From NCBI RefSeq assembly GCF_026240905.1, contig NZ_JAPEVI010000002.1, positions 1-64,000 on the forward strand: DNA of 64,000 nt. Direction: 5' to 3'. Below the pieces are notes generated by a model. The model saw nothing but the letters and a program-made list of their open reading frames with translations. It ran no database searches and was not told the DNA's origin. Position 1 is the first letter of the stretch, and each line of letters opens with the position of its first letter. The position numbers were made by a program, and so were the translations under genes. Shown here piece by piece: positions 1 to 64,000 of the stretch. The DNA is from Roseibium salinum. GTDB lineage: Bacteria > Pseudomonadota > Alphaproteobacteria > Rhizobiales > Stappiaceae.

Positions 1-856
1 CGTTGATCTCCTGGCTCTGCCCGGCGAGGAAATAGGGCTGTCCCGACAGGGAGCCGTAGGTGTGCGGCTCCTGGGCATTGCCCGTCGCCTTGAGCACCGT
101 GTCGCGTACGCGGCGGAACGCCAGGCCGATTTCGAGATCCTTGGTCTTGAGGGTCTGGGCGAGCGCTGTGGCGAAGGGACTGTTGTCCCCTGCCCCGTCA
201 AGCGCGATCGCTCCGGCCTCGGCCGCATAAGCCACCAATGTTCCCCGCTCCGGCGAGGGAGGCGCCAGACTGCTCCTGACAGATGCATTTTCGAGGGTGA
301 GAGTATCCTTGCCGTCGGCGCTTGCAAACGGATCGTTCCGGCAGGAATCGAGAATGACGATCCGCAACTGGCGGGCCTTGTCGACCGCGGCCAGGATGTC
401 GTCCAGAGAAACCGAGGTGTCGGCAACCCGCTGGCGGCTGGCGGCGTCGGCGTCGGCCGGCACCAGGAAGTTGGTGCCGCCGACCTCAATGCCATGCCCG
501 GCGAAATAGACCAGAGCCACATCGGCCGTTTCCGATTCGAACTCGAACCGCTTCAAAAGGTCCTTGAACTCGTCAAGACCGATATCGAAATGCTCCGAAA
601 CTTCGAAGTCCAGCTTCTTCAGCGTCTCCGAAATGAGCTTGCCGTCATTGGTGGTGTTGTAGAGGTCTGGCGCATTCTGATAGTCGGCAATGCCGACGAT
701 CAGCGCCATTCGCCGTTCCGCAAAGGGATCGGTCGATGCATGGGCTGTGGCGGCAGTGACGATGCAGAGCATCAGGGCAAGCAGCAGACGGACTCTGCAG
801 GCCCTGACAAGCCACAGACACGATTGGTGCCCGTTCGGGGCTTGTCGCGAACGCAT
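1..856 (-). CDS. Exported caspase-like protease (peptidase C14 family), 3' end outside window
   Basis: This is a caspase-fold cysteine protease, partial because its C-terminus runs off the left edge. The reading frame begins at ATG 856 and stays open for 285 codons. The first 40 or so residues hold a basic stretch, a hydrophobic segment (LLLALMLCIVTAATAHA) and a likely signal-peptidase site, so the protein is probably exported. The domain follows with the expected beta-strand start (RMALIVGI), the catalytic His in YFAGHGIEVGG and the catalytic Cys in ILDSCRNDPF. Bacterial members of this family usually cleave after basic residues, and many carry extra C-terminal domains that would lie outside this window. 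Its role is unknown. It has no obvious operon partner here. Confidence 0.88.
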   Translation of the reverse strand, partial: MRSRQAPNGHQSCLWLVRACRVRLLLALMLCIVTAATAHASTDPFAERRMALIVGIADYQNAPDLYNTTNDGKLISETLKKLDFEVSEHFDIGLDEFKDLLKRFEFESETADVALVYFAGHGIEVGGTNFLVPADADAASRQRVADTSVSLDDILAAVDKARQLRIVILDSCRNDPFASADGKDTLTLENASVRSSLAPPSPERGTLVAYAAEAGAIALDGAGDNSPFATALAQTLKTKDLEIGLAFRRVRDTVLKATGNAQEPHTYGSLSGQPYFLAGQSQEIN

Positions 857-1022
857 GTGAAACCTGTCCCGGCTCAAAGTCGCTTTCAAGTACACACCCA
901 TATAATCATGTCAAAAGCCAACGAAGACAAGTGCCATTTCGTTACGGCAGTTCCGCAGAAAAGTACAGCCACGACATCTGCAGTGCGCCGCGCGGGCACC
1001 GGGCTGGGTCCCCAGCCTGGGG

Positions 1023-1730
1023 TTATGAAGACCTCTTTCGAAACTTGAGCAGCGTAAATAACCTGAGGGGCGGGACACTTTCCTCGATTTCAAGCTGCAG
1101 CCTGGTTCGTCCGAGGATCCGGGATCTTGGAAATTCGGGATTCCAGCCGAGCCGGTGGCCGAATTTCTTCAGTCCCTGCTCGAAGACCGACCACGGGCCC
1201 GTATCCGTGGAGAAATGATTGACGAGGATGACGGTCCCACCGGGTTTCGTGACGCGCTCAAGCTCCTGGACCACCTTGTCCGGGTCCGGGACGACGGTGA
1301 TGACATACATGGCGACGACCACGTCGAAATGATTGTCGGGATAGGAGAGCCTGCCGGCATCCATTACCTGAAGGTCGTCGATATTGGGCCGATGGCTGAC
1401 CTTCTTCCGGGCCTTCTTCAGCATTTCCTCGGAAATGTCGATGCCGGTTATCTTCAGGCGATCCTTGTAGAGTGGCAGCGACATGCCGGTGCCGACACCG
1501 GCCTCCAGAACGTGTCCGTCCAGTTCGTTCACGTGCCGGACTGCCGCGCGCCGTCCCCAGTAAAGCGGGATACGGAAGAACATGTCATAGACGGGCGCCC
1601 AACGGGCATAGGCTGCAAGAACCGCAGCATCATCGAGTTTGCGAACGATCTGACCGGGGTTATCGACCAAGCCGCCGATTTTCTGCCTCATCCTGCGAAT
1701 GCGTGTCGATAGGGTGTCGGTCTGATTCAT
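1023..1730 (-). CDS. pmtA: Phosphatidylethanolamine N-methyltransferase, rhizobial PmtA type
   Basis: A 235-residue class I SAM-dependent methyltransferase. The SAM-binding motif EAGVGTGMSLPLY lies at about residues 76-88, followed by GIDISEEML, the acidic-loop region MDAGRLSYPDNHFDVVVAMYV and a LVNHF segment. This combination (GVGTG-SLP, then YVITVVPDP and PEFP near the end) is what I know from the soluble PmtA enzymes of rhizobia. These convert phosphatidylethanolamine stepwise to phosphatidylcholine. The protein has no membrane segment, as expected for the peripheral PmtA family. It stands alone between the caspase-like gene and the sugar ABC operon. Ubiquinone-type methyltransferases are the main alternative. 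Confidence 0.75.
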   Translation of the reverse strand: MNQTDTLSTRIRRMRQKIGGLVDNPGQIVRKLDDAAVLAAYARWAPVYDMFFRIPLYWGRRAAVRHVNELDGHVLEAGVGTGMSLPLYKDRLKITGIDISEEMLKKARKKVSHRPNIDDLQVMDAGRLSYPDNHFDVVVAMYVITVVPDPDKVVQELERVTKPGGTVILVNHFSTDTGPWSVFEQGLKKFGHRLGWNPEFPRSRILGRTRLQLEIEESVPPLRLFTLLKFRKRSS

Positions 1731-2119
1731 GCAGTGGCCATTTTGTTTTCGGGTCCTCTTATCAACTAGGTCCGGTCAGTGCGATGTTCAAACACATGAA
1801 CGCGCAAAATGCGACCCCCGCCGATGGTTTCTTCGGTTCGACCCGGTTGAAATCACCTTTGAAAAGGTTCGCATATATCAAACGCCTTATGTGCGCATTT
1901 CGTTTCAGCGCGGCAGATGCGGCCCCGGGCGGCAAATAGCGTTTTGGGCATATGGTCGAGCCGCACGGAGGCGAAAAATGCCGGCGAAATGACCCCGCGC
2001 GCGCCGCCTGCGGCGCAGTAAACTCGCGAAATGCGGGTCAGGCGGAATCCAGGGTGTCAGCGCAAAGGTGGAACGCGAGATCCGCCCGGTTCCGGGCGGA
2101 AATCGATACCTCTCCGGCT
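1731..2119. other. Gene-free stretch between pmtA and the sugar ABC operon
   Basis: About 390 bases with no convincing coding potential. It holds the upstream region of pmtA (read leftwards) and the 3' end of the sugar ABC operon. An 8-bp perfect inverted repeat with a 2-base loop (CCGCCCGG, TT, CCGGGCGG) lies at 2082-2099, just past the stop of the last permease gene. It may help end or protect that transcript, but there is no T-run after it. Confidence 0.5.
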
Positions 2120-2950
2120 TCAGCCCTTTACGCCTGAGGAGATCATCACCGCTTCGGTGACTTTCTTCTGGAACACCAGATAGGCGATGGCCACCGGCAT
2201 GGCGCCGAGCAGGGCGACGGACATCAGCCGTGCATAATAGACGCCGAACGCGTCGTTGACCTGGGTGATCCCCACCGGGATCGTCATCCGGTTTTCGGTG
2301 GTGATCACCAGGAACGGCCAGAGGAACTGGTTCCAGGCCATGATGAAGGTGATGATGGCCAGGGCGGAGGTGATGCCCCAGTTCAGCGGCAGGTAGATCC
2401 TGAAGAGGAGCGTGTAATCGCCGCCGCCGTCTAGGACCACCGCCTCGCGCATCTCCTTCGGCACGGCGTCGAAGAACTGCTTGTAGACGATGATCACCAC
2501 CGGAACGATGAGCTGTGGCAGGATGATGCCGGCCCATGTGTTAATCAGCCCCATGTCGTTCATCAGGATGAACTGGGTGACCACCAGCGCCTGGGAGGGC
2601 ACCATGAAGCTCGCCAGAACCACGCCGTAGAGCAGGCGCCGCCCGGGAAAGCGCATCTGGGAAATGGCATAGGCGCACATCATGCCAGAGACGATGACCA
2701 CAACCGTGATGATCACCGAGGTGCCGATCGAATTCCAGTACCAGTTGAGCAGCTGGGTGTTGAAGAGGACGTCGTAATAGGAGAACAGGTTGAATTCGTC
2801 CGGCACGACGCCGGCTTCCTGGCTCACCACCCGCTCCTCCGTCCGGATCGAGGTGATGAACGCCCAGTAGAGCGGGAAGATCCACAGCGCGGCGGCAAAG
2901 AGACTGCCGATCGCCAGCACCCAGTTTTCCAGTCTGCGCGATCGTTTCAT
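2120..2950 (-). CDS. Sugar ABC transporter permease, MalG type
   Basis: A 276-residue inner-membrane permease of the carbohydrate-uptake ABC family with six predicted membrane helices. The EAA loop is visible as EAVVLDGGGDYTLLFRIYLP, the signature that docks on the ATPase. The start at ATG 2950 is set by an ATGA overlap with the stop of the upstream permease gene, indicating translational coupling. It is the last gene of the leftward operon abfA, ATPase, binding protein, permease, permease. Together with its partner it should form the channel of an importer for arabinose-containing sugars. The substrate is inferred from the GH51 gene in the same operon. Confidence 0.9.
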   Translation of the reverse strand: MKRSRRLENWVLAIGSLFAAALWIFPLYWAFITSIRTEERVVSQEAGVVPDEFNLFSYYDVLFNTQLLNWYWNSIGTSVIITVVVIVSGMMCAYAISQMRFPGRRLLYGVVLASFMVPSQALVVTQFILMNDMGLINTWAGIILPQLIVPVVIIVYKQFFDAVPKEMREAVVLDGGGDYTLLFRIYLPLNWGITSALAIITFIMAWNQFLWPFLVITTENRMTIPVGITQVNDAFGVYYARLMSVALLGAMPVAIAYLVFQKKVTEAVMISSGVKG

Positions 2951-3831
2951 CTCCTGCCTCCCGCCCGCAGGAGCTGAAACTGGAGGACGGAGACCACCAT
3001 GATCACCACGAACAGGATGAGTGCGACGGCGGAGGCGTAGCCGCCGTGGTTCAGCTGGAAGGCCTCGCGGTAGACCATGAGCAGAAGGACATAGGACGAA
3101 TTGAACGGTCCGCCCGAGGACAGCAGGTAGATCTGGTCGAAGATCTTCAGCTGAAGAATGAGTTGCAGCGTCAGCACCAAGGCCGTGACCGGCCAAAGCA
3201 GCGGCCAGGTAACCTTCCGGAACTGCTGCCAGCGGGTCGCGCCGTCCAGGGCGGCCGCCTCGTAGAAATCGCTGGAGATGTTGCGCAATCCGGCGATGAA
3301 GAGCAGGACGTTGAAGCCGTTGGTCCACCAGATGGTGACGGCCGCCACAGTCGGCATCACCCAATAGGGGTTCTTGAAGACGGGCACGGGCTTTCCGGTG
3401 AAGAAGGTGAAAACCGGCTGCAGCACACCGAACTGGAAGTCGAGCATCCAGGACCAGATCTGCGTGACCACCGAAACCGGCAGGATATAGGGCAGGAAGA
3501 ACAGCGCCAGGATCAGCGCCTGTAGCCTACCCGTCAGCCGGGTGATCATCATCGCGATGGCAAGCGCCAGCACCGTCGTCGGCACGACGGTGAGCAGAAC
3601 GAAATAGCCGTTGTTCTTCAAAGACGTATAGAAGAGGTTGTCGGTCAGGAGACGCTTGAAGTTGGCCAAACCCACCCACTCTCCGGGGCCGATCAGCGGC
3701 GCGTTGGTAAAGCTCAGCTCGACCATCCGGATGGTCGGATAGAGAAAGACCAGAGCGAAGGTCAGAACGAAAGGCGCAATCAGCGTCATGGCGACCGCCA
3801 CTTCCTTGCGCCGATTGGTGATCATGGCCAC
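2947..3831 (-). CDS. Sugar ABC transporter permease, MalF type
   Basis: A 294-residue inner-membrane permease and the heterodimer partner of the MalG-type protein encoded next, with which it overlaps by four bases. About six hydrophobic helices are visible, the first at residues 15-35. The EAA loop is EAAALDGATRWQQFRKVTWP at roughly residue 190. It is separated from the upstream binding-protein gene by about 90 bases that contain a strong hairpin, so its expression is probably lower than that of the binding protein. Length and layout are normal for the sugar permease family. Confidence 0.9.
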   Translation of the reverse strand: MAMITNRRKEVAVAMTLIAPFVLTFALVFLYPTIRMVELSFTNAPLIGPGEWVGLANFKRLLTDNLFYTSLKNNGYFVLLTVVPTTVLALAIAMMITRLTGRLQALILALFFLPYILPVSVVTQIWSWMLDFQFGVLQPVFTFFTGKPVPVFKNPYWVMPTVAAVTIWWTNGFNVLLFIAGLRNISSDFYEAAALDGATRWQQFRKVTWPLLWPVTALVLTLQLILQLKIFDQIYLLSSGGPFNSSYVLLLMVYREAFQLNHGGYASAVALILFVVIMVVSVLQFQLLRAGGRR

Positions 3832-3864
3832 GGTTGTCTACGTCCTTTTCCGTCTTGCCGTTCC

Positions 3865-3896
3865 CCGTGCCGCGCAGAACGCACTGCGCGGCACGG
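3865..3896 (-). terminator. 13-bp perfect hairpin between binding-protein and permease genes
   Basis: The arms CCGTGCCGCGCAG (3865-3877) and CTGCGCGGCACGG (3884-3896) are perfectly complementary around a 6-base loop. The hairpin lies in the 89-base gap between the solute-binding protein gene and the first permease gene. No T-run follows, so it may stabilise the upstream mRNA end or cause partial read-through rather than act as a full terminator. Confidence 0.6.
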
Positions 3897-3920
3897 AATC
3901 GATGGGGCCGATGTCGCGGC

Positions 3921-5192
3921 TTATTGCAGTTTCGACTGCAGTTCGCTCTTGATCTGTTCTGCCGCCTGTGTTGGTTCCAGATAGCCGTGCATGGCCGGAG
4001 AAATGATGTTTATGGCCGCATCATAGGCCGGAGACGCCACCCCGGCGATCGGCGAGCGTGGATCATAGGCCGCGGTCTCGGCAAGAGACGAATAGGTCGC
4101 GTTCGGCTCCATCTGCTTGAACTCGTCGCTTGTGGCAACCGGCTTGTAGGCCGGGATGTGGCCGGCATCAGCCCAGGAGATCGCGTTCTTTTCCATCCAG
4201 CCGATGGCGGTCATGACGGCGGCGCGCTTTTCTTCGCTCATGTCGGCGCCCTTGGGGATGGCGAAGGCGTGAGAGTCGGCCCAGGTTGCGGTGGTGCCCA
4301 TGAGCGTCGGGATCTGAACGGCGCCCCATTCGAAGCCGAGCGTTCCCTTTTCTTCCATGTCCGTCATGGTCGGGACTTCCCAAACGCCGTTCATCTGGAA
4401 GGCGGCCTTGCCGGACGTGAAGAGGGCAACGGAGGCCTCATATTCAGCCTGTTCCGGCTGCCATCCCTGCTCGTGCCACCTGGTCATGATCTCGATGGCC
4501 TTGGCGGCCTTTTCCAGATTGTCGCCGGCCAGCACTTCGCCATCGGTGATCAACTCGCCGCCCTGCTGCTTCAGAAGCGTGAAGAAGACACGGTAAGTGC
4601 CGCCGTCGTCGCCGGTCGCATAGGAGACCGGAGCCTCCGCGCCGTTTTCCTTGGCCAGTGCAAGGGCTTCCTCAAAGTCTTCGAGGCTTTCGATCCCGGT
4701 CAGGTTGCCCTCTTCGTCCAGGAAGCGTGAGCCTTCGAAAAAGCTCTTGTTGTAGTAGAGAATGATTGCGTGAATGTCGAAGGGGACGGCATGCAGATTG
4801 CCGTCCGCATCGCTCGCCGCGGCGATCGCCGCAGGGAAGAAATCGTCCTTGCTGAGGCCGGCAGTGGCAAGATCCTCTTCGGTGATCACGTCGAGCACGT
4901 CTTCTTCCAGTCCGAGCGGCATGCGCGACAGGTGATAGGTCATGACGTCCGGCCCCTGGCCGACGGCAACGGAGGTCCGCACCTTCGTATAGAAGGGAAC
5001 GCCCCATTCCAGCGTGGTGCCGTTGATCTTGATGTCCGGGTGTTCTTCGTTGAAGCGGGCGATCAGCGCCTTCATGCGAACGCCGTCGCCGCCGCTGAGG
5101 AAATCCCACCAGGTGATGTCCTGCTGGGCAAGTGCCGGCAGACTGGCAAGGCTCATGGCCCCGGCTGCCAGAAGTGTCTTAAGGTATTTCAT
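3921..5192 (-). CDS. Extracellular sugar-binding protein of an ABC importer
   Basis: A 423-residue family 1 extracellular solute-binding protein. The start at ATG 5192 is preceded by a good ribosome site (GGGAGG, 5 bases away) and opens directly into a signal peptide, MKYLKTLLAAGAMSLASLPA with cleavage after ALA. The mature part begins QQDITWWDFLSGGDG, the usual opening strand of this family, and contains GKAAFQMNGVWEV, typical of the sugar-binding cleft. It should capture the oligosaccharide or monosaccharide in the periplasm for the two permeases downstream. It is transcribed between the ATPase gene and the permease genes. Confidence 0.92.
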   Translation of the reverse strand: MKYLKTLLAAGAMSLASLPALAQQDITWWDFLSGGDGVRMKALIARFNEEHPDIKINGTTLEWGVPFYTKVRTSVAVGQGPDVMTYHLSRMPLGLEEDVLDVITEEDLATAGLSKDDFFPAAIAAASDADGNLHAVPFDIHAIILYYNKSFFEGSRFLDEEGNLTGIESLEDFEEALALAKENGAEAPVSYATGDDGGTYRVFFTLLKQQGGELITDGEVLAGDNLEKAAKAIEIMTRWHEQGWQPEQAEYEASVALFTSGKAAFQMNGVWEVPTMTDMEEKGTLGFEWGAVQIPTLMGTTATWADSHAFAIPKGADMSEEKRAAVMTAIGWMEKNAISWADAGHIPAYKPVATSDEFKQMEPNATYSSLAETAAYDPRSPIAGVASPAYDAAINIISPAMHGYLEPTQAAEQIKSELQSKLQ

Positions 5193-5266
5193 TGCATCCT
5201 CCCTGTTGGCGGACCGGCGGAAAGTCCCCTCCTGGCCGGTCCAAGTCTTCAAGGCAGACAATGCGT

Positions 5267-6337
5267 CTACCGTACGCGCTGGTCCTTTTTGTCGAAGACC
5301 AGAACTTGCTCCGGTGCGCAGGTCAGCCTGATGGCTTCGCCGCCGCCGGCATGCCGGCTGCCGCGCCATTCCACGACGACTTCGCGGCCGTCCGGCAAAT
5401 GAGTGTGCAGATAGGAAACGCCGCCGAGGTCCTCCGCCATTTCGACGGTGACCGGAATCCCCGTCTCCGCGCTATCGAGATGCTCGGGGCGCAGGCCGAC
5501 GGTCACCGCGGTTCCCGGCGCGATGTCGCCGGAAACCTTCGCCAGGACCAATGCATCGGTTCCATCGATCGCGATGCGCAGGCTCTCGCCTTCCCGCTCC
5601 ACGATCTTTCCGGCGAGGAAATTCATGGCGGGCGAGCCGATGAAACCGGCGACGAACCTGTTGTCCGGGTCGTCATAGAGATCCAGCGGCTTGCCGGCCT
5701 GCTGCACGATGCCCTCTTTCAGCACGAAAATGCGATCGGCAAGCGTCATCGCCTCGACCTGGTCGTGGGTGACGTAGATCATCGTCGCGCCGATCTGCTT
5801 GTGCAGCCGGGCAAGCTCCAGGCGCATCTGGACACGCAGTTCCGCGTCAAGGTTGGACAGCGGTTCATCGAACAGAAACACCTTCGGCTGGCGCACGATC
5901 GCCCGGCCGATCGCCACGCGCTGGCGTTGGCCGCCGGAGAGCTGCGACGGCTTTTTCTCCAGATGATCCTCCAGCTGCAGGATACGCGCCGCCTCGAGAA
6001 CCTTCTCGCGCACCTCGCCCTTGGGCGCGCGCCGCAGGCGCATGGAAAAGGCCATGTTTTCGAACACGGATAGATGCGGATACAGCGCGTAGGACTGGAA
6101 GACCATGGCAACGCCGCGCTTTGCCGGCTCCCGATTCGTCACATCCGTGCCTTCAATGGAAATGGCGCCGGCCGTCGTGTCCTCCAGGCCTGCAATCATG
6201 CGCAACAACGTGGACTTGCCGCAGCCCGAAGGGCCGACGAAGACCGCAAAGTCCCCGGTTGGAATATCCATGCTGACGTCGTGGATAACCCCGACCTCTC
6301 CGAAGACCTTTCGCACATTACGGAGCTGTACGCCCAT
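5267..6337 (-). CDS. Sugar ABC transporter ATP-binding protein (MalK/UgpC family)
   Basis: A 356-residue ATPase that drives the sugar importer. Walker A GPSGCGKST is at residues 35-43, the Q-loop is in MVFQSYALYPH, the signature LSGGQ is at 133-137, Walker B FLFDE is near 154-158, and the switch His is in YVTHDQ. A C-terminal regulatory (TOBE/OB) domain follows, as in MalK. I chose ATG 6337, which has GGGGAAGG upstream and lies 14 bases past the abfA stop. A TTG at 6355 would overlap abfA and has no advantage. Such ATPases are often shared among several importers. Confidence 0.92.
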   Translation of the reverse strand: MGVQLRNVRKVFGEVGVIHDVSMDIPTGDFAVFVGPSGCGKSTLLRMIAGLEDTTAGAISIEGTDVTNREPAKRGVAMVFQSYALYPHLSVFENMAFSMRLRRAPKGEVREKVLEAARILQLEDHLEKKPSQLSGGQRQRVAIGRAIVRQPKVFLFDEPLSNLDAELRVQMRLELARLHKQIGATMIYVTHDQVEAMTLADRIFVLKEGIVQQAGKPLDLYDDPDNRFVAGFIGSPAMNFLAGKIVEREGESLRIAIDGTDALVLAKVSGDIAPGTAVTVGLRPEHLDSAETGIPVTVEMAEDLGGVSYLHTHLPDGREVVVEWRGSRHAGGGEAIRLTCAPEQVLVFDKKDQRVR

Positions 6338-6351
6338 GGCTTGCCTTCCCC

Positions 6352-7863
6352 TCAAGCGACGTTCAAGCGCAGAACATGGTAGGAGAGCGGTGCAAGTGCC
6401 CCCCTCAGCCGGTCGTCTTCCACGCCGGCGCCCGTGCCCTTGCCCGGGACGATATGGTCGGGCTTGTCCGGGCCGTTGGTATCGGTCAGCTCATAACCTT
6501 CCATGGAAATATGCTCGAAGAGCGCCGGAGTTCCGAAGCCGGTGAGCTCCACGTCCAGGTCCGCTTTTTCCGTCAGGTGCCGGTTCAGAACGAAAAGCGT
6601 CAGGGTTCCGGCTTCCCTGTCATGCACGGCCGACACGTCGAGATAGGAGACGTCGTCCGCGACAGAGCAGTCGTATGTCGGGGCATCCACGGCGACATTG
6701 AGGGCGTCACCGCGGCCGTAGAGCGAGGCGAACTGATAGGGATAGTAGATGGTCTGCCGCCAGGCCGGTCCGCCCTTTTCCGCCCGGATCGGCGCGATCA
6801 CGTTGACGAGCTGGGCGATACAGGCAATGCGCACCCGGTCGGACCGGCGTATGAACTCGTTGAGCAGACCGGCAACGAAAAGCGCGTCTTCGAAATTGTA
6901 GTTTTCCTCCAGAAGCGCCGGCGCCTCGGGCCAGTCCCATTCCTTGATGCGGCGGCCGTCTTCCTCGCGGATGTGATACCAGACGTTCCATTCGTCGAAA
7001 CAGATATGAACGTCGTTCTTCGCGCGCTTTTTCGACTTCACATAATCGATGACGCCGCCGATGGTCTGAATGTAGCGGCCGGTTTCCTCGATCTTGCCGA
7101 AGTAATTCAACGTGTCCTTGCTCTTGTTGCCGAAATACTTGTGCAGGGAGATGTAGTCGACATTCTCGTAGCATTCCTCGAGAACTTCGCGCTCCCATTC
7201 CGGATAGGTCGGCATACGGTCGTTCGAGCTGCCGCAGACCACGGCTTCGATGGTCGGATCGAATCCCTTGAAGGCCTTGGCGGTTTCATTGGCGAGACGG
7301 CCGTATTCGGTGGCCACCTTGTGGCCGATCTGCCAGGGGCCGTCCATCTCGTTGCCCAAACACCACATCTTGACGCCGTAAGGCTCCTGGCGGCCGTGTT
7401 CGCGGCGCAGGTCCGACCAGGCGGAGCCGCCGGGAAAATTCACGTATTCGAGGAAATTGCGGGCCTCTTCCAGACCGCGGGAGCCGAGATTGACGGCCAG
7501 CATCATCTCGATGCCCGCCTGTTCGGCCCAGATGGCGAAGTCGTCGATGCCGACCTGGTTGGTCTCCTTGGAGCGCCATGCGAGGTCAAGCCGGACGGGG
7601 CGCTTGTCCTTCGGCCCGATGCCGTCTTCCCAATTGTAGGCGGAGACGAAGTTGCCGCCGGGATAGCGGATGGCGGGGATCTTCAGGTCCTGCACGAATT
7701 TCAGCACGTCCTTGCGGAAACCGTTTGCGTCCGCTTCCGGATGCCCGGGCTCGTAGATACCGGAATAGATCGCCCGGCCCATGTGTTCGATGAACGCGGA
7801 ATAGAGACGTTCGTCGATGGTGCTGATCCGGAAATCCCGGTGCACGGACACACGCGCTTTCAT
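6352..7863 (-). CDS. abfA: Alpha-L-arabinofuranosidase, glycoside hydrolase family 51
   Basis: A 503-residue intracellular enzyme (no signal peptide) that removes terminal alpha-L-arabinofuranosyl residues from imported arabino-oligosaccharides. Clan GH-A landmarks are intact: RYPGGNFVSAYNWEDGIGP near residue 67, the acid/base Glu172 in WCLGNEMDGPW, and the nucleophile Glu291 in CFDEWNVWYH. The length is typical of bacterial GH51. It is the first gene of the leftward operon that also encodes the complete ABC importer, and a good ribosome site (GGGAG) precedes ATG 7863. A regulator gene lies immediately upstream on the same strand, with palindromic DNA between them. Confidence 0.95.
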   Translation of the reverse strand: MKARVSVHRDFRISTIDERLYSAFIEHMGRAIYSGIYEPGHPEADANGFRKDVLKFVQDLKIPAIRYPGGNFVSAYNWEDGIGPKDKRPVRLDLAWRSKETNQVGIDDFAIWAEQAGIEMMLAVNLGSRGLEEARNFLEYVNFPGGSAWSDLRREHGRQEPYGVKMWCLGNEMDGPWQIGHKVATEYGRLANETAKAFKGFDPTIEAVVCGSSNDRMPTYPEWEREVLEECYENVDYISLHKYFGNKSKDTLNYFGKIEETGRYIQTIGGVIDYVKSKKRAKNDVHICFDEWNVWYHIREEDGRRIKEWDWPEAPALLEENYNFEDALFVAGLLNEFIRRSDRVRIACIAQLVNVIAPIRAEKGGPAWRQTIYYPYQFASLYGRGDALNVAVDAPTYDCSVADDVSYLDVSAVHDREAGTLTLFVLNRHLTEKADLDVELTGFGTPALFEHISMEGYELTDTNGPDKPDHIVPGKGTGAGVEDDRLRGALAPLSYHVLRLNVA

Positions 7864-7895
7864 ACGTATACTCCCAAATTCATAAGATCGAAAAA

Positions 7896-7911
7896 TCAGA
7901 TATAAATCTGA
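7896..7911. promoter_or_regulatory. Candidate operator upstream of abfA
   Basis: A perfect inverted repeat TCAGAT-ATAA-ATCTGA lies 33 bases upstream of the abfA start, in an AT-rich patch. The half-site ATCTGA occurs again at 7930-7935 and at 8053-8058, all within the regulator-abfA gap. This fits a binding site for the ArsR-type regulator encoded next door. The link to that regulator is inference. Confidence 0.5.
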
Positions 7912-8095
7912 ATTTCCGATAAGAATGCGATCTGAGGGGATTTTGTCAAGCGCTTAAGATGCTGCGACGCAAATTTGCCCGCTTAGGGTGGCGCCGGCCT
8001 CGGGATCAGCCAATGTTGCACCGGCCTTAATATATTGGCAAAAAGACGAACGATCTGAATGCGTTACCGCTAACTTCGAATGTTTCGTATCAAGG

Positions 8096-9025
8096 TCAGG
8101 ACTTCGTGTGCAAACGCAGGACGATGTCCTGATCGTAGTTGCCGAATCCCCGCCCGAAGATGTTGATGCCCCCGGGATGGCGACCTTCCGCCTTGACCTC
8201 GATTTTCAGGCGAACCGAACGGTGGTCGTTCAGCTCCAGATCCCCGGCGGTCACGGTCGAGATCTTGTGGCCGTCGACAAAGGTGCCTTGCGGACCGACG
8301 CTCCAGGTTTTCAGCATGCCGTATTGCGAGCCGGAGAGCTTCCACCAGTCGGGCGTGTAGGTCCCGCGTTTGTCGCCGAAATCGCCGGGCGACGTCCAGA
8401 CGCCGATTTCCTTGCCATTGATGGAAAGCACGATGTCGGACGGCCAGTTGCTCCGCGTGCCGGGAACCTCGGAACTGACCTCGAACACCACGTCCAGGCT
8501 TTCCACCCCGGCGCCGGTAAGCTTGGCGTTGTTGGGGAACTGATATTCGACGAAGCCACTGGTAAACCACAACAAAGCGGTCTTCATCCGTTCCGGATCC
8601 ATGAAGGTCTCCGGCACGTCCAGAAGGCCGATGATGCCATCCGTCGAGCAGATGCCGCAGGGCCCGGTGACCAGGCTGTTGGTGTAAAGACCGAGCGGCA
8701 TGGACACCTCGATCTGGTTCGGCTGGATCTTTTCCTCGGCCGAAAGAAACGCCAGAATGACCTCGTCATATACGGCAAAGGAGACCTTCTGGCTGCCCTT
8801 TCTGGCCCTGTGCACTTCGGTTCGCACCAGGCCGGCGTCCTCCAGAACCTGGATATGGGCGGAGACCGAAGACTGCGGCATTCCCGATGCGGCCGCCAGG
8901 GCATTGATGTTCATGCCGGGCGTGCGGACCAGTTCCCGCAAAAGGTGGATGCGGGGCTGAGAGGCAATCGCCTTGACGATGGACTTGTCCTTGTCGGGGT
9001 CCACGAGAAGAAAATTCGGGCTCAT
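8096..9025 (-). CDS. ArsR-type winged-helix regulator with large C-terminal domain
   Basis: A 309-residue protein. Residues 15-90 form a winged helix of the ArsR kind (SQPRIHLLRELV, then NALAAASGMPQSSVSAHIQVLEDAGLV with the recognition helix). The remaining 210 residues are unlike metal-sensing ArsR proteins. They contain CGICSTDG and a beta-rich, lectin-like stretch (WPSDIVLSINGKEIGVWTSPGD; GGINIFGRGFGN). I infer that this part senses a sugar ligand. The gene lies directly upstream of abfA on the same strand, about 230 bases away, and palindromic half-sites fill the gap. It is likely the local repressor or activator of the arabinofuranoside operon. Confidence 0.75.
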   Translation of the reverse strand: MSPNFLLVDPDKDKSIVKAIASQPRIHLLRELVRTPGMNINALAAASGMPQSSVSAHIQVLEDAGLVRTEVHRARKGSQKVSFAVYDEVILAFLSAEEKIQPNQIEVSMPLGLYTNSLVTGPCGICSTDGIIGLLDVPETFMDPERMKTALLWFTSGFVEYQFPNNAKLTGAGVESLDVVFEVSSEVPGTRSNWPSDIVLSINGKEIGVWTSPGDFGDKRGTYTPDWWKLSGSQYGMLKTWSVGPQGTFVDGHKISTVTAGDLELNDHRSVRLKIEVKAEGRHPGGINIFGRGFGNYDQDIVLRLHTKS

Positions 9026-9122
9026 TCGCTGTTCCTGGCAAAGGATCTGAAAGCCCTATTTGTATCGATTTTTTCGATTAAGACAATCGGCCTCCTGAAA
9101 TCTGTCACCCAGGCGTTGCAGA

Positions 9123-10610
9123 TCAGCCACTCAAGACCACGAAGAGTGCCAGCGAGGCGGCCATGGCGAGACCGATCGCGGCGAACTGGAGCGATCGCCG
9201 GCGGTCCTGGCGCGAGGCCATGCCGCCGCCATAATCGAAACGCTCATAGACGACATTTTCCATCGGCAGGCCGAGATCGAGGAGCAGATCGGAGACCGAC
9301 GTCACCATCGGACCCGGCCCGCACATGAGAGCGACCGTCTCCTTGGGGTCGAGATCCGTCAGCAGCGCCGCCAGCCGGTCGCGATCGAGCCGTCCGACAA
9401 GACCGTGCCAGCCGTCCGCATCCTGTTCGCTCAACATCATGGTCTGCAGGTCAAGCACGGCTTTCGCAGCCTCGATTTCCCGCAGGCAGGCGAAATTTTC
9501 CGCCTGACCGGCGGCATAAGCCAGCCGGACGGGACGGGAGTCGCGCCGTGCCACCATATCGCGCAACAGCCCCATGATCGGGGCGATGCCGACGCCGCCT
9601 GCCAGCAGCAGGACGTTGCGGGCCCTGTGCGAGCCGAGAACGAAGTCGCCATAGGGCCCGTCGATCCCGATTGCCGTACCGGGAGGCAGTTCGCCGATCC
9701 TGCCGGTGAAATCGCCCGCTTCCTTGACGATCAGGCTGAGGCCGGGACGCAGCGGGCTGTCGGCGATGGAAAAGGGATGATCGAACAGCGGAAAGCGGCG
9801 GTTGCCCGTACACATCCAGACGAATTGCCCGGCCTCGTAGGTCCAGGCCGGATTTCCGGACGCGGGCTGAATGTCGAGTTCCCACATGCGGTCCGCCAGC
9901 TTCGTCACCGAGGCGAGCCGCCACGGCCTCTTGTGCAGCAGCAACCAGCGCCAGCCGTAGAGCACCGCGATGACCGTGACGACCGCCAGACCCGCAATCC
10001 ACCAGAATCCGTTGACGGGTCCCGCCGCGCTGAACCGGCCGGCCGTGACCGCATGGTGGAGGCCAGCCCCGACGGCGACCGCCGCGAGCACCAGGTGACT
10101 GCCACGCCAGAATTCGTATCGCCAGGGCAGCCGGTCGCGCAGAGCGGCCGTCAGCACCAGCGGGATGAGCGCGGCCAGAGCCACGACGCCGCTTCGGTAA
10201 TGTGGGACGGTCAGATAGGCGAGCAACCGCTCCAAGCCGAGAGACGGGTCATCGAGCCAGGTTGGCACGACATAGAGCAAGGGGTGCAGCACGAGCGCCA
10301 GCAGCACCCAGCGGGCCGCCACCTTGTGGAACGCCATGATCTTGTCGATGCCGAGGTGCCCCGAGATGATCTGGAACCGGCCCGAAGTGACGAACTGCAC
10401 TGCCATTGCCGCCAGCCCTGCCAAGCCGAGCACCGCGCCGGCTTTTTCCCAAACGCCGAGCGGGGCCGTCATCCGCTCCAGCGTCAGGGCCACCGGTATC
10501 AGGCAGAAAACCAGATAGGCGAGCGCAAGGACATGCCCGGGCAGACGCACCGGGGTGCTGCCGGTCCTTCTTTCCTGTTTTCGCCGCGTGTCGGTAACGT
10601 TCTCGCCCAT
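9123..10610 (-). CDS. Ferric-reductase-like membrane flavoprotein
   Basis: A 495-residue protein with a six-helix ferric-reductase-like transmembrane domain (residues about 25-220) followed by a ferredoxin-NADP reductase module. Candidate haem-ligand histidines occur in FHKVAARW, LVLHPLLY, WRGSHLVL and GLHHAV. FAD binding is suggested by FDHPFSIAD and NAD(P)H binding by LLAGGVGIAPIMGLLRD and MCGPGPM. One more hydrophobic helix ends the protein, which is unusual for the family. It should move electrons from NAD(P)H through FAD and haem across the inner membrane. The gene is divergent from a five-haem cytochrome c, a plausible acceptor. Confidence 0.82.
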   Translation of the reverse strand: MGENVTDTRRKQERRTGSTPVRLPGHVLALAYLVFCLIPVALTLERMTAPLGVWEKAGAVLGLAGLAAMAVQFVTSGRFQIISGHLGIDKIMAFHKVAARWVLLALVLHPLLYVVPTWLDDPSLGLERLLAYLTVPHYRSGVVALAALIPLVLTAALRDRLPWRYEFWRGSHLVLAAVAVGAGLHHAVTAGRFSAAGPVNGFWWIAGLAVVTVIAVLYGWRWLLLHKRPWRLASVTKLADRMWELDIQPASGNPAWTYEAGQFVWMCTGNRRFPLFDHPFSIADSPLRPGLSLIVKEAGDFTGRIGELPPGTAIGIDGPYGDFVLGSHRARNVLLLAGGVGIAPIMGLLRDMVARRDSRPVRLAYAAGQAENFACLREIEAAKAVLDLQTMMLSEQDADGWHGLVGRLDRDRLAALLTDLDPKETVALMCGPGPMVTSVSDLLLDLGLPMENVVYERFDYGGGMASRQDRRRSLQFAAIGLAMAASLALFVVLSG

Positions 10611-10740
10611 CCGCTTCCTCGACCTCTTGTCCAGATGCGATATATCCTGTGGTTGTGCATTCTACATTGATCAGCGTCATGGCCCGAACATCCTGGCGCG
10701 GGCAAAGTTCGGGTGGCACCGGCACGGGAGAGGCACAGCC

Positions 10741-11832
10741 ATGCGACTGGACAGCATCAAGGTCACCATTTTTGCGGTCATGTTGGGTGCCGTGACACTC
10801 ACCAGCACTGTTCGAGCCCAGGAGGCCGACCCTCTGGCCGACCTGGTCGAGGCCTGGATGGCCTCGCCGCACGGCGATTATCACTCCCGCTCCTTCACCT
10901 ACTGGAACAAGGACGGCGAGGTGCCGGTCGAATGTGCGGCCTGCCATTCACAGCCGGGCTTCATTGATTTTCTCGGCGCTGACGGAAGCGCGCCGGACAA
11001 GGTCGATCGCCCCGCCGCCATCAACGCGCCCATCGGCTGTGCCTCCTGCCATAATGCGGCGGCCCATGCGCTGGAGAGTGTCCGCTTCCCCTCCGGTGTC
11101 AGCGTTGACGGTCTGGACGGGTCTGCCGTGTGCACCGTGTGTCATCAGGGCCGCCAATCGGGCGACGCCGTGGTGGCGGCGACACGGTCGCTCGGCGAGG
11201 ATGCGGTCTCCGCCGACCTGAGCTTCCTCAACATTCACTATGGCGTCGCGGCTGCCGTGATGCACGGCTCCCAGGTGCGCGGCGGCTATCAGTATCCGAA
11301 CCGCGACTATGCCGGACGCTTCCAGCACGTGCCGAGTGCAAACAGCTGCGTCAGCTGTCACGAGCCGCACACGACCCGGGTCGAAACGGATGGTTGCATG
11401 ACCTGTCACAGAGGCGTTGAGACCATCCGTGATATCCGCACCCGCCATGCGGATTTCGATGGTGATGGCGACACGGCGGAAGGAATCCATTCCGAAATCG
11501 CGGGGCTGCACGCGCGGCTTTACAAGGCCATCCAGGCCTACGCGGCCGAGGTCGCCGGCACGCCGATCGGCTATGCATCCGGCAGCTTCCCCTACTTCTT
11601 CGTCGATACCGATGCCGACGGGCAAATCAGCCCGGAAGAGGCGGTATTCCCCAATCGATACCAGAACTGGACGCCGAGACTGCTGAAGGCGGCCTACAAT
11701 TATCAGGTCGCGGCCAAGGACCCGGGTGGCTTCGTGCACAACCCGGCCTATCTCCTGCAGCTGCTCCATGACAGTCTGGAGAACCTGTCGGAACGGGTCG
11801 ATGTCGACATGTCGGCCCTGAAGCGGCCCTGA
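10741..11832 (+). CDS. Periplasmic pentahaem cytochrome c
   Basis: A 363-residue exported protein with a signal peptide ending at VRAQ (residues 1-24). Five CxxCH haem-binding motifs are present: CAACH, CASCH, CTVCH, CVSCH and CMTCH, all in the first 60 percent of the chain. The second half carries two EF-hand-like, calcium-type loops (DFDGDGDTAEG and DTDADGQISPEEA). The combination of several haems with calcium loops is uncommon. ATG 10741 has GGGAGAGG upstream. The gene is divergent from the ferric-reductase-like flavoprotein across a 130-base shared promoter region, which suggests one electron-transfer route. I do not recognise the exact subfamily. Confidence 0.85.
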   Translation: MRLDSIKVTIFAVMLGAVTLTSTVRAQEADPLADLVEAWMASPHGDYHSRSFTYWNKDGEVPVECAACHSQPGFIDFLGADGSAPDKVDRPAAINAPIGCASCHNAAAHALESVRFPSGVSVDGLDGSAVCTVCHQGRQSGDAVVAATRSLGEDAVSADLSFLNIHYGVAAAVMHGSQVRGGYQYPNRDYAGRFQHVPSANSCVSCHEPHTTRVETDGCMTCHRGVETIRDIRTRHADFDGDGDTAEGIHSEIAGLHARLYKAIQAYAAEVAGTPIGYASGSFPYFFVDTDADGQISPEEAVFPNRYQNWTPRLLKAAYNYQVAAKDPGGFVHNPAYLLQLLHDSLENLSERVDVDMSALKRP

Positions 11833-11862
11833 CGTCTCGCCCAGCCGGTAGCGAAGGGGCGG

Positions 11863-12837
11863 TCAGCCCTTCCAGACCTCGGGATTGATCATGTTGATCG
11901 GCTCGCCGGCCGCGAACGCCACGACCTGGTCGAAAATATCGGAGAACTGCAGTTCGAACTCGTCCTCGGTCACGAAGCCTATATGGGGCGTCGCGACGAC
12001 GTTCGGATGGTGCACCAGCGGGTCGGCGGGGTCGGTAACCGGCTCCTTGTCGAAGACGTCGATCGCCGCATATCCCGGCCGGCCGGCGTTGAGGGCTCCG
12101 AGCAGTGCCCCCTCCTCGATCAGGCCGGCACGGGACGTGTTGACGAGCGTCGCGCCGGGCTTCATGACGGCCAGATCCCCCGCCGTCACGATGCCGCGTG
12201 TCGCCGGAACCAGGCGCAGGTGAAGGCTCACCACGTCACTTTCGGAGAAAAACGCCGTGCGGCTCGGAGCGACCGTCTCCCCGTCCCGTATCGCCCGTTC
12301 GCGGGAGCCTTCCGATGCCCAGTAGACGACAGTCATGCCGAAGGCCTTCGCATATCCGGCCACCGTCCGGCCGATGCGGCCATAGCCATAGATCCCGAGC
12401 GTCCGGCCGCGCAGGGTCTTGCCGACGCCCATCTGCCAGTTCCCGGCCCGGAGCGACGCCATCTGTGCGGGGATCTGCCGAGCGCTGGCCAGGATGAGCG
12501 CGAATGTATGCTCCGCCGCCGCATAGGACGGCGTGTCTGACTGCATGTTGGAACACAGCAGAATGCCGTTGCGCGTGCACGCTTCGACATCGACATGAGG
12601 ATAGCCGCTGCGCTGACTGATCAGCTTCAGGTTCGGCAACCTGTCGAGAAGCTCGGCCGTTACCTTCGTGCGTTCCCGGAAGAGGACCACCACGTCGAAG
12701 TTATTCAGCCGGCCGGCGAGCGCCTCCGTGTCCTGAACGTGGTCGTTGAAGACCGTCACGTCATGCCCGGCCAGCTTTGCAAAGCACGGCAAGGTTCTCA
12801 GCGTGTCGAAATAGTCGTCCAGTATCGCAATCTTCAC
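11863..12837 (-). CDS. D-2-hydroxyacid dehydrogenase (phosphoglycerate dehydrogenase-like)
   Basis: A 324-residue NAD(P)-dependent dehydrogenase. The Rossmann motif [12 protein letters not shown] is at about residues 148-159. The catalytic triad is complete: Arg in NTSRAGLI, Glu in DVFDKEPV and His in TPHIGF. Such enzymes interconvert 2-keto acids and D-2-hydroxy acids. The N-terminal substrate domain ([23 protein letters not shown]) matches a subgroup often annotated only as D-2-hydroxyacid dehydrogenase family. It stands alone, convergent with the cytochrome gene, so the substrate cannot be inferred. Confidence 0.88.
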
Positions 12838-13020
12838 CCCAGTCTCCTGAGTTTACTGCAGTTTCGCTGCCGGCCCCCGCGTTGGACGAACGTGCATGCC
12901 GGAAGAACTCTCATACAGGAAAATCACCGCACCGAACCATCACGTTCTTGAATCGCAGGGCGGGGTTTCGATTCAAACCAATCATTGGACCGCGGTGATG
13001 CGAAACCGCACAATAACTCC

Positions 13021-13263
13021 ATGGAAAATCGGGATGAAATCATTCTTCTGACGCGTGTCGACCGGGCCCGCAACATGGCCCGGTTCTATCGGCTCGCCAT
13101 CGAACCGACGCTGTTTGGCGGCTTGGTCCTGCACCGGACCTGGGGCCGCCTCGGCACCTGGGGGCAATCGCGCCTGGTCTATTGTGCGGACCTCGACACG
13201 GCCCATGAACACCGGGCGCGTCTGACTGCGCAAAAGCTCAGGAAGGGGTATTGCCCCCAGTAG
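13021..13263 (+). CDS. Small WGR-domain protein
   Basis: An 80-residue protein that is almost entirely one WGR domain. The core HRTWGRLGTWGQSR is visible at about residues 39-52, with a preceding beta-strand FYRLAIEPTLFGG and a following helix. WGR domains occur in nucleic-acid enzymes, including PARP proteins and a rhizobial family of stand-alone small proteins. The stand-alone form is thought to bind nucleic acid, but its role is not established. I chose ATG 13021 over a TTG at 12985, although neither has a clear ribosome site. Confidence 0.8.
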   Translation: MENRDEIILLTRVDRARNMARFYRLAIEPTLFGGLVLHRTWGRLGTWGQSRLVYCADLDTAHEHRARLTAQKLRKGYCPQ

Positions 13264-13302
13264 CAAGTCCCTGTTCGCGCGCAGTCCGTTTCTCTTGTCG
13301 GT

Positions 13303-14202
13303 TCAGAGCAAACCGTTTGCGCCCAGGAATGCCTGCAGTCTCGCCTGCTGGTTCTCGGTGAGTGGCCAGGCCGAGGGCGGACGCGTGGGGCCGCAATCCT
13401 GCCCGAGCGCCTGAAGCGCCGCCTTGACGCCGGTGACGTTCGTTCCGTTCAGCTCCTCGGCGCGGATGTCCTCGAAGGCCTTCATGCCGGCGATCAGTGC
13501 GCGTGCCTCGGCAAAATCCCCTGCTTCGAGAGCTGCATGGATGGCCATGGAGCGTTCCGGCCAGACATTGATCAGCCCGGATGTGAAACCCCTGGCGCCC
13601 ACGGCATAGAAGGCAGGCGCCCAGACCTCGGCGAGGCCGCCGACCCAGGTGATGGAAGGACTGCAGGCGGCGATGGCCTCGGCAAGCTTTTGCGGGTTCG
13701 GCGTCGCCCATTTCACGCCCTTGACGGCCGGCAATGCACAAAGCGCCTCGATTGCGGCCGTGCCGATCGCGTCGTTGCGCAGGTAGAGGACGAGCGGCAG
13801 TCCGCCCGAAGCGTCGCTGATCGCTTTCAGATAGTCGACGATGCCGCGCGGCGCGACGAAGGGATCGGGCGGCTGATGGATCATCAGGCCGGCAGCACCC
13901 GCTTCCGCCGAAGCACTGGCCAGCCGGCAGGCGTCGCGGACACCGCGTCCGATACCGGCCAGAACGGGCGCGCGGCCGTCCACAAGCGCGACTACCTCGC
14001 GCACCATGGTACAGGCTTCATCGGTGGTGAGTGCGTAGAACTCACCAGTATTGCCATTGACGACGGGCATATGGACACCAGCCTTCAGCACGCGGTCGAT
14101 GACCGGCAACAGGCGCTCCGGCGCCACCTCCCCGTCCGCATCGTAGGGAGTGACCAGAATGCCGGAAATGCCGGTAAGGGCGGTTTCGATGCTCGGGGCC
14201 AT
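13303..14202 (-). CDS. Dihydrodipicolinate synthase-family lyase or dehydratase
   Basis: A 299-residue (beta/alpha)8 class I aldolase-type enzyme. The Schiff-base lysine is probably Lys164 in KGVKWATP, with the partner Tyr140 in LYLRND and the GNTGEF loop at residues 50-55. True DapA is unlikely because the gene is paired with a sugar-acid dehydratase. More likely this is a deoxy-keto sugar-acid dehydratase or aldolase acting on the product of that enzyme. It is the second gene of a leftward operon, 21 bases after the dehydratase stop, and probably falls under the LacI-type operators upstream of that gene. Confidence 0.82.
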   Translation of the reverse strand: MAPSIETALTGISGILVTPYDADGEVAPERLLPVIDRVLKAGVHMPVVNGNTGEFYALTTDEACTMVREVVALVDGRAPVLAGIGRGVRDACRLASASAEAGAAGLMIHQPPDPFVAPRGIVDYLKAISDASGGLPLVLYLRNDAIGTAAIEALCALPAVKGVKWATPNPQKLAEAIAACSPSITWVGGLAEVWAPAFYAVGARGFTSGLINVWPERSMAIHAALEAGDFAEARALIAGMKAFEDIRAEELNGTNVTGVKAALQALGQDCGPTRPPSAWPLTENQQARLQAFLGANGLL

Positions 14203-14223
14203 GCCGGGATCCTTCTGAATTGA

Positions 14224-15963
14224 CTAATAGATATCGGGTTCGCCTGCCGGCTCGCCGAAGCCGGTGGTGAGGTAGTCGAAGTCGCAGCCGTCGTTGGCCT
14301 GGCCGACATGGCGCTGGAACATGTAGCCGAAGCCGCGCGCAAAACGCGGTTCCGGGCGGACCCAGGCGGCGCGCCGCGCGGCCAGTTCCGCGTCGTCGAC
14401 CAGCATGTCGAGCCGGCGCTTCGGCACGTCGAGACGAACGATATCGCCCGTCCTGAGCAATGCAAGCGGTCCGCCGATGAAGGATTCCGGCGCAACGTGG
14501 AGAATGCAGGCCCCGTAGGATGTGCCCGACATGCGCGCATCGGAAATCCGCAGCATGTCGCGATGGCCCTGCTTCAACAGCGCCTTGGGGATCGGCAGCA
14601 TGCCCCATTCGGGAAAGCCCGGGCCGCCCTGCGGTCCGGCATTGCGCAGCACCAGCACGTGATCTGGCGTCACCTGGAGATTCTCGTCGTCGATCGCCGC
14701 CTTCATCTCGGGATAGCTGTCGAAGACCAGCGCCGGGCCTTCATGGACATGAAACCGCGGATCGCAGGCCGCCGGCTTGATCACCGCGCCGTCCGGACAC
14801 AGATTGCCGCGCAGCACCGCCAGCGAGCCTTCGTGATAGACGGGATTGGAGAGCGGGCGGATGACGTCGTCGTTATAGACTTCGGCTCCCTCCAGCGTCT
14901 CCCCGAGCGTCTTGCCCGAGCAGGTCACCGCCGTGCGGTCCAGCTTGTCGCCAAGCCGGCTCATCAAGGCACGCAAGCCGCCGGCATAGTAGAAGTCTTC
15001 CATCAGATATTCGTCGCCCGACGGGCGGATATTGGCGATGACCGGCGTCGTGCGTCCCGCCGCATCCAGGTCGTCCAGCGTAAGGTTCACGCCGGCGCGC
15101 CGGGCCATTGCCAGGATATGCACGACGGCATTGGTCGAGCAGCCGGTCGCCATTGCGACCACCACCGCGTTCGCCACCGAGGCCGGCGTCACGATCTGAT
15201 CCGGGCCCAGGTCCTCCCAGACCATGTCGACGATGCGGCGGCCGCAGTCCGCGCTCATCCGCTTGTGGTTCGCGTCCGGTGCGGGAATAGATGACGCTCC
15301 GGGCAGGCACAGGCCCAGGGCCTCGGCTATGGCCGTCATGGTGGAGGCCGTGCCCATGGTCATGCAGTGACCGTAGGAGCGGGCGATGCCGCCCTCCACG
15401 CCGAGCCATTCCTCGTCGCTGATCAGGCCCGCGCGCCGCTCGTCCCAGTACTTCCAGGCATCGGAGCCGGAGCCCAGAATGCGCCCGGCATAATTGCCGC
15501 GCAGCATGGGGCCGGCCGGCAGGTAGATGAAGGGAACCCCGGCGCTGATGGCGCCCATGGTCAGGCCCGGCGTGGACTTGTCGCAGCCGCCCATCAGCAC
15601 CACCCCGTCGAAAGGATGCGAGCGGATCGTCTCCTCCGTCTCCATGGCCATCATGTTGCGGTAGAGCATGGAGGTCGGCTTGGTGAAGCTTTCATCGACG
15701 GAGATCGTCGGAATTTCGATGCCCAGCCCGCCCGCCTGCAACACACCGCGCTTTACGTCCTCGACGCGGTCCCGGAAATGGAGATGACAGGGGTTCATGT
15801 CCGACCACGTGTTGAGAATGCCGATGACCGGCTTGCCCGCCCAGTCCTCCGGCGCATAGCCCATCTGCATCATGCGGGAGCGATGCCCGAAGCTGCGCAG
15901 GTCGTCCGGCGCGAACCAGCGCGCGCTTCGCAGCGAGTCCGGGTTTTTTCTCGCTCCAGCCAT
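14224..15963 (-). CDS. IlvD/Edd-family sugar-acid dehydratase
   Basis: A 579-residue iron-sulfur dehydratase. Cluster-ligand cysteines are at positions 59 (SDMNPCH), 127 (MGGCDKSTPG) and 200 (YGHCMTMGTAS), a spacing typical of the [2Fe-2S] pentonate dehydratases such as rhizobial L-arabinonate dehydratase. The C-terminal MSGTSYGACILH segment carries the catalytic serine region. It should dehydrate an aldonic acid to a 2-keto-3-deoxy acid, which the neighbouring DHDPS-family enzyme would use next. ATG 15963 has the ribosome site AGGGAG, and an in-frame extension to 16119 lacks one. The divergent TTT transporter probably supplies the acid. Confidence 0.85.
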   Translation of the reverse strand: MAGARKNPDSLRSARWFAPDDLRSFGHRSRMMQMGYAPEDWAGKPVIGILNTWSDMNPCHLHFRDRVEDVKRGVLQAGGLGIEIPTISVDESFTKPTSMLYRNMMAMETEETIRSHPFDGVVLMGGCDKSTPGLTMGAISAGVPFIYLPAGPMLRGNYAGRILGSGSDAWKYWDERRAGLISDEEWLGVEGGIARSYGHCMTMGTASTMTAIAEALGLCLPGASSIPAPDANHKRMSADCGRRIVDMVWEDLGPDQIVTPASVANAVVVAMATGCSTNAVVHILAMARRAGVNLTLDDLDAAGRTTPVIANIRPSGDEYLMEDFYYAGGLRALMSRLGDKLDRTAVTCSGKTLGETLEGAEVYNDDVIRPLSNPVYHEGSLAVLRGNLCPDGAVIKPAACDPRFHVHEGPALVFDSYPEMKAAIDDENLQVTPDHVLVLRNAGPQGGPGFPEWGMLPIPKALLKQGHRDMLRISDARMSGTSYGACILHVAPESFIGGPLALLRTGDIVRLDVPKRRLDMLVDDAELAARRAAWVRPEPRFARGFGYMFQRHVGQANDGCDFDYLTTGFGEPAGEPDIY

Positions 15964-15998
15964 GGCTTTCTCCCTCTGCACGTCTTTATGTTCATTTG

Positions 15999-16012
15999 TG
16001 TATGCGCATTCA
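15999..16012. promoter_or_regulatory. LacI-type operator, copy 1
   Basis: A near-perfect palindrome TGTATGCGCATTCA with central CG, the usual shape of LacI-family sites. It lies just upstream of the dehydratase gene and overlaps the likely -10 region of a leftward promoter. That promoter has TTGACA at 16026-16021 and CATACA at 16004-15999 (16-base spacer). The identical 14-mer recurs 110 bases away at 16109. Confidence 0.7.
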
Positions 16013-16108
16013 TAACTTACTGTCAATCCGGTTCCTTGCAAGAGTGAATTCTGACATCTCAGCGTGTTTCTTGGGTTGACACGACCCTCTGTCGTCATGC
16101 AAGCATAA

Positions 16109-16122
16109 TGTATGCGCATTCA
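16109..16122. promoter_or_regulatory. LacI-type operator, copy 2
   Basis: The same 14-mer TGTATGCGCATTCA as at 15999, placed upstream of the TctC-like gene on the rightward side of the divergent promoter region. Two exact copies flanking both promoters suggest joint control, possibly by looping. The regulator is most likely the LacI-family protein encoded at 19320. Confidence 0.7.
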
Positions 16123-16197
16123 TTTTGTTGCTGAAAGGCACGAATGCCGCACGGGGGCGAGGACGTGCGCCCTGAAAAAGCCGAACGGGAGGAACAC

Positions 16198-17243
16198 ATG
16201 AAACTTACTCGCAGAACGCTGGTTTGCGCTGCCGGCGCATCACTCTTGCTGGCACAGGCCGTTACCGCCGAGGCCCAGGAGCTTCCACGCAACGTGCGCC
16301 TGGTCATCGGGTCGACGTCGACCGGCGGCGACACCTATCAGAACTCGGCGATCGTGGCCGAGGCGCTGTCGAACAAGCTGGGCATCAATGTCAAGGTGGA
16401 CGCCGTGGGCGCAACCGAGGCCTTCAAGGCGCTCGGTCGCGACAGCCGCGGAACGACGCTGATGATCTTCCACGACCAGTCCTATCTCGGCAACCTTTAT
16501 GGCGTGCGCGGTTATCAGGACATCTTCGCCGAGTACAAGCTCGGCCCCACCGTCGCCATCAACCCGGGCAACGCCTATCTCGTGCCGAAGGATTCCCCTA
16601 CCAGTCCATGGACGACATTCTCACGGCCGCCGCCAATGGCGAGCGCGTACGCGTGGCGATCCAGCCCGGTGGGGTTTCCGAAATAGGCTTCTCCGCCATG
16701 AAGAATGCCGCCCGTGTCCGCTCTCCCGGATCGCAGGAGAACATCGTACCGGTCAATACCGGCAGCCAGTCCGACAAGAACCAGGCGCTCTTCGACGACC
16801 TTGCCGACGTGATCAACGGATCGATCCAGGCCAATGAGCAGTTCACGCAGCTTCCCGAGGACGATCAGAAGGCGATGCGCTTCGTCTGGATCACCGCGCG
16901 GCCGGTCACGCTCGAGCAGGCTCCCCCCGAAGGCATGGGCGACACGACGCGGGATGAAATGCTGAAATATGCCAGTCCCCAGACGAGCGTGACGCTTGAT
17001 GGCGAGCAGGACTTCACCTTCGATAAGGAGTTCTTCTTCCTTTACAACAAGGAGATGGACCAGGGGATCGTCGAGCAGATCGATACGGCGCTCACCGAGA
17101 TCTATGCTGAAGGAGAGATCCAGAAACGTCAGAAGGCCTCCTTCTTCATCCCGAATTTCCTGCCCTCGGAGGAAGCCCGCGCACATCTGGAGAAAAAGCG
17201 GACGACCTATGAGCAGGTCATCAAGGAAATCTCCACCGAATAA
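16198..17243 (+). pseudogene. TTT transporter solute-binding protein (TctC/Bug family), one-base frameshift
   Basis: The periplasmic receptor of a tripartite tricarboxylate transporter. ATG 16198 has a ribosome site (GGGAGG) and opens a signal peptide ending near AEAQ. The frame is interrupted at the C-run 16595-16598. Before it the protein reads AYLVPKDSP, and the natural continuation YQSMDDILTAAANG is in the next frame. Adding one C gives a continuous 348-residue protein of normal family length. The rest (PGGVSEIGFSAMKNA, then FIPNFLPSEEARAHLEK) shows no decay. I therefore suspect a sequencing error rather than a dead gene. It is the first gene of the tctCBA-lacI group. Confidence 0.82.
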
Positions 17244-17250
17244 ACCGAAT

Positions 17251-17289
17251 AGCGAGGGTCTGGGCGGCAGCCTCGGACCCTCGCTTTTT
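17251..17289 (+). terminator. Intrinsic terminator between TctC-like and TctB-like genes
   Basis: A perfect 10-bp stem (AGCGAGGGTC at 17251-17260, GACCCTCGCT at 17276-17285) is followed by TTTTT. It lies seven bases after the binding-protein stop. Partial read-through would let the receptor be made in excess over the membrane subunits. Confidence 0.85.
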
Positions 17290-17330
17290 CAGGATTTCAG
17301 CCACAGGACGCTGGCGTAAGCGGAACGGCG

Positions 17331-17750
17331 ATGGATAACCTCAACCAAATCACGGTGGATTTCGAGACTTCACACCTGATCTTTCCGACCCTGATTGCCA
17401 TCATCCTGGCGGTCCTGGGCCTGGCGATCGTCATAACCAGGCGGCGTGAGATTGCGGCGGCGCCGGGTTACTGGCGCTCGGTGTTTGCTCGGATGGACAA
17501 GGTCCGGTTCTTCGGGACGATCGCCCTGACGGTGCTCTATTTCTCGCTGATGGTTCCGGTAGGCGATTTCTGGCCCAATACGGGCCTTGGCTTTCTAATC
17601 TGCTCCATTCCCTACCTCTTGCTGACCGGCCTTCTCTTCCTCCACGAGCGGTCGCTGCGCAAAGTGGCGCCGGTCCTGGTGACCGCCCTCGTCGCGCCGG
17701 TGCTCGTGTGGTGGCTGTTCACGGACCTCTTCTTCCTTACCCTGCCTTGA
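17331..17750 (+). CDS. TTT transporter small membrane subunit (TctB family)
   Basis: A 139-residue inner-membrane protein with four hydrophobic helices (about residues 17-35, 60-77, 84-100 and 110-135), the size and topology of TctB. It has no recognisable catalytic motif, as is normal for this poorly conserved subunit. The identification rests mainly on its position between the TctC-like receptor and the TctA-like permease. ATG 17331 follows the terminator hairpin by about 40 bases. Confidence 0.82.
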   Translation: MDNLNQITVDFETSHLIFPTLIAIILAVLGLAIVITRRREIAAAPGYWRSVFARMDKVRFFGTIALTVLYFSLMVPVGDFWPNTGLGFLICSIPYLLLTGLLFLHERSLRKVAPVLVTALVAPVLVWWLFTDLFFLTLP

Positions 17751-17764
17751 GCGGACAAAGCCCC

Positions 17765-19258
17765 ATGGAACTTGCCGAGATCATCACACCGCTGTTCCTG
17801 TCTCTGATCGTCGGAGGAACCTTCGTAGGCATCGTCTTCGGCGCCATTCCCGGCATGACCGCGACGATGGCGGTTGCCGTCTGTCTGCCCCTGACCTATT
17901 CGCTCGGCCTGGAAAACGGCCTTGCCCTGCTGCTCGGCCTCTATGTCGGCGGCATTTCGGGCGGGCTCGTTCCGGCAATCCTCCTGGGCATCCCCGGGAC
18001 CCCGTCATCGATCACCACCACCTTCGACGGTTACCCGATGACACGACAGGGCGAAGGGGAAAAGGCCTTGCGCATCGGGATCGTCGCCTCGCTCGTGGGC
18101 GGGCTGGTGAGCCTTGCGATCCTCTATCTTTTCGCGCCGGCCCTTGCGGAATTCGCCATCCGCTTCTCCTACGTGGAGAAATTCCTGATCATCCTGTTCG
18201 CCCTCACGGTGATGGGAGCGCTCAGCAACAACATGCTGATCGGCATCTTTTCCGGGTTCCTGGGCATCTTCATCAGCCTGATCGGGACCTACGACATCTC
18301 CGATGGCGGCAACGGCGAAATCCGGCTGATCCCGCCGGGGCTGGAATACTGGCTCGAAAGCGGCTTCTCGCTACTGCCCGTGCTGATCGGGCTGTTCGGT
18401 CTTGCGGCAATTCTCGATGAGGCCGAGGCAGGCGTGCCGAAAGGTCAGAGCGCCGAGAACATCAAGACCGGCAGACGCTCGACCTTCTCCTTCGCCGTTT
18501 TCCGCGGCCAGATCGTCAACCTGCTCCGTTCGGCGGGAATCGGCACGTTTGTCGGCATTCTGCCGGGTGTCGGCGGCTCGGCCGCGTCCATCCTCTCCTA
18601 TTCCAACGCCAGAACCTTTTCGCGCAATCCGGAACGGTTCGGAAAGGGCGAGCCTGCCGGGATCATGGCTTCGGAGGCGGGAAACAACGGGCTGACGGGC
18701 GGCGCGCTCGTCCCGCTTCTGTCCCTGGGGATACCCGGGGATTCGACGACCGCACTGCTGATCGGCGCATTCACGCTGCAGGGCATCCAGGTCGGCCCGC
18801 TGTTCATCGGCAACAACCCGGTCACCTGGGAGGCGATGATCGTCGCCATGCTGATCGCCAACCTGGCGATGTTCGCCATGATGTATTTCGCAATCCGCTA
18901 TCTCGCGCGGATCGTCACCGTGCCGAAGCATATCCTTTTTCCGGTCATCCTGATGATGTGCGTGATCGGCGCCTACACGATCAACTACGGCATCATGTTC
19001 GACGTCTGGACGCTGCTGATCTTCGGCCTCTTCGGCTGGCTGGCGGTGAAGCTGCGTCTGGAGATCGCGCCTTTCATCATCGGCTTCATTCTCGGCCCGT
19101 CGGCGGAGATCTATTTCGTCAAGAGCCTCGAGTCCTTCGGCAGCCTCTCGATCTTCTTCACCAAGAGCTGGATCGCGGTGGTGATGTGGATCCTGATTGC
19201 AGCGTCCATCGCCGGATCGATCGCCCTGTCCCGCCGCCATGTGCCCCCGGACGCGTGA
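17765..19258 (+). CDS. TTT transporter large permease (TctA family)
   Basis: A 497-residue membrane permease with about twelve hydrophobic helices. Family landmarks are clear: GAIPGMTATMAVAVCLPLTY near the start, GIPGTPSSITTTFDGYPM, and the second-half repeat GILPGVGGSAASILSYSNA and LSLGIPGDSTTALLIGA. These glycine/proline-rich loops form the conserved substrate path. It starts 14 bases after the TctB-like gene. With the other two subunits it forms a secondary transporter driven by an ion gradient. A sugar acid is the likely cargo, judged from the divergent dehydratase operon. Confidence 0.93.
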   Translation: MELAEIITPLFLSLIVGGTFVGIVFGAIPGMTATMAVAVCLPLTYSLGLENGLALLLGLYVGGISGGLVPAILLGIPGTPSSITTTFDGYPMTRQGEGEKALRIGIVASLVGGLVSLAILYLFAPALAEFAIRFSYVEKFLIILFALTVMGALSNNMLIGIFSGFLGIFISLIGTYDISDGGNGEIRLIPPGLEYWLESGFSLLPVLIGLFGLAAILDEAEAGVPKGQSAENIKTGRRSTFSFAVFRGQIVNLLRSAGIGTFVGILPGVGGSAASILSYSNARTFSRNPERFGKGEPAGIMASEAGNNGLTGGALVPLLSLGIPGDSTTALLIGAFTLQGIQVGPLFIGNNPVTWEAMIVAMLIANLAMFAMMYFAIRYLARIVTVPKHILFPVILMMCVIGAYTINYGIMFDVWTLLIFGLFGWLAVKLRLEIAPFIIGFILGPSAEIYFVKSLESFGSLSIFFTKSWIAVVMWILIAASIAGSIALSRRHVPPDA

Positions 19259-19319
19259 GCACCGACGGGAGAACGGGCGTGCTTGTAATTCTGCGGGAAT
19301 CACAAGACGATATCCATGA

Positions 19320-20363
19320 ATGAATGAGCGGCAGACGACCAGGAAAGCCCGGCGCACGTCAGGTGGTCAAGCGGGGCGAACAGCAACGATGGAGACGGTC
19401 GGCCGGATGGCCGGCGTCTCGCAGGTGACGGTTTCGCGCGCGCTCAGCGACCCCTCCAAAGTCTCGCCCGCCACCTTGAAGCGTATCCAGGAAGCCATCG
19501 CCGTGACGGGCTTTGTGCCCAACGCATTGGCCGGCGCGCTCGCCTCGCGCAAAAGCAAGCTGATCTCGGCGCTGGTGCCGTCCATCACCAATATCGTCTA
19601 CTCGGCCATGGTGAAGGCCTTCAGCGACCGGATGCGCGGCCATGGCTATCAGATCCTCCTCTCCGAGACCGGTTTTGACCCGCATGAGGAAGAGAGGCTG
19701 ATCTCGACCCACCTTTCACGGCGTCCCGATGCGATCATGCTGACGGGCATCCATCACACCGCACAGGCGCGCAAGATGCTGCTCGGCACCGGACTTCCGG
19801 TGGTCGAACTGTGGGACATCACAGACACGCCGATCGACCTGTGCGTCGGCTTCTCCCATATCGGTGCTGGTCGCGGGGTTGCCGAGTTTGCAATCGGCGC
19901 CGGCTACCGGACTGCGGGCACGGTCTCGGCCGGTGACGAACGGGCCCTGCGGCGCAAGGATGCCTTCGCAGCGGAGTTCCTGAAGGCAGCGGGCTCACCT
20001 GTTGACGAGGTCAATTTCGAGGGTCCGGCAAGCCTTGCGCGCGGCCGGGAGGGCTTGCGCCTGCTGCTTGAGGAGAAGGGGTTCGAACGCGGCGTGATCT
20101 TCTGCAGCTCCGATCTTCTGGCGCATGGCGTTTTGATCGAAGCCGCGGCACGCGGGCTTCGCGTGCCCGACCAGATAGCCGTTGTCGGCTTCGGAGACCA
20201 GGACTTCGCCCAGCATGTCGCCCCGAGCCTGACCACCGTCCGCGTCGACCGGGCCTCCCTTGGAATGGCTGCCGCGGACGCCATTCTCGCCCGGTTTGAA
20301 GGCGGCGAGACGCCCGCGGTCACCGATCTCGGCTTCGAAATCATCCGCCGCGGGTCGGCTTGA
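19320..20363 (+). CDS. LacI-family transcriptional regulator (GntR-like)
   Basis: A 347-residue repressor. The helix-turn-helix and hinge lie at residues 24-75 (METVGRMAGVSQVTVSRAL, later VPNALAGALASRKS), followed by the periplasmic-binding-protein-like sensor domain (ALVPSITNIVYS, VGFGDQDFAQHVAPSLTTV). The pattern resembles gluconate-type GntR members of the LacI family. It lies 61 bases after tctA and is convergent with the aldehyde dehydrogenase gene. It is the natural candidate to bind the two identical TGTATGCGCATTCA operators between the dehydratase and TctC-like genes, releasing them when a sugar acid or its keto product is bound. Confidence 0.9.
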   Translation: MNERQTTRKARRTSGGQAGRTATMETVGRMAGVSQVTVSRALSDPSKVSPATLKRIQEAIAVTGFVPNALAGALASRKSKLISALVPSITNIVYSAMVKAFSDRMRGHGYQILLSETGFDPHEEERLISTHLSRRPDAIMLTGIHHTAQARKMLLGTGLPVVELWDITDTPIDLCVGFSHIGAGRGVAEFAIGAGYRTAGTVSAGDERALRRKDAFAAEFLKAAGSPVDEVNFEGPASLARGREGLRLLLEEKGFERGVIFCSSDLLAHGVLIEAAARGLRVPDQIAVVGFGDQDFAQHVAPSLTTVRVDRASLGMAAADAILARFEGGETPAVTDLGFEIIRRGSA

Positions 20364-20378
20364 GCAGCGCATCCAGGT

Positions 20379-21848
20379 TCAGCGCATCAAAAAGGGATTT
20401 GCCATCGGGGCGGCCGAAGTGTTCACCCATGTGGTTTGCGTCCGCATATAATCGAGAACCGCCTCCATGCCCGCCTCCCGCCCGTATCCGGACTGGTTGA
20501 AGCCCCCGAAAGGCGCGATAGGCGAGATCGCCCGGTAGGTGTTGATCCAGCAGATTCCGGCCCGCAGCCGCGAGGAGACCCGGTGGGCGCGGGACAGGTT
20601 CTCCGTGAAGATGCCCGAGCCGAGGCCGAATTCGCTGTCGTTGGCGAGTGCAATCGCTTCCTCCTCCGTGTCGAACGGCAGGAGCGACATGACGGGACCG
20701 AACATTTCGACCTTGAGTGTTGCGGTGTCGGCCGACCTGCATTCGACCAGGGTTGGCGCCATATAGTGACCCGCGCGGTCCAGAGCCTTGCCGCCGAAGC
20801 GGATCCTGGCACCCTGTTCCTGCGCGTGCACGAGTGTCGCCTCGATCCGGTCGAGCTGCGCACGGGTGCAGAGCGGTCCCATGGAGGTGCTGGTGTCCAG
20901 CGGATCGCCGACGACAATGGCTTCGGCCTTGGCGGCGATCTTCTCCACCAGCGCCTCGAAGACGGAGCGCTGCACCAGGCCGCGCGAGCCGGCGACGCAA
21001 CTCTGTCCCGAGGCGCCGAAATTCCCGGCGATCAGGCCGTTTGACGCCCCTTCCAGATCGGCGTCCTCGAAAACGATGATCGGAGACTTGCCGCCGAGCT
21101 CCAGCGTCGTGACCGCGAAATTCTCCGCCGAGTTGCGCACCACATGGCGAGCGGCTTCCGGTCCGCCGGTAAAGGCGATGCGGTCGATATCGGGATGACG
21201 GGTCAATGGAATCGCGCAGTTTTCCGCGTCTCCGGTGAGGATTGAAACCACCCCCGGAGGAAAGCCCGCCGCTTCGATCAGCCTCGCGAACTCGAGCATG
21301 GGAACGGGCGCGATTTCCGAGGCCTTCAGCACTACGGTGCAGCCGGCAGCCAGCGCCGGCCCGAGCTTGGTGGCGCTCAGGAACATCTGTGCGTTCCAGG
21401 GAACCACCGCTGCCACGACGCCGATCGGGAAGCGCCGCGTGAAGACATGCATGTCGGGCTTGTCGATGGGCAGCACCGCGCCCTCGATCTTGTCGGCGAG
21501 CCCGGCATAATAGCGGTAATAGTCGGCCACATATTTTGTCTGGGTGGACGTTTCGGCCAGGAGCTTGCCGCTGTCGGTGGTTTCGATCCGGCCCAGTTCC
21601 GCCGCGTGTTCCTCGATCAGGTCCGCCAGCCGGTAGAGCAGCTTGCCACGCGCGCTCTGGCTGAGATCGCGCCAGGCCGGATCGGACAAGGCCCGATGGG
21701 CGGCCGCCACGGCGCGCTCGATATCTTCGGGAGCCGCGCAGGCAAAGCTCGCCCAGTCCTCCCCCGTGGCCGGGTTCTGCGAGGCCATGGCCTGACCCGC
21801 CGCGCCGTCGGTCCATTCACCGTCGATGAAGAGCCTGAAATGTTGCAT
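20379..21848 (-). CDS. Aldehyde dehydrogenase
   Basis: A 489-residue NAD(P)-dependent aldehyde dehydrogenase with an intact active site: Asn152 in VPWNAQMF, Glu250 in LELGGKSP and the nucleophile Cys284 in GQSCVAGSRG. It ends the leftward operon of five genes that begins with the DUF1185 protein at 25167. In that setting it probably oxidises an aldehyde released by the flavin monooxygenase or hydrolase to the acid. The closest general type is the betaine- or aromatic-aldehyde group, but the substrate cannot be read from the sequence. Confidence 0.92.
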   Translation of the reverse strand: MQHFRLFIDGEWTDGAAGQAMASQNPATGEDWASFACAAPEDIERAVAAAHRALSDPAWRDLSQSARGKLLYRLADLIEEHAAELGRIETTDSGKLLAETSTQTKYVADYYRYYAGLADKIEGAVLPIDKPDMHVFTRRFPIGVVAAVVPWNAQMFLSATKLGPALAAGCTVVLKASEIAPVPMLEFARLIEAAGFPPGVVSILTGDAENCAIPLTRHPDIDRIAFTGGPEAARHVVRNSAENFAVTTLELGGKSPIIVFEDADLEGASNGLIAGNFGASGQSCVAGSRGLVQRSVFEALVEKIAAKAEAIVVGDPLDTSTSMGPLCTRAQLDRIEATLVHAQEQGARIRFGGKALDRAGHYMAPTLVECRSADTATLKVEMFGPVMSLLPFDTEEEAIALANDSEFGLGSGIFTENLSRAHRVSSRLRAGICWINTYRAISPIAPFGGFNQSGYGREAGMEAVLDYMRTQTTWVNTSAAPMANPFLMR

Positions 21849-21858
21849 CTGATCCTCC

Positions 21859-22893
21859 TCAGTCGAATGCCGGCATGACCTGGTCGATGAAGCGTGCGAG
21901 CGACGCGCGTTTGCGCTCGGTGCTCATGCCGCTGTCGATCCAGAACGAGAATTCGTCATAGCCAAGGTCCTCGTAACGCCTGATCCGGTCAATGACTTCC
22001 TGCGGGGTGCCGATGGTGAGGTCGCGGGCAAGATTTTCAGGTGCCATCATCGTATTGGCCGCAATCTCCTCTTCGCTCAGCGCTTCGATCAGCCCCTGGC
22101 GAACCGGCCGCTTGTTCTGGAACCACGCGCCGAAATAGCAGTAGAAGCGCGACAGTTCCCCGGCCGCACGCGCCGCATCCTCGCTGTCCGCCGCGACATA
22201 GGTGTGATGCAGCAGCATGATCTTCGGACGCGGACCCGCATGCGCCTCGCAAGCCGCGTTGAAGCGGGCCATGAGCGTGACGATTTCGTCCATCCCCTGC
22301 CAGAGCGGCGTCACCTGGATGTTGAAGCCGTTCTGCACGCCGAATTCGTGGCTGTTGGGATCGCGGGCGGCGATCCAGATCGGCGGCCCGCCGGGCTGTA
22401 CCGGTTTTGGCGAGGCTGTCGTGGCCGGGAACTGGTAGAAAGCGCCCTCGTGGGCATAGTCTCCGGCCCATAGCTTGCGCAGGATCGGCGCGGTCTCCCG
22501 CATGCGCTGACCGGCCGTCCAGGCGTCGAGCCCGGGACTGAGCCGTTCGTATTCGTAGCTGTAGGCGCCGCGCGCGATGCCCAGTTCCAGCCGTCCCCCG
22601 GTCATCAGATCGGCAGCGGCGGCTTCTCCGGCAAGCTTGATCGGATGCCAGAATGGGGCGATGACGGTGCCGGTGCCGAGGCGCACGGACCTTGTGTGAT
22701 GGGCGATATCGACCAGCGACAGGAACGGATTGGGCGCGATGGTGAATTCCATGCCGTGATGCTCACCTGTCCAGATCGCCCGCATGCCGCCCTCGTCGGC
22801 CATCCGGCACAGGCCGAGAAAATCCTCATAGAGGACATCGTGCGGCTGATCCGGCGACAGCCGTTCCATATGAGCAAAGAGCGAAAACTCCAT
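21859..22893 (-). CDS. Luciferase-like flavin-dependent monooxygenase (LLM class)
   Basis: A 344-residue bacterial-luciferase-fold protein, beginning MEFSLFAHMERL. Family marks are TGEHHGMEF in the first third, RLGTGTVIAPFWHPIKLAGEAA with the flavin-binding region, GRLELGIARGAYSYE, and PPIWIAARDPNSHE. Such enzymes use FMNH2 and oxygen to hydroxylate, cleave or oxidise a substrate. The reduced flavin would come from the flavin reductase encoded three bases upstream. It follows that gene and precedes the aldehyde dehydrogenase, so a two-component monooxygenase pathway is likely. Confidence 0.88.
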   Translation of the reverse strand: MEFSLFAHMERLSPDQPHDVLYEDFLGLCRMADEGGMRAIWTGEHHGMEFTIAPNPFLSLVDIAHHTRSVRLGTGTVIAPFWHPIKLAGEAAAADLMTGGRLELGIARGAYSYEYERLSPGLDAWTAGQRMRETAPILRKLWAGDYAHEGAFYQFPATTASPKPVQPGGPPIWIAARDPNSHEFGVQNGFNIQVTPLWQGMDEIVTLMARFNAACEAHAGPRPKIMLLHHTYVAADSEDAARAAGELSRFYCYFGAWFQNKRPVRQGLIEALSEEEIAANTMMAPENLARDLTIGTPQEVIDRIRRYEDLGYDEFSFWIDSGMSTERKRASLARFIDQVMPAFD

Positions 22894-22896
22894 CGG

Positions 22897-23829
22897 TCAG
22901 ACCCTTTCCTGCTGCTGGTGAATGCTGCCGCGCTCACAGTCGCCGAGATAAAGCGTGAAGCTGCGGGTGCGGCGTTCGGTAGCAAAGCGCGCCATCATCG
23001 AGCCGATCGCACGGGAGGCGAATGGCACCTCTTGAAGCCGGTCTATCGGAACGGCCTCGAGATCCGAGGACGGTGCAACAGTAGAGGCGGTCGCGAGGAG
23101 ATAGGCGAAATGAACCGCCCGCTCCTTGCTGTCGAAAACCGAATAGACCGGCCCCAACTCGGCGCTTGCCCCACGGTTGACCAGTTCCACGGCGAGCGTG
23201 CTGCGCAGCGAAGCGTGATCGGGAACGGTGACCTCCGGCGGCCGGTAGCCGTCCGCCGTGCGCTCCAGAAGCACCGCATCACGATGCTGGACGATCGCTC
23301 CGGCGCGGTTGACGCGGGCTTCGGGATCATGGGCGCGCCGTTCGAGCCCGAGGCTGAAGAACCGGCCCTCCGCATAGCCGAGGCCCCGCCCGTCTCCTTC
23401 GTGGAACCCGGCGACCCGGCCGATCAGAATGGCATGGTCACCCGCTGCAACGATTTCATGGGTTTCGCAGGAAAACCGGGCGATCGCACCGGATATGAAA
23501 GGGACGCCATGGCAATCCGTCTCATAAGGAGTTTTGGCGAAGCGATCGCCCTTGTAGCCGGCAAAGGTGCTGGCGACATTCTCCTGGCCCTCGGCCAACA
23601 CGCTGACGGCGAAATGGCGGCACTGCGCGAAGGCTTCATAGCTCGACAGAAATTTCCCCGGGCAGACCAGGAGAAGAGGCGGGTCGAGCGAGACGGATGT
23701 GAAGGAATTCGCGGTGAAGCCGAGCGACCGGCCCTGCCGGTCGACTGTGGTGACCACGGTCACGCCGGTCATGTAGCGGCCGAAAGCTTTGCGCAGGGCG
23801 CGGGGATCGACGGCATTCATGTCAGGCAC
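22897..23829 (-). CDS. Flavin reductase with C-terminal extension
   Basis: A 310-residue protein. Residues 12-165 form the flavin reductase-like (FMN-binding split barrel) domain: AFGRYMTGVTVVTT, GFTANSFTSVSLDPPLLLVC, and the later GDHAILIGRV. It supplies FMNH2 to the adjacent luciferase-like monooxygenase. About 140 further residues follow that stand-alone reductases lack. They are helical and charged with no motif I recognise, and might dock the partner. It overlaps the upstream hydrolase gene by 13 bases. Confidence 0.85.
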   Translation of the reverse strand: MPDMNAVDPRALRKAFGRYMTGVTVVTTVDRQGRSLGFTANSFTSVSLDPPLLLVCPGKFLSSYEAFAQCRHFAVSVLAEGQENVASTFAGYKGDRFAKTPYETDCHGVPFISGAIARFSCETHEIVAAGDHAILIGRVAGFHEGDGRGLGYAEGRFFSLGLERRAHDPEARVNRAGAIVQHRDAVLLERTADGYRPPEVTVPDHASLRSTLAVELVNRGASAELGPVYSVFDSKERAVHFAYLLATASTVAPSSDLEAVPIDRLQEVPFASRAIGSMMARFATERRTRSFTLYLGDCERGSIHQQQERV

Positions 23830-24596
23830 CTTGCGGCGAAAGCGGCAATCACGGCGTTCACCTCCTGTGCATGGGTCATGGGCATCATGTGGGCGGCCCC
23901 TTCGACGATCTGCGCGGCGCCCTTCGGCGCGAGAGCGGCCATTTGCTCCGACATCTTGGGCGTGGAATTCGGCTCCCGCGAGCCGGTCATGAATAGTGCG
24001 GGACTGGCGAGGCGGCCGAGGTCGGTATCGCTCGGCCCGTCCTCCTGAGCAAAGACGCGATAGGCCGCGCGGTATCCGGCGGGATCAACCCCGGTCAGCC
24101 ATCTGCGGCAGGCCGCCCGTGCGGGCAAGGGGTCCGTGCCGAACCATCGGGTGAGGGTCGCCTCCGGATCGGCGGTTGACCTGCCATCGAGGCTGTCCGC
24201 ACGCTGCATGACCGCTTGTCTCGCCGCCTCGGTGCGCCGATGGATGGCGTTGAGGGCAACGACACCGCGCACCCTGTCGGGAAAGCGTATGGCCAGATCG
24301 AGCGCGATCATCGCCCCCATCGAATGGCCGATCACAACGCAGGGCCGCGTGGCACAAGCCGCCAGGGCGTCGGTATAGGCGGACAGGCGCTCCGCCCGCC
24401 CGGGCAGGACGCTGCCGCCGTGGCCGGGCAGATCCGGGGCACGGACCTCGAAGCGGTCGCTGAAAGCATCGATCTGCGCACCCCAGGCCTCGGCCCTCAG
24501 GCCCACCCCGTGCAAAAACAGCAGAAGCGGCCCCTCGCCTGCCTCGACGAAGGCAACTCCCGCCTCTTCAGACCGCGGCCGGGTTGTCCACGTCAT
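23817..24596 (-). CDS. Alpha/beta hydrolase
   Basis: A 259-residue alpha/beta-hydrolase-fold enzyme. The oxyanion strand is LLLFLHGVGL, the nucleophile elbow is GHSMGA (Ser near residue 92), and the likely Asp and His are in FMTGSREPNS and EGAAHMMPM. No signal peptide is present. It overlaps both neighbours (DUF1185 upstream by 29 bases, flavin reductase downstream by 13), a sign of tight translational coupling. It probably hydrolyses an ester, lactone or C-C bond formed in the same pathway. Confidence 0.88.
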   Translation of the reverse strand: MTWTTRPRSEEAGVAFVEAGEGPLLLFLHGVGLRAEAWGAQIDAFSDRFEVRAPDLPGHGGSVLPGRAERLSAYTDALAACATRPCVVIGHSMGAMIALDLAIRFPDRVRGVVALNAIHRRTEAARQAVMQRADSLDGRSTADPEATLTRWFGTDPLPARAACRRWLTGVDPAGYRAAYRVFAQEDGPSDTDLGRLASPALFMTGSREPNSTPKMSEQMAALAPKGAAQIVEGAAHMMPMTHAQEVNAVIAAFAARCLT

Positions 24597-25167
24597 GACC
24601 CAACTCCTTCAGATCCTGATAGCGGTCGCCGATCCGGTGGTGCGGCCGTCCCGTCGTGGCGCCGCCCAGGACGACCACGATTTCATCGGCTCGCGGCGCA
24701 TCGGGAATGGCGAACTGGATGGTCAGATAATGGGAGCGGCGCCCGGCATCGTTCTTGTCCATCAGGGGCACCATGATCGGCGCATTGGCCGGGCCCCTGG
24801 TGTTGGTGAAGGAGAGATAGGATTTTGCCGCCACGGCTTCCCGGTAGTGGTTACCGAAGCGCAGGGTGTGGATCAGGCCGGAGGCATGCTCGACCTCGCC
24901 GTCGAGACCGACGACCGCCGCCTTGCCATAGGCCTCGATCCGGTCGCCGCCGCCGGCCAGGGCAATCATCCGCGCCGTCAGCATTTCGCCGAGGACCGGG
25001 CCATAGGCGTAGATCTCGGGTTTCAGGTCCTCCACGAACCGTCCGGCCCACGGGTTCCTGACCACGGCGGCCACCGCGAACATGCGCCATGGCGTCGCCG
25101 CAGGGCGAAAGCCCTCGATCAGGGTCTCTTCGTCGAATGTCACGATTTTCCGGATGTCCGGCTGCAT
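24568..25167 (-). CDS. DUF1185 protein (amino acid synthesis family)
   Basis: A 199-residue member of the DUF1185 family, first gene of the leftward five-gene operon. ATG 25167 has an excellent ribosome site (GGGAGGGAGG) seven bases away, so I prefer it over an upstream in-frame start at 25230. The body reads KIVTFDEETLIEGFRPAATPW, AYGPVLGEMLTARMIALAGGG and GLIHTLRFGNHYREA. The family name does not reflect a proven function. Its repeated company with luciferase-type monooxygenases in other genomes, as I recall, suggests a catabolic role. Confidence 0.8.
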   Translation of the reverse strand: MQPDIRKIVTFDEETLIEGFRPAATPWRMFAVAAVVRNPWAGRFVEDLKPEIYAYGPVLGEMLTARMIALAGGGDRIEAYGKAAVVGLDGEVEHASGLIHTLRFGNHYREAVAAKSYLSFTNTRGPANAPIMVPLMDKNDAGRRSHYLTIQFAIPDAPRADEIVVVLGGATTGRPHHRIGDRYQDLKELGHDVDNPAAV

Positions 25168-25239
25168 GTTTTCCTCCCTCCCTGAACCGACCTTGCATTC
25201 CGGTATGCGGCGGGTGGACATTTTCGACAAACGAATGTT

Positions 25240-25258
25240 CTTATGCCTCAGCTATAAG
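25240..25258. promoter_or_regulatory. Candidate LysR-type binding site
   Basis: Inverted repeat CTTAT-N9-ATAAG, which contains the T-N11-A core expected for LysR-family regulators. It lies between the divergent DUF1185 operon and the lysR gene, about 75 bases upstream of the DUF1185 start and just before the lysR start. Such sites usually serve both autorepression and activation of the divergent operon. Confidence 0.5.
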
Positions 25259-25281
25259 TTCTACTAATGGGTCGCTTGCGC

Positions 25282-26139
25282 ATGTCGAAATCCCTGCCGC
25301 CACTCAACTGGTTCCGCGCCTTCGAGGCTGCGGCCCGGCGCCTCAGCTTTACCGCTGCGGGCGAGGAAATCGGCATGACGCAATCGGCCGTCAGCCAGCA
25401 GATCCGCGCGCTGGAAACTCGTCTCGGCACCACGCTTTTCATCCGCCAGGCACGCGGTCTGGCCCTGACCGACGCGGGGCGGAACCTTCTGCCCCAGGTC
25501 GAGGCCGCGCTCGAGACCCTTGCCAGGGCGACCGGCCGTTTCGAAATCGGCGAACATGACGAACAACTGACCATTGCAGCCTCCATCAGCATGATCGACT
25601 GGGTGATCGTTCCGGCATTGCCGGCCTTTCAGGCGGACCACCCGGACCTTGCGATCCGCTTCATCAGCGCGGTCTGGTCGGACGAGTTCGCGGTCACCCA
25701 TGCGGACGTGCAGATCCGGTTCGGTTCGGCAAAACAGGCCGGTCCGGGTGCCCGGCAACTGCTCCCGAACCGGCTGGTGGCATTGAAATCTCCGGACCTT
25801 GCAGGCGGCATCGGAGAGTTGCCGCTGATCGAAACCATCGGCACGACCGGCGGGTGGGCGGCCTGGGGCCGGTCAGCCGGCATCAGCGGACTGAGGCCGT
25901 CGCTCTTTGCGGATTCCTATGGTCTTGCACTGCGCATGGCGAAACAGGGCCTGGGAATTGCCCTGGCCAGTTCGATCCTCGTGGGGCGCGAGCTTGCAAA
26001 CGGCGACCTCCTGCAGGCGCACGACGTGACGATTGAAGGCAAGGAAGGTTATTTTCTGCGCCACAACGACACGACCTCCTCGGCACGCGCGTTCGTGGAC
26101 TGGCTCCACGCGCAGTTGTCCCCTTCTGAAGCCGGATAA
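25282..26139 (+). CDS. LysR-family transcriptional regulator (GcvA-like)
   Basis: A 285-residue regulator starting MSKSLPPLNWFRAFEAAARR. An in-frame ATG 15 bases earlier (25267) is also possible. The N-terminal helix-turn-helix is SFTAAGEEIGMTQSAVSQQI, followed by the linker helix and an effector domain. The opening resembles GcvA/AmpR-type members, which regulate neighbouring divergent genes. The divergent DUF1185-monooxygenase operon is its likely target. Confidence 0.9.
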   Translation: MSKSLPPLNWFRAFEAAARRLSFTAAGEEIGMTQSAVSQQIRALETRLGTTLFIRQARGLALTDAGRNLLPQVEAALETLARATGRFEIGEHDEQLTIAASISMIDWVIVPALPAFQADHPDLAIRFISAVWSDEFAVTHADVQIRFGSAKQAGPGARQLLPNRLVALKSPDLAGGIGELPLIETIGTTGGWAAWGRSAGISGLRPSLFADSYGLALRMAKQGLGIALASSILVGRELANGDLLQAHDVTIEGKEGYFLRHNDTTSSARAFVDWLHAQLSPSEAG

Positions 26140-26802
26140 GCCGCGCGCCCTCGCCGACAGCGCGAACAAAATTCATATAGTGAAATCTGAAGCTTACGGC
26201 TACCTCCGCACAACCGGCAAGGAGAGGTGGCGGTTGCAGAATCAGGGAGGTATTCGGCGCGGCGATCGAGATTTCGTCCCGGTACGCCAAGTTCCGTTGA
26301 ATTGATTTATCTAAAGAAGAATATTTATCGTCATTGACCAATTTACGGAATATTCACACTATCAATACGGATCAGGACGAAGTTGCCGCGACGGTTTGCC
26401 CGCAGCAATTATCGCAATCGGCAACAACGTCCTGGCCTGTTCGGAAAATCGGAAATTCTATCGGCAAGCAAGATGCTTGAAGGCTGTATTTCTGTCTTTC
26501 TGAACGGCCGCAACCGCCAAGTGCCGCAGAGTTATTTTTCTGTCTCACCGCGGTAGCGGCCGATATCACCGGATGGCCATGTGCCTCCGGCACGAAGCAG
26601 GAAGATGCCGGTCGCAATTTCGTCGCGGCATTGACAACCGGGACCTGACTACCGGCGCCTCATGCACTCGAGGAGACGGCCTGGTCAACAACCCGGTCAA
26701 TTGAAACCGAAACAGCGCCTTGTTTGCAACGTCAGTTCCACCGACGCAGAAGATTGGTGGTTTGGCGACAGGAAAGGTGCGTCCAAACCAAGGAGTACTA
26801 CC
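26140..26802. other. AT-richer gene-free stretch upstream of the repeat-protein/T1SS operon
   Basis: About 660 bases with no coding region I can support. Its central part (26290-26560) is clearly AT-richer than the flanking genes. It probably contains the promoter of the repeat-protein operon. A clear ribosome site (AAGGAG, 26790-26795) is at its end. I found no palindrome strong enough to name. Confidence 0.5.
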
Positions 26803-27738
26803 ATGTCACGCGGTCGTCAAAACCAGGCTCAAGGCCAACTCGAAGCCCAGGGCCAGCTCCAGGGCCAAGCTGAACTTCAGGCACAGTTGCAGGGGCAGGG
26901 CCAGGGCCAGGGCCAAGGCCAGTCTGAACACCAGGGCCAGGGCCAGGGACAGCACCAGGGACAGAGCCAGTATGCCGGTCAGTCCGCCACTCAGGCTGCC
27001 GTCCAGGATCTGCACTCTTCATCCTGGAACGGCAATGCCAATGGCAACGGCAATGCCAACGGAAATCTGAATGGCAACGGCAATGCCAACGGCAACCTGA
27101 ACGGCAACGCCAATATCAACGCCAACGAGAACACGGTCGATAATGAACTCGACAATGATGTCGATAACGACGTCGAAAATACAGTCGAAAGCAAAGTCGA
27201 TACCGAAGTCAATACCAAAGTGGACACCGATATCGACGTGAGCGTCGACCTTGATCTCGATTCCCTGCCCAGCGACAGCGATTTCATCGACGTCGAAGAC
27301 ATGGGCATCGAATGCATCGAGGATTCGGTGGCGCAGGTTGATGCGGTCGTCCAGACGGCGACCAACGGCAACAACTTCAACCTCGACCAGATCAACAACA
27401 TGGCCGACAACGACTACCAGGGCTTTGCCAATGTGTCGTTCGACGGCGGCCAGGCCGGCTATGGCCTGGTCGGTGATATCGGCCTTGGCAATGATGATCT
27501 GGGCGGCGGTTTCGTTCAGGCCGCATCCGCTACCGGCGGCGCATCCAGTGCCAACCACGCAACCGCGAGCATTGGCGATGACGGCACGAACGAAGGTGTC
27601 GGTTCTGCAACCGCGGACGGCATCATCAACCAGGAAGCCTTCACGCAGAACATCGTGATGGGTGCCAACGTCCAGTACAACAACAGCGAAATCGTGGGCG
27701 GCAACCAGTCGGTCTACGACGACAGCGACTCCGTATAA
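26803..27738 (+). CDS. Low-complexity Gln/Gly- and Asn/Gly-rich acidic repeat protein, likely T1SS substrate 1
   Basis: A 311-residue protein of a kind I do not recognise. ATG 26803 has the ribosome site AAGGAG seven bases upstream. Four zones are visible: residues 6-64 are a Gln/Gly tract, residues about 76-108 an Asn/Gly/Ala tract, residues 110-153 eleven consecutive tetrapeptides, and the remainder an acidic, Asn/Gly-rich tail ending YDDSDSV. There is no signal peptide. With the secretion ATPase and adaptor two genes downstream, I infer export by type I secretion. The tail contains DQINNMADND, the same Q-x-N-x3-D-x-D motif repeated in the next gene's product. The composition resembles prion-like or matrix proteins. 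Confidence 0.72.
   Translation: MSRGRQNQAQGQLEAQGQLQGQAELQAQLQGQGQGQGQGQSEHQGQGQGQHQGQSQYAGQSATQAAVQDLHSSSWNGNANGNGNANGNLNGNGNANGNLNGNANINANENTVDNELDNDVDNDVENTVESKVDTEVNTKVDTDIDVSVDLDLDSLPSDSDFIDVEDMGIECIEDSVAQVDAVVQTATNGNNFNLDQINNMADNDYQGFANVSFDGGQAGYGLVGDIGLGNDDLGGGFVQAASATGGASSANHATASIGDDGTNEGVGSATADGIINQEAFTQNIVMGANVQYNNSEIVGGNQSVYDDSDSV
26815..27120 (+). repeat. Gln/Gly then Asn/Gly coding repeats
   Basis: Short tandem repeats within the first repeat-protein gene. Runs of CAGGGC-type hexamers (about 26880-26960) encode Gln-Gly. AACGGCAATGCC-type dodecamers (about 27030-27110) encode Asn-Gly-Asn-Ala. Adjacent units are nearly identical at the DNA level, so length change by strand slippage is plausible. 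Confidence 0.8.
27130..27261 (+). repeat. Eleven tandem tetrapeptides, pattern x-x-[VLI]-[DEN]
   Basis: Eleven uninterrupted four-residue units inside the first repeat protein, starting NTVD and ending LDLD. Position 3 is always Val, Leu or Ile and position 4 is acidic or Asn. Codons vary between units, so the pattern is kept at protein level. A period of four with one buried residue suggests a regular fibre-like or helical element, possibly metal-binding. Confidence 0.75.
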
Positions 27739-27752
27739 CCGGATCAATACCG

Positions 27753-27783
27753 CCGGCTCGCGCAATCACTTTGCGCGGGCCGG
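27753..27783 (+). terminator. Hairpin between repeat-protein genes 1 and 2
   Basis: A 13-bp stem (27753-27765 with 27771-27783, one G-U pair) and a 5-base loop, followed by a moderately T-rich TCGTTGTTGT. It starts 14 bases after the stop of gene 1. It may partly terminate transcription so that the first protein is made in excess. Confidence 0.6.
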
Positions 27784-27889
27784 TCGTTGTTGTGCGCGTA
27801 TCGAGGAAGTACAGGGTTGCGCCCGTTTCGTGGCAAGACCTGGCCGCTTCCCGCCGCAACCAACCCCAGGAACGGGGAAGGAAGCCACG

Positions 27890-29841
27890 ATGTTGCATTC
27901 AGGCGTTACCGAACTGATCTGGCACTTTGCCGGCTACCTGCACCTCACGGACGAAGTTGCCCGTGCGCGGGAGCTATACGAGGACATGAACGCCGCCCAG
28001 GCTGCGTCGGAATATGAACCCGGTAGCCCGGTTGAAGACCAGGATATCGATGACCTGGACGAACTCGGTTCGGGCAGAGGCGACGTGCACTGGCCGGTCT
28101 TCGATCAGGCCGTGCACCTGTCAGCGGCCAATGAGTTGCGGAACGTGGCCGGCGACGTCCAGCCGGCCGATTTCGCCCTTGGCTCGATTTCCCGTTTTCA
28201 CCGGGTGCCGAACGCGGATTTCCAGATCGACATGACCGGCGCCGGCCGGGACACCAGCCTCAGGCGCCAGGAAGGCGGCGACGAGACCAATGTCGACGTC
28301 GATCAGATCAATTTTCTCAGCGACAACGACCGTTTTGGCGTGAGATTCGGTCTCACAACCGAAGAGGTTGCCGGAATCGACATCGCCGCTGAAATCAGTT
28401 CCTTGCGCGGCCTTGCCGCAAGCGCGGGAGCCGAGGAGCTATTCCCCTCGATGAGTGGAAGCATCCCGGACGTCGCGTCAAGCGTGGTTGAGATGCAGAC
28501 AGACAGTGCTGCCTCCGGAGAGGCGCCGGCACATCTGGAGTTCGGCGTTTACGTGGACGGGATCCTGCAAACAGGCGGGCCCGAAGCGGATCCGGAGACC
28601 GAAGAGCCTGTGGGTCAGGAAGACGACGCGCGCCGCGACGGCGCTCCCCGCCCCTCCCCGGCCAGCCAGACGACTGGCAACCGGGCGATCCCGGTTCGCA
28701 GGCGGCCGAGCTCGGCAGCAACACAGCCTATAACGGCGCCGTCATCGTGGATTTCGACGAAGCCTGCGGAACGTTCGTTGTCCTGGGCAACTCGTACCGG
28801 ACCAATGCCGTTGTCCAGACCAATGTCTATTCCGACAGCGATCACGTCAGAATTGGAGGAAACGGGCCGGAGGCCTTTGTTGCCCTCAACCAGAACGAGG
28901 CCACGAATACGGCGGAGCTCTCGCAAGAAGCGCTGCTCGACGGGGTTGTCGACTATCGTGGCCTCACCGGGTTCCACTGGAATATCGATATTTCCTACGG
29001 GAACTACTACGACGTCAAAACCCTGTATCAGGAAAACACCCTCTATTCGAACGACATCGTGTGCCAGACAACGACCGGTGCCTACTATCGGGTGATGGTC
29101 GACGCCAATGGGCAATCAAACACCGTACAGGTGGAAGATTTCGGCAACAGCTATGACCTGATCGTTGTCCTGGGGAACTACCACGCCGGCAATTTCATCC
29201 ATCAGACGAACATCCTGCTCGACAATGACTGGATGACCATGACCGCTCCCGGCGAGGGCGGCGCCCAGACGATCTATGGCGGTCAGAACCAGCTCTCGAA
29301 CGAAGCCGCCATCTCCTATTACGGCCTGGACGGGTATGCCGGCGTATCGTCCGACTTCGAAGCCTTCATCCGGAGCCTGGAGACGCGGGATGATATCCCG
29401 CCCGAGGAATGGTGGTCCTATTCCGGATCGGGCTCGACGGAAATGAATGTGCTGTTCGTGACCGGTGACTATTACGACATCAACTACATCCGTCAGCTCA
29501 ATCTCGTCGCGGACGCCGATGCGGCGATGCAGATCGCAGGCAACGGCACGGACCAGTTCGTTTCGACGGGCGGAAACACCGCAACAAACTTCGCCACCAT
29601 CATCGATGTCGGGGCCTATGGCGATCAGTATGTCGGCGGTGAGGCCTATGAGGACTGGACACTGGTCCAGACCAACATCATCAGCGCCGAAGACGATGAG
29701 GTGATTTACGGAGATTCCAGTGAGCTGGCCAGCGAAGTCGTCGCCTTCGCCTACGCCGGCGAAGAGGAGGAGGGCCAGGTGGATGCCGGGGTGATGCCGA
29801 TGTCCTCAGGCGGCGACGAACTCGGCCACTTAATGGCCTGA
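27890..29841 (+). pseudogene. Acidic repeat protein with five 19-residue Q-x-N repeats, likely T1SS substrate 2 (one-base frameshift)
   Basis: I do not recognise this family. ATG 27890 has a good ribosome site (AAGGAAG). The frame breaks in the C-rich stretch 28646-28659. Adding one C joins the N-terminal 250 residues to a 400-residue C-terminal part, giving 650 residues. No decay is seen on either side. The N-terminal part is helical (ELIWHFAGYLHLTDEVARAREL) and then acidic, with DVDQINFLSDND. The C-terminal part carries five 19-residue repeats separated by linkers, several with a GGNxxxN-like box. There is no signal peptide. Position directly before the type I secretion genes suggests it is exported by them, with the first repeat protein. 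Confidence 0.7.
28786..29694 (+). repeat. Five copies of a 19-residue repeat, G-[NDE]-x-[YH]-x6-Q-x-N-x5-D
   Basis: The units lie at 28786-28842, 28999-29055, 29173-29229, 29464-29520 and 29638-29694. The first reads GNSYRTNAVVQTNVYSDSD and the fourth GDYYDINYIRQLNLVADAD. Gly1, Gln11, Asn13 and Asp19 are invariant, position 4 is Tyr or His, and position 7 is usually Asn. The linkers are of unequal length. The DNA of the units differs clearly, so selection acts on the protein. The Gln/Asn ladder recalls amyloid-forming curlin repeats in style but not in sequence. Confidence 0.8.
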
Positions 29842-29924
29842 ATGCATAATTTTTTGAAGACTTTTTGAGCGTGTACCCGTCTGCCGGTGAAACAAGGCGA
29901 AAACGACGGGTGGGGAGAGTTTCG

Positions 29925-32392
29925 ATGAGGTTTGGCGAGCAGAATGCCGGCCCGAATACCGTTGACAACAGTCGGGCCGAAACCGGAACCGTGGGCCCCC
30001 TTCCCGCTGGAGGGGACACAATTATTCAAACACGTGTCGGCCGCATGCGTGAGCATGACGAAGCGATGGCGCGCCCGGCCGGGAACGGCAATGTCGCCAT
30101 TGCCACGGCCGCACTGCAGCCCGATATCGCTCCATCCGGAGAGACCGGAGCGCCGGACGCTCAAGCCGGGCAGAACGACGCCGAACCGGCGCAAGACGCT
30201 ACAACTCGCCGCGACGGGCAGGCCGAGAACCCGGCGATCGCCGAATTTGTCGAGACCAATGAGGCAATCCGGTCGATGATCGAGGTGGTCGAGGCGGAGC
30301 AGTCTCTGCTGTGGGTCTCCAGCCCGGCCTCGGCAAGGAATGCAAGCGCTCCGAAACTTCGCGTCGTGGACGGCGAAAGTGCGGCCGATGCCGAGGATCC
30401 GGCCGAACAGAACCGGATCGTCAATCTGGAAGCAAAGGCAGCGCCGGATGCCCGTGTCGACCCGGCCCGGCCCGTCAAGGATCAGCCCTTACCGCAGATC
30501 CCCCCTCGCGTTCGGACAAGAGTTCGGATCAGCCCTCACGATCCCTTCGCCAGGCGGATGCCGGGGGCGGACAGGGATCGGGCACCGGTGGCGGGTCGGG
30601 TGGCCGCGGTGGCGGCGGCGGTAGCGGACCGGGTGGCGGCAGGCCGGCCGCCAATCCCAACCTCGGCAAGCGCTACTACGATCAGAACTTTCGCGATGTC
30701 CTGACCAAGGGCCTCGCCGGGTGCCGCCGCGGCCTCGTAACGGTCGCGATCTTTTCCTTTTTCGTCAACGCGCTGGTGCTGAGCATTCCCATCTACCTGT
30801 TCCAGATTTCGGACCGGGTCTTGACCAGCCGGAGCACCGACACGCTGATCATGCTGTCGGCGCTGGTCGTCGGTTTCCTGCTCATCCATGTTCTGCTGGA
30901 CATGGTTCGGCGCGTCCTTCTGATGCGCATTGCCGTCGAAACGGAGACGCGGCTCGGTCCCTCTGTCCTCAGCGCAGCCGCAAGGGCTTCCCAGAACGGC
31001 TCAAACCGCGAATATCAGACTCTCGGCGACCTGCAGCACCTGCGCAATTTCATCACCGGGCCGGTTTTGCTGACCATTTTCGACATTCCAATCATTCCGA
31101 TCTATCTGCTGGCGGTTTACCTCATTCATCCGCAATTGGGCTTCATAGTTACCTGCACGGGCGGTCTCCTGCTGGTGATTGCACTTGTAAACCAGAAGCT
31201 GACGGCAGTTCCTTTCGGCCAGGCCAACGCCTATGGCACGCGGGCGAACCTCCAGGCCGACGCCATGTCGCGCAATGCGCAGGTGATCAACGCCATGGGC
31301 ATGATTCCCGAAGGGGTCCAGATCTGGGGACGCGAGACATTGGAGTCGCTGAAAGCCCAGGTGATTGCCCAGGACCGCAACGTGCTGATGTCGTCCCTGT
31401 CCAAGTTCATCCGCCTGTGCACGCAGATCGGCATGCTCGGCTGGGGAGCATGGCTTGCGCTGAACAGCGAGTTGACGGGCGGCATGCTTATCGCGGCATC
31501 GATTGTCGGCAGCCGTGCTCTGGCTCCGATCGAAGGCGCCATCGAGGGCTGGCGGGGTTTCATCCAGGCCCGCTCTTCCTTTGCCCGCATAAAGACGCTG
31601 CTGCTGAATTCGCCCCTCAACCTGGAACGCCTGCGCCTGCCCCGTGCACAAGGACGGGTGACGGTGGAGCGCGTGCTCTATGTCCCGCCGCCGACGAAGA
31701 AAGTGATCCTGAACGGCGTCTCCTTCCATCTGGAGCCGGGCGAGTCGCTGGCCATCGTCGGTGCTTCCGGTTCGGGCAAATCGACCCTGGGCCGGATGCT
31801 GGTCGGCTCGATCGTGCCGACTGCGGGCAATGTCCGCCTCGATCATATGGATCTTCGCAACTGGGACCCGCGCCAGTTCGGCGAGAGCGTCGGCTACCTG
31901 CCGCAGGACGTGCAGCTGTTCCCTGCGACGATCAAGGCCAACATCGCCCGCATGCGCGAGGACGCCACGGATGAGCAGATCTACGATGCCGCCGATACCG
32001 CCGATGTTCACGAAATGATTTCCCAGTTCGCAACGGGCTATGAAACCATGATCGGCGTCGACGGAGCTCCGCTCTCCGGCGGCCAGAAGCAGAGGATCGG
32101 TCTTGCCAGGGCCTTTTTCGGCGACCCGCGCATGGTCGTGCTGGACGAGCCGAATTCGAATCTCGACGTGCCGGGCGAGCGCGCGCTTGCCCGTGCGCTG
32201 ACGCGGGCCAAGGCCAAGGAAATCACAGTTATCGCAATCACGCAGCGTCCGAGCCTGCTCAGGAATGTCGACAGGATCATGCTGTTGAAGGACGGCACGG
32301 TCCAGGCGCTCGGACCGCGCGACGAGATGATGCAGGTGCTGCGGAACGGTGGCGCAGTGGAAGGCGGAGGCGCGAGCCTTCCGCCGCAATAA
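29925..32392 (+). pseudogene. Type I secretion system permease/ATPase (PrtD family) with long disordered N-terminus (one-base frameshift)
   Basis: The inner-membrane ABC exporter of a type I secretion system. From ATG 29925 (ribosome site GGGGAGAG) the first about 190 residues are acidic and low in hydrophobic residues. The frame breaks at the six-C run 30500-30505, and one extra C restores an 822-residue protein. A Gly-rich linker follows, then a six-helix membrane domain (from GLVTVAIFSFFVNALVLSIP). The ATPase has Walker A GASGSGKST, signature LSGGQKQ and Walker B MVVLDEPNSNLD. There is no C39 peptidase domain, so cargo is not cleaved on export. The N-terminal extension of about 250 residues is unusual for the PrtD group. 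Confidence 0.88.
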
Positions 32393-32450
32393 AGGCACGG
32401 TTGGACCGAAATGAAGCTGTTTCGGGTTCTATTGCAGGAGCATTGAGATC

Positions 32451-33797
32451 ATGTCCTATCTGGCACTAAGCGATGAATGGGACCGCCGGATTGCCAGGGC
32501 GAACCGCAAGGCGAGGCTCTTCGGTTACGGCCTGCTCGTGTGCTGCGTCTTCGGGTTCGGCATCTGGGCCAACGCCGCCCCGATCACCGGTGCCATCGTC
32601 GGCTCGGGCGTGTTCGTGGCCACCGGCGAAAACAAGACCGTCCAGCATTTCGAAGGCGGCGTCATCAAGGAGATCAAGGTGCGCGAGGGGGACCATGTGG
32701 TCCCGGGCCAATCCCTCGTCGTGTTGGATGACGTCGCGCCGCGCGCCGAATTGCGGCGCTTCGAACTGCGACAGGCCCGCCTGGAGGCGATGGAAGCCCG
32801 GTTCCAGGCGGAAATGAACTGGCAGCCGGAAATCAACATGCCGGAAGACCTGGTTCAGCGACGCGGGAACGATCCGGAAATCGCGTCGATCATCGACGCC
32901 CAGAGCCTGACGTTTCAGGCGCGCAGGAACACGCTGATCAGTGAGATCGCAACCCTTGAAGACGGTATAAACGCGCTCAAGGAGCGGATTGGCGGCAGCA
33001 GGATACAGCTCCAGTCGGTCAGGGATCAGCTTGCCTTGATCGATGAGGAGCTGGTCGACAAATCGGCCCTCCTGGACAGCGGTCTGATCCGCAAGCCCGA
33101 GCTTCTTGCCCTGCGCCGTTCAAAGGCCAGCCTGCAAGGCGAAATCGGCCGCCTGACCGGTGAGATCGGTGATGCCCGCGAGCGGATCGCCCGTATCCGG
33201 GAGCAGATCGAAGTGGCGCGCAATACGGCGACCAAGCAGGCGGTGGACCAGCTGCATGAGGTCCACGCCGAACTGGACGACGTGCGCGAGCGGGTGCGCA
33301 CAGCCCGGGCCATTGTCGGGCGCGTCAATATAACCGCTCCCGTTGCGGGCATCGTGGTGAAACTGCGCTACCACACCTCGGGAGGCGTGATCGAGGCAGG
33401 CAAAAGCGTTCTGGAGATCGTTCCGGTCCAGGAAGAAATGCTCATCGAGGTTCCGGTTCGCCCGCAGGATATCGACAGCGTGCAGAAGGGTCAGCGCGCG
33501 ACCGTGCGGCTGACCGCGCTGAGTCAGCGCGTCACGCCCATGGTCGATGGAACCGTAATTTATATTTCCGCCGATGCCCTGCCGAATGACAAGTCCGGTC
33601 AGCAACAATCCGGAGCGCCGGATGCCTATGTCGCCCGTGTCCGTCTGGACCGCTCGGCCCGCGACCTCGTACGCGACTTCACGCCGACACCCGGCATGCC
33701 GGCCGAGGTCTACATCACGACAGCTGAACGGACGTTCTTTGAGTATCTGACCGAACCGGTCCGCGATTCCATGACGCGGGCCTTCCGGGAGCCATGA
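32451..33797 (+). CDS. HlyD-family type I secretion adaptor (PrtE type)
   Basis: A 448-residue membrane fusion protein linking the ABC exporter to an outer-membrane channel. A single N-terminal helix (about residues 25-42) is followed by a lipoyl-like half motif (GSGVFVATGENKTVQHFEGGVIKEI), a long coiled-coil hairpin (about 100-290) and the second lipoyl half (ITAPVAGIVVKLRYHTSGGVI). The C-terminus has the usual VRLTALSQRVTPMVDGTVIYIS. It follows the ATPase gene by 58 bases. No TolC-type outer-membrane gene is seen in this window, so a shared TolC elsewhere is expected. Confidence 0.93.
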   Translation: MSYLALSDEWDRRIARANRKARLFGYGLLVCCVFGFGIWANAAPITGAIVGSGVFVATGENKTVQHFEGGVIKEIKVREGDHVVPGQSLVVLDDVAPRAELRRFELRQARLEAMEARFQAEMNWQPEINMPEDLVQRRGNDPEIASIIDAQSLTFQARRNTLISEIATLEDGINALKERIGGSRIQLQSVRDQLALIDEELVDKSALLDSGLIRKPELLALRRSKASLQGEIGRLTGEIGDARERIARIREQIEVARNTATKQAVDQLHEVHAELDDVRERVRTARAIVGRVNITAPVAGIVVKLRYHTSGGVIEAGKSVLEIVPVQEEMLIEVPVRPQDIDSVQKGQRATVRLTALSQRVTPMVDGTVIYISADALPNDKSGQQQSGAPDAYVARVRLDRSARDLVRDFTPTPGMPAEVYITTAERTFFEYLTEPVRDSMTRAFREP

Positions 33798-34129
33798 AGA
33801 TGCCAGGAAGGTCACGCACGAGCCGCTGTCCGGTGTTGTCGAAACGAATGGCCGTTCCGCGTGCCGGCAAATCGAACGGAGGCAAATGCGCTGGCCTGTA
33901 CTTTGGACCGTCCGGGGAAATGCCAATAATATGTTCTATCTTCATTGATATAAATCAGCATACAGACAACAACGACTATAACGCGATGTCACTAGTGCAT
34001 GTAAAATGCCAGCATCCAATCCCGGTAATCTACGATTGCCGCGGCCCCCTCTGACACACGACCCTCTTTGCGGGTCCCAGAACAAGAAAGGCGTTGGAGA
34101 CGCTCGAAACGTGAGTAGGAGTATTTATT
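33798..34129. other. Gene-free AT-rich stretch after the T1SS genes
   Basis: About 330 bases, AT-rich from 33925 to 34030. It contains TTGAT-ATAA-ATCAG at 33945-33958, one base from the FNR/FixK consensus (TTGAT-N4-ATCAA), 171 bases upstream of the next gene. A short GACCC/GGGTC hairpin is near 34060-34076. No T1SS terminator is obvious. Confidence 0.4.
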
Positions 34130-34642
34130 ATGTCCATTTTATCGGAAAAATACTTTTGGAATGAAGCTGCAGCGTATGAGTTCGTAGAAGCTCAGATGTG
34201 GCCCAAGGGGCCTGTCTGCCCTCATTGCGGAACGTGCGACAATATTCGCAAGCTCAATGGCGCAACGACGCGGATCGGCACCTATAAATGTTACCACTGC
34301 CACCGCCCGTTCACCGTCAAGATCGGGACGATCTTCGAAGCGAGCCGGCTGCCCATGCATGTCTGGTTGCAGTCCATCTATCTGATTGCGCAGTCGGACT
34401 CCCTCATGCCGGTGAGGGAACTGGAACAGGCCCTGGGGATTTCGGCGAAAACGGCCAAGGTGATTGCCCACCGCCTGCACAAGGCAATGCTCGTTTCGCA
34501 GCCGCGCAAGTCGGGCACGAAAGCCGGTCCGAAATCCTGCATTCCGTCTGCGGGCAGGAAACCCGGCCAGCTTGAAGAGGCACCCCCGCAGCGTCGCCTG
34601 CCGGCGATCCGAGACTTTTTCTCATCCATGGGGGCATCGTGA
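34130..34642 (+). CDS. Zinc-ribbon and helix-turn-helix protein derived from an IS1595-type transposase
   Basis: A 170-residue protein that matches the N-terminal half of IS1595-family (ISXO2-like) transposases. It has a zinc ribbon CPHCG at residues 24-28 paired with YKCYHCHRPFTVKIGTIFE, then the conserved WLQSIYLIAQ and a helix-turn-helix ELEQALGISAKTAKVIAHRL. The catalytic DDE domain is absent. The chain ends in a basic, low-complexity tail. It has its own ribosome site (TAGGAG) and is translationally coupled to a small gene. It may be a domesticated DNA-binding protein or simply a transposase remnant. No terminal inverted repeats were found around it. Confidence 0.7.
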   Translation: MSILSEKYFWNEAAAYEFVEAQMWPKGPVCPHCGTCDNIRKLNGATTRIGTYKCYHCHRPFTVKIGTIFEASRLPMHVWLQSIYLIAQSDSLMPVRELEQALGISAKTAKVIAHRLHKAMLVSQPRKSGTKAGPKSCIPSAGRKPGQLEEAPPQRRLPAIRDFFSSMGAS

Positions 34643-34860
34643 CGAAAGGCGGCAAGGACGACCGGAAACAGGAAAAGGCGGACGGCAAACCGCAGCCGCA
34701 GGAGAGCGACGCGCCCGTCCCCGACAGCGGGGATCACGGAACGGACCAATACGAGACGTTCCTCGATCAGGCGAAAGAGCTTGACGACGCGGCCGCCGAA
34801 AACAGGTTTCAGTCCGTGTTGCGCCGGATCCTGCCGGTTCGCAGGAAACCGCGGAAGTAG
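34639..34860 (+). CDS. Small charged hypothetical protein coupled to the zinc-ribbon gene
   Basis: A 73-residue protein starting at GTG 34639 inside a GTGA overlap with the preceding stop. The N-terminal half is Lys/Glu/Asp-rich and disordered. The C-terminal half (YETFLDQAKELDDAAAENRF, ending in a run of Arg/Lys) is helical and basic. Similar small proteins occur in rhizobia, as far as I remember, without a known function. The coupling and the strong terminator just after it support a real gene. Confidence 0.55.
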   Translation: MTKGGKDDRKQEKADGKPQPQESDAPVPDSGDHGTDQYETFLDQAKELDDAAAENRFQSVLRRILPVRRKPRK

Positions 34861-34899
34861 ATGACCCGCTGGCCGGCAGCACACCGGCCAGCGGGTCAT
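34861..34899. terminator. 16-bp perfect bidirectional hairpin
   Basis: Arms ATGACCCGCTGGCCGG (34861-34876) and its exact complement (34884-34899) around a 7-base loop. It begins right after the stop of the small rightward gene and contains the stop codon of the leftward gene at 34896. It probably ends transcripts from both sides. Confidence 0.75.
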
Positions 34900-35390
34900 C
34901 GATTACATGGTGCCGCGCCGAATATCGGCCGCTCGAAATAGTCCGACCAAAGAGCATGGATATCGCTGTCATCCAGGGCGGGAAGCAAACCGGCCGCATC
35001 CTCTTCCACAGTCGCGGTGGCGGCAGTGGATCCCTGCCCCTGTGCCATCAGGACAGAATAGAGCGTGGCCGCATTCCGGCACCCCTGCTCGAAATCGCCG
35101 TGACTGTCGGCGCTCAGAAGGCAGGCCTCCTCGCCGATGAGCTCCCCGGGAAGTCCGGTAATATCCCGCCATGCGGCGGCCTGAACGATGCCAAGGGCTT
35201 CCGAACCGATCGATTGCACGCGGCGCTGCGCTATCAGAGTGATGAGCATCGTCAGGAAGCCGACCATATAGGCATCGAGCCACTGATCGTCGGCGATGTC
35301 GCCATTGGTGAAGCGCGTACGGTCCACGAGTGGACGAATACTTGTCACCGCGGCCTTTCGGGCCCGCCACGTTTTCCAGAATTCCAGCAT
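34896..35390 (-). CDS. Conserved hypothetical protein, alphaproteobacterial
   Basis: A 164-residue protein when started at ATG 35390 (MLEFWKTWRARKAAV). A longer form from 35441 is possible, and neither start has a clear ribosome site. A hydrophobic stretch AYMVGFLTMLITLIAQ around residue 45-60 and the segment GSEALGIVQAAAWRDITG stand out, as does LIGEEACLLSADSHGDFEQG. It resembles a small rhizobial family without an assigned function, but that is from memory. The gene stands alone, and its stop lies within a terminator hairpin. Confidence 0.6.
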   Translation of the reverse strand: MLEFWKTWRARKAAVTSIRPLVDRTRFTNGDIADDQWLDAYMVGFLTMLITLIAQRRVQSIGSEALGIVQAAAWRDITGLPGELIGEEACLLSADSHGDFEQGCRNAATLYSVLMAQGQGSTAATATVEEDAAGLLPALDDSDIHALWSDYFERPIFGAAPCNR

Positions 35391-35740
35391 GACATTCGCT
35401 TGTGTCACCGAGAGCTCAAATTGACCCTGGAAGGATACCATTTTCAGTATCAGGCCGGGAGAATAAAGACGTTCCCGGGCTCCTGTTTACCTCCAAGACG
35501 GGCCCTTAAGAACACCTTTGCCCGGAACCAAAGTCATGCGTTGGTACCGGCACAGCGCAAATCTTGGAAAATCTTCGAGCTGGCCCGCCGTCTGCGCTGG
35601 TCAACCACTGCTCACCTGAAGTCAGCATGCGCTCTCCGGACGAAGCCTCGTCCAATGTTGACGTCCCTCAATCCTTTCCGCCGGTTTCGAACCGGATCAC
35701 ATCAAGGGTAATACCCAAGCCAGAAAAGTGCGAGAACGCC
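35391..35740. other. Gene-free stretch between divergent hypothetical genes
   Basis: About 350 bases between the leftward hypothetical gene and the rightward possible HEPN-like gene. Open frames cross it, but none has a ribosome site or plausible composition. I see no repeat or terminator in it. Confidence 0.4.
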
Positions 35741-36313
35741 ATGCCCCACCTTCCGCAAAGCCCGGACTTCGCCAGCATCGACGCAGTCGCGTCGACGACC
35801 GCAGAACAGCGGACGACCGTCCTGGCTCTGATCGGCAACCTGGTGTTCAGTTGGTCGAACAACGAGAGCCTGTTCATCTATCTTCTCGCCATCCTGCTGC
35901 AGACGGACGAGGTTTCGGCAGCCGTCGTGTTCAGCACGCTGAATACCACACGGGCGCGCCTCGACGTCATCCAGCGTCTCGCCCGCGTCAAGGTCCAGGA
36001 CGCCACGGTGGCAAAGGAGCTGGACAGCCTGATCCGGCGCTTCAACAAGGCCAGCCGGGTACGCAACGAGTTCAATCACTGCCTTTATTCACTTGGGCCA
36101 AATGGTGAAATCGCCCAGACGCAATCCATGAAGCTGCAAGAGGTGAAGGGGCAGTTGAAGTGGGGTGAGATCAAACCCATGGACGAGTTGCGCATGAAAC
36201 AGATGGTCAAGGCGATCCAGGACCTCAAAACACTCAATCGCGACATCTGGACGTTCCTGCCGAGGCTCGAGCAGGCCTGCGCAAAAGGAAAGCCGGCTCA
36301 ACGGGACGTATAA
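35741..36313 (+). CDS. Hypothetical helical protein with HEPN-like RNxxxH motif
   Basis: A 190-residue all-helical protein. The segment NNESLFIYLLAILLQTDEV is followed by two further helices and then RVRNEFNHCLYSLG at about residues 114-127. The R-x4-H pattern in RNEFNH, between helices, is the usual mark of HEPN-fold proteins, many of which are RNases in toxin or defence systems. No antitoxin gene (such as a MNT nucleotidyltransferase) is adjacent, so a toxin role is not supported. The start ATG 35741 was chosen for composition, and a weak GAGAA lies upstream. Confidence 0.55.
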   Translation: MPHLPQSPDFASIDAVASTTAEQRTTVLALIGNLVFSWSNNESLFIYLLAILLQTDEVSAAVVFSTLNTTRARLDVIQRLARVKVQDATVAKELDSLIRRFNKASRVRNEFNHCLYSLGPNGEIAQTQSMKLQEVKGQLKWGEIKPMDELRMKQMVKAIQDLKTLNRDIWTFLPRLEQACAKGKPAQRDV

Positions 36314-36335
36314 AGTGCTGTTGTCGCGCCTTGGA

Positions 36336-37106
36336 TCACGGTCCTTGAAACGATGACGAATGCTGCTGCGGCAGCACAGACGACGGCGGCGACCAGTTCT
36401 GATCAAGATAACGGCCGTCGAACTGCGCAAAGAGCGCTGCCTGCTCCTCGTCAACGATTTCAACTTCGCCATGACGGATGTGAAACAGATTGGTCTCGCG
36501 CAGATAGCGCAGCACGCGGTTGAGATGTGCCGGTGTCAGGCCGAGCGCATCGGCGATCTGGCTTTGACTGAGCGGGCAAGCGTAGATGCTCCCGGAGCAT
36601 TTGCCGATCAGTTGAAGACGGGCCTTGAGTTCGAGGAAAAAATGCGCGACCCGCTCGGCACCCGGACGCCGGCCGACGCTGGCGAGACGTTCTACAAGCA
36701 GAGCCTCGTCTCGCGAACCCGACCAGAGAATGCCGGCAGCAACGCGGGGCGTTTCGTCGAGCAAGTCAAGCAGCGTATTTGAATCGAGCTCGTGAACCGC
36801 GGACACGTTGAGCAAGGAGCCCCTCAGGTCTGCGCTGCGCAGCATCAGACCACGCAAGCCGACAATATCGCCCGGCACCGCAATGTCGACGATCTGGCGC
36901 GCGCCGTTCGCGAGCATACTGAACGTGAAAGCCCAGCCTTCGGCGACAAGAAACGCCTTCTGCCGGCCGGACTGCCTGAAACGCAACTCCTCACCCTTTT
37001 CCAGTATTTTGGGTCTTCCAAGGACACGCGCGAATGCGGCAAATTCATTGGGCGGAATAGTGGAGAAAGCGTCGAGCTTTCTTTTGAAATTGGCAATAGT
37101 ATGCAT
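36336..37106 (-). CDS. Crp/Fnr-family transcriptional regulator
   Basis: A 256-residue regulator with an N-terminal cyclic-nucleotide-type beta-roll (residues 25-120; VAEGWAFTFSMLANGARQIVDIAVPGDIVGL) and a C-terminal helix-turn-helix, LSQSQIADALGLTPAHLNRVLRYL. It lacks the Fnr-type cysteines near the N-terminus, so it is not an oxygen-sensing iron-sulfur Fnr. This layout is common for rhizobial Crp-like proteins of unknown signal. A perfect 7+4+7 inverted repeat lies 120 bases upstream of its start. Confidence 0.9.
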   Translation of the reverse strand: MHTIANFKRKLDAFSTIPPNEFAAFARVLGRPKILEKGEELRFRQSGRQKAFLVAEGWAFTFSMLANGARQIVDIAVPGDIVGLRGLMLRSADLRGSLLNVSAVHELDSNTLLDLLDETPRVAAGILWSGSRDEALLVERLASVGRRPGAERVAHFFLELKARLQLIGKCSGSIYACPLSQSQIADALGLTPAHLNRVLRYLRETNLFHIRHGEVEIVDEEQAALFAQFDGRYLDQNWSPPSSVLPQQHSSSFQGP

Positions 37107-37225
37107 TGTCTGCTCTCCAACCGATGTAATAAAACCGAAAGAGCAACAAACAAGTTCCCGCGGCCCGTGGACATTTCCGAAAAGCCGGAATTGTCATCGA
37201 TCGACGCGAGAATGATCAACCGTCG

Positions 37226-37243
37226 TCATGTAAAGCTACATGA
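37226..37243. promoter_or_regulatory. Inverted repeat upstream of the Crp/Fnr gene, possible operator
   Basis: TCATGTA-AAGC-TACATGA, a perfect 7-bp inverted repeat with a 4-base spacer, 120 bases upstream of the start at 37106. The size suits a dimeric regulator, perhaps the adjacent Crp/Fnr protein itself. It does not match the CRP or FNR consensus. Confidence 0.4.
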
Positions 37244-37612
37244 GAACAGTCCAATGCGGACCTTCTGAACCAGAAAGGCGGATTGGATCGTAACGTTGCA
37301 CTTTTTGTCCTACACACACCATACGGCCGCTGCACCCGTAAGCACTTCGAGCTCAGAAACCGCAATTTCAATTTTTTATTTTGTTCATGAATAAACTCAT
37401 GACTTGGAAAGCATAGCATATTTACTGACAATTGTATCAAATACGGCGATCAGGGCAGCCACTTTGTGTTTCACGGGTTATGTTATTCGACCCCGATGAC
37501 GTAAGGTTCTGCTCATTGACCTTGCGTCCGCTCGTTTCCAGGCCTGCGCGCCATGTGCCCGGCGACGCGCGCTGACAGAAGATGGCACCTGCCTGCGCAG
37601 GTATTGGAACCA

Positions 37613-37653
37613 CCAAAAAGAAAGACCGACAACCGGATGTGTGGTTGTCGGTC
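37613..37653 (-). terminator. Intrinsic terminator of the RTX gene
   Basis: Read on the minus strand, GACCGACAACC (37653-37643) pairs perfectly with GGTTGTCGGTC (37634-37624), followed by TTTCTTTTTGG. It lies 66 bases past the RTX stop codon. Confidence 0.85.
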
Positions 37654-37718
37654 GAGTTCCGGACGCTGTTGCCTGCAGGGCCTGGGCAGGGCGCCTGGAT
37701 GCCCCGCCCTTCCTCCGT

Positions 37719-38321
37719 TCAGGAGATCACGAAATAGCCGTCCGGATTGTCCTGAAGGTCATTCACGTCAACATTGTTGAGCGTCACCGTGTCGCCGTGA
37801 CCGAGATCGATCACGGTATCGGCGCCCACCTGGGTTGCCCTTGCGGCGACATCGGCCGGCGACGATATGCCGGTATCGTTGATGTTTGTGGAGATTTGCA
37901 ACATGTCCCCGGCTTCGAAATCCATGACCGCATCGTGACCGCCGCCGCCGGTGAACACGAATACATCACTGCCGCTGCCTCCGAACATAACGTCATGGCC
38001 GGCGCCGCCGTCCAGGATGTCCGTGCCGTCACTGCCGAAGAGAATGTCATGACCGTCGCCGCCGGCAAGGTAGTCGTTACCCTCGCCGCCCATAAGGCTA
38101 TCGTGGCCCTTGTCGCCTGAGAGCACGTCGTCACCGCCTTCGCCAAATACCACGTCGTGACCTTTGCCGCCGGACAGGACGTCATCGCCGTCGCCTCCGA
38201 AGAGGGTATCGCGCCCGCCGTTTCCGAAGAGGACATCGTCGCCCTCCAAGCCGAATATGAAGTCGTGAGATTGGGTGCCTTCCAGGAAGTCCTGAAAGGC
38301 ACTGCCTTCTATTGTTGCCAT
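37719..38321 (-). CDS. RTX calcium-binding repeat protein
   Basis: A 200-residue protein made largely of RTX nonapeptides (GGxGxDxxx type): GLEGDDVLFGNGGRDTLFG is near residue 24, and further units such as GGEGNDYLAGGDGHDILFG continue to about residue 125. A C-terminal region (VFVFTGGGGHDAVMDFEAGD) resembles the secretion-signal-bearing end of type I substrates. There is no enzymatic domain. It is probably secreted by a type I system, and the nearest one is encoded 4 kb upstream, though that link is inference. The high share of His in place of Asn at repeat position 5 (GHD) is notable. It has its own terminator. Confidence 0.9.
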   Translation of the reverse strand: MATIEGSAFQDFLEGTQSHDFIFGLEGDDVLFGNGGRDTLFGGDGDDVLSGGKGHDVVFGEGGDDVLSGDKGHDSLMGGEGNDYLAGGDGHDILFGSDGTDILDGGAGHDVMFGGSGSDVFVFTGGGGHDAVMDFEAGDMLQISTNINDTGISSPADVAARATQVGADTVIDLGHGDTVTLNNVDVNDLQDNPDGYFVIS

Positions 38322-38697
38322 GTAACTGTCCCGCTGTTCATTGGAGGGGTGTGGTCCGGCACCGTTGGCTGGTCGTGACCGTGGAGCGCGCCGCCTCTGC
38401 GGCAGCGCACAATATACACTATAGAATTTCTCCAGATAATGGAGTCCAAATTGTGTTCATTTCAGTAAAAAACGAAGACTATTAAATTCGTTACAAGTTA
38501 TTTTCGCATGCATTGCTTAAAATATACTTCGAATTTTGAGTTATTTTAGCTCGCCATTTGACCCCTGCACGTCCGAAAAGGCAGCAAGAATGGCAGTCAG
38601 GCGACAGCGGCTGCATTCGGGCAGGCCCGCAAGTGAGCGTATTCCGGTTATCGAGTTGTTGCAGGCGCAGTTCGGCAGCATGCGTGCCGTCAGCCCG
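38322..38697. other. Gene-free stretch upstream of the RTX gene
   Basis: About 375 bases, with a distinctly AT-rich core at 38400-38545 that probably holds the RTX promoter. No ribosome-site-backed reading frame or inverted repeat of note was found. Confidence 0.4.
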
Positions 38698-39129
38698 TCA
38701 CTGATGCCGCACCACATAGACCGACTGCCTGGCGTGGCGGACCACCCGGGCGGCGTTCGGGCCGAGCAGGTAGTCGCTGAGCTCCGGCCGATGGGCCCCG
38801 AGCACGATGAGGTCGCAGTTCAGATTGTCCGCGGCCTTCATGATCTCGCTGTAGATGGTGCCATGGACGATATGGCCCTTGACGCTTTCGGGATCCGCCG
38901 CGTGTTCGGAAAGGAAATTCTTCAGCGCCTGCCTTGCCCGGTCAAGGACCTTTCCTTCCTCGCCGGGCAGGAAATAGGACCCGACGATCGGCATGGAATA
39001 GGTGGGTACCACGGTCACCACGTGAAGCTCGTCCTTTCGAAGGCCCGCCAGCTCTTCGGCTGATTTCAGAAGCCCTTTCGCGTCTTCGGGTTCGGCGATG
39101 TCGAGCGATACGAGGATTCTTCCAGGCAT
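38698..39129 (-). CDS. TRAP-associated universal stress protein (UspA family)
   Basis: A 143-residue single-domain UspA protein starting MPGRILVSLDIAEP. The C-terminal ATP-binding motif is partly kept: LIVLGAHRPELSDYLLGPNAARVVRHA (G-x2-x9-G pattern), ending SVYVVRHQ. It lies 31 bases downstream of the TRAP permease gene on the same strand. UspA proteins encoded with TRAP transporters (for example TeaD of the ectoine transporter) are known to tune transport. I infer the same here. Confidence 0.9.
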   Translation of the reverse strand: MPGRILVSLDIAEPEDAKGLLKSAEELAGLRKDELHVVTVVPTYSMPIVGSYFLPGEEGKVLDRARQALKNFLSEHAADPESVKGHIVHGTIYSEIMKAADNLNCDLIVLGAHRPELSDYLLGPNAARVVRHARQSVYVVRHQ

Positions 39130-39160
39130 TGGTGTTCTCCTGCTTTGGAGCGAGATGCGT

Positions 39161-41787
39161 TTAGAATGCGGGCACTGTCTGACGGCGGCGCTGCATCAGC
39201 ACCACGAGGCCGAGAAGCAGGAGTGCGGGAATGTAGAACACTTCCTTGGCAATCCGTTCCGCAGGCAACTGGATCTTGGAGACCACCACGCTTTCGTCGC
39301 CGTAGTAATCATAGCCCTTGAGCTGAGGGAAATAGGGAGTTCCGGCAAGGGGTTCTTCCAGGATCATTTTGTCCCCGTCCTCCATCGCCATCAGGCCGAC
39401 ATTGAAGAGACGATCGGTCCCTTCGGCTTTCGGGCCGAGTTCAACGACCAGCGTCAGATCCCTGATCTTGTCGGGGTTGTCGAAATCAGGCCCTGAAACG
39501 ACCATCCGGAGCGTCCCCCCGTCCTCGACCTCACCTGCCAGTTCAATGAGCTCGGTTCCCGGCCGGTCGACAAATGGCGGCTGGACGTAATCGAGCCAGA
39601 AGCCGGGACGGAACAGCGTGAAGGCGACCAGGAGCAAGGCAACCGTCTCCCAGATCCGGCTTCGCGCCAGGAAATAACCTTGCGTCGCGGCGGCAAAGAG
39701 CATCATTGCGGTCACCCCGACAATGAAAATGAAAACCGCCTTCGCCGGGCCGACGTCAATCAGCAGCAGCTCGGTATTGAAGATGAACAGGAAGGGCAGG
39801 AGAGCCGTGCGGATATCGTAGGCGAAGCCCTGGATCCCGGTGCGGATCGGATCGCCTCCCGATATCGCGGCGGCGGCAAAGGCCGCCAGGCCCACCGGAG
39901 GCGTGTCGTCGGCCAGAATGCCGAAGTAGAACACGAAGAGATGAACGGCAACGAGCGGCACGATTAACCCGTTCTGGGCCCCCACCGCCACGATCACCGG
40001 TGCCATGAGGGATGAGACCACGATATAGTTGGCCGTCGTCGGTAGCCCCATGCCCAGGATCAGGCTCATGACCGCCACGAGCAACAGCATGACCATGATG
40101 CTTCCGCCGGACAGAAATTCCACGAATTCACCGACCACCTGGTGAAGACCGGTCAGCGACACCGTGCCCACAATGACGCCTGCTGCGCCCGTCGCGACAC
40201 CGATGCCGATCATGCTGCGGGCTCCGGCGATCATGCCCTGGACGAAGTCGTGTCCACCCTGCTTCCAGGCATTGCCCATGTCACCGCTTGCCCGAAAGAG
40301 TGCCTTAAGGGGCCGCTGGGTCAGCACGATCACAAGCATGGCGATGGTTGCCCAATAGGCGGAGGTGGTCGGCGAAAGCCGCTCGATGAGAATGCACCAG
40401 ATCAGAACGACGATGGGCAATATGAAGTGGAAGCCGGTGACGGCGACATCCCAGGCCCGCGGCAATTCCTCAAGCGGGGCGTTCGGGTCGTCCATTTCCA
40501 GTTCGGGGTGCCGCGACGCCAGGCCGATCAGGAAAACGTAGGCGGCAAGGAAAATGACGGAGGCAACCGTGAAGGTGAGGTTCGGAAAAGCCACCTTGAT
40601 CCAGCCGAGACCGTAATAAACCACTGCGGCAAGGATGCACATGGCGAGGAAACCGAACAGAACCCCGGAGAGGCGTTGAGCGATGGTTGCGGTAATCGTC
40701 GGGCGTTTCATGCCCTGCAACCCGAGTTTCAGCGCTTCCAGGTGAACGATATAGACAAGCGCGATGTAGGAAATGACCGCAGGCAGGAAGGCGTGCTTGA
40801 TAAGTTCGGGATAGGATATGCCGGTGAATTCGGAAATCAGAAAGGCGGCGGCGCCCATGACGGGTGGAGTGAGCTGGCCGTTGGTGGAGGATGCGACTTC
40901 CACGGCGCCCGCCTTTTCCGCCTTGAAGCCGGTGCGTTTCATCAGCGGGATCGTAAACGTGCCGGTTGTCACCACGTTGGCGATGGACGAACCTGAGTAG
41001 AGACCGGAAAGCGCCGAGGCGACGACGGCCGCCTTGGCCGGCCCGCCGCGCAAGTGGCCCAGCAGCGCGAAGGCAAGCTTGATGAAATAGTTGCCCGCGC
41101 CGGCTTTCTCCAGGAGGGAGCCGAAAAGCACGAACAGGAAAATCATGGATGCGGAAACGCCGAGGGCAACGCCGAAAACCCCCTCGGACTGCATCCAGAA
41201 ATGCCACATGGCCTTGCCAAGGGACGCCCCCTCCACTGGATCGCATCCGGCATGAAGTCGACGTGGCCGAAAAAGACATAGAACACAAAGACCGAGGCCA
41301 CGATTACCAGCGGCAGTCCGAGCGACCGGTAGACCGCAAGGGCGAGACTTGTCATGCCGATGATGGAAATGATGATGTCGGAAGTCGTCGGCAGGCCGGC
41401 CCGGTTGGCGATGCTTTCCTTGAAGAAAAACAGGTAAAGACAGGACGAGACCCCGAGAATGGCGAGGATCCAGTCGTAGAACGGCACCCGGTCGCGGGGA
41501 GCCGATTTGAACAGCGGATAGGCCAGGCTGGCCAGCGCGAGTGCAAAGGCCAGATGGAACTGGCGGGCCTCCTGGTTGTTGAAGACCACGTTGACGCCAA
41601 GCAGTTCCGTCAGAACGTAGGGAATGTTGGAGGCGATATAAAGCTGGAAACCGGACCAGACGAACGCGAGCGCGAGAATGAACGTGCCGGCGGTTCCGGC
41701 GGCCGATCGCGCGCCGGTTTCGACCTCGGCAACCATCATATCCACATCGACGTCCTTGTTTCGCCGAGTGTCGTTTTCAGCAGACAT
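39161..41787 (-). pseudogene. TRAP transporter fused permease (DctQM type, TAXI system), one-base frameshift
   Basis: The fused small and large membrane subunits of a TRAP-TAXI transporter. ATG 41787 has the ribosome site GGAGGG. The frame breaks at the C-run 41227-41231 (G-run on the coding strand). The upstream part ends FFGHVDFMPDAIQW and the downstream part resumes GASLGKAMWHFWMQ in another frame. One extra G restores an 875-residue protein, normal for this family. The large-subunit marks are intact (GSLLEKAGAGNYFIKLAFALLG, SGLYSGSSIANVVTTGTFTIP, NGQLTPPVMGAAAFL). It follows the TAXI binding-protein gene after a terminator hairpin. It is probably functional in the cell. Confidence 0.88.
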
Positions 41788-41903
41788 GCTTCGTCCCTCC
41801 ACCTGCACCCGGCAATTCAGAGTGCGTTGCCCCTCGTGGCCGGGTTATTCGCCCGGCTGCAGCCTTTTCCGGAGAAGGCCGCTTGTCATTGTTTTTGGAT
41901 GAT

Positions 41904-41939
41904 AGAAACAAAATGCCGGGCAGGAGAACCCCGCCCGGC
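41904..41939 (-). terminator. Hairpin between TAXI binding-protein and TRAP permease genes
   Basis: On the minus strand GCCGGGC (41939-41933) pairs with GCCCGGC (41921-41915), followed by ATTTTGTTTC. It starts 15 bases past the binding-protein stop and would reduce transcription of the permease. Confidence 0.75.
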
Positions 41940-41953
41940 GAAATCGGCGTGGA

Positions 41954-42916
41954 TTACATCCAGCCGCGTTCGGTATAGTACTTCTCGGCACCCGGATGAA
42001 GCGGAGCGGACAGGCCGTCCTTGATCATCTCTTCTTCCTTCAGGTTGGCGAAGGCAGGATGCAGTTTCGTGAAGGCGTCGAAGTTGTCGAACACGGCCTT
42101 GACCACCGTATAGACGACCTCGTCGGAGACGTCCGCGGAGGTAATGAAGGTTGCGCCGACACCGAAGGTGGTCACGTCTTCATCAGTGCCCTTGTACGTG
42201 CCTGCCGGAATGGTGGCGATGCGGTAGTACGGGTTTTCCTCGACCAGCTTGTCGATCGGCTCGCCCGCGACCGATACGAGTTCAACGTCGCAGGTGGTCG
42301 CCGCTTCCGTGATCGCCGCAGCCGGGTGACCGATGGTGTAGATCATGGCGTCGATCTTGCCGTCGCAGAGCGCCTGGGCCATTTCGGAGCCCTTCAGTTC
42401 CGCAGCCAGGGCAAAGTCATCCATGGTCATGCCAAAAGCGTCCATGACAACTTCCATCGTGGCGCGCTGGCCGGAGCCGGGGTTGCCGACATTGACCTTT
42501 TTGCCCTTGAGATCTTCAAAACCGGAAATGCCGGTTTCCTTGCGGGCGACAAGCGTAAACGGCTCGGGATGAACGGAGAAGACAGCCCGTTCCTTTTCGA
42601 AAGGCCCCTGCTCTTCGAACTTGGAGGTGCCGTGATAGGCGTGATGCTGCCAATCGGACTGGGCAACGCCGAATTCCAGTTCACCTGCACGTACGGTGTT
42701 GATATTGTAGACGGAGCCTCCGGTGGATTCCGCGGAGCAGCGGATGCCGTGTTCCTTGCGGTCCTTGTTGACCAGACGGCAGATCGCGCCGCCGGTCGGG
42801 TAGTACACGCCGGTAACGCCGCCGGTTCCGATCGAAATGAATTCCTCGGCGCCCGCAACGGACGTTGTAAGGCCGAGTGCCAATGCCCCGGCGATTGCAG
42901 TTTGCTTGAACTTCAT
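41954..42916 (-). CDS. TAXI-family TRAP solute-binding protein
   Basis: A 320-residue periplasmic receptor. The signal peptide [20 protein letters not shown] ends near AGAEE. The mature protein starts [26 protein letters not shown], the classic TAXI opening, and continues with [25 protein letters not shown] and [16 protein letters not shown] receptors bind organic or amino acids such as glutamate or 2-oxoglutarate. The cargo here is unknown. The neighbouring aminotransferase and BKACE genes suggest an amino or keto acid. Confidence 0.93.
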
Positions 42917-43050
42917 AGTGGTTTCCCCTGTTCTTTGCAGTGGCGACGGTTGCAGTCCAGTCGCCATTAAACACAACCATGACTGGCAGTGAAAGTCCTT
43001 AGATGCGATCATGTTGCCGCACGCTGTCTCCGGTTATAACCTCCTCTTGT

Positions 43051-44388
43051 TCATGTTCTGCCGGTTGATCCGATCGCTGCATCGACTGCAGCGCCGAGAC
43101 GGTCGACGATCGCCTCGATATCTCCCTTCGTTGAGATGAAGGGAGGAGCTATCAGGACGTGATCTCCCTCACGCCCGTCGATCGTGCCCCCCATGGGATA
43201 GACCATGAGGCCACGGTCCATGGCCTCCCGCTTGATATGTGCGTTGACCTTGAGCACAGGATCGAACGGTGCCTTTGTTTCCTTGTTTTCAACAAGTTCG
43301 ATGGCCTGGAACAATCCCCGGCCGCGGATATCCCCGACATTGGCGTTCTGGCCGAAGCGCTTTGCCAGGCCGTCGGCGAGGTGCTCGCCCATGGCAACGA
43401 CATTCGCCAGGAGACCGTCCCGGCGAATGACCTCCTGCACGGCAAGACCCGCGGCGGCGGCCATGGGATGGCCCATATAGGTGTGGCCGTGCTGGAAAAA
43501 GCCGGATCCCTGTTCAAAGGCCTCGAAGATCCTGCCGCTCAGCAGCACGGCGCCGATCGGCTGGTAGCCGCCACCCAGTCCCTTGGCGATGGTCATGAGA
43601 TCCGGGCTGATGCCTTCCTGTTCGCACGCATGGAGGGTGCCGGTGCGGCCCATGCCGCACATGACCTCGTCAAGGATCAGAAGGACGCCGTAACGGTCGC
43701 AGATCTCCCGGATCTTTCGGAAATAGCCGGGTGCCGGCGGCACCGCGCCGCTGGTCGCGCCGACCACCGGCTCGGCAATGAAGGCCATGACCAGGTCTTC
43801 GCCGAGTTCCAGGATCTTCTCCTCCAGTTCCCGGGCCGCGCGCTCACCATACTCCTCTGCCGTTTCCCCTTCATGTTGATGGCGGTAGGCATAGCAGGGC
43901 GAAATGTGATGGGTCTCGATCAGCAGCGGCCTGAATTGCGTGCGGCGCCATTCGTTGCCGCCGGCCGCCAGGGCCCCCAGCGTGTTGCCGTGATAGCTCT
44001 GACGCCGCGCAATCACGTGGCGGCGCCCGTGTTCGCCGGTTTCAACGAAATACTGGCGCGCCATCTTCAGGGCCGCTTCGACGGCTTCCGAACCGCCGCT
44101 GACCAGATAGACTTTTTCGAGGCCCGCAGGCGCATCCTCGATCAGCCGGTCGCCAAGCCGTTCCGCCACATCCGTCGTGAAGAAGCCGGTATGGGCATAG
44201 GCGATCGCGTCCAGTTGCTCATGAAGCGCCTTCAGGACGTCCGGGTGACTGTGGCCGAGACAGGAGACGGCAGCGCCGCCCGAGGCGTCGATATAGGCCT
44301 TACCCTCGCTGTCGTGAATGTAAATTCCCTCGCCGCGAACGGCGACGGGAAGCCTGGAATGAATGGCGCGGTGGAGAAGATGGGTCAT
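43051..44388 (-). CDS. Class III aminotransferase
   Basis: A 445-residue pyridoxal-phosphate enzyme. Key sites are SGGSEAVEAALKMARQYF (cofactor phosphate), YHGNT, LILDEVMCGMGRTG with the PLP aspartate, and the Schiff-base lysine in TIAKGLGGGYQPIGA. Class III enzymes transfer amino groups to or from omega-amino acids or amines. It overlaps the rpiR gene upstream by four bases and lies beside the TRAP-TAXI genes. With the divergent BKACE enzyme it may remove the amino group of an imported amino acid before cleavage. Confidence 0.92.
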   Translation of the reverse strand: MTHLLHRAIHSRLPVAVRGEGIYIHDSEGKAYIDASGGAAVSCLGHSHPDVLKALHEQLDAIAYAHTGFFTTDVAERLGDRLIEDAPAGLEKVYLVSGGSEAVEAALKMARQYFVETGEHGRRHVIARRQSYHGNTLGALAAGGNEWRRTQFRPLLIETHHISPCYAYRHQHEGETAEEYGERAARELEEKILELGEDLVMAFIAEPVVGATSGAVPPAPGYFRKIREICDRYGVLLILDEVMCGMGRTGTLHACEQEGISPDLMTIAKGLGGGYQPIGAVLLSGRIFEAFEQGSGFFQHGHTYMGHPMAAAAGLAVQEVIRRDGLLANVVAMGEHLADGLAKRFGQNANVGDIRGRGLFQAIELVENKETKAPFDPVLKVNAHIKREAMDRGLMVYPMGGTIDGREGDHVLIAPPFISTKGDIEAIVDRLGAAVDAAIGSTGRT

Positions 44389-45293
44389 CGGTCTTTTTTG
44401 GGTGATGCGGCGATTGGATAGGAGCGGGATGTGGCGTGGGTGCCGAGGCTGGCGTGGTAGGCGTCCACCTGCTTCAGGGCGTCCAGCGTCTCCTCGCCGC
44501 CATGACCGGCCACCAGGACGGCCAGGATTTCCGCAAGGGCGAAGGCCGGTGTCATCGTGTGATAGAAGGACGGGCTTTCCGTCGTGACGATGATGGTGGT
44601 GGCCGCGCGCTTGGCGAGCGGGGAGACGGGGCTGTCGGTCAGCGCAACGATCGGCACGCCCATGGAATCGGCATAGTCGGCAATATCGAGCGTCAGCCGG
44701 GTATAGGGCATGACGGTGACGGCAAAGATCACGTCTTCCTTGCCCGCAAACCGGATCCTGTCCGCTCCCGTGTTGGCGAGATCGTCCAGTATGAGTGCCT
44801 TGTCGCCGAGAAGGGAAAGGATGTAGTGGAGCTGCCAGGCAATCGGGTAGCTGGCCCTGAGCCCGACGCAGAACACGCGCCGTGCCCTGGCAATCAGCTT
44901 CGCCGCTTCCACCAGCTGCTGCAGGCGCTCCGGCGCGGACATGGCCTCGATCTGGCGTGACAAGGAAGCGACGATGTCCGCCGCCAGGGCCTGGTCGCCG
45001 GCGACATGCTGGAGGCGCCTTTGATCGCGCACCCTGCTGGCAAAACCGACGGCCGGATTGCGCATCTCTTCGGCGTAGGCGTCCCGGACGGCATCATAGC
45101 CGTCGAAGCCGAGCTGTTTTGCCAGCCGTGTCATGGTCGAGGGTTGAACGCCCGCACGGCGGGCCTGCTCGCGCATGGACAGCAGCGCCACGTCGCGGGG
45201 ATTGTCGATCACGAACCGCGCAGCTTTGCCGACCTCCGCGGAAAATCCCTCGAAGGACGCGATGATCTGTGCTGCAAGCGGCGGCCGTTCCAT
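44385..45293 (-). CDS. MurR/RpiR-family transcriptional regulator
   Basis: A 302-residue regulator. The N-terminal RpiR helix-turn-helix (SMREQARRAGVQPSTMTRLAKQLGF, about residues 55-79) is followed by a SIS domain (RARRVFCVGLRASYPIAWQLHYIL; later VALTDSPVSPLAKRA). SIS domains usually sense a phosphosugar, but RpiR proteins also control amino-acid and keto-acid genes. It is co-transcribed with the aminotransferase (four-base overlap) and divergent from the BKACE gene. A perfect 12-bp palindrome sits just upstream. Confidence 0.92.
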   Translation of the reverse strand: MERPPLAAQIIASFEGFSAEVGKAARFVIDNPRDVALLSMREQARRAGVQPSTMTRLAKQLGFDGYDAVRDAYAEEMRNPAVGFASRVRDQRRLQHVAGDQALAADIVASLSRQIEAMSAPERLQQLVEAAKLIARARRVFCVGLRASYPIAWQLHYILSLLGDKALILDDLANTGADRIRFAGKEDVIFAVTVMPYTRLTLDIADYADSMGVPIVALTDSPVSPLAKRAATTIIVTTESPSFYHTMTPAFALAEILAVLVAGHGGEETLDALKQVDAYHASLGTHATSRSYPIAASPKKDR

Positions 45294-45319
45294 TTTGCGG
45301 ATCCTAGCGGCATTTTTGG

Positions 45320-45331
45320 ATGTTGCAACAT
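45320..45331. promoter_or_regulatory. Perfect palindrome ATGTTGCAACAT between rpiR and BKACE genes
   Basis: A 12-bp perfect palindrome 27 bases upstream of the rpiR start, inside the 92-base divergent promoter region. Related half-sites (TTGTTTC and GAGACAACAA) follow at about 45333-45360. It is a plausible RpiR operator controlling both directions. Confidence 0.55.
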
Positions 45332-45385
45332 TTGTTTCAATATTGGTAATGAGACAACAAATGGATCATATTCAGGGCTTGAGAA

Positions 45386-46228
45386 ATGACTGACGTGATG
45401 CCCCTGCCCGGCGTGGCAATCGCGGTCGCGCCCAATGGCGGACGCAAGACCAAGGCCGATCATCCGGCCATACCCCTCAGCCCGGGCGAGCTCGCAAAAA
45501 CCGCACAAGCCTGCCTGGAAGCCGGTGCCGCGATGATCCACGCACATGTGCGCAAGGCCGACGGCAGCCATCTCCTCGATGCCGATGCCTATCGCGAAGT
45601 GATCAATGCGGTCCGGCAGGAAGTCGGCGACAGGCTGCTGATCCAGATCACCAGCGAGGCCCTGGGCATCTACAGTCCCGGCGAGCAGATCCGGGTGGTG
45701 AAGGCGACCCGCCCGGAAGCCGCCTCGCTCGCCTACCGGGAACTGGTTCCCTCCGAAGACGACCTTCCGGCCTTTCTCGAACTGCTCCACTGGATGAAAA
45801 GGGAAAAGGTACTGCCGCAGATCATTGTCTATGATCCGTTGGAGGCGGCGCGCCTCGCGGACCTGCGCGAGCGGGGCGATCTCCCTTACAAGGACATTCC
45901 GGTGCTTTACGTCCTGGGGCGCTACACGGCCTCCCAGACGTCAACGCCGGGCGACCTGCTGCCGTTTCTGGATGCCCGCCAGCCGCGTTTCTCCCACTGG
46001 ACCGCCTGCGCCTTCGGGCGTTACGAGACGGCGTGCCTGACCGCGGCGGCGCTTCTGGGCGGGAACGTGCGCACGGGCTTTGAAAACAACACCGTGCTGC
46101 CCGATGGCCGGGAGGCGCCGGGAAACAAGGCGCTGGTCGCGAGCCTCGCCGCGTCGGTGAACAGCTGCGGCATCGGCCTCGCCGACGCGGATGCCCTGCG
46201 CGCAAAGATCACACGGTCTCTCGGATAG
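45386..46228 (+). CDS. Beta-keto acid cleavage enzyme (BKACE, 3-keto-5-aminohexanoate cleavage family)
   Basis: A 280-residue TIM-barrel enzyme of the BKACE family, which splits a beta-keto acid with acetyl-CoA. The opening AIAVAPNGGRKTKADHPAIP, the metal-binding AAMIHAHVRKADG and the later HWTACAFGRYE and GGNVRTGFENN are characteristic. Members differ widely in substrate (for example 3-keto-5-aminohexanoate or dehydrocarnitine). The divergent aminotransferase and TRAP-TAXI genes suggest that the imported compound is transaminated to a beta-keto acid and cleaved here. Confidence 0.9.
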   Translation: MTDVMPLPGVAIAVAPNGGRKTKADHPAIPLSPGELAKTAQACLEAGAAMIHAHVRKADGSHLLDADAYREVINAVRQEVGDRLLIQITSEALGIYSPGEQIRVVKATRPEAASLAYRELVPSEDDLPAFLELLHWMKREKVLPQIIVYDPLEAARLADLRERGDLPYKDIPVLYVLGRYTASQTSTPGDLLPFLDARQPRFSHWTACAFGRYETACLTAAALLGGNVRTGFENNTVLPDGREAPGNKALVASLAASVNSCGIGLADADALRAKITRSLG

Positions 46229-46266
46229 ACCCGACGCATCAGCGGCGGCACACGGAACACGTGAAG

Positions 46267-46298
46267 ACGGATCGCGCGGCAGATGCCGCGCGATCCGT
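46267..46298. terminator. 14-bp perfect hairpin between convergent BKACE and fasciclin genes
   Basis: Arms ACGGATCGCGCGGC (46267-46280) and GCCGCGCGATCCGT (46285-46298) with a 4-base loop. It lies between two convergent stops and probably acts in both directions, although no long T-run follows. Confidence 0.75.
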
Positions 46299-46306
46299 AT
46301 GTGTCA

Positions 46307-46870
46307 TCACATCTTAGGCAGGAGCACCGTGTCGATGACGTGGATCACGCCGTTCGACTGGTCGACATCGGCGATCGTCACTGTGGCCGTGTTGCCGTTT
46401 TCGTCCTCGATCATGATCGCGTCGCCCTCATACTTGGCGGTAAAGGTGCAGCCGCCGACGGTCTTGACCGGATGTGCGCCGTTGTCGTCGTCCACCATCG
46501 TCTTGATGTCACTGGACATGGCTTCGGCACCCACGACGTGGCAGGTCAGGATCTTGGCGAGCTGGTCCTTGTTCTCCGGCTTCAGCAGCGTTTCCACCGT
46601 GCCTTCCGGCAGCTTCTCAAAGGCGGCGTTGGTCGGTGCCAGAACCGTGAAAGGACCGTCTCCCTGGAGCGTTTCGACCAGTCCCGCTGCCTTGACCGCG
46701 GCAACCAGCGTGGTGTGGTCCTTCGAATTGACGGCATTCTCGACAATGTTCTTGTCCGCATACATCGCCGCGCCGCCGACCATCGGGTTATCGGCACTGG
46801 CGGGTCCGGCGAGCATGGCGAGCGCGGCGGCGCCGGAAAGGAACGATACGGTCAGTGTGCGTTTGAACAT
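46307..46870 (-). CDS. Secreted fasciclin-domain protein
   Basis: A 187-residue exported protein with a signal peptide ending at ASA (residues 1-25) and one fasciclin (FAS1) domain: TTLVAAVKAAGLVETLQGDG, FTVLAPTNAAFEKLPEGTVE and the C-terminal NGVIHVIDTVLLP. ATG 46870 follows GAGGAG. FAS1 domains mediate adhesion in bacteria and eukaryotes. The gene lies 90 bases after the anti-sigma gene in the ECF sigma operon, a recurring arrangement, and is probably a target of that sigma factor. Confidence 0.93.
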   Translation of the reverse strand: MFKRTLTVSFLSGAAALAMLAGPASADNPMVGGAAMYADKNIVENAVNSKDHTTLVAAVKAAGLVETLQGDGPFTVLAPTNAAFEKLPEGTVETLLKPENKDQLAKILTCHVVGAEAMSSDIKTMVDDDNGAHPVKTVGGCTFTAKYEGDAIMIEDENGNTATVTIADVDQSNGVIHVIDTVLLPKM

Positions 46871-46961
46871 TCTGTGTCTCCTCAAATTGCGTTCCGTTTA
46901 CGTGGAACGAGAGAAGACACGAGCGGTCGAACGGGAAAGTTTCAGCCGCCGCTGAATTTTT

Positions 46962-47675
46962 TTAGATCTTGTTGAGATTGCCGAGTGCCACCACCGGTCC
47001 GGTCGGCTGCCCAGTGGGCGATCCGCCTTCGGGTTCCAGGCTGACGGCCAGGGCGGCATCTTCTTTCGCCAGCAGCTCGCGATGCGGCCGTTGCACCGAC
47101 ACATCCACGCTCGCACCCACCGGAATGACGCCCAACGACACAGGGGCCCCGCCGTCGATCACCCAGAGTTCGAAGTCGCGGCCCGATGCCCGCGCCCCGG
47201 ACACGTGCGACAGGCCGACACGGCTGTGCACCGGGTCGTAGACCGCAACATAGTGGACGTCACTGTCCTGTGCGGCCAGCGACGCCACGAGCTGGTCCGC
47301 GGGCGCATCCGGCGGCGTCCACATCGTGGTGACGGCGACATAAACCACCAGCGCCGCGAGCGAGGCGGCCGCAAGGCCGCGCCAGAAGGCGAGGCTGTCC
47401 CAAAGGCCGGGCCGGGCCTGTTGTTCGCCGCGGCCAAACAGCCTCTGATCGAGTGACGCCTTGAGCGAAGCGGGCGGCGTGACTTCGGCAAACTCCTCCG
47501 ACAGCGGAGAAAACCGCTGTTCCCACGTCTCGACAAGCCGGGCGAAATCCGCGTCGGTTTCGATCCTGCGTGCCGCGGCAAGCCGTTCTTCCGCCGGAAG
47601 CACGCCGAGAACGTATTCGGCGGCAACCATATCGTCGCCTCCGGGCTCCCGTTTGTTTTCGTCCACCGGCGTCAT
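46962..47675 (-). CDS. Anti-sigma factor (RskA-like)
   Basis: A 237-residue single-pass membrane protein. The N-terminal cytoplasmic part (MVAAEYVLGVLPAEERLAAA, then TWEQRFSPLSEEFAEVTPPASL) is the anti-sigma domain. One membrane helix follows (FWRGLAAASLAALVVYVAVT, about residue 120), then a periplasmic RskA-type domain (FELWVIDGGAPVSLGVIP). ATG 47675 overlaps the sigma gene's stop as ATGA, so the two are made together. It should hold the ECF sigma factor at the membrane until a signal triggers its release. Confidence 0.9.
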   Translation of the reverse strand: MTPVDENKREPGGDDMVAAEYVLGVLPAEERLAAARRIETDADFARLVETWEQRFSPLSEEFAEVTPPASLKASLDQRLFGRGEQQARPGLWDSLAFWRGLAAASLAALVVYVAVTTMWTPPDAPADQLVASLAAQDSDVHYVAVYDPVHSRVGLSHVSGARASGRDFELWVIDGGAPVSLGVIPVGASVDVSVQRPHRELLAKEDAALAVSLEPEGGSPTGQPTGPVVALGNLNKI

Positions 47676-48211
47676 CGCTCGAGACATTCCCTCAGTTTCA
47701 CCAGGCTGCGGCGCAGCCAGGTCCGCATCGTGTTGAGCGGCACCTCATGCCGTTCGGAGAGCTCGGCATAGCTCATACCATCAAGATAGGCGCCGCGGAT
47801 TGCGGCCGCCCGCGTATTCTCCAGTTCATCGAGACAGCCGTCGATCTGTGCCTTCTGGCTGCCCGCAAGCGCAAGGGTTTCCGGACCGGGCGCCGGATCG
47901 GCGACGCTCTGCGCATCGTCCAGGTCAACTGCGGACACGCGGCGCGCTCTCAGCCGGTCGATCGCGTGATTGCGTGCGACGGCTGCAAGCCAGGAGATCG
48001 GGCTCAGGTCGGAGACGGAAAAGCGGTCGGCCTTGGTCCAGATCTTCAGGAACACCTCCTGCAGGGCTTCCTCCGCTTCCGCACGATCATTCAAGACACG
48101 AAGGCAGACGCCGAATAGTTTCGCACTGGTGCGATTGTAAAGCTGATCGAATGCGGCGCGATCCTTCATCGCGATCCGTGCGATCATTCTACCTAGGTCA
48201 TCCGGCGTCAT
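47672..48211 (-). CDS. ECF-type RNA polymerase sigma factor
   Basis: A 179-residue sigma-70 factor of the extracytoplasmic function class. Region 2 (AFDQLYNRTSAKLFGVCLRVL, then EAEEALQEVFLKIWTKA and AVARNHAIDRLRARR) and region 4 (LDGMSYAELSERHEVPLNTM) are complete. Its genetic coupling with a RskA-like anti-sigma factor and a FAS1 gene resembles the SigK-type group. The target promoters cannot be read from one locus. Confidence 0.94.
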   Translation of the reverse strand: MTPDDLGRMIARIAMKDRAAFDQLYNRTSAKLFGVCLRVLNDRAEAEEALQEVFLKIWTKADRFSVSDLSPISWLAAVARNHAIDRLRARRVSAVDLDDAQSVADPAPGPETLALAGSQKAQIDGCLDELENTRAAAIRGAYLDGMSYAELSERHEVPLNTMRTWLRRSLVKLRECLER

Positions 48212-48496
48212 AAATGTCCTATTAGCACGTCCGAGCGAATTCCTGTCATCTTCGTTCCAAGACGCACGTCTTGACCCGGCGACAAATCATCAGGGGTGCG
48301 TCACTATATGAGGCAGCCCGAAGGAATTCAAAGAGGGGTTGGGGCAGTTTCCGGAGTGCTATGGGCCGGCGAGGGTTCGGCCAGCCTGTAAACTTTTCTC
48401 CATCCGAACCGGGTCCATGGCCGACCGAATGGTGCCGGACCTACTCGGCTCCCCTACGTGCCACCCGGTCATAAAAACCCGATCGTCCCGAGGACT

Positions 48497-48994
48497 TCAC
48501 GGCTGGACGAGAAGGGAAATCACCAGTGCGAGCAATGCAATGACTGTCGTCGCCGCCCGGGCGGCGTGGGCGTATTCCCATTTGTCCCGCAGGTCCGTCC
48601 ACGCCGGTTGCTGTCCGACCTGCTTGGAGCCGGTCCCGAAGAAAGCCGAGCCGGACGCGGACACAGCCTGGCCTTCCATCCAGTACTTGTTGACGGGATG
48701 GACCGCCAGCCAGTAGATCGCCACCGTCAGAACCATGCCGACAAGCGCGATCAGCACGAGCCAGAAGGCAGCCGTGCCCGCCGGTGTGAGAAACAGCAGG
48801 AGAGCGGTCACGATGATGCTCAAGGGCTCAGCGGCACCGCCGAAGGTAAAACCGGGATAGTAGATACGCTGCACGGCGCGATACGTCTCCTCGTCCAGCC
48901 GCATCTTGCCGGGAAGCTCCAGAGCATGCGCGACGGCAAGCGCCGCAGGCAGCGCAACGATCATGACGGTCAATACCTGGAGCAGTTCGAACAT
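48497..48994 (-). CDS. Four-helix membrane protein (DUF1772-like)
   Basis: A 165-residue protein with four hydrophobic helices (residues 3-23, 55-75, 80-100 and 145-163). The late segment WTDLRDKWEYAHAARAATTV resembles the DUF1772 / anthrone-oxygenase-like family, in which a similar W-x-LRxxWEYxHA motif precedes the last helix. No partner gene is adjacent and the function is unknown. No clear ribosome site is seen. Confidence 0.65.
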   Translation of the reverse strand: MFELLQVLTVMIVALPAALAVAHALELPGKMRLDEETYRAVQRIYYPGFTFGGAAEPLSIIVTALLLFLTPAGTAAFWLVLIALVGMVLTVAIYWLAVHPVNKYWMEGQAVSASGSAFFGTGSKQVGQQPAWTDLRDKWEYAHAARAATTVIALLALVISLLVQP

Positions 48995-49201
48995 TTCGGC
49001 CCGGGTTCAGTTCACGCGTGTACGCAAGGTTACTTGCGGCCGGAACGTTTTCGAAATCGAAATGTTCCCCGCGCGGGGTCCGCTCGGAAATGGTCCCCCT
49101 CTCGGCGGCTGATCCAGCCATCCGGTGGTCGCATTCGGGTGCGGGGCGTCAAAGGGCTGTTTTCGTTGCGGCCGGCAGCCTCTCGCGGGACATGCGACGT
49201 G

Positions 49202-49230
49202 AAGGCAAACCGCCTTCACGGTTTGCCTTT
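49202..49230. terminator. 11-bp perfect hairpin after the hsp20 gene
   Basis: AAGGCAAACCG (49202-49212) pairs with CGGTTTGCCTT (49219-49229) around CCTTCA. It lies 45 bases past the Hsp20 stop on the minus strand. The flanking T content is low on that strand. Confidence 0.55.
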
Positions 49231-49273
49231 AAGGAAATCAAATCGGAGATTTCGCCCGGCTTGAGGCTCTGGC

Positions 49274-49810
49274 TCATGCGGCCTTGATGCCGATCTTCTT
49301 CTCCTGTTTCCTGGCTTCTGCGGATTTCGGCAGGCTTACGGTCAGGACACCTTTGCCAAACGTTGCCTCGATCTTGTCCGCATCAACGCCCGTGGGAAGA
49401 GAGAAGCTGCGCTGGAAGGAGCCGTAGCGGCGCTCGGAGACGTAGTATTCCTTCTCGCGCTCTTCCTTTTCTTCGCTCTTTTCGCCCTTGATGGTGATCA
49501 CGCCGTTGGACACCTTGATGTCGATGTCCTTGTCTTCCATGCCGGGCAATTCAGCCGTGATCTCATAGCCCTTACCCTTCTCGACCAGGTCGATCGCAGG
49601 TGCGAAAGTCCATGCTCCACGCGGCCAATCGGCCTCCATGTCGAACAGGGAAGGACGCTGTGCCCGCCGTCCGCCGAACGGGTGGAAGTTATCGAACAGA
49701 CGGTCGATTTCGCGGTGGAGGGTTTCGAACGGCGACCAATGCTCTTTCGTCGTCGCAGCAGCTTTTTCGTCCGCCTTATTCACCGGCAGTTTGGTGACAG
49801 TCTTTGCCAT
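49274..49810 (-). CDS. Small heat-shock protein, Hsp20 family
   Basis: A 178-residue ATP-independent chaperone that binds unfolding proteins. The alpha-crystallin domain covers about residues 65-165: FAPAIDLVEKGKGYEITAEL, DIDIKVSNGVITIKGEK, RYGSFQRSFSLPTGVD and GVLTVSLPK. The N-terminal arm (ETLHREIDRLFDNFHPFGGRR) is typical. It lies near three universal stress proteins and a cation ATPase, suggesting a common stress regime. An FNR-like box is 212 bases upstream. Confidence 0.95.
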   Translation of the reverse strand: MAKTVTKLPVNKADEKAAATTKEHWSPFETLHREIDRLFDNFHPFGGRRAQRPSLFDMEADWPRGAWTFAPAIDLVEKGKGYEITAELPGMEDKDIDIKVSNGVITIKGEKSEEKEEREKEYYVSERRYGSFQRSFSLPTGVDADKIEATFGKGVLTVSLPKSAEARKQEKKIGIKAA

Positions 49811-50224
49811 GACATTACTCCACGTTTCTCGGCGGCGGTCGTCATCCGTGAGGGAGCGATCCCCGCTAACCCAATCTGATCCGACCCGGAAGTCGCTTGA
49901 CCGGTGTACGGGCCGGCTCTTCGGACCGGGCGTGTGGTCGTGTCATGGGGTATTTGACGGGGCCTTTGTCCGCCAGTTTCCGAAGGCGTCTTCATGAAAT
50001 ACCGCTTCCGCGTTATCATCATTGACGGGGATCAAGGCTTGCCCGGGAAAATCGACTGGTAAGGCGTTTGCGTATTTGACCGGCTTCTTGAGCTAGCAGG
50101 CTTTCCTATCCACGAGGAACACTCAGGCCATATGTGTTTCGCGCACTTCGACATGCCGCGTCGCGGAGCCATAGGCTTCCGCCGTGGAAAGGAACCCGAT
50201 CCTTCTTTCCAGTTCCACCATATG
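49811..50224. other. Gene-free stretch upstream of hsp20
   Basis: About 410 bases between the hsp20 start and the stop of the next usp gene, both leftward. It contains the FNR-like site at 50022. No supportable gene was found; a 74-codon frame starting at 50256 overlaps the usp gene and looks accidental. Confidence 0.5.
50022..50035. promoter_or_regulatory. FNR/FixK-like box
   Basis: TTGAC-GGGG-ATCAA differs from the FNR/FixK consensus TTGAT-N4-ATCAA at one base. It lies 212 bases upstream of hsp20, in a stretch without genes. Universal stress proteins, small chaperones and cation ATPases belong to FixK/FNR regulons in several alphaproteobacteria, so the site makes biological sense. Confidence 0.5.
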
Positions 50225-51049
50225 TCAGTTCGACAGCAGTCGGTGTATCGACTCATCGGAGATCATGGTCCGGGTGGCGCCGCCAAATGCCCATTCACGC
50301 ATACGGCTGTGACCGAAACCGCCCGAGACGATGAGACCGGCCTGCATCGCGTGCGCGGTTTCGACCAGCACCTCGCCGACATGTTTCGACGCCGACAGAA
50401 CTTCTGAACGCGCCTTGACGCCGTGCTTCATGAGAAAGCGAACCACATCGGCAACGCTGTCCTTCATTTCTTCCCGGTTGTCCTCTTCGACGGCGGCCAC
50501 CAGCACATCGGAAGCCCGCCTCAACACCGGCAGAGCATCGGAGACCGCTCGGCGGGCCTCGCGGGTGTTCTTCCAGCCTATGAGAACCCGCTCTGCTTCA
50601 AAAGTGGACTGTTCGGGCGCCAGCAGCAGAACAGGCCGCCCGGCGGAAAGAACCAGGCTGCCGATATCGACCGAACGGTAGCCGTCCGACATGACGCCGC
50701 TTTCCCCGACCCCGGTGACAATCAGGTCGGCGGCCCTTGCATGGTCTGCCAGAAGCCTGCTGGGATCGCCTACCAGGCCGCGCCAGGATGCCCGCTCGCT
50801 GTCTCCGGCAACCTCTTCGAAGCACGCCCGAGCCTCTGCGAGATGGCGCTGGATATCGTCCCTCTGCTGGGCGAAGAACTGCGCTTCGAAGCCACCCTCC
50901 ACAGCCACAGACGGCGGCATGTAGGTGTCGCAGGCGCAGAAGCCGATCAGATCCGCCTCGAAATCGTCGGCCAGTTGCGATGCAATCCGGATACGCTCCA
51001 CGGACGGGTGGTCGATATCCAGGTGAACCAGAATGGTATTGTAGAACAT
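50225..51049 (-). CDS. Universal stress protein with two Usp halves
   Basis: A 274-residue protein of tandem UspA type. ATG 51049 follows AAAGGG. The second half ends with the nucleotide-binding motif LIVSGGFGHSRMREWAFGGATR. The first half keeps the fold (FYNTILVHLDIDHPSVERIRIASQLADD) and ends in a degenerate motif (VIVTGVG-like LIVTGVGESGVMSDG). Tandem Usp proteins of this type are common in alpha- and betaproteobacteria and respond to oxygen limitation or starvation. It is one of three similar genes in 6 kb. Confidence 0.92.
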   Translation of the reverse strand: MFYNTILVHLDIDHPSVERIRIASQLADDFEADLIGFCACDTYMPPSVAVEGGFEAQFFAQQRDDIQRHLAEARACFEEVAGDSERASWRGLVGDPSRLLADHARAADLIVTGVGESGVMSDGYRSVDIGSLVLSAGRPVLLLAPEQSTFEAERVLIGWKNTREARRAVSDALPVLRRASDVLVAAVEEDNREEMKDSVADVVRFLMKHGVKARSEVLSASKHVGEVLVETAHAMQAGLIVSGGFGHSRMREWAFGGATRTMISDESIHRLLSN

Positions 51050-51377
51050 GGCATACCCTTTCCTCGGGAGATTCCCGCGGCCGCCGGGAGCGGCTTTCAT
51101 CGAAGCGCTTTCGGTCCGCCGCTCACTCCGTTTATTCTGCTTGGGACAGGCGCCGTTGGCGCGATCAGACCGTCATTTCAGGTTCAATCATTCTCTCTTC
51201 TGGAGGCTCCGGTATTTCCATCATCGTGGCCTCGGCTAGGGGAAGGCCGCTGGCACGTCATGCAGGCTTTTTCACGTGCTGCAGGACGGAAAAGGACTTT
51301 CTTGTGAGCCATGGAAGTGCCCTCGGATGAACCGGTTCATTCCTACTCCCGAAGGGCGCGTGCCGCCTTGATGCGCG
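51050..51377. other. Gene-free stretch between two usp genes
   Basis: About 330 bases upstream of the first usp gene. At its right end, running into the next gene's stop, is TTGAT-GCGC-GTCAA (51368-51381). Nothing else stands out. Confidence 0.45.
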
Positions 51378-51381
51378 TCAA
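51368..51381. promoter_or_regulatory. FNR/FixK-like box
   Basis: TTGAT-GCGC-GTCAA, one mismatch from TTGAT-N4-ATCAA and perfectly symmetrical in its outer arms. It lies 319 bases upstream of the usp start at 51049 and overlaps the last codons of the other usp gene. The distance makes it weaker evidence than the 50022 site. Confidence 0.35.
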
Positions 51382-52220
51382 TGCGAAAGGAGAAGCGGAA
51401 TACTGCTGTTTTCCAGCATTTCCCGTGTCGTGCCGCCAAGAATGTTCTGCCGCAGCCTGGAATGGCCATAGGCCCCCATGACCAGCAGATCGATATCGAG
51501 TTCGCGCGCCGTATCGAGAAGCGCTTCGGAGACCGGCCGGCCGGCGGAGGCGATATTATGTATGGTGACCTTCAGACCGTGCCGGGAAAGCACGAGCGCA
51601 ATGTCACTGCCCGGTTCCTCGCCGTGATCCTCGTTCCCGACCTCCGGGTCAACGACAAAGATGTCGACCTCGCCGGCCCTGGCAAGGAACGGTATGGCAT
51701 CGGAGACGGCGCGCGCCGCCTCGCGGCGCGCGTTCCAGGCAATCGCCACCCGTTCACCGAAAGCGTTCGCCTTGAAGGCTCTGGGAACGTAGACGACAGC
51801 CCTGCCGGAATCGAACAGGGCGCCGTCGATTGCGTTGCGTTCGATCGACGTCAGTTCCCGCTCCCCGGACCGCAGCATCAATGCCAGGTCGCAGTAGATC
51901 GCGTGGCGCGCGACCACGTCGTCCTCCCGCTCGGTGGAGGCCAGACAGGGGCGGATGTCGAAGGAAATGTCTTCCGCAGCAAGCCTCGCCTGCAGCCTGT
52001 CGGTCACGGACGTCAAATCGACCCGCCGCTGGTCGCATTCCTTTGCCCAGACCTCGATATAGCCCTGCCCTCCATATCCATAGAAGGGCAGTTGTGGCAC
52101 TTCGCTGACATTGAGGACGGTGAGATGGGCATCGCAGATCCTCGCAACGGAAATGGCCGTCTCGAGGTTCTCAAGAGCGGTTTTGGATTCTGTCACTGCA
52201 AGTATGGTCTTGATGGGCAT
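51378..52220 (-). CDS. Universal stress protein with two Usp halves
   Basis: A 280-residue tandem UspA protein. ATG 52220 opens MPIKTILAVTESKTALENLE, the expected first strand. The C-terminal half ends with DIDLLVMGAYGHSRLRQNILGGTTREML, an intact G-x2-G-x9-G-type nucleotide motif. The first half lacks it (CDLALMLRSGERELTSIERN). It is separated from the divergent P-type ATPase by about 240 bases and probably shares its regulation. Confidence 0.92.
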   Translation of the reverse strand: MPIKTILAVTESKTALENLETAISVARICDAHLTVLNVSEVPQLPFYGYGGQGYIEVWAKECDQRRVDLTSVTDRLQARLAAEDISFDIRPCLASTEREDDVVARHAIYCDLALMLRSGERELTSIERNAIDGALFDSGRAVVYVPRAFKANAFGERVAIAWNARREAARAVSDAIPFLARAGEVDIFVVDPEVGNEDHGEEPGSDIALVLSRHGLKVTIHNIASAGRPVSEALLDTARELDIDLLVMGAYGHSRLRQNILGGTTREMLENSSIPLLLSH

Positions 52221-52462
52221 CGGCGCTACTTCGAAAAGGGCGGCACAGCGCCGCCGGGATGAGACAGTATCGCCGGGTGAATGGTCTTTGGACAACTGGT
52301 ATCAAATACTTACAGGCGCCAGAACCCGGACGGTCGCAACCGGCGAATGTGGACGTGCAGGCCCTGTAAGGAATGACACCTACTTGGCGCGCTGGTCGAA
52401 ACGCCCAAAAGTGGACGGGGCGCTTGCGATCCGCAATCGACCGCCGTCTTCGCCGAGCATGA

Positions 52463-55221
<2,759 letters not shown>

Positions 55222-55225
<4 letters not shown>

Positions 55226-56112
55226 TGCGCCATCAGGACGGCAGTCGCCGCGGCGTTTGCCAGGACGTGCTTCGTCACGCCGCCGATCAGAAAATCCCGT
55301 ATGCGGCTATGGGAATAGGCTCCCATCACCAGCAAGCCGGCATTGCGGGTGCCGGCTTCCGCCAGGAGCGTCTCGCCGACCGAGCGGTCGCTCCCGCCGA
55401 TCATGCTCGATGTCGCGGTCACGCCGTGGCAACTCAGGTAATCGATGAGATCCTTGTGCGCAAAGCCGATGTTCTGGTCTTCATGGCCGACGCTGACGAT
55501 CTCCACGCCGTGAGCACGCTGCAGGAACGGGATGGCCGCGCTTACCGCGTGCCAGCATTGCGGACTGTTCTTCCAGGCAATCAGCGCCGTTTCGTTGAGA
55601 GCCCTGCCCGTTGCCATGGGCGCGAGAAGCACCGGGCGCCCGGTGCGCAGCAGAGCGATTTCGGCGACTTCTCTCAAGGACTGGGCAACCACTTCGCTTC
55701 CCGCGACAACCAGATCAAAGGCTGCCGCCCGATTGATGGTGATCGAGGAATAGTCGCCATCGGTTTCCATCCAGCGGGCGCTCGGGAAGGTATCTATCGC
55801 GGTGCCCCCGCTGATGAGGGGGATATGGTTCAGGCCGCAGGCCCTGGAAAACCGCTCGCGCATGTCCCGTGCGGCTCGTTCACCGGCTTCTGCAGGCCCA
55901 TGTTCGACAGCAACGTCCTGGAACTGGTTCACGCCCGAGAATTCGGAAAAAGGCACACCCCGTTGCGGGACCGTCGGCGCTTGCGGCGGTTCTGAAATGA
56001 AAAGCGCTTCGATATGGGCTTCAAGGAAGGTCGCCGCCGAAAGCGCGAGCTGGATTTCTTCGACCGGGTTCGTGTTCCCCGGAATCGGAAGGAAAATGCG
56101 CTTGATGCTCAT
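55222..56112 (-). CDS. Universal stress protein with two Usp halves
   Basis: A 296-residue tandem UspA protein starting MSIKRIFLPIPGNTNPVEEI. The C-terminal half has the complete nucleotide motif LLVMGAYSHSRIRDFLIGGVTKHVL. The first half has LVVAGSEVVAQSLREV, without it. It is convergent with the P-type ATPase, and the stop codons overlap by four bases. It is the third such gene of this cluster. Confidence 0.92.
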
Positions 56113-57042
56113 GGTATTGCCTCGCATGCGTAAAGGCTTGTCGCACCGAAGTAGCGCACCACCACGAAGGACGCGGCTGCAGGGTGGCCGGCACGGTGAA
56201 CGAGCCAAAGCCGACTGTGACGGGCGCCGGACTTTTGCTGAAGCAACCTGCGCCGCATCGGACGCATGCGGGTTGAATGGAGTGCGCCAGCCGCTTTACG
56301 CGCCTTGACCTCAGGCAGGGAAACAAGGTTCAGGCGTGCCGTCTCCCGGTAGATTTCGGGAATAACAGCTGGCGCACTCACTCAAGCAATCCGACCCGGC
56401 GGCCAGACCTACGACATACCTCTTCCCGAATTCTTGCGACTTCAAAGAGTAGGTTGTCGATTGTTCAAGGGTCTCATTCAACGATGGCAGCTTGAGGTCA
56501 TAATTCTAGCAATATATGGCCAACTAAAAGGCAGTTAAGAGAGACGTTTACTTTCGGAGATCTGCAGATACTGCGCCCGGGTCGTTTTCGGACTGAAGCG
56601 ATATTGGCTGCGCTGAGCTGTGTTTGTGAACCCCGGTCGAAAAGGCCATCACCGGCGTGACCGACCGGTGATGGCCTTCTGCCGGATGCACGGACGTCTT
56701 CGATGTCCGTCCGCGGAGGAGGCATCCGGCTGGTTGCCGTGGCAGGCTCACAGGGACGATCCGGGCGTGCTGCATAAGCCCCTCGTTCCACTGTGGTTAG
56801 GTGCGCCGCCATCTTCGATCCGCAACATTCCAACAATGCGAGTTGTTCACGCCGGCCTTGCGACGGCGGTGAGGAAGTCTCGTGACAATGTTGGGATCGT
56901 TTGAGCGAAGCGGTCACAGGAACGTCTAATCATGAACAATTTTTGCGTGTTTTGGCAAGATTAAGACAACCGCTGATGGGGCAGCCTGCTCCGGACCAAG
57001 GTACGGAGCAGGATTGCGCGGCCCGACCCGGGCCGCGTCGCG
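56113..57042. other. Long gene-free stretch with an orphan hairpin
   Basis: About 930 bases without a gene that I can support: the frames that cross it lack ribosome sites and have odd composition. Its main structure is the 14-bp hairpin at 56642-56678. Its left part is the upstream region of the third usp gene. Confidence 0.5.
56642..56678 (-). terminator. Orphan 14-bp perfect hairpin, possible small-RNA terminator
   Basis: AAGGCCATCACCGG (56642-56655) and CCGGTGATGGCCTT (56665-56678) pair perfectly around a 9-base loop. On the minus strand the stem is followed by TTTTC. No protein gene ends nearby on that strand, so it may end a short non-coding transcript starting somewhere in 56700-56900. 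Confidence 0.45.
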
Positions 57043-57330
57043 TCAGAATTCGACGGTCTGAAGCTTGCCGACATATTCGGTTTTCAGACCGTCGCAACGG
57101 GCTTTGTGCAGGAGGTAGTTTACGCCGGTGATGTCCGTCTGAATCATGTCGCCGGCCTTGGCGAACCGCCTGGTGGTCAAGCTCTCCTTGAGCCACCTGC
57201 TGGCCTGCCAGGAGAGAACGGCTATCCGCCATCCAGTAGTTTCAGAGAAGGTAATGCGGAAATCGGGCCATCGGGCCTCTCCACGCTCTGTTTCGTCATC
57301 GTATCGGACCTGTGCTGCAAGGGTACTCAT
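57043..57330 (-). CDS. Small hypothetical protein
   Basis: A 95-residue protein that I do not recognise. ATG 57330 has a strong ribosome site (GGGAGGG), which decides against longer in-frame starts. The sequence is soluble, with FRITFSETTGWRIAVLSWQA, a helix WLKESLTTRRFAKAGDMIQT and a final VNYLLHKARCDGLKTEYV. No signal peptide or membrane helix is visible. It is isolated from other genes on both sides. Confidence 0.6.
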   Translation of the reverse strand: MSTLAAQVRYDDETERGEARWPDFRITFSETTGWRIAVLSWQASRWLKESLTTRRFAKAGDMIQTDITGVNYLLHKARCDGLKTEYVGKLQTVEF

Positions 57331-57688
57331 GTATCCCTCCCGTTTCGGCCCCCAGCCATTTCTCTTGGTGTCTCGGCTTTGGAAAAGACCGTCATCGAAC
57401 CGGGATCCCGTCATGACTCCTGCCGGCGTTCGGCATCGAACGGCCCGTAGGGCACCGCTCGCCGAATGCACTCAGTGCTTTCGGACGCCGAATTCCACCA
57501 TGTCACAAATGGGAGCCTGGTCCCTGTGCCTTCGCTTCTTGAACGTGAGCGACTTGCAGCCAATCAACGGCCAAATCCAACTCTCAACACCCTCCAGAAA
57601 CCAAACAAAATTGGCGGATTTTTGTTATCCGAGCCGCGCCGCTGCATTTGTGATGGAGCCGTTTCGGCCCGCTGTTCCCGGAGAAGCT
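57331..57688. other. Gene-free stretch between small hypothetical and sulfotransferase genes
   Basis: About 360 bases. No reading frame with a ribosome site, no inverted repeat of note and no clear terminator for the sulfotransferase operon was seen. Confidence 0.4.
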
Positions 57689-58822
57689 TTAAGCGGATGA
57701 TCCGTAACCGAATTTTCCGGCGACACCGTCAGTGTGTTCCTTGATGATTTCAAGCTCGCGATCGTCGAAAGGCGGCGAATAATATCCTGGAGGGCTGATC
57801 GTGGCTTCTGCATGGTCCGCCAGACCCTCGTCGTCGAGACCGCAATGGGTGAGGATGGTCCTGACCGTCTCGGCTGGCTCTCGGCACAACGTCTCGTAAT
57901 TAACCACCAGGATCGCTTTGCGCAGATCCGGGTCGTCCAGCGCGCTGGCAAGCAGATTGTAGGCCGAAGCCCAGCTTCGCGCCCAGCCTTCGACGTCCCG
58001 GCCCTCCCGCCAGCATCGCTCGACCTCGCCGACCTGACCGTCACCCATGTTCATCGCACGACGGTCGGGCCCGAACTCGAAGTGCCCGGCCCGGCGCAGG
58101 TGATCGCGGACCTTATCGTCCCCGCCGCTCAGCGAACACAGGATCCGGTGCTGCTTCATGAGAGATGCGATGTGCCAGACCGGATCGCGGATGGGCACGA
58201 CGAAACACGCATCCGGCAGCAGGCGCTGGATATAGCCCAGCCGGGTCAGATTGTAGTTCGCCTTGCTGAGATACCGCCTTCCGCCACGCAGCTTCAGCAT
58301 CTTGCGGATGTGATCGGCGTAGAAGGCATCGAAGGCCGGATTGTCCGCCTGCCTGTCCAGTACCATCGAGGTTGCCCCGTCATGGAGACCGGGGAAGAAG
58401 GCCATCCACAGAACTTCCTCGAAGGCCTCCGGGCTCTCTCGGGTAACCAGGATGCGGTCGCGGTGGGCGCGTTCGCGCGGCTGCTCCGGTTCCGAACCGG
58501 CACGGTCGATGAACCAGTTCCACGCCAGGGGAGCATGCAGCAGCGGAAAATCGCGATATCTGTGTGTTGCGGTGGCCGGATGGCGTGCCAGCAGCTCCAG
58601 GAGGATTGTGCTGCCGGAACGGGCGAGGCCGGAGACATAGATCGGACGCTCGATACTGAGGCTGCCGACGGTATCGCGCGCGAATGCGCTTTCCACATTT
58701 CCAAGCCAGCGGAAGAACCGGGGATGGCGTTCGATCTGGCGGCCGAGGGCGTTCGACCATCCGTCGACCTCGGCAATGGCACCTGCATTGCTAGAAGCGC
58801 CGGAAGACAGGGATTGTGTCAT
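57689..58822 (-). CDS. PAPS-dependent sulfotransferase family protein
   Basis: A 377-residue soluble protein. The 5'-phosphosulfate loop is YVSGLARSGSTILLELLARH (about residues 62-81), and the 3'-phosphate site is probably VVPIRDPVWHIASL, with the conserved Arg and Ser region. These features define the sulfotransferase_3-like group that uses PAPS. It is the last gene of a four-gene leftward operon, joined to the previous gene by an ATGA overlap. The acceptor is unknown. A surface glycan, lipid or small phenolic compound is possible. Confidence 0.85.
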   Translation of the reverse strand: MTQSLSSGASSNAGAIAEVDGWSNALGRQIERHPRFFRWLGNVESAFARDTVGSLSIERPIYVSGLARSGSTILLELLARHPATATHRYRDFPLLHAPLAWNWFIDRAGSEPEQPRERAHRDRILVTRESPEAFEEVLWMAFFPGLHDGATSMVLDRQADNPAFDAFYADHIRKMLKLRGGRRYLSKANYNLTRLGYIQRLLPDACFVVPIRDPVWHIASLMKQHRILCSLSGGDDKVRDHLRRAGHFEFGPDRRAMNMGDGQVGEVERCWREGRDVEGWARSWASAYNLLASALDDPDLRKAILVVNYETLCREPAETVRTILTHCGLDDEGLADHAEATISPPGYYSPPFDDRELEIIKEHTDGVAGKFGYGSSA

Positions 58823-59550
58823 TCGATCCGTCTCACGAATTTCAGGATGATTGCCGACAGGAGCAGCACGACGAAGAAGATCAGATCCCAGCCACGCATC
58901 CATGACGGACCGACCGGAACGACCTCGGGACGCGGAAGGTTGAACTGGACACGATCAAAGGGAAGTTCGTCGGCGAGATAGCCGGCGGGGTTGCCGATCA
59001 GCATGTCCCACCAGTAGCGCTTGTGCACTTCGGGAACCGGCCTGGCCAAAGGAATTGTTGCGATTTCCTGCCCGCCCTGATCGATGATCTGGGCGCCCGG
59101 CGTCCGATCACCGGCGTTGTCCGTCCAGTAGCCGTTGAAGCCGCCGGCAACTTCGATCTGAACGGGGGTGCCCTGTGGAGGGTAGGCAGCGCCGTGACGG
59201 CTATCCAGCCACACCACGATGAGCAGGATCGGCAGCGAAGCGGCAATGGTGGCGGGGAACACCAGTGCGATGCGGCGCAGGGCCAGTGACAGCATGCGCC
59301 GGATCAGCGGCCAGGCGTCGGCAAACTCGCCGTCGAAGCTGTTGAGCTGCGTCTGGCTCTGCTTGAGAGCGACCTTGAGCTTTGCAATCACCGCCTGTGG
59401 CGACAGCAAGCGATAGAGTTCCATGCTCGCCATCGCGCAGAGGAAGCCCCAGAACGCAATACTGGCGACCGGGGGCAGCAGCAGGGACAGCCACTGGTCG
59501 AGCCAGGTGAAGACCGGCCCTGGAAGATCGAGAATGCCCATGGCAGTCAT
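58819..59550 (-). CDS. Membrane protein of unknown function in the sulfotransferase operon
   Basis: A 243-residue protein with about three membrane helices: residues 20-40 (WLSLLLPPVASIAFWGFLCA), about 88-112 (LALRRIALVFPATIAASLPI) and the C-terminus (WDLIFFVVLLLSAIILKFV). Between them is a charged helical part (LLSPQAVIAKLKVALKQSQ). The layout recalls EMC3/YidC-type small insertases in a loose way, but I cannot confirm it. It is coupled by overlap to the sulfotransferase gene. The start may be 59550 or 59541. Confidence 0.65.
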   Translation of the reverse strand: MTAMGILDLPGPVFTWLDQWLSLLLPPVASIAFWGFLCAMASMELYRLLSPQAVIAKLKVALKQSQTQLNSFDGEFADAWPLIRRMLSLALRRIALVFPATIAASLPILLIVVWLDSRHGAAYPPQGTPVQIEVAGGFNGYWTDNAGDRTPGAQIIDQGGQEIATIPLARPVPEVHKRYWWDMLIGNPAGYLADELPFDRVQFNLPRPEVVPVGPSWMRGWDLIFFVVLLLSAIILKFVRRIE

Positions 59551-59555
59551 CGCCC

Positions 59556-59819
59556 TCAGCTGTTTGAATCTCCGGAAAGCGTCTGTGCGCTCTGCTCTGT
59601 GGCCTGCCGCTCGACCGCCGCCACGCGCTTGCGCCGGAGCAGCTTGCGGATCGGCCAGGCGACAACGAAGAAGAGCGCGAGACCAACGGCGGCAACCAGT
59701 GCCCACAAGGCACCCAGAAGACTAAGGCCGGCGCCCGGCCCCACATAGGCATGGGCCAGTTCTGGCGCCAGGACGACAGGCAGGGCTACGAGAGCGGGAA
59801 CAAAGAACTTCGCATTCAT
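59556..59819 (-). CDS. Small membrane protein with AYVGPGAGL motif
   Basis: An 87-residue protein with a signal-peptide-like start (FFVPALVALPVVLAPELAHA), the motif YVGPGAGLSLLG, a single helix (ALWALVAAVGLALFFVVAW) and a basic tail. Proteins with this AY-x-GPGAG motif are often found beside surface-polysaccharide genes, as I recall, with no known role. It overlaps the upstream arylsulfotransferase-like gene by four bases. Confidence 0.7.
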   Translation of the reverse strand: MNAKFFVPALVALPVVLAPELAHAYVGPGAGLSLLGALWALVAAVGLALFFVVAWPIRKLLRRKRVAAVERQATEQSAQTLSGDSNS

Positions 59820-61237
59820 AGTGATTTCCTCCGGTTCGGGGTGGTTTCGGCTGTTGAGGCACTGTCTGCGATGGCCGGGTCGAAATAGGTGTCAGGCAAT
59901 CGCTCGGACCATGAGATGATCGGAATGAGGTCGCCATTCGGGCCGCCTCGCACAGGATTGACGTATTCCCATACGGTCTCTCCGGCGCGGTTGACCTCGA
60001 TGATGCGGCCACCATTGGATTCGGTGATCAGTGTGTTGCCGTTGGGCAGCCTTTGCTGGTCGGAGCGGATCCGGCTTTCCAGCGGAGTCTCGTCGCTGCC
60101 CTGGTAGCGCCACACGATGTTCATCGTTACCGGGTCGAATTCCAGCACGCGCGAGACACCGGCGGTGTCGCTGAAATTGCCGTAATTGTCGAACAGCAGG
60201 ATATTGCCGTTCGGCAGGATGTCCGGGTCGTGCTGGCCGAGCCACGGCCCCCGTGTGGCCCAGGTGATTTCACCGGTGGCCGGGTCGAGAATGGCAAGGC
60301 CGGTAGCCTCGCGGAACGACATCAGGATCTGTCCTTCCTTGCCGGGCGCGAAATTGCGTGCCAGGTCGGCGTCGATGTATTTCACGGAATTGGCGTGCAG
60401 CGGATCGCCGAGGGCAAAACCCGATACGGTGTAGAGCATGTGGCGGTACCGGGAATCCATCAGCGCCGTCACGAGCCGGAACTTTTCCAGCTCTTCGCCC
60501 TCCGGCGACAGAACAACGAGGAAATCCTCCAGCCGCGGATTGTGCAAGTGTCCCAGGCGATCGGTCTGATCGTCCATGAAGGCGTGCGTCAGCGCATAGA
60601 TCTTGCCGTCGGGCGCGACGCTGAACTGATGGTGCGTGCGGCCGAAATAGCTCCACAGGACTTCCGAATCGCGGTTGAGCTTGACCATGCCGTATCCGTA
60701 GGGCGTGTCGCCGACACCTTCATAGATGGCCAGAAGATCGCCGTTGGGGAACGCGTGCGCGTGCCTGAAATAGACATGCGAATCCGGCTGTGGCTGTTGC
60801 AGGTCGCCCTTGCCCGGCGACCAGACGGTGCTGAAGGGGCGCGACCATTCGTGCACGACATTGCCTTCGGCGTCGATCAGATAGGCAGACGGCTTGTCGC
60901 CGGTCGTATAGAGCGTCAGTCCCTCCTGGACCGCGGCGCCGCGGTTGACCGAAACGCCTTGCACATCGTTGCGCTGGGGAACCCAGAGATCGCTCTGGTA
61001 GACATTGTGCTGCGCATTCAGCTTGCCATACAGCGCCGTGCCGGCCTCGATCGCCTTGCTGATCTGGGGACCGGGAAAAATGTTCGCGGCCGTAACCGCC
61101 GCGCCCGCGACGAATATCAGGGCGACAATGGCGAGCATGAACAGCGCGCGCAGCAGATTGTCCAGCGTGAAGGCTCGCTCCCTCACGGTTCGCTCCCTCC
61201 CGGCAAGTCCTGATTTTCTGATCATCGAAGTTGTCAT
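59816..61237 (-). CDS. Arylsulfotransferase-family (ASST-like) membrane-anchored protein
   Basis: A 473-residue protein with one N-terminal helix (about 30-52) and a beta-propeller-type domain facing the periplasm. Repeated blades are visible (HAHAFPNGDLLAIYEGVG; HHQFSVAPDGKIYALTHAF; LGQHDPDILPNGNILLFDN; SDQQRLPNGNTLITES). These match the arylsulfotransferase family, whose known members move sulfate between phenols without PAPS. The catalytic His of the E. coli-type enzymes cannot be assigned without alignment. It is the first gene of the four-gene operon. Confidence 0.85.
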   Translation of the reverse strand: MTTSMIRKSGLAGRERTVRERAFTLDNLLRALFMLAIVALIFVAGAAVTAANIFPGPQISKAIEAGTALYGKLNAQHNVYQSDLWVPQRNDVQGVSVNRGAAVQEGLTLYTTGDKPSAYLIDAEGNVVHEWSRPFSTVWSPGKGDLQQPQPDSHVYFRHAHAFPNGDLLAIYEGVGDTPYGYGMVKLNRDSEVLWSYFGRTHHQFSVAPDGKIYALTHAFMDDQTDRLGHLHNPRLEDFLVVLSPEGEELEKFRLVTALMDSRYRHMLYTVSGFALGDPLHANSVKYIDADLARNFAPGKEGQILMSFREATGLAILDPATGEITWATRGPWLGQHDPDILPNGNILLFDNYGNFSDTAGVSRVLEFDPVTMNIVWRYQGSDETPLESRIRSDQQRLPNGNTLITESNGGRIIEVNRAGETVWEYVNPVRGGPNGDLIPIISWSERLPDTYFDPAIADSASTAETTPNRRKSL

Positions 61238-61723
61238 GAGTCGAAAGATCTTTTGTAGTTTCAGGTCTGGTGAATAAGCGGCAAGTCTTCATATGGCCGG
61301 GTCGAGCCGTGCCATATGATTGGAAGAACTGGTATTCTTCGGATACGATGGACGCAGAGTCAGTCTGCAATATGACGGACTTTGGGCTCTTTTTGGTCAA
61401 GCAGCCTGCAAATTTGATCGAAATGGGTCAAATATGGCGAAAGCAGTGTCGAATACATATTCTCGAGTATAGTTCCATGGAAACAACTTAAATTTTCGCA
61501 CTTCTATCCAATTTTGACAAAGGCTCATCCCGTGGCAACGGGTCCATGATCCGGACGTATCCAGGGTTACTTCCGGAGGAAAAAGTCTTCCAGGTTGCAG
61601 ACGGCATTACGCCGCGTCTTTTATCTTCGACCCTGTCTGGCCCCGGACTTGCCGTAATTTCGTTCCGTTCCGTGCATTAGACTGCGCGCCAGCTGCTGGG
61701 TGGGCGGCAAAAGTGAGGGCACG
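61238..61723. other. Divergent promoter region between ASST-like and AsmA genes
   Basis: About 490 bases, AT-richer than the genes, between two divergent starts. A 73-codon frame from 61270 has no ribosome site and atypical composition, so I do not call it. No clear palindrome was found. Confidence 0.45.
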
Positions 61724-63628
61724 ATGAGAGCTTTCATCGTATTCTTGGCGGTTACCGCCGCCGTGGTACTTGTCATTGCTGTCGCGCGCCCGCGTGTGTC
61801 CACGCAACACGTGGAAGCGAGGGTCGCCGAATATGTCGCGCACGCCTCGGGCGGCAAGAGCCGGATAACCGGCGAAAGCGCACTGCGTCTGCTTCCCCTG
61901 CCGGTCGTTACCGTGAAAAGCGTTGAGATCGAGGGCATCGGCGAGGCCAGGCAGGCGGCGCGCATCGACATTCCGTCCATGGAAGTCAGCTTTCAGTTCC
62001 TTCCTCTTTTGATGAGCGGCGAGCTTGTCGTCGACGGTATCAAGCTCGATCAGCCGGTGGTTCAGCTTGTCCGCACTCCCGGTGCTGATCGCGGCGATAT
62101 CAAGTCGGGCCTGAACAGCATCCTGCAAGCCGTTCTGGCGGCCGACAGCGCCGCAAAGAAAGCCAAGGTGATCGACGTCCAGGACGGGCGCATCGAACTG
62201 GAAGACGGGAACGGCGGCCGCAGAGAAGAAATTGCGATGCCCCGGATGCATTTGGCCCGGGCTGACCGGCAGGATGCGCTCCATCTGGCCGGGAAGGTCG
62301 AGTGGCACGGATTCCAGATCGGGATAGACGCCGATCTCGATACGCGTGACGGCACCCGGCCCGGCCTGTGCTGTGAAGGCGACGTGACGGTTGAGATCGC
62401 CCCTGCGGAAACGGAGCCCGGCTCATTCGAAGTGCCGGTCCTGTGGGACAGCGGAACGCAGACCGATCCGGATGCCCCCCGCGACGAGCCCTATTCCCTC
62501 AGCGAATTGCTGACACAGGCCACGGCCGCAGCTCCCCTCAGGCTAAGCGGTGCATTCAAGGCAGGAACGCAACACGTGCGGTTGGAGGACGTCGCCCTGG
62601 AACTGGGCGACATCGCGGCGGCCGGTTCCCTGGGCGTCGACCTGGCCGGCGAGGTCCCGAGCATATCGGCGGAAATGGCCTTTCAGGAACTCGACCTAGG
62701 CCGGCACCTGCATGCGTTTCTGCCGACCAGCCTCGATGAGGTTTTGGCGTGGCCGGTCCGCGCGGACGTCTTCGCGAACGCAGATCTTGATCTGTCGGCC
62801 GTTGTCGCGGAAGCAGCACTTGGCGACATCATATTCGCCGGTCCATCGGTCCGGCTGGTGGGGAACAGGCGCGGGATAACGCTCACGCTGGAGAGGACCG
62901 AAGTCGCCTCCGGCCGTATCCAGGGTCTGGTGACGGTCCAACCGGCCGGGCAGGAGGCGCTCGTCCAACTGTCCGGCAGCCTCGCGGATGTGTCGCTGGC
63001 GGATATCGGCGAGGCTCTCCGGCACGGCGCAGGCAGAATTCCCGTCGGGCAGGACCGGCCGCCGGAAGGCTACGTCACGGGATCCATCGATCTGTCAGGC
63101 AAGGGATCCACCCTCAAGGCGGTGACGCGTTCGCTCCGGGGGTGGGGCGCCAGCGTCGTGCGCGACGGCAGCCTGGCCGGGGCGGATATCGTGGCGACGC
63201 TGGAACGGGTGGCCGACAATTCCACACTCGTCGACGAAGGCAAACCGCTCATCCCGGTGGCAGGGCGAACCTATTTCTCCGCCCTCGTCGCCTCCGCGGC
63301 GGTGGCGGACGGCGTGGTGCGGGCTCCTCATATCCATTTCAGGGGCGAGAATTTCAAGATCGACTTCTCCGCCGACGTCGACCTGGCCCAGGGCGAAATC
63401 GAAGCGGCAGGAAGCGCGTCGCTGTTTGCCGCCAGCTCCGGGCAGGATTGGGAGACGCTGATCGAGCTCCCCTTCGGGATAGGCGGTACGATGCGCGAAC
63501 CGATGTTCGCCCCCGGCATACCCGGGATCGGCGGCACGCCGGCGACACCCTCCCCTGCAACCGATCCCGACGCCGAAGGCGCGGGCACTTCCCCAGATCG
63601 AAATGCGGCTCTCTATGACAATCAGTGA
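61724..63628 (+). CDS. AsmA-family protein
   Basis: A 634-residue inner-membrane-anchored protein. One N-terminal helix (MRAFIVFLAVTAAVVLVIAVA) is followed by a large periplasmic domain with the AsmA opening (RITGESALRLLPLPVVTVKSVEI) and the conserved C-terminal part (YVTGSIDLSGKGSTLKAVTR, then AGADIVATLERVAD). AsmA-like proteins are thought to form bridges for phospholipid transport to the outer membrane. ATG 61724 follows GAGGG. The chain ends in a Pro/Asp-rich tail (IPGIGGTPATPSPATDPDAE). It is followed closely by a DUF2723 gene. Confidence 0.88.
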   Translation: MRAFIVFLAVTAAVVLVIAVARPRVSTQHVEARVAEYVAHASGGKSRITGESALRLLPLPVVTVKSVEIEGIGEARQAARIDIPSMEVSFQFLPLLMSGELVVDGIKLDQPVVQLVRTPGADRGDIKSGLNSILQAVLAADSAAKKAKVIDVQDGRIELEDGNGGRREEIAMPRMHLARADRQDALHLAGKVEWHGFQIGIDADLDTRDGTRPGLCCEGDVTVEIAPAETEPGSFEVPVLWDSGTQTDPDAPRDEPYSLSELLTQATAAAPLRLSGAFKAGTQHVRLEDVALELGDIAAAGSLGVDLAGEVPSISAEMAFQELDLGRHLHAFLPTSLDEVLAWPVRADVFANADLDLSAVVAEAALGDIIFAGPSVRLVGNRRGITLTLERTEVASGRIQGLVTVQPAGQEALVQLSGSLADVSLADIGEALRHGAGRIPVGQDRPPEGYVTGSIDLSGKGSTLKAVTRSLRGWGASVVRDGSLAGADIVATLERVADNSTLVDEGKPLIPVAGRTYFSALVASAAVADGVVRAPHIHFRGENFKIDFSADVDLAQGEIEAAGSASLFAASSGQDWETLIELPFGIGGTMREPMFAPGIPGIGGTPATPSPATDPDAEGAGTSPDRNAALYDNQ

Positions 63629-63668
63629 TCAGATAGACAGACCACACGGCCTTGCAGGAGGGATTCGC

Positions 63669-64000
63669 GTGTCGCTGGCGAGCCTCGCTCCACTCTTCGT
63701 TTTCGCCGTGTCTTTCTCTTTCTACACCCTGTGCCTGTTTCCGGGCCTCGGCGGTGAAATGAATTCCGGCGACTCGGCGAAATTCCAGATTCTCGGCCAC
63801 ACACAGATCCTGCTGCATGGCCCCGGATACCCGTTCGTGCAGTTGCTCGGAGCGCTGGTGCGCTTCATGGACCTGCCGCTGCCGCCGTGGCAGACCATGA
63901 CTGTGGTCATGGCGGTCATTCCGGCGTCGATCGCCAATGCGGTCGCATTCCTGTTCGTCCGCCACCTGACGAAGAACACGATTGCGGCCATTGCGGCCGC
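63669..64000 (+). CDS. DUF2723 membrane protein (glycosyltransferase-like), 3' end outside window
   Basis: The first 110 residues of a polytopic membrane protein. I prefer GTG 63669, which has AGGAGGG six bases upstream. An in-frame ATG at 63615 would overlap AsmA by 14 bases and lacks a ribosome site. The first helix (FVFAVSFSFYTLCLFPG) is followed by GDSAKFQILGH and LLHGPGYPFVQLL, the hallmark loop of DUF2723 proteins, which resemble protein O-mannosyltransferases in layout. It continues to the edge of the window. Confidence 0.82.
   Translation, partial: MSLASLAPLFVFAVSFSFYTLCLFPGLGGEMNSGDSAKFQILGHTQILLHGPGYPFVQLLGALVRFMDLPLPPWQTMTVVMAVIPASIANAVAFLFVRHLTKNTIAAIAA

Follow-up and report, generated by a model that had tools for sequence, protein, structure and literature searches.

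A PrtD-type exporter lineage of Alphaproteobacteria inherited with two acidic protein families lacking RTX repeats: a candidate extracellular fibre or matrix system

Introduction

Type I exporters have been studied mostly with RTX substrates, and exporters of the PrtD type often carry RTX proteins. The subunits of curli (CsgA/CsgB) and Fap (FapC/FapB) leave the cell by another route, through CsgG or FapF. The closest parallel known to us, in which a type I exporter has a non-classical acidic repeat protein as its neighbour, is BapA of Paracoccus denitrificans, encoded immediately upstream of the exporter genes and required for biofilm (PMC5588039). In Rhizobium leguminosarum 3841, double and triple mutants revealed no substrate for the PrtD-type systems ToaDE and TobDE, and ToaDE is reported to be syntenic between that species, S. 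meliloti and A. tumefaciens (PMC2275737).

Here we analyse a stretch of 64,000 nucleotides of Roseibium salinum DNA (the window, meaning that whole stretch), in which two genes, denoted P1 and P2, precede genes for a PrtD-type exporter and an HlyD-type adaptor. As in other PrtD/HlyD-type systems (PrsDE of rhizobia, PrtDE, AprDE), exporter and adaptor score above their family cut-offs and the presumed substrate genes lie upstream; unlike in those systems, the presumed substrates are without RTX repeats, the exporters stand on a separate branch in a comparison of 52, and a helical gene is co-inherited. Like BapA/BapBCD (PMC5588039), the locus pairs type I exporter genes with a gene for an acidic, low-complexity protein, whereas the long Asp-Ala dipeptide repeats of BapA are absent from the P1 and P2 sequences as read. 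With curli and Fap it has in common the notion of one abundant subunit with a lesser partner, but the export proposed here is type I and no curlin match was found in Pfam. ToaDE is probably a different system, because it is reported as syntenic in the three species named while P2 is missing from 7 of the 10 genomes listed in the phylum sample for the family f24 (inferred Rhizobiaceae); the record of S. meliloti AK57, in which the single place over the PrtD cut-off is the P1-P2 one, had first hinted at ToaDE, and some link of P1/P2 to either of the two systems is a possible lead. No description of the P1-P2 pair was found in open-licence papers and no Pfam family covers it, in keeping with the original prediction, which had not recognised the pair.

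Results

The genes for P1, P2, exporter and adaptor follow one another on the plus strand, in the order originally predicted, and this order is kept in related bacteria. The features of the locus are given below; counts out of 30 refer to P1-P2 loci, among which one contig stands twice (L003, L032) and several are close relatives.

26803..27738, plus strand: P1, 311 amino acids, presumed main secreted subunit (alignments; C-terminal profile)
27752..27784, plus strand: hairpin following P1, with 14 pairs that include two G-T (stem search)
27890..28650, plus strand: N-terminal part of P2 in its own frame (mechanical ORF extends to 29095; profile match 27926-28675)
28645..29841, plus strand: C-terminal part of P2 in a second frame, beta-rich repeats (profile match 28645-29805; tblastn)
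29925..30500, plus strand: probable N-terminal linker of the exporter, in a frame other than that of the PrtD core (codon-phase analysis)
30311..32392, plus strand: PrtD-type type I secretion permease/ATPase, mechanical ORF (TIGR01842; core 30716-32338)
32451..33797, plus strand: HlyD-type periplasmic adaptor (TIGR01843)
34130..34642, plus strand: IS1595-type zinc-ribbon protein, 170 amino acids (PF12760; 9 of 30 loci)
34896..35441, minus strand: accessory gene, 181 amino acids (homologues in 12 of 30 loci; no Pfam match)
35564..36313, plus strand: fifth co-inherited gene (27 of 30 P1-P2 loci; homology from about 35750)
36336..37106, minus strand: accessory Crp/Fnr-type regulator (PF13545 above cut-off, PF00027 just below; 4 of 30 loci)
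37719..38321, minus strand: RTX protein, 4 kb away

Two items of this list had been overlooked in the first reading of the sequence, namely the frame breaks in P2 and at the exporter start, and the fifth gene. The ATG of P1 at 26803 is preceded by AGGAG seven bases 5', and that of P2 at 27890 matches the P2 start of the relative L029 (M...GVTELIWHFAGY). The exporter scores 694 bits against TIGR01842 (cut-off 510) and the adaptor, adjoining it, 380 bits against TIGR01843 (cut-off 209), which upholds their earlier assignment to the PrtD and HlyD types. No channel gene was seen beside the four genes; two places above the cut-off of TIGR01844, the TolC-type channel family, are found elsewhere in the genome.

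P2 had been taken for one large open protein, which it is not in the window: its N- and C-terminal parts are in different frames, homology switches frame at about 28645-28675 (P2 profile; tblastn with relatives), and homology to the C part begins 5' of the GTG at 28747. Most P2 relatives are encoded in a single frame of 636-714 amino acids (636 in Blastochloris sulfoviridis, L002; 672 in L003, 651 in L004, 684 in L005, 689 in L007), the exceptions being L034, which is broken, L037, miscalled in the analysis, and L048, which is divergent. Codon-position GC places a second frame change at about 30.5 kb, 5' of the PrtD core. Because of this change, the codon phase and a ribosome-site-like ATG at about 29925, the exporter gene probably starts there, with a long linker before the core; at the linker position the relative L029 has an open P/A/E-rich stretch. 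C-rich runs are a frequent site of assembly indel errors, and both frame changes, which lie within 2 kb, are at such runs with codon phase clear on either side of each; both are probably assembly indels. A decaying locus, with P2 and exporter as pseudogenes, appears doubtful to us: two frame changes so close together would suit decay, but their position at C-rich runs and the clear codon phase speak against it. Decay of this copy would be compatible with any other reading and would leave the system itself unaffected, since it is intact in relatives, for example in the 636-amino-acid P2 frame of L002. Programmed frameshifting in P2 was considered and rejected, given that the second break falls in the exporter gene at another C-run, that a single frame is kept in G590, the closest relative found, with 70% identity over the C part, and that the other broken P2 noticed (G076) is broken twice.

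We compared the exporter with others of its type in a tree of 52 PrtD cores. The 25 cores from P1-P2 loci (the window and 24 others, near-copies and further family members being left out and L066 dropped as short) lie on one side of a branch (100/97). The 27 others lie opposite; they are 30 PrtD loci minus two duplicates of P1-P2 places and one P1-P2 locus that was moved across, PrtD places without a fetched locus being excluded, and P2 was found in none of their genomes in the searches of the family and of 249 genomes. Since the P1-P2 exporters make up one branch apart from the 27 other PrtD exporters, the pump looks dedicated to P1-P2. In the tree the window's exporter is placed among those of a different genus of the family, and the copies from two members of its own genus (L072, L138) fall with others from f24 and Neorhizobium; on this grouping horizontal spread is likely.

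A different reading would make P1 and P2 cytoplasmic or regulatory proteins and give the exporter another cargo, for example the RTX protein at 37719-38321, which is encoded 4 kb off on the other strand. Homologues of that RTX gene occur in 0 of the 30 P1-P2 loci, however, and we rejected it as this exporter's substrate. The genome has four places above the PrtD cut-off, three of them besides this locus, so the RTX protein has other possible exporters. P1 and P2 are moreover confined to this exporter branch in the sampled genomes, and we regard their not being substrates as very improbable.

The distribution of the genes was followed in several samples, which cover related, non-independent species and in which, for the large ones (class, order, phylum), the first pass of the search scored only some candidates. 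Among 249 genomes of the order, P2 is present in 21 including the window's own, the same 21 being found with the P2 C part and with the P2 profile. Searching the 249 with a profile built on the C-terminal 100 residues of P1 brings up 20 of the 21 P2 genomes and none besides, P1 always standing before P2; in G104 it lies on a contig end that also carries the start of P2, and G110, the P2 genome without a P1 match, has a Q/N/D-rich ORF at the P1 position. A PrtD homologue stands beside P2 in 20 of 20 non-self places (as 36 amino acids at the edge of L010, whole in L030), and the 20 longer stretches, L029-L048, each have an HlyD homologue next to PrtD as well. The original prediction had proposed to check whether homologues of the two proteins adjoin PrtD/HlyD genes, and in these genomes they do. 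Among named genomes found through P1, the four genes are together in 6 of 7 loci, the seventh (L001) ending just after P1. Within the window's family P2 occurs in 20 of 87 genomes, own included, with PrtD at 18 of the 19 fetched loci, the other being a 3-kb contig. In the class sample, 2 of 289 genomes have P2, the window's own among them, and in the phylum sample 8 of 398, all of the window's class. In a plasmid collection P2 was found in 30 records, mostly of Ensifer, Sinorhizobium, Paracoccus and Sulfitobacter (that of S. meliloti, L049, is chromosome-sized).

P1 has Q/G and N/G tracts at its start, then an acidic V/D/N stretch, and lastly a conserved C-terminal region that contains AFTQNIVMGANVQYN (alignments). 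Its pI is about 4.05, so that the acidity and the tracts first described are real features of the sequence. A pI near 4 is common to the P1 and P2 families, and mean cysteine content is 0.29% in P1 and 0.20% in P2 against 1.17% in 327 control ORFs, which are mechanical ORFs unchecked as genes; this count, like that of the P2 C-termini below, omits the near-copies or uncertain cases L006, L031, L032, L037, L043, L045 and L046. The 'prion-like' composition ascribed to both proteins applies to the window's P1, which has 33 Q/N within 80 residues (at least 30 occur in 0 of 313 control ORFs, likewise mechanical and unchecked); it does not apply to P2, which is not Q/N-rich, nor to all P1 relatives. 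At least 30 Q/N per 80 residues are reached by 18 of 30 P1 relatives, near-copies counted; the remaining 12 stay below, and those examined are Asp- or Gly-rich instead. Because only these 18 reach that density, Q/N richness is not the conserved trait of P1. The low-complexity part of P1 is highly variable among loci, and tandem P1 copies occur in G030, G109, G140, G435 and G002, which fits a structural subunit.

P2 is acidic and repetitive, with beta-rich repeat units carrying the paired motifs GxNxxxNxAxI and G...N.I.Q.N (invariant columns; model of the L002 relative). FapC and CsgA are among the top structural neighbours of the P2 model, none of them significant. In Pfam, P1 and the P2 pieces of the window match no curlin model at E 1, and 15 P2 relatives match no family at all at E 0.01. 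The last eight residues fit [DE]x[LMIFV]xx[VIMLFT][LMVTSFIH]x in 18 of 20 P2 against 1 of the 327 control ORFs, a pattern derived from the same, non-independent proteins, to which common descent contributes. This ending, an acidic residue followed by spaced hydrophobics, presumably resembles the signals that PrtD substrates carry at their C-terminus.

Neither P1 nor the P2 pieces of the window gave a meaningful match in Pfam or NCBIfam (best E 0.19 and 0.052). The RTX calcium-binding nonapeptide repeat (PF00353) is absent from P1, the P2 pieces and 15 P2 relatives, and no enzyme domain was matched in Pfam in the same set, as had been proposed; absence of a Sec signal was judged from reading the N-termini only. 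At E 0.001 there are 243 P1-like database proteins, as sequences without genomic context. Database names of P1 and P2 relatives are mostly none or 'hypothetical protein', one P2 relative being called 'Type I secretion protein'.

The patchy distribution (21 of 249 genomes; 20 of 87 in the family) and the 30 plasmid-collection records would be in character for proteins secreted to act on other cells, as effectors or in the manner of bacteriocins. Against such a role, no enzyme, toxin or lectin domain was found in P1, the P2 pieces or the 15 P2 relatives, P1, P2 and two neighbours gave no match in a defence library, and the low-complexity P1 fits structural material; we think it very unlikely. 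The proteins could also be exported to make a surface layer or an adhesin, with P2 as the surface protein and P1 as a spacer or anchor. RsaA of Caulobacter is a precedent for a surface layer. BapA, an acidic repeat biofilm adhesin beside a type I exporter (PMC5588039), is one for an adhesin, and the repeated beta units of P2 agree with either. A variable P1 that is tandem in some genomes nevertheless fits bulk material better than an anchor, and P2, at about 640-715 amino acids, is short for an outreaching adhesin, which leaves a surface layer or adhesin unlikely, if less so than effectors.

A hairpin after P1 had been predicted to favour an excess of the first protein. The hairpin is there, at 27752-27784, but its tail has only a weak T-run. 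Perfect Watson-Crick stems of at least 9 pairs were found in 15 of 19 P1-P2 gaps, the window included, against 0.13 expected from shuffles; L006, L032, L034, L036, L037, L039, L043, L046, L048 and L050 were left out of the 19, among which some close pairs remain. The four gaps below 9 pairs are those of the window (7, its longest unbroken stem), L033 (7), L047 (8) and L049 (6). Because hairpin sequences differ between more distant loci, it is a structure rather than a sequence that is kept in this gap. The hairpins mostly lack a strong T-run, and the window's region shows no surplus of terminator-like sites (6 against 6.6 in shuffles); for these reasons mRNA end protection or partial attenuation seems likelier than full termination.

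The product of the fifth gene is helical by sequence and cytoplasmic-looking, with the motifs W[ST]N[NT]ES and [RK]NxxxH, and RNxxxH is present in 27 of 28 homologues. The three P1-P2 loci without a homologue are L036 and L039, both contig ends, and L048; control flank genes (the RTX gene and a LysR-type gene) occur in 0 of 30. In the sample of 249 genomes strong matches are found in exactly the 20 P1 genomes and one weak match elsewhere (G092, E 1.6e-7). We take RNxxxH to recall HEPN domains (Rx4-6H in an all-helical domain); no HEPN model was among the Pfam matches, and no PDB sequence matched at E 1.

Discussion

Comparison among loci gives the co-inheritance, the exporter branch, the recurrent hairpin and the conserved extreme C-terminus of P2. 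We regard the conserved module of five genes, dedicated exporter included, as well supported. The explanation we favour, and judge to have somewhat better than an even chance, is a dedicated type I system that exports P1 and P2, neither of them an RTX protein; the two would be an abundant disordered subunit and its beta-repeat partner, from which a fibre or matrix is built outside the cell. Export of both proteins is by itself likely, and a structural extracellular role somewhat more probable than not.

We infer export, the P1:P2 ratio, assembly and function along the following lines. P1, acidic, of low complexity and probably disordered, would be the abundant subunit, and its conserved C-terminal region may carry both an export signal and an assembly element. 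P2 would be a beta-rich repeat protein with a PrtD-like C-terminal signal. Together with a TolC-type channel encoded at another site in the genome, PrtD and HlyD would take both through the envelope in a single step. The hairpin would hold P1 mRNA, and hence P1, above P2, so that P1 would be in excess. Outside the cell P2 would probably act as scaffold or nucleator and P1 form the bulk of the fibre or matrix, and the fifth protein, helical and with RNxxxH, would probably stay inside for control or chaperoning. The original prediction of an extracellular fibre, matrix or surface layer is partly supported, the fibre itself being still conjecture. A more specific version, which we consider quite unlikely, is a type I-secreted functional-amyloid or fibre system of an undescribed kind, with a disordered P1, a beta-solenoid P2 as nucleator, a ratio set by the hairpin and perhaps an RNxxxH (HEPN-like) protein regulating that transcript at the RNA level.

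This PrtD lineage spans many families of Alphaproteobacteria, rhizobia and a phototroph included, and is inherited with two domain-less protein families and an undescribed helical gene. It provides an orphan exporter lineage with a set of substrates open to testing, adds a candidate system of extracellular material, and is an instance in which a hairpin recurs after a presumed major subunit.

Other neighbours of the locus are optional: the 181-amino-acid protein and a GNAT-TPR protein are each found in 12 of the 30 P1-P2 loci, and a LuxR-type regulator in 13. The zinc-ribbon protein is possibly a domesticated DNA-binding regulator. In the 30 loci its gene and the LuxR-type gene were never found together, as if they were alternatives.

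Genes accompanying the secretion cluster

The repeat proteins P1 and P2 are encoded beside their presumed exporter and adaptor genes, and a further gene of the window was recognized by its co-inheritance with this secretion cluster.

35564-36313: undescribed helical protein with an RNxxxH motif

This gene and the cluster occur in the same 20 of the 249 genomes sampled from the order. At locus L158 (3256-4496, minus strand) the RNxxxH gene and the adjoining gene for a LuxR-type regulator share a few bases, and this overlap suggests that the two are transcribed as a single RNA.

The neighborhoods of 30 P1-P2 loci, several from close relatives and one contig represented twice, were compared for other genes, including the following three.

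L002 14276-16210: GNAT domain (PF13480) fused to TPR repeats, adjoining the cluster
34130-34642: IS1595-type zinc-ribbon protein, 170 aa
37719-38321, minus strand: RTX repeat protein, 200 aa (PF00353 match), close to the cluster

GNAT-TPR homologues were found in 12 loci; a possible role of this protein is the modification of a polysaccharide or of an exported protein. The RTX gene was present in none of the 30. The zinc-ribbon gene was present in nine (homologues in L029-L031 are 73-78% identical), and in no locus among the 30 was it found together with the LuxR-type regulator. A domain search of the zinc-ribbon protein detected no transposase core, and the protein may be a domesticated regulator.

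Several genomes carry P1-type genes in tandem upstream of P2 (L044-L046, L157 and L158), those of L157 being closely similar in their N-terminal parts. The P2 gene of genome G076 (L034, 8480-10469) contains two breaks.
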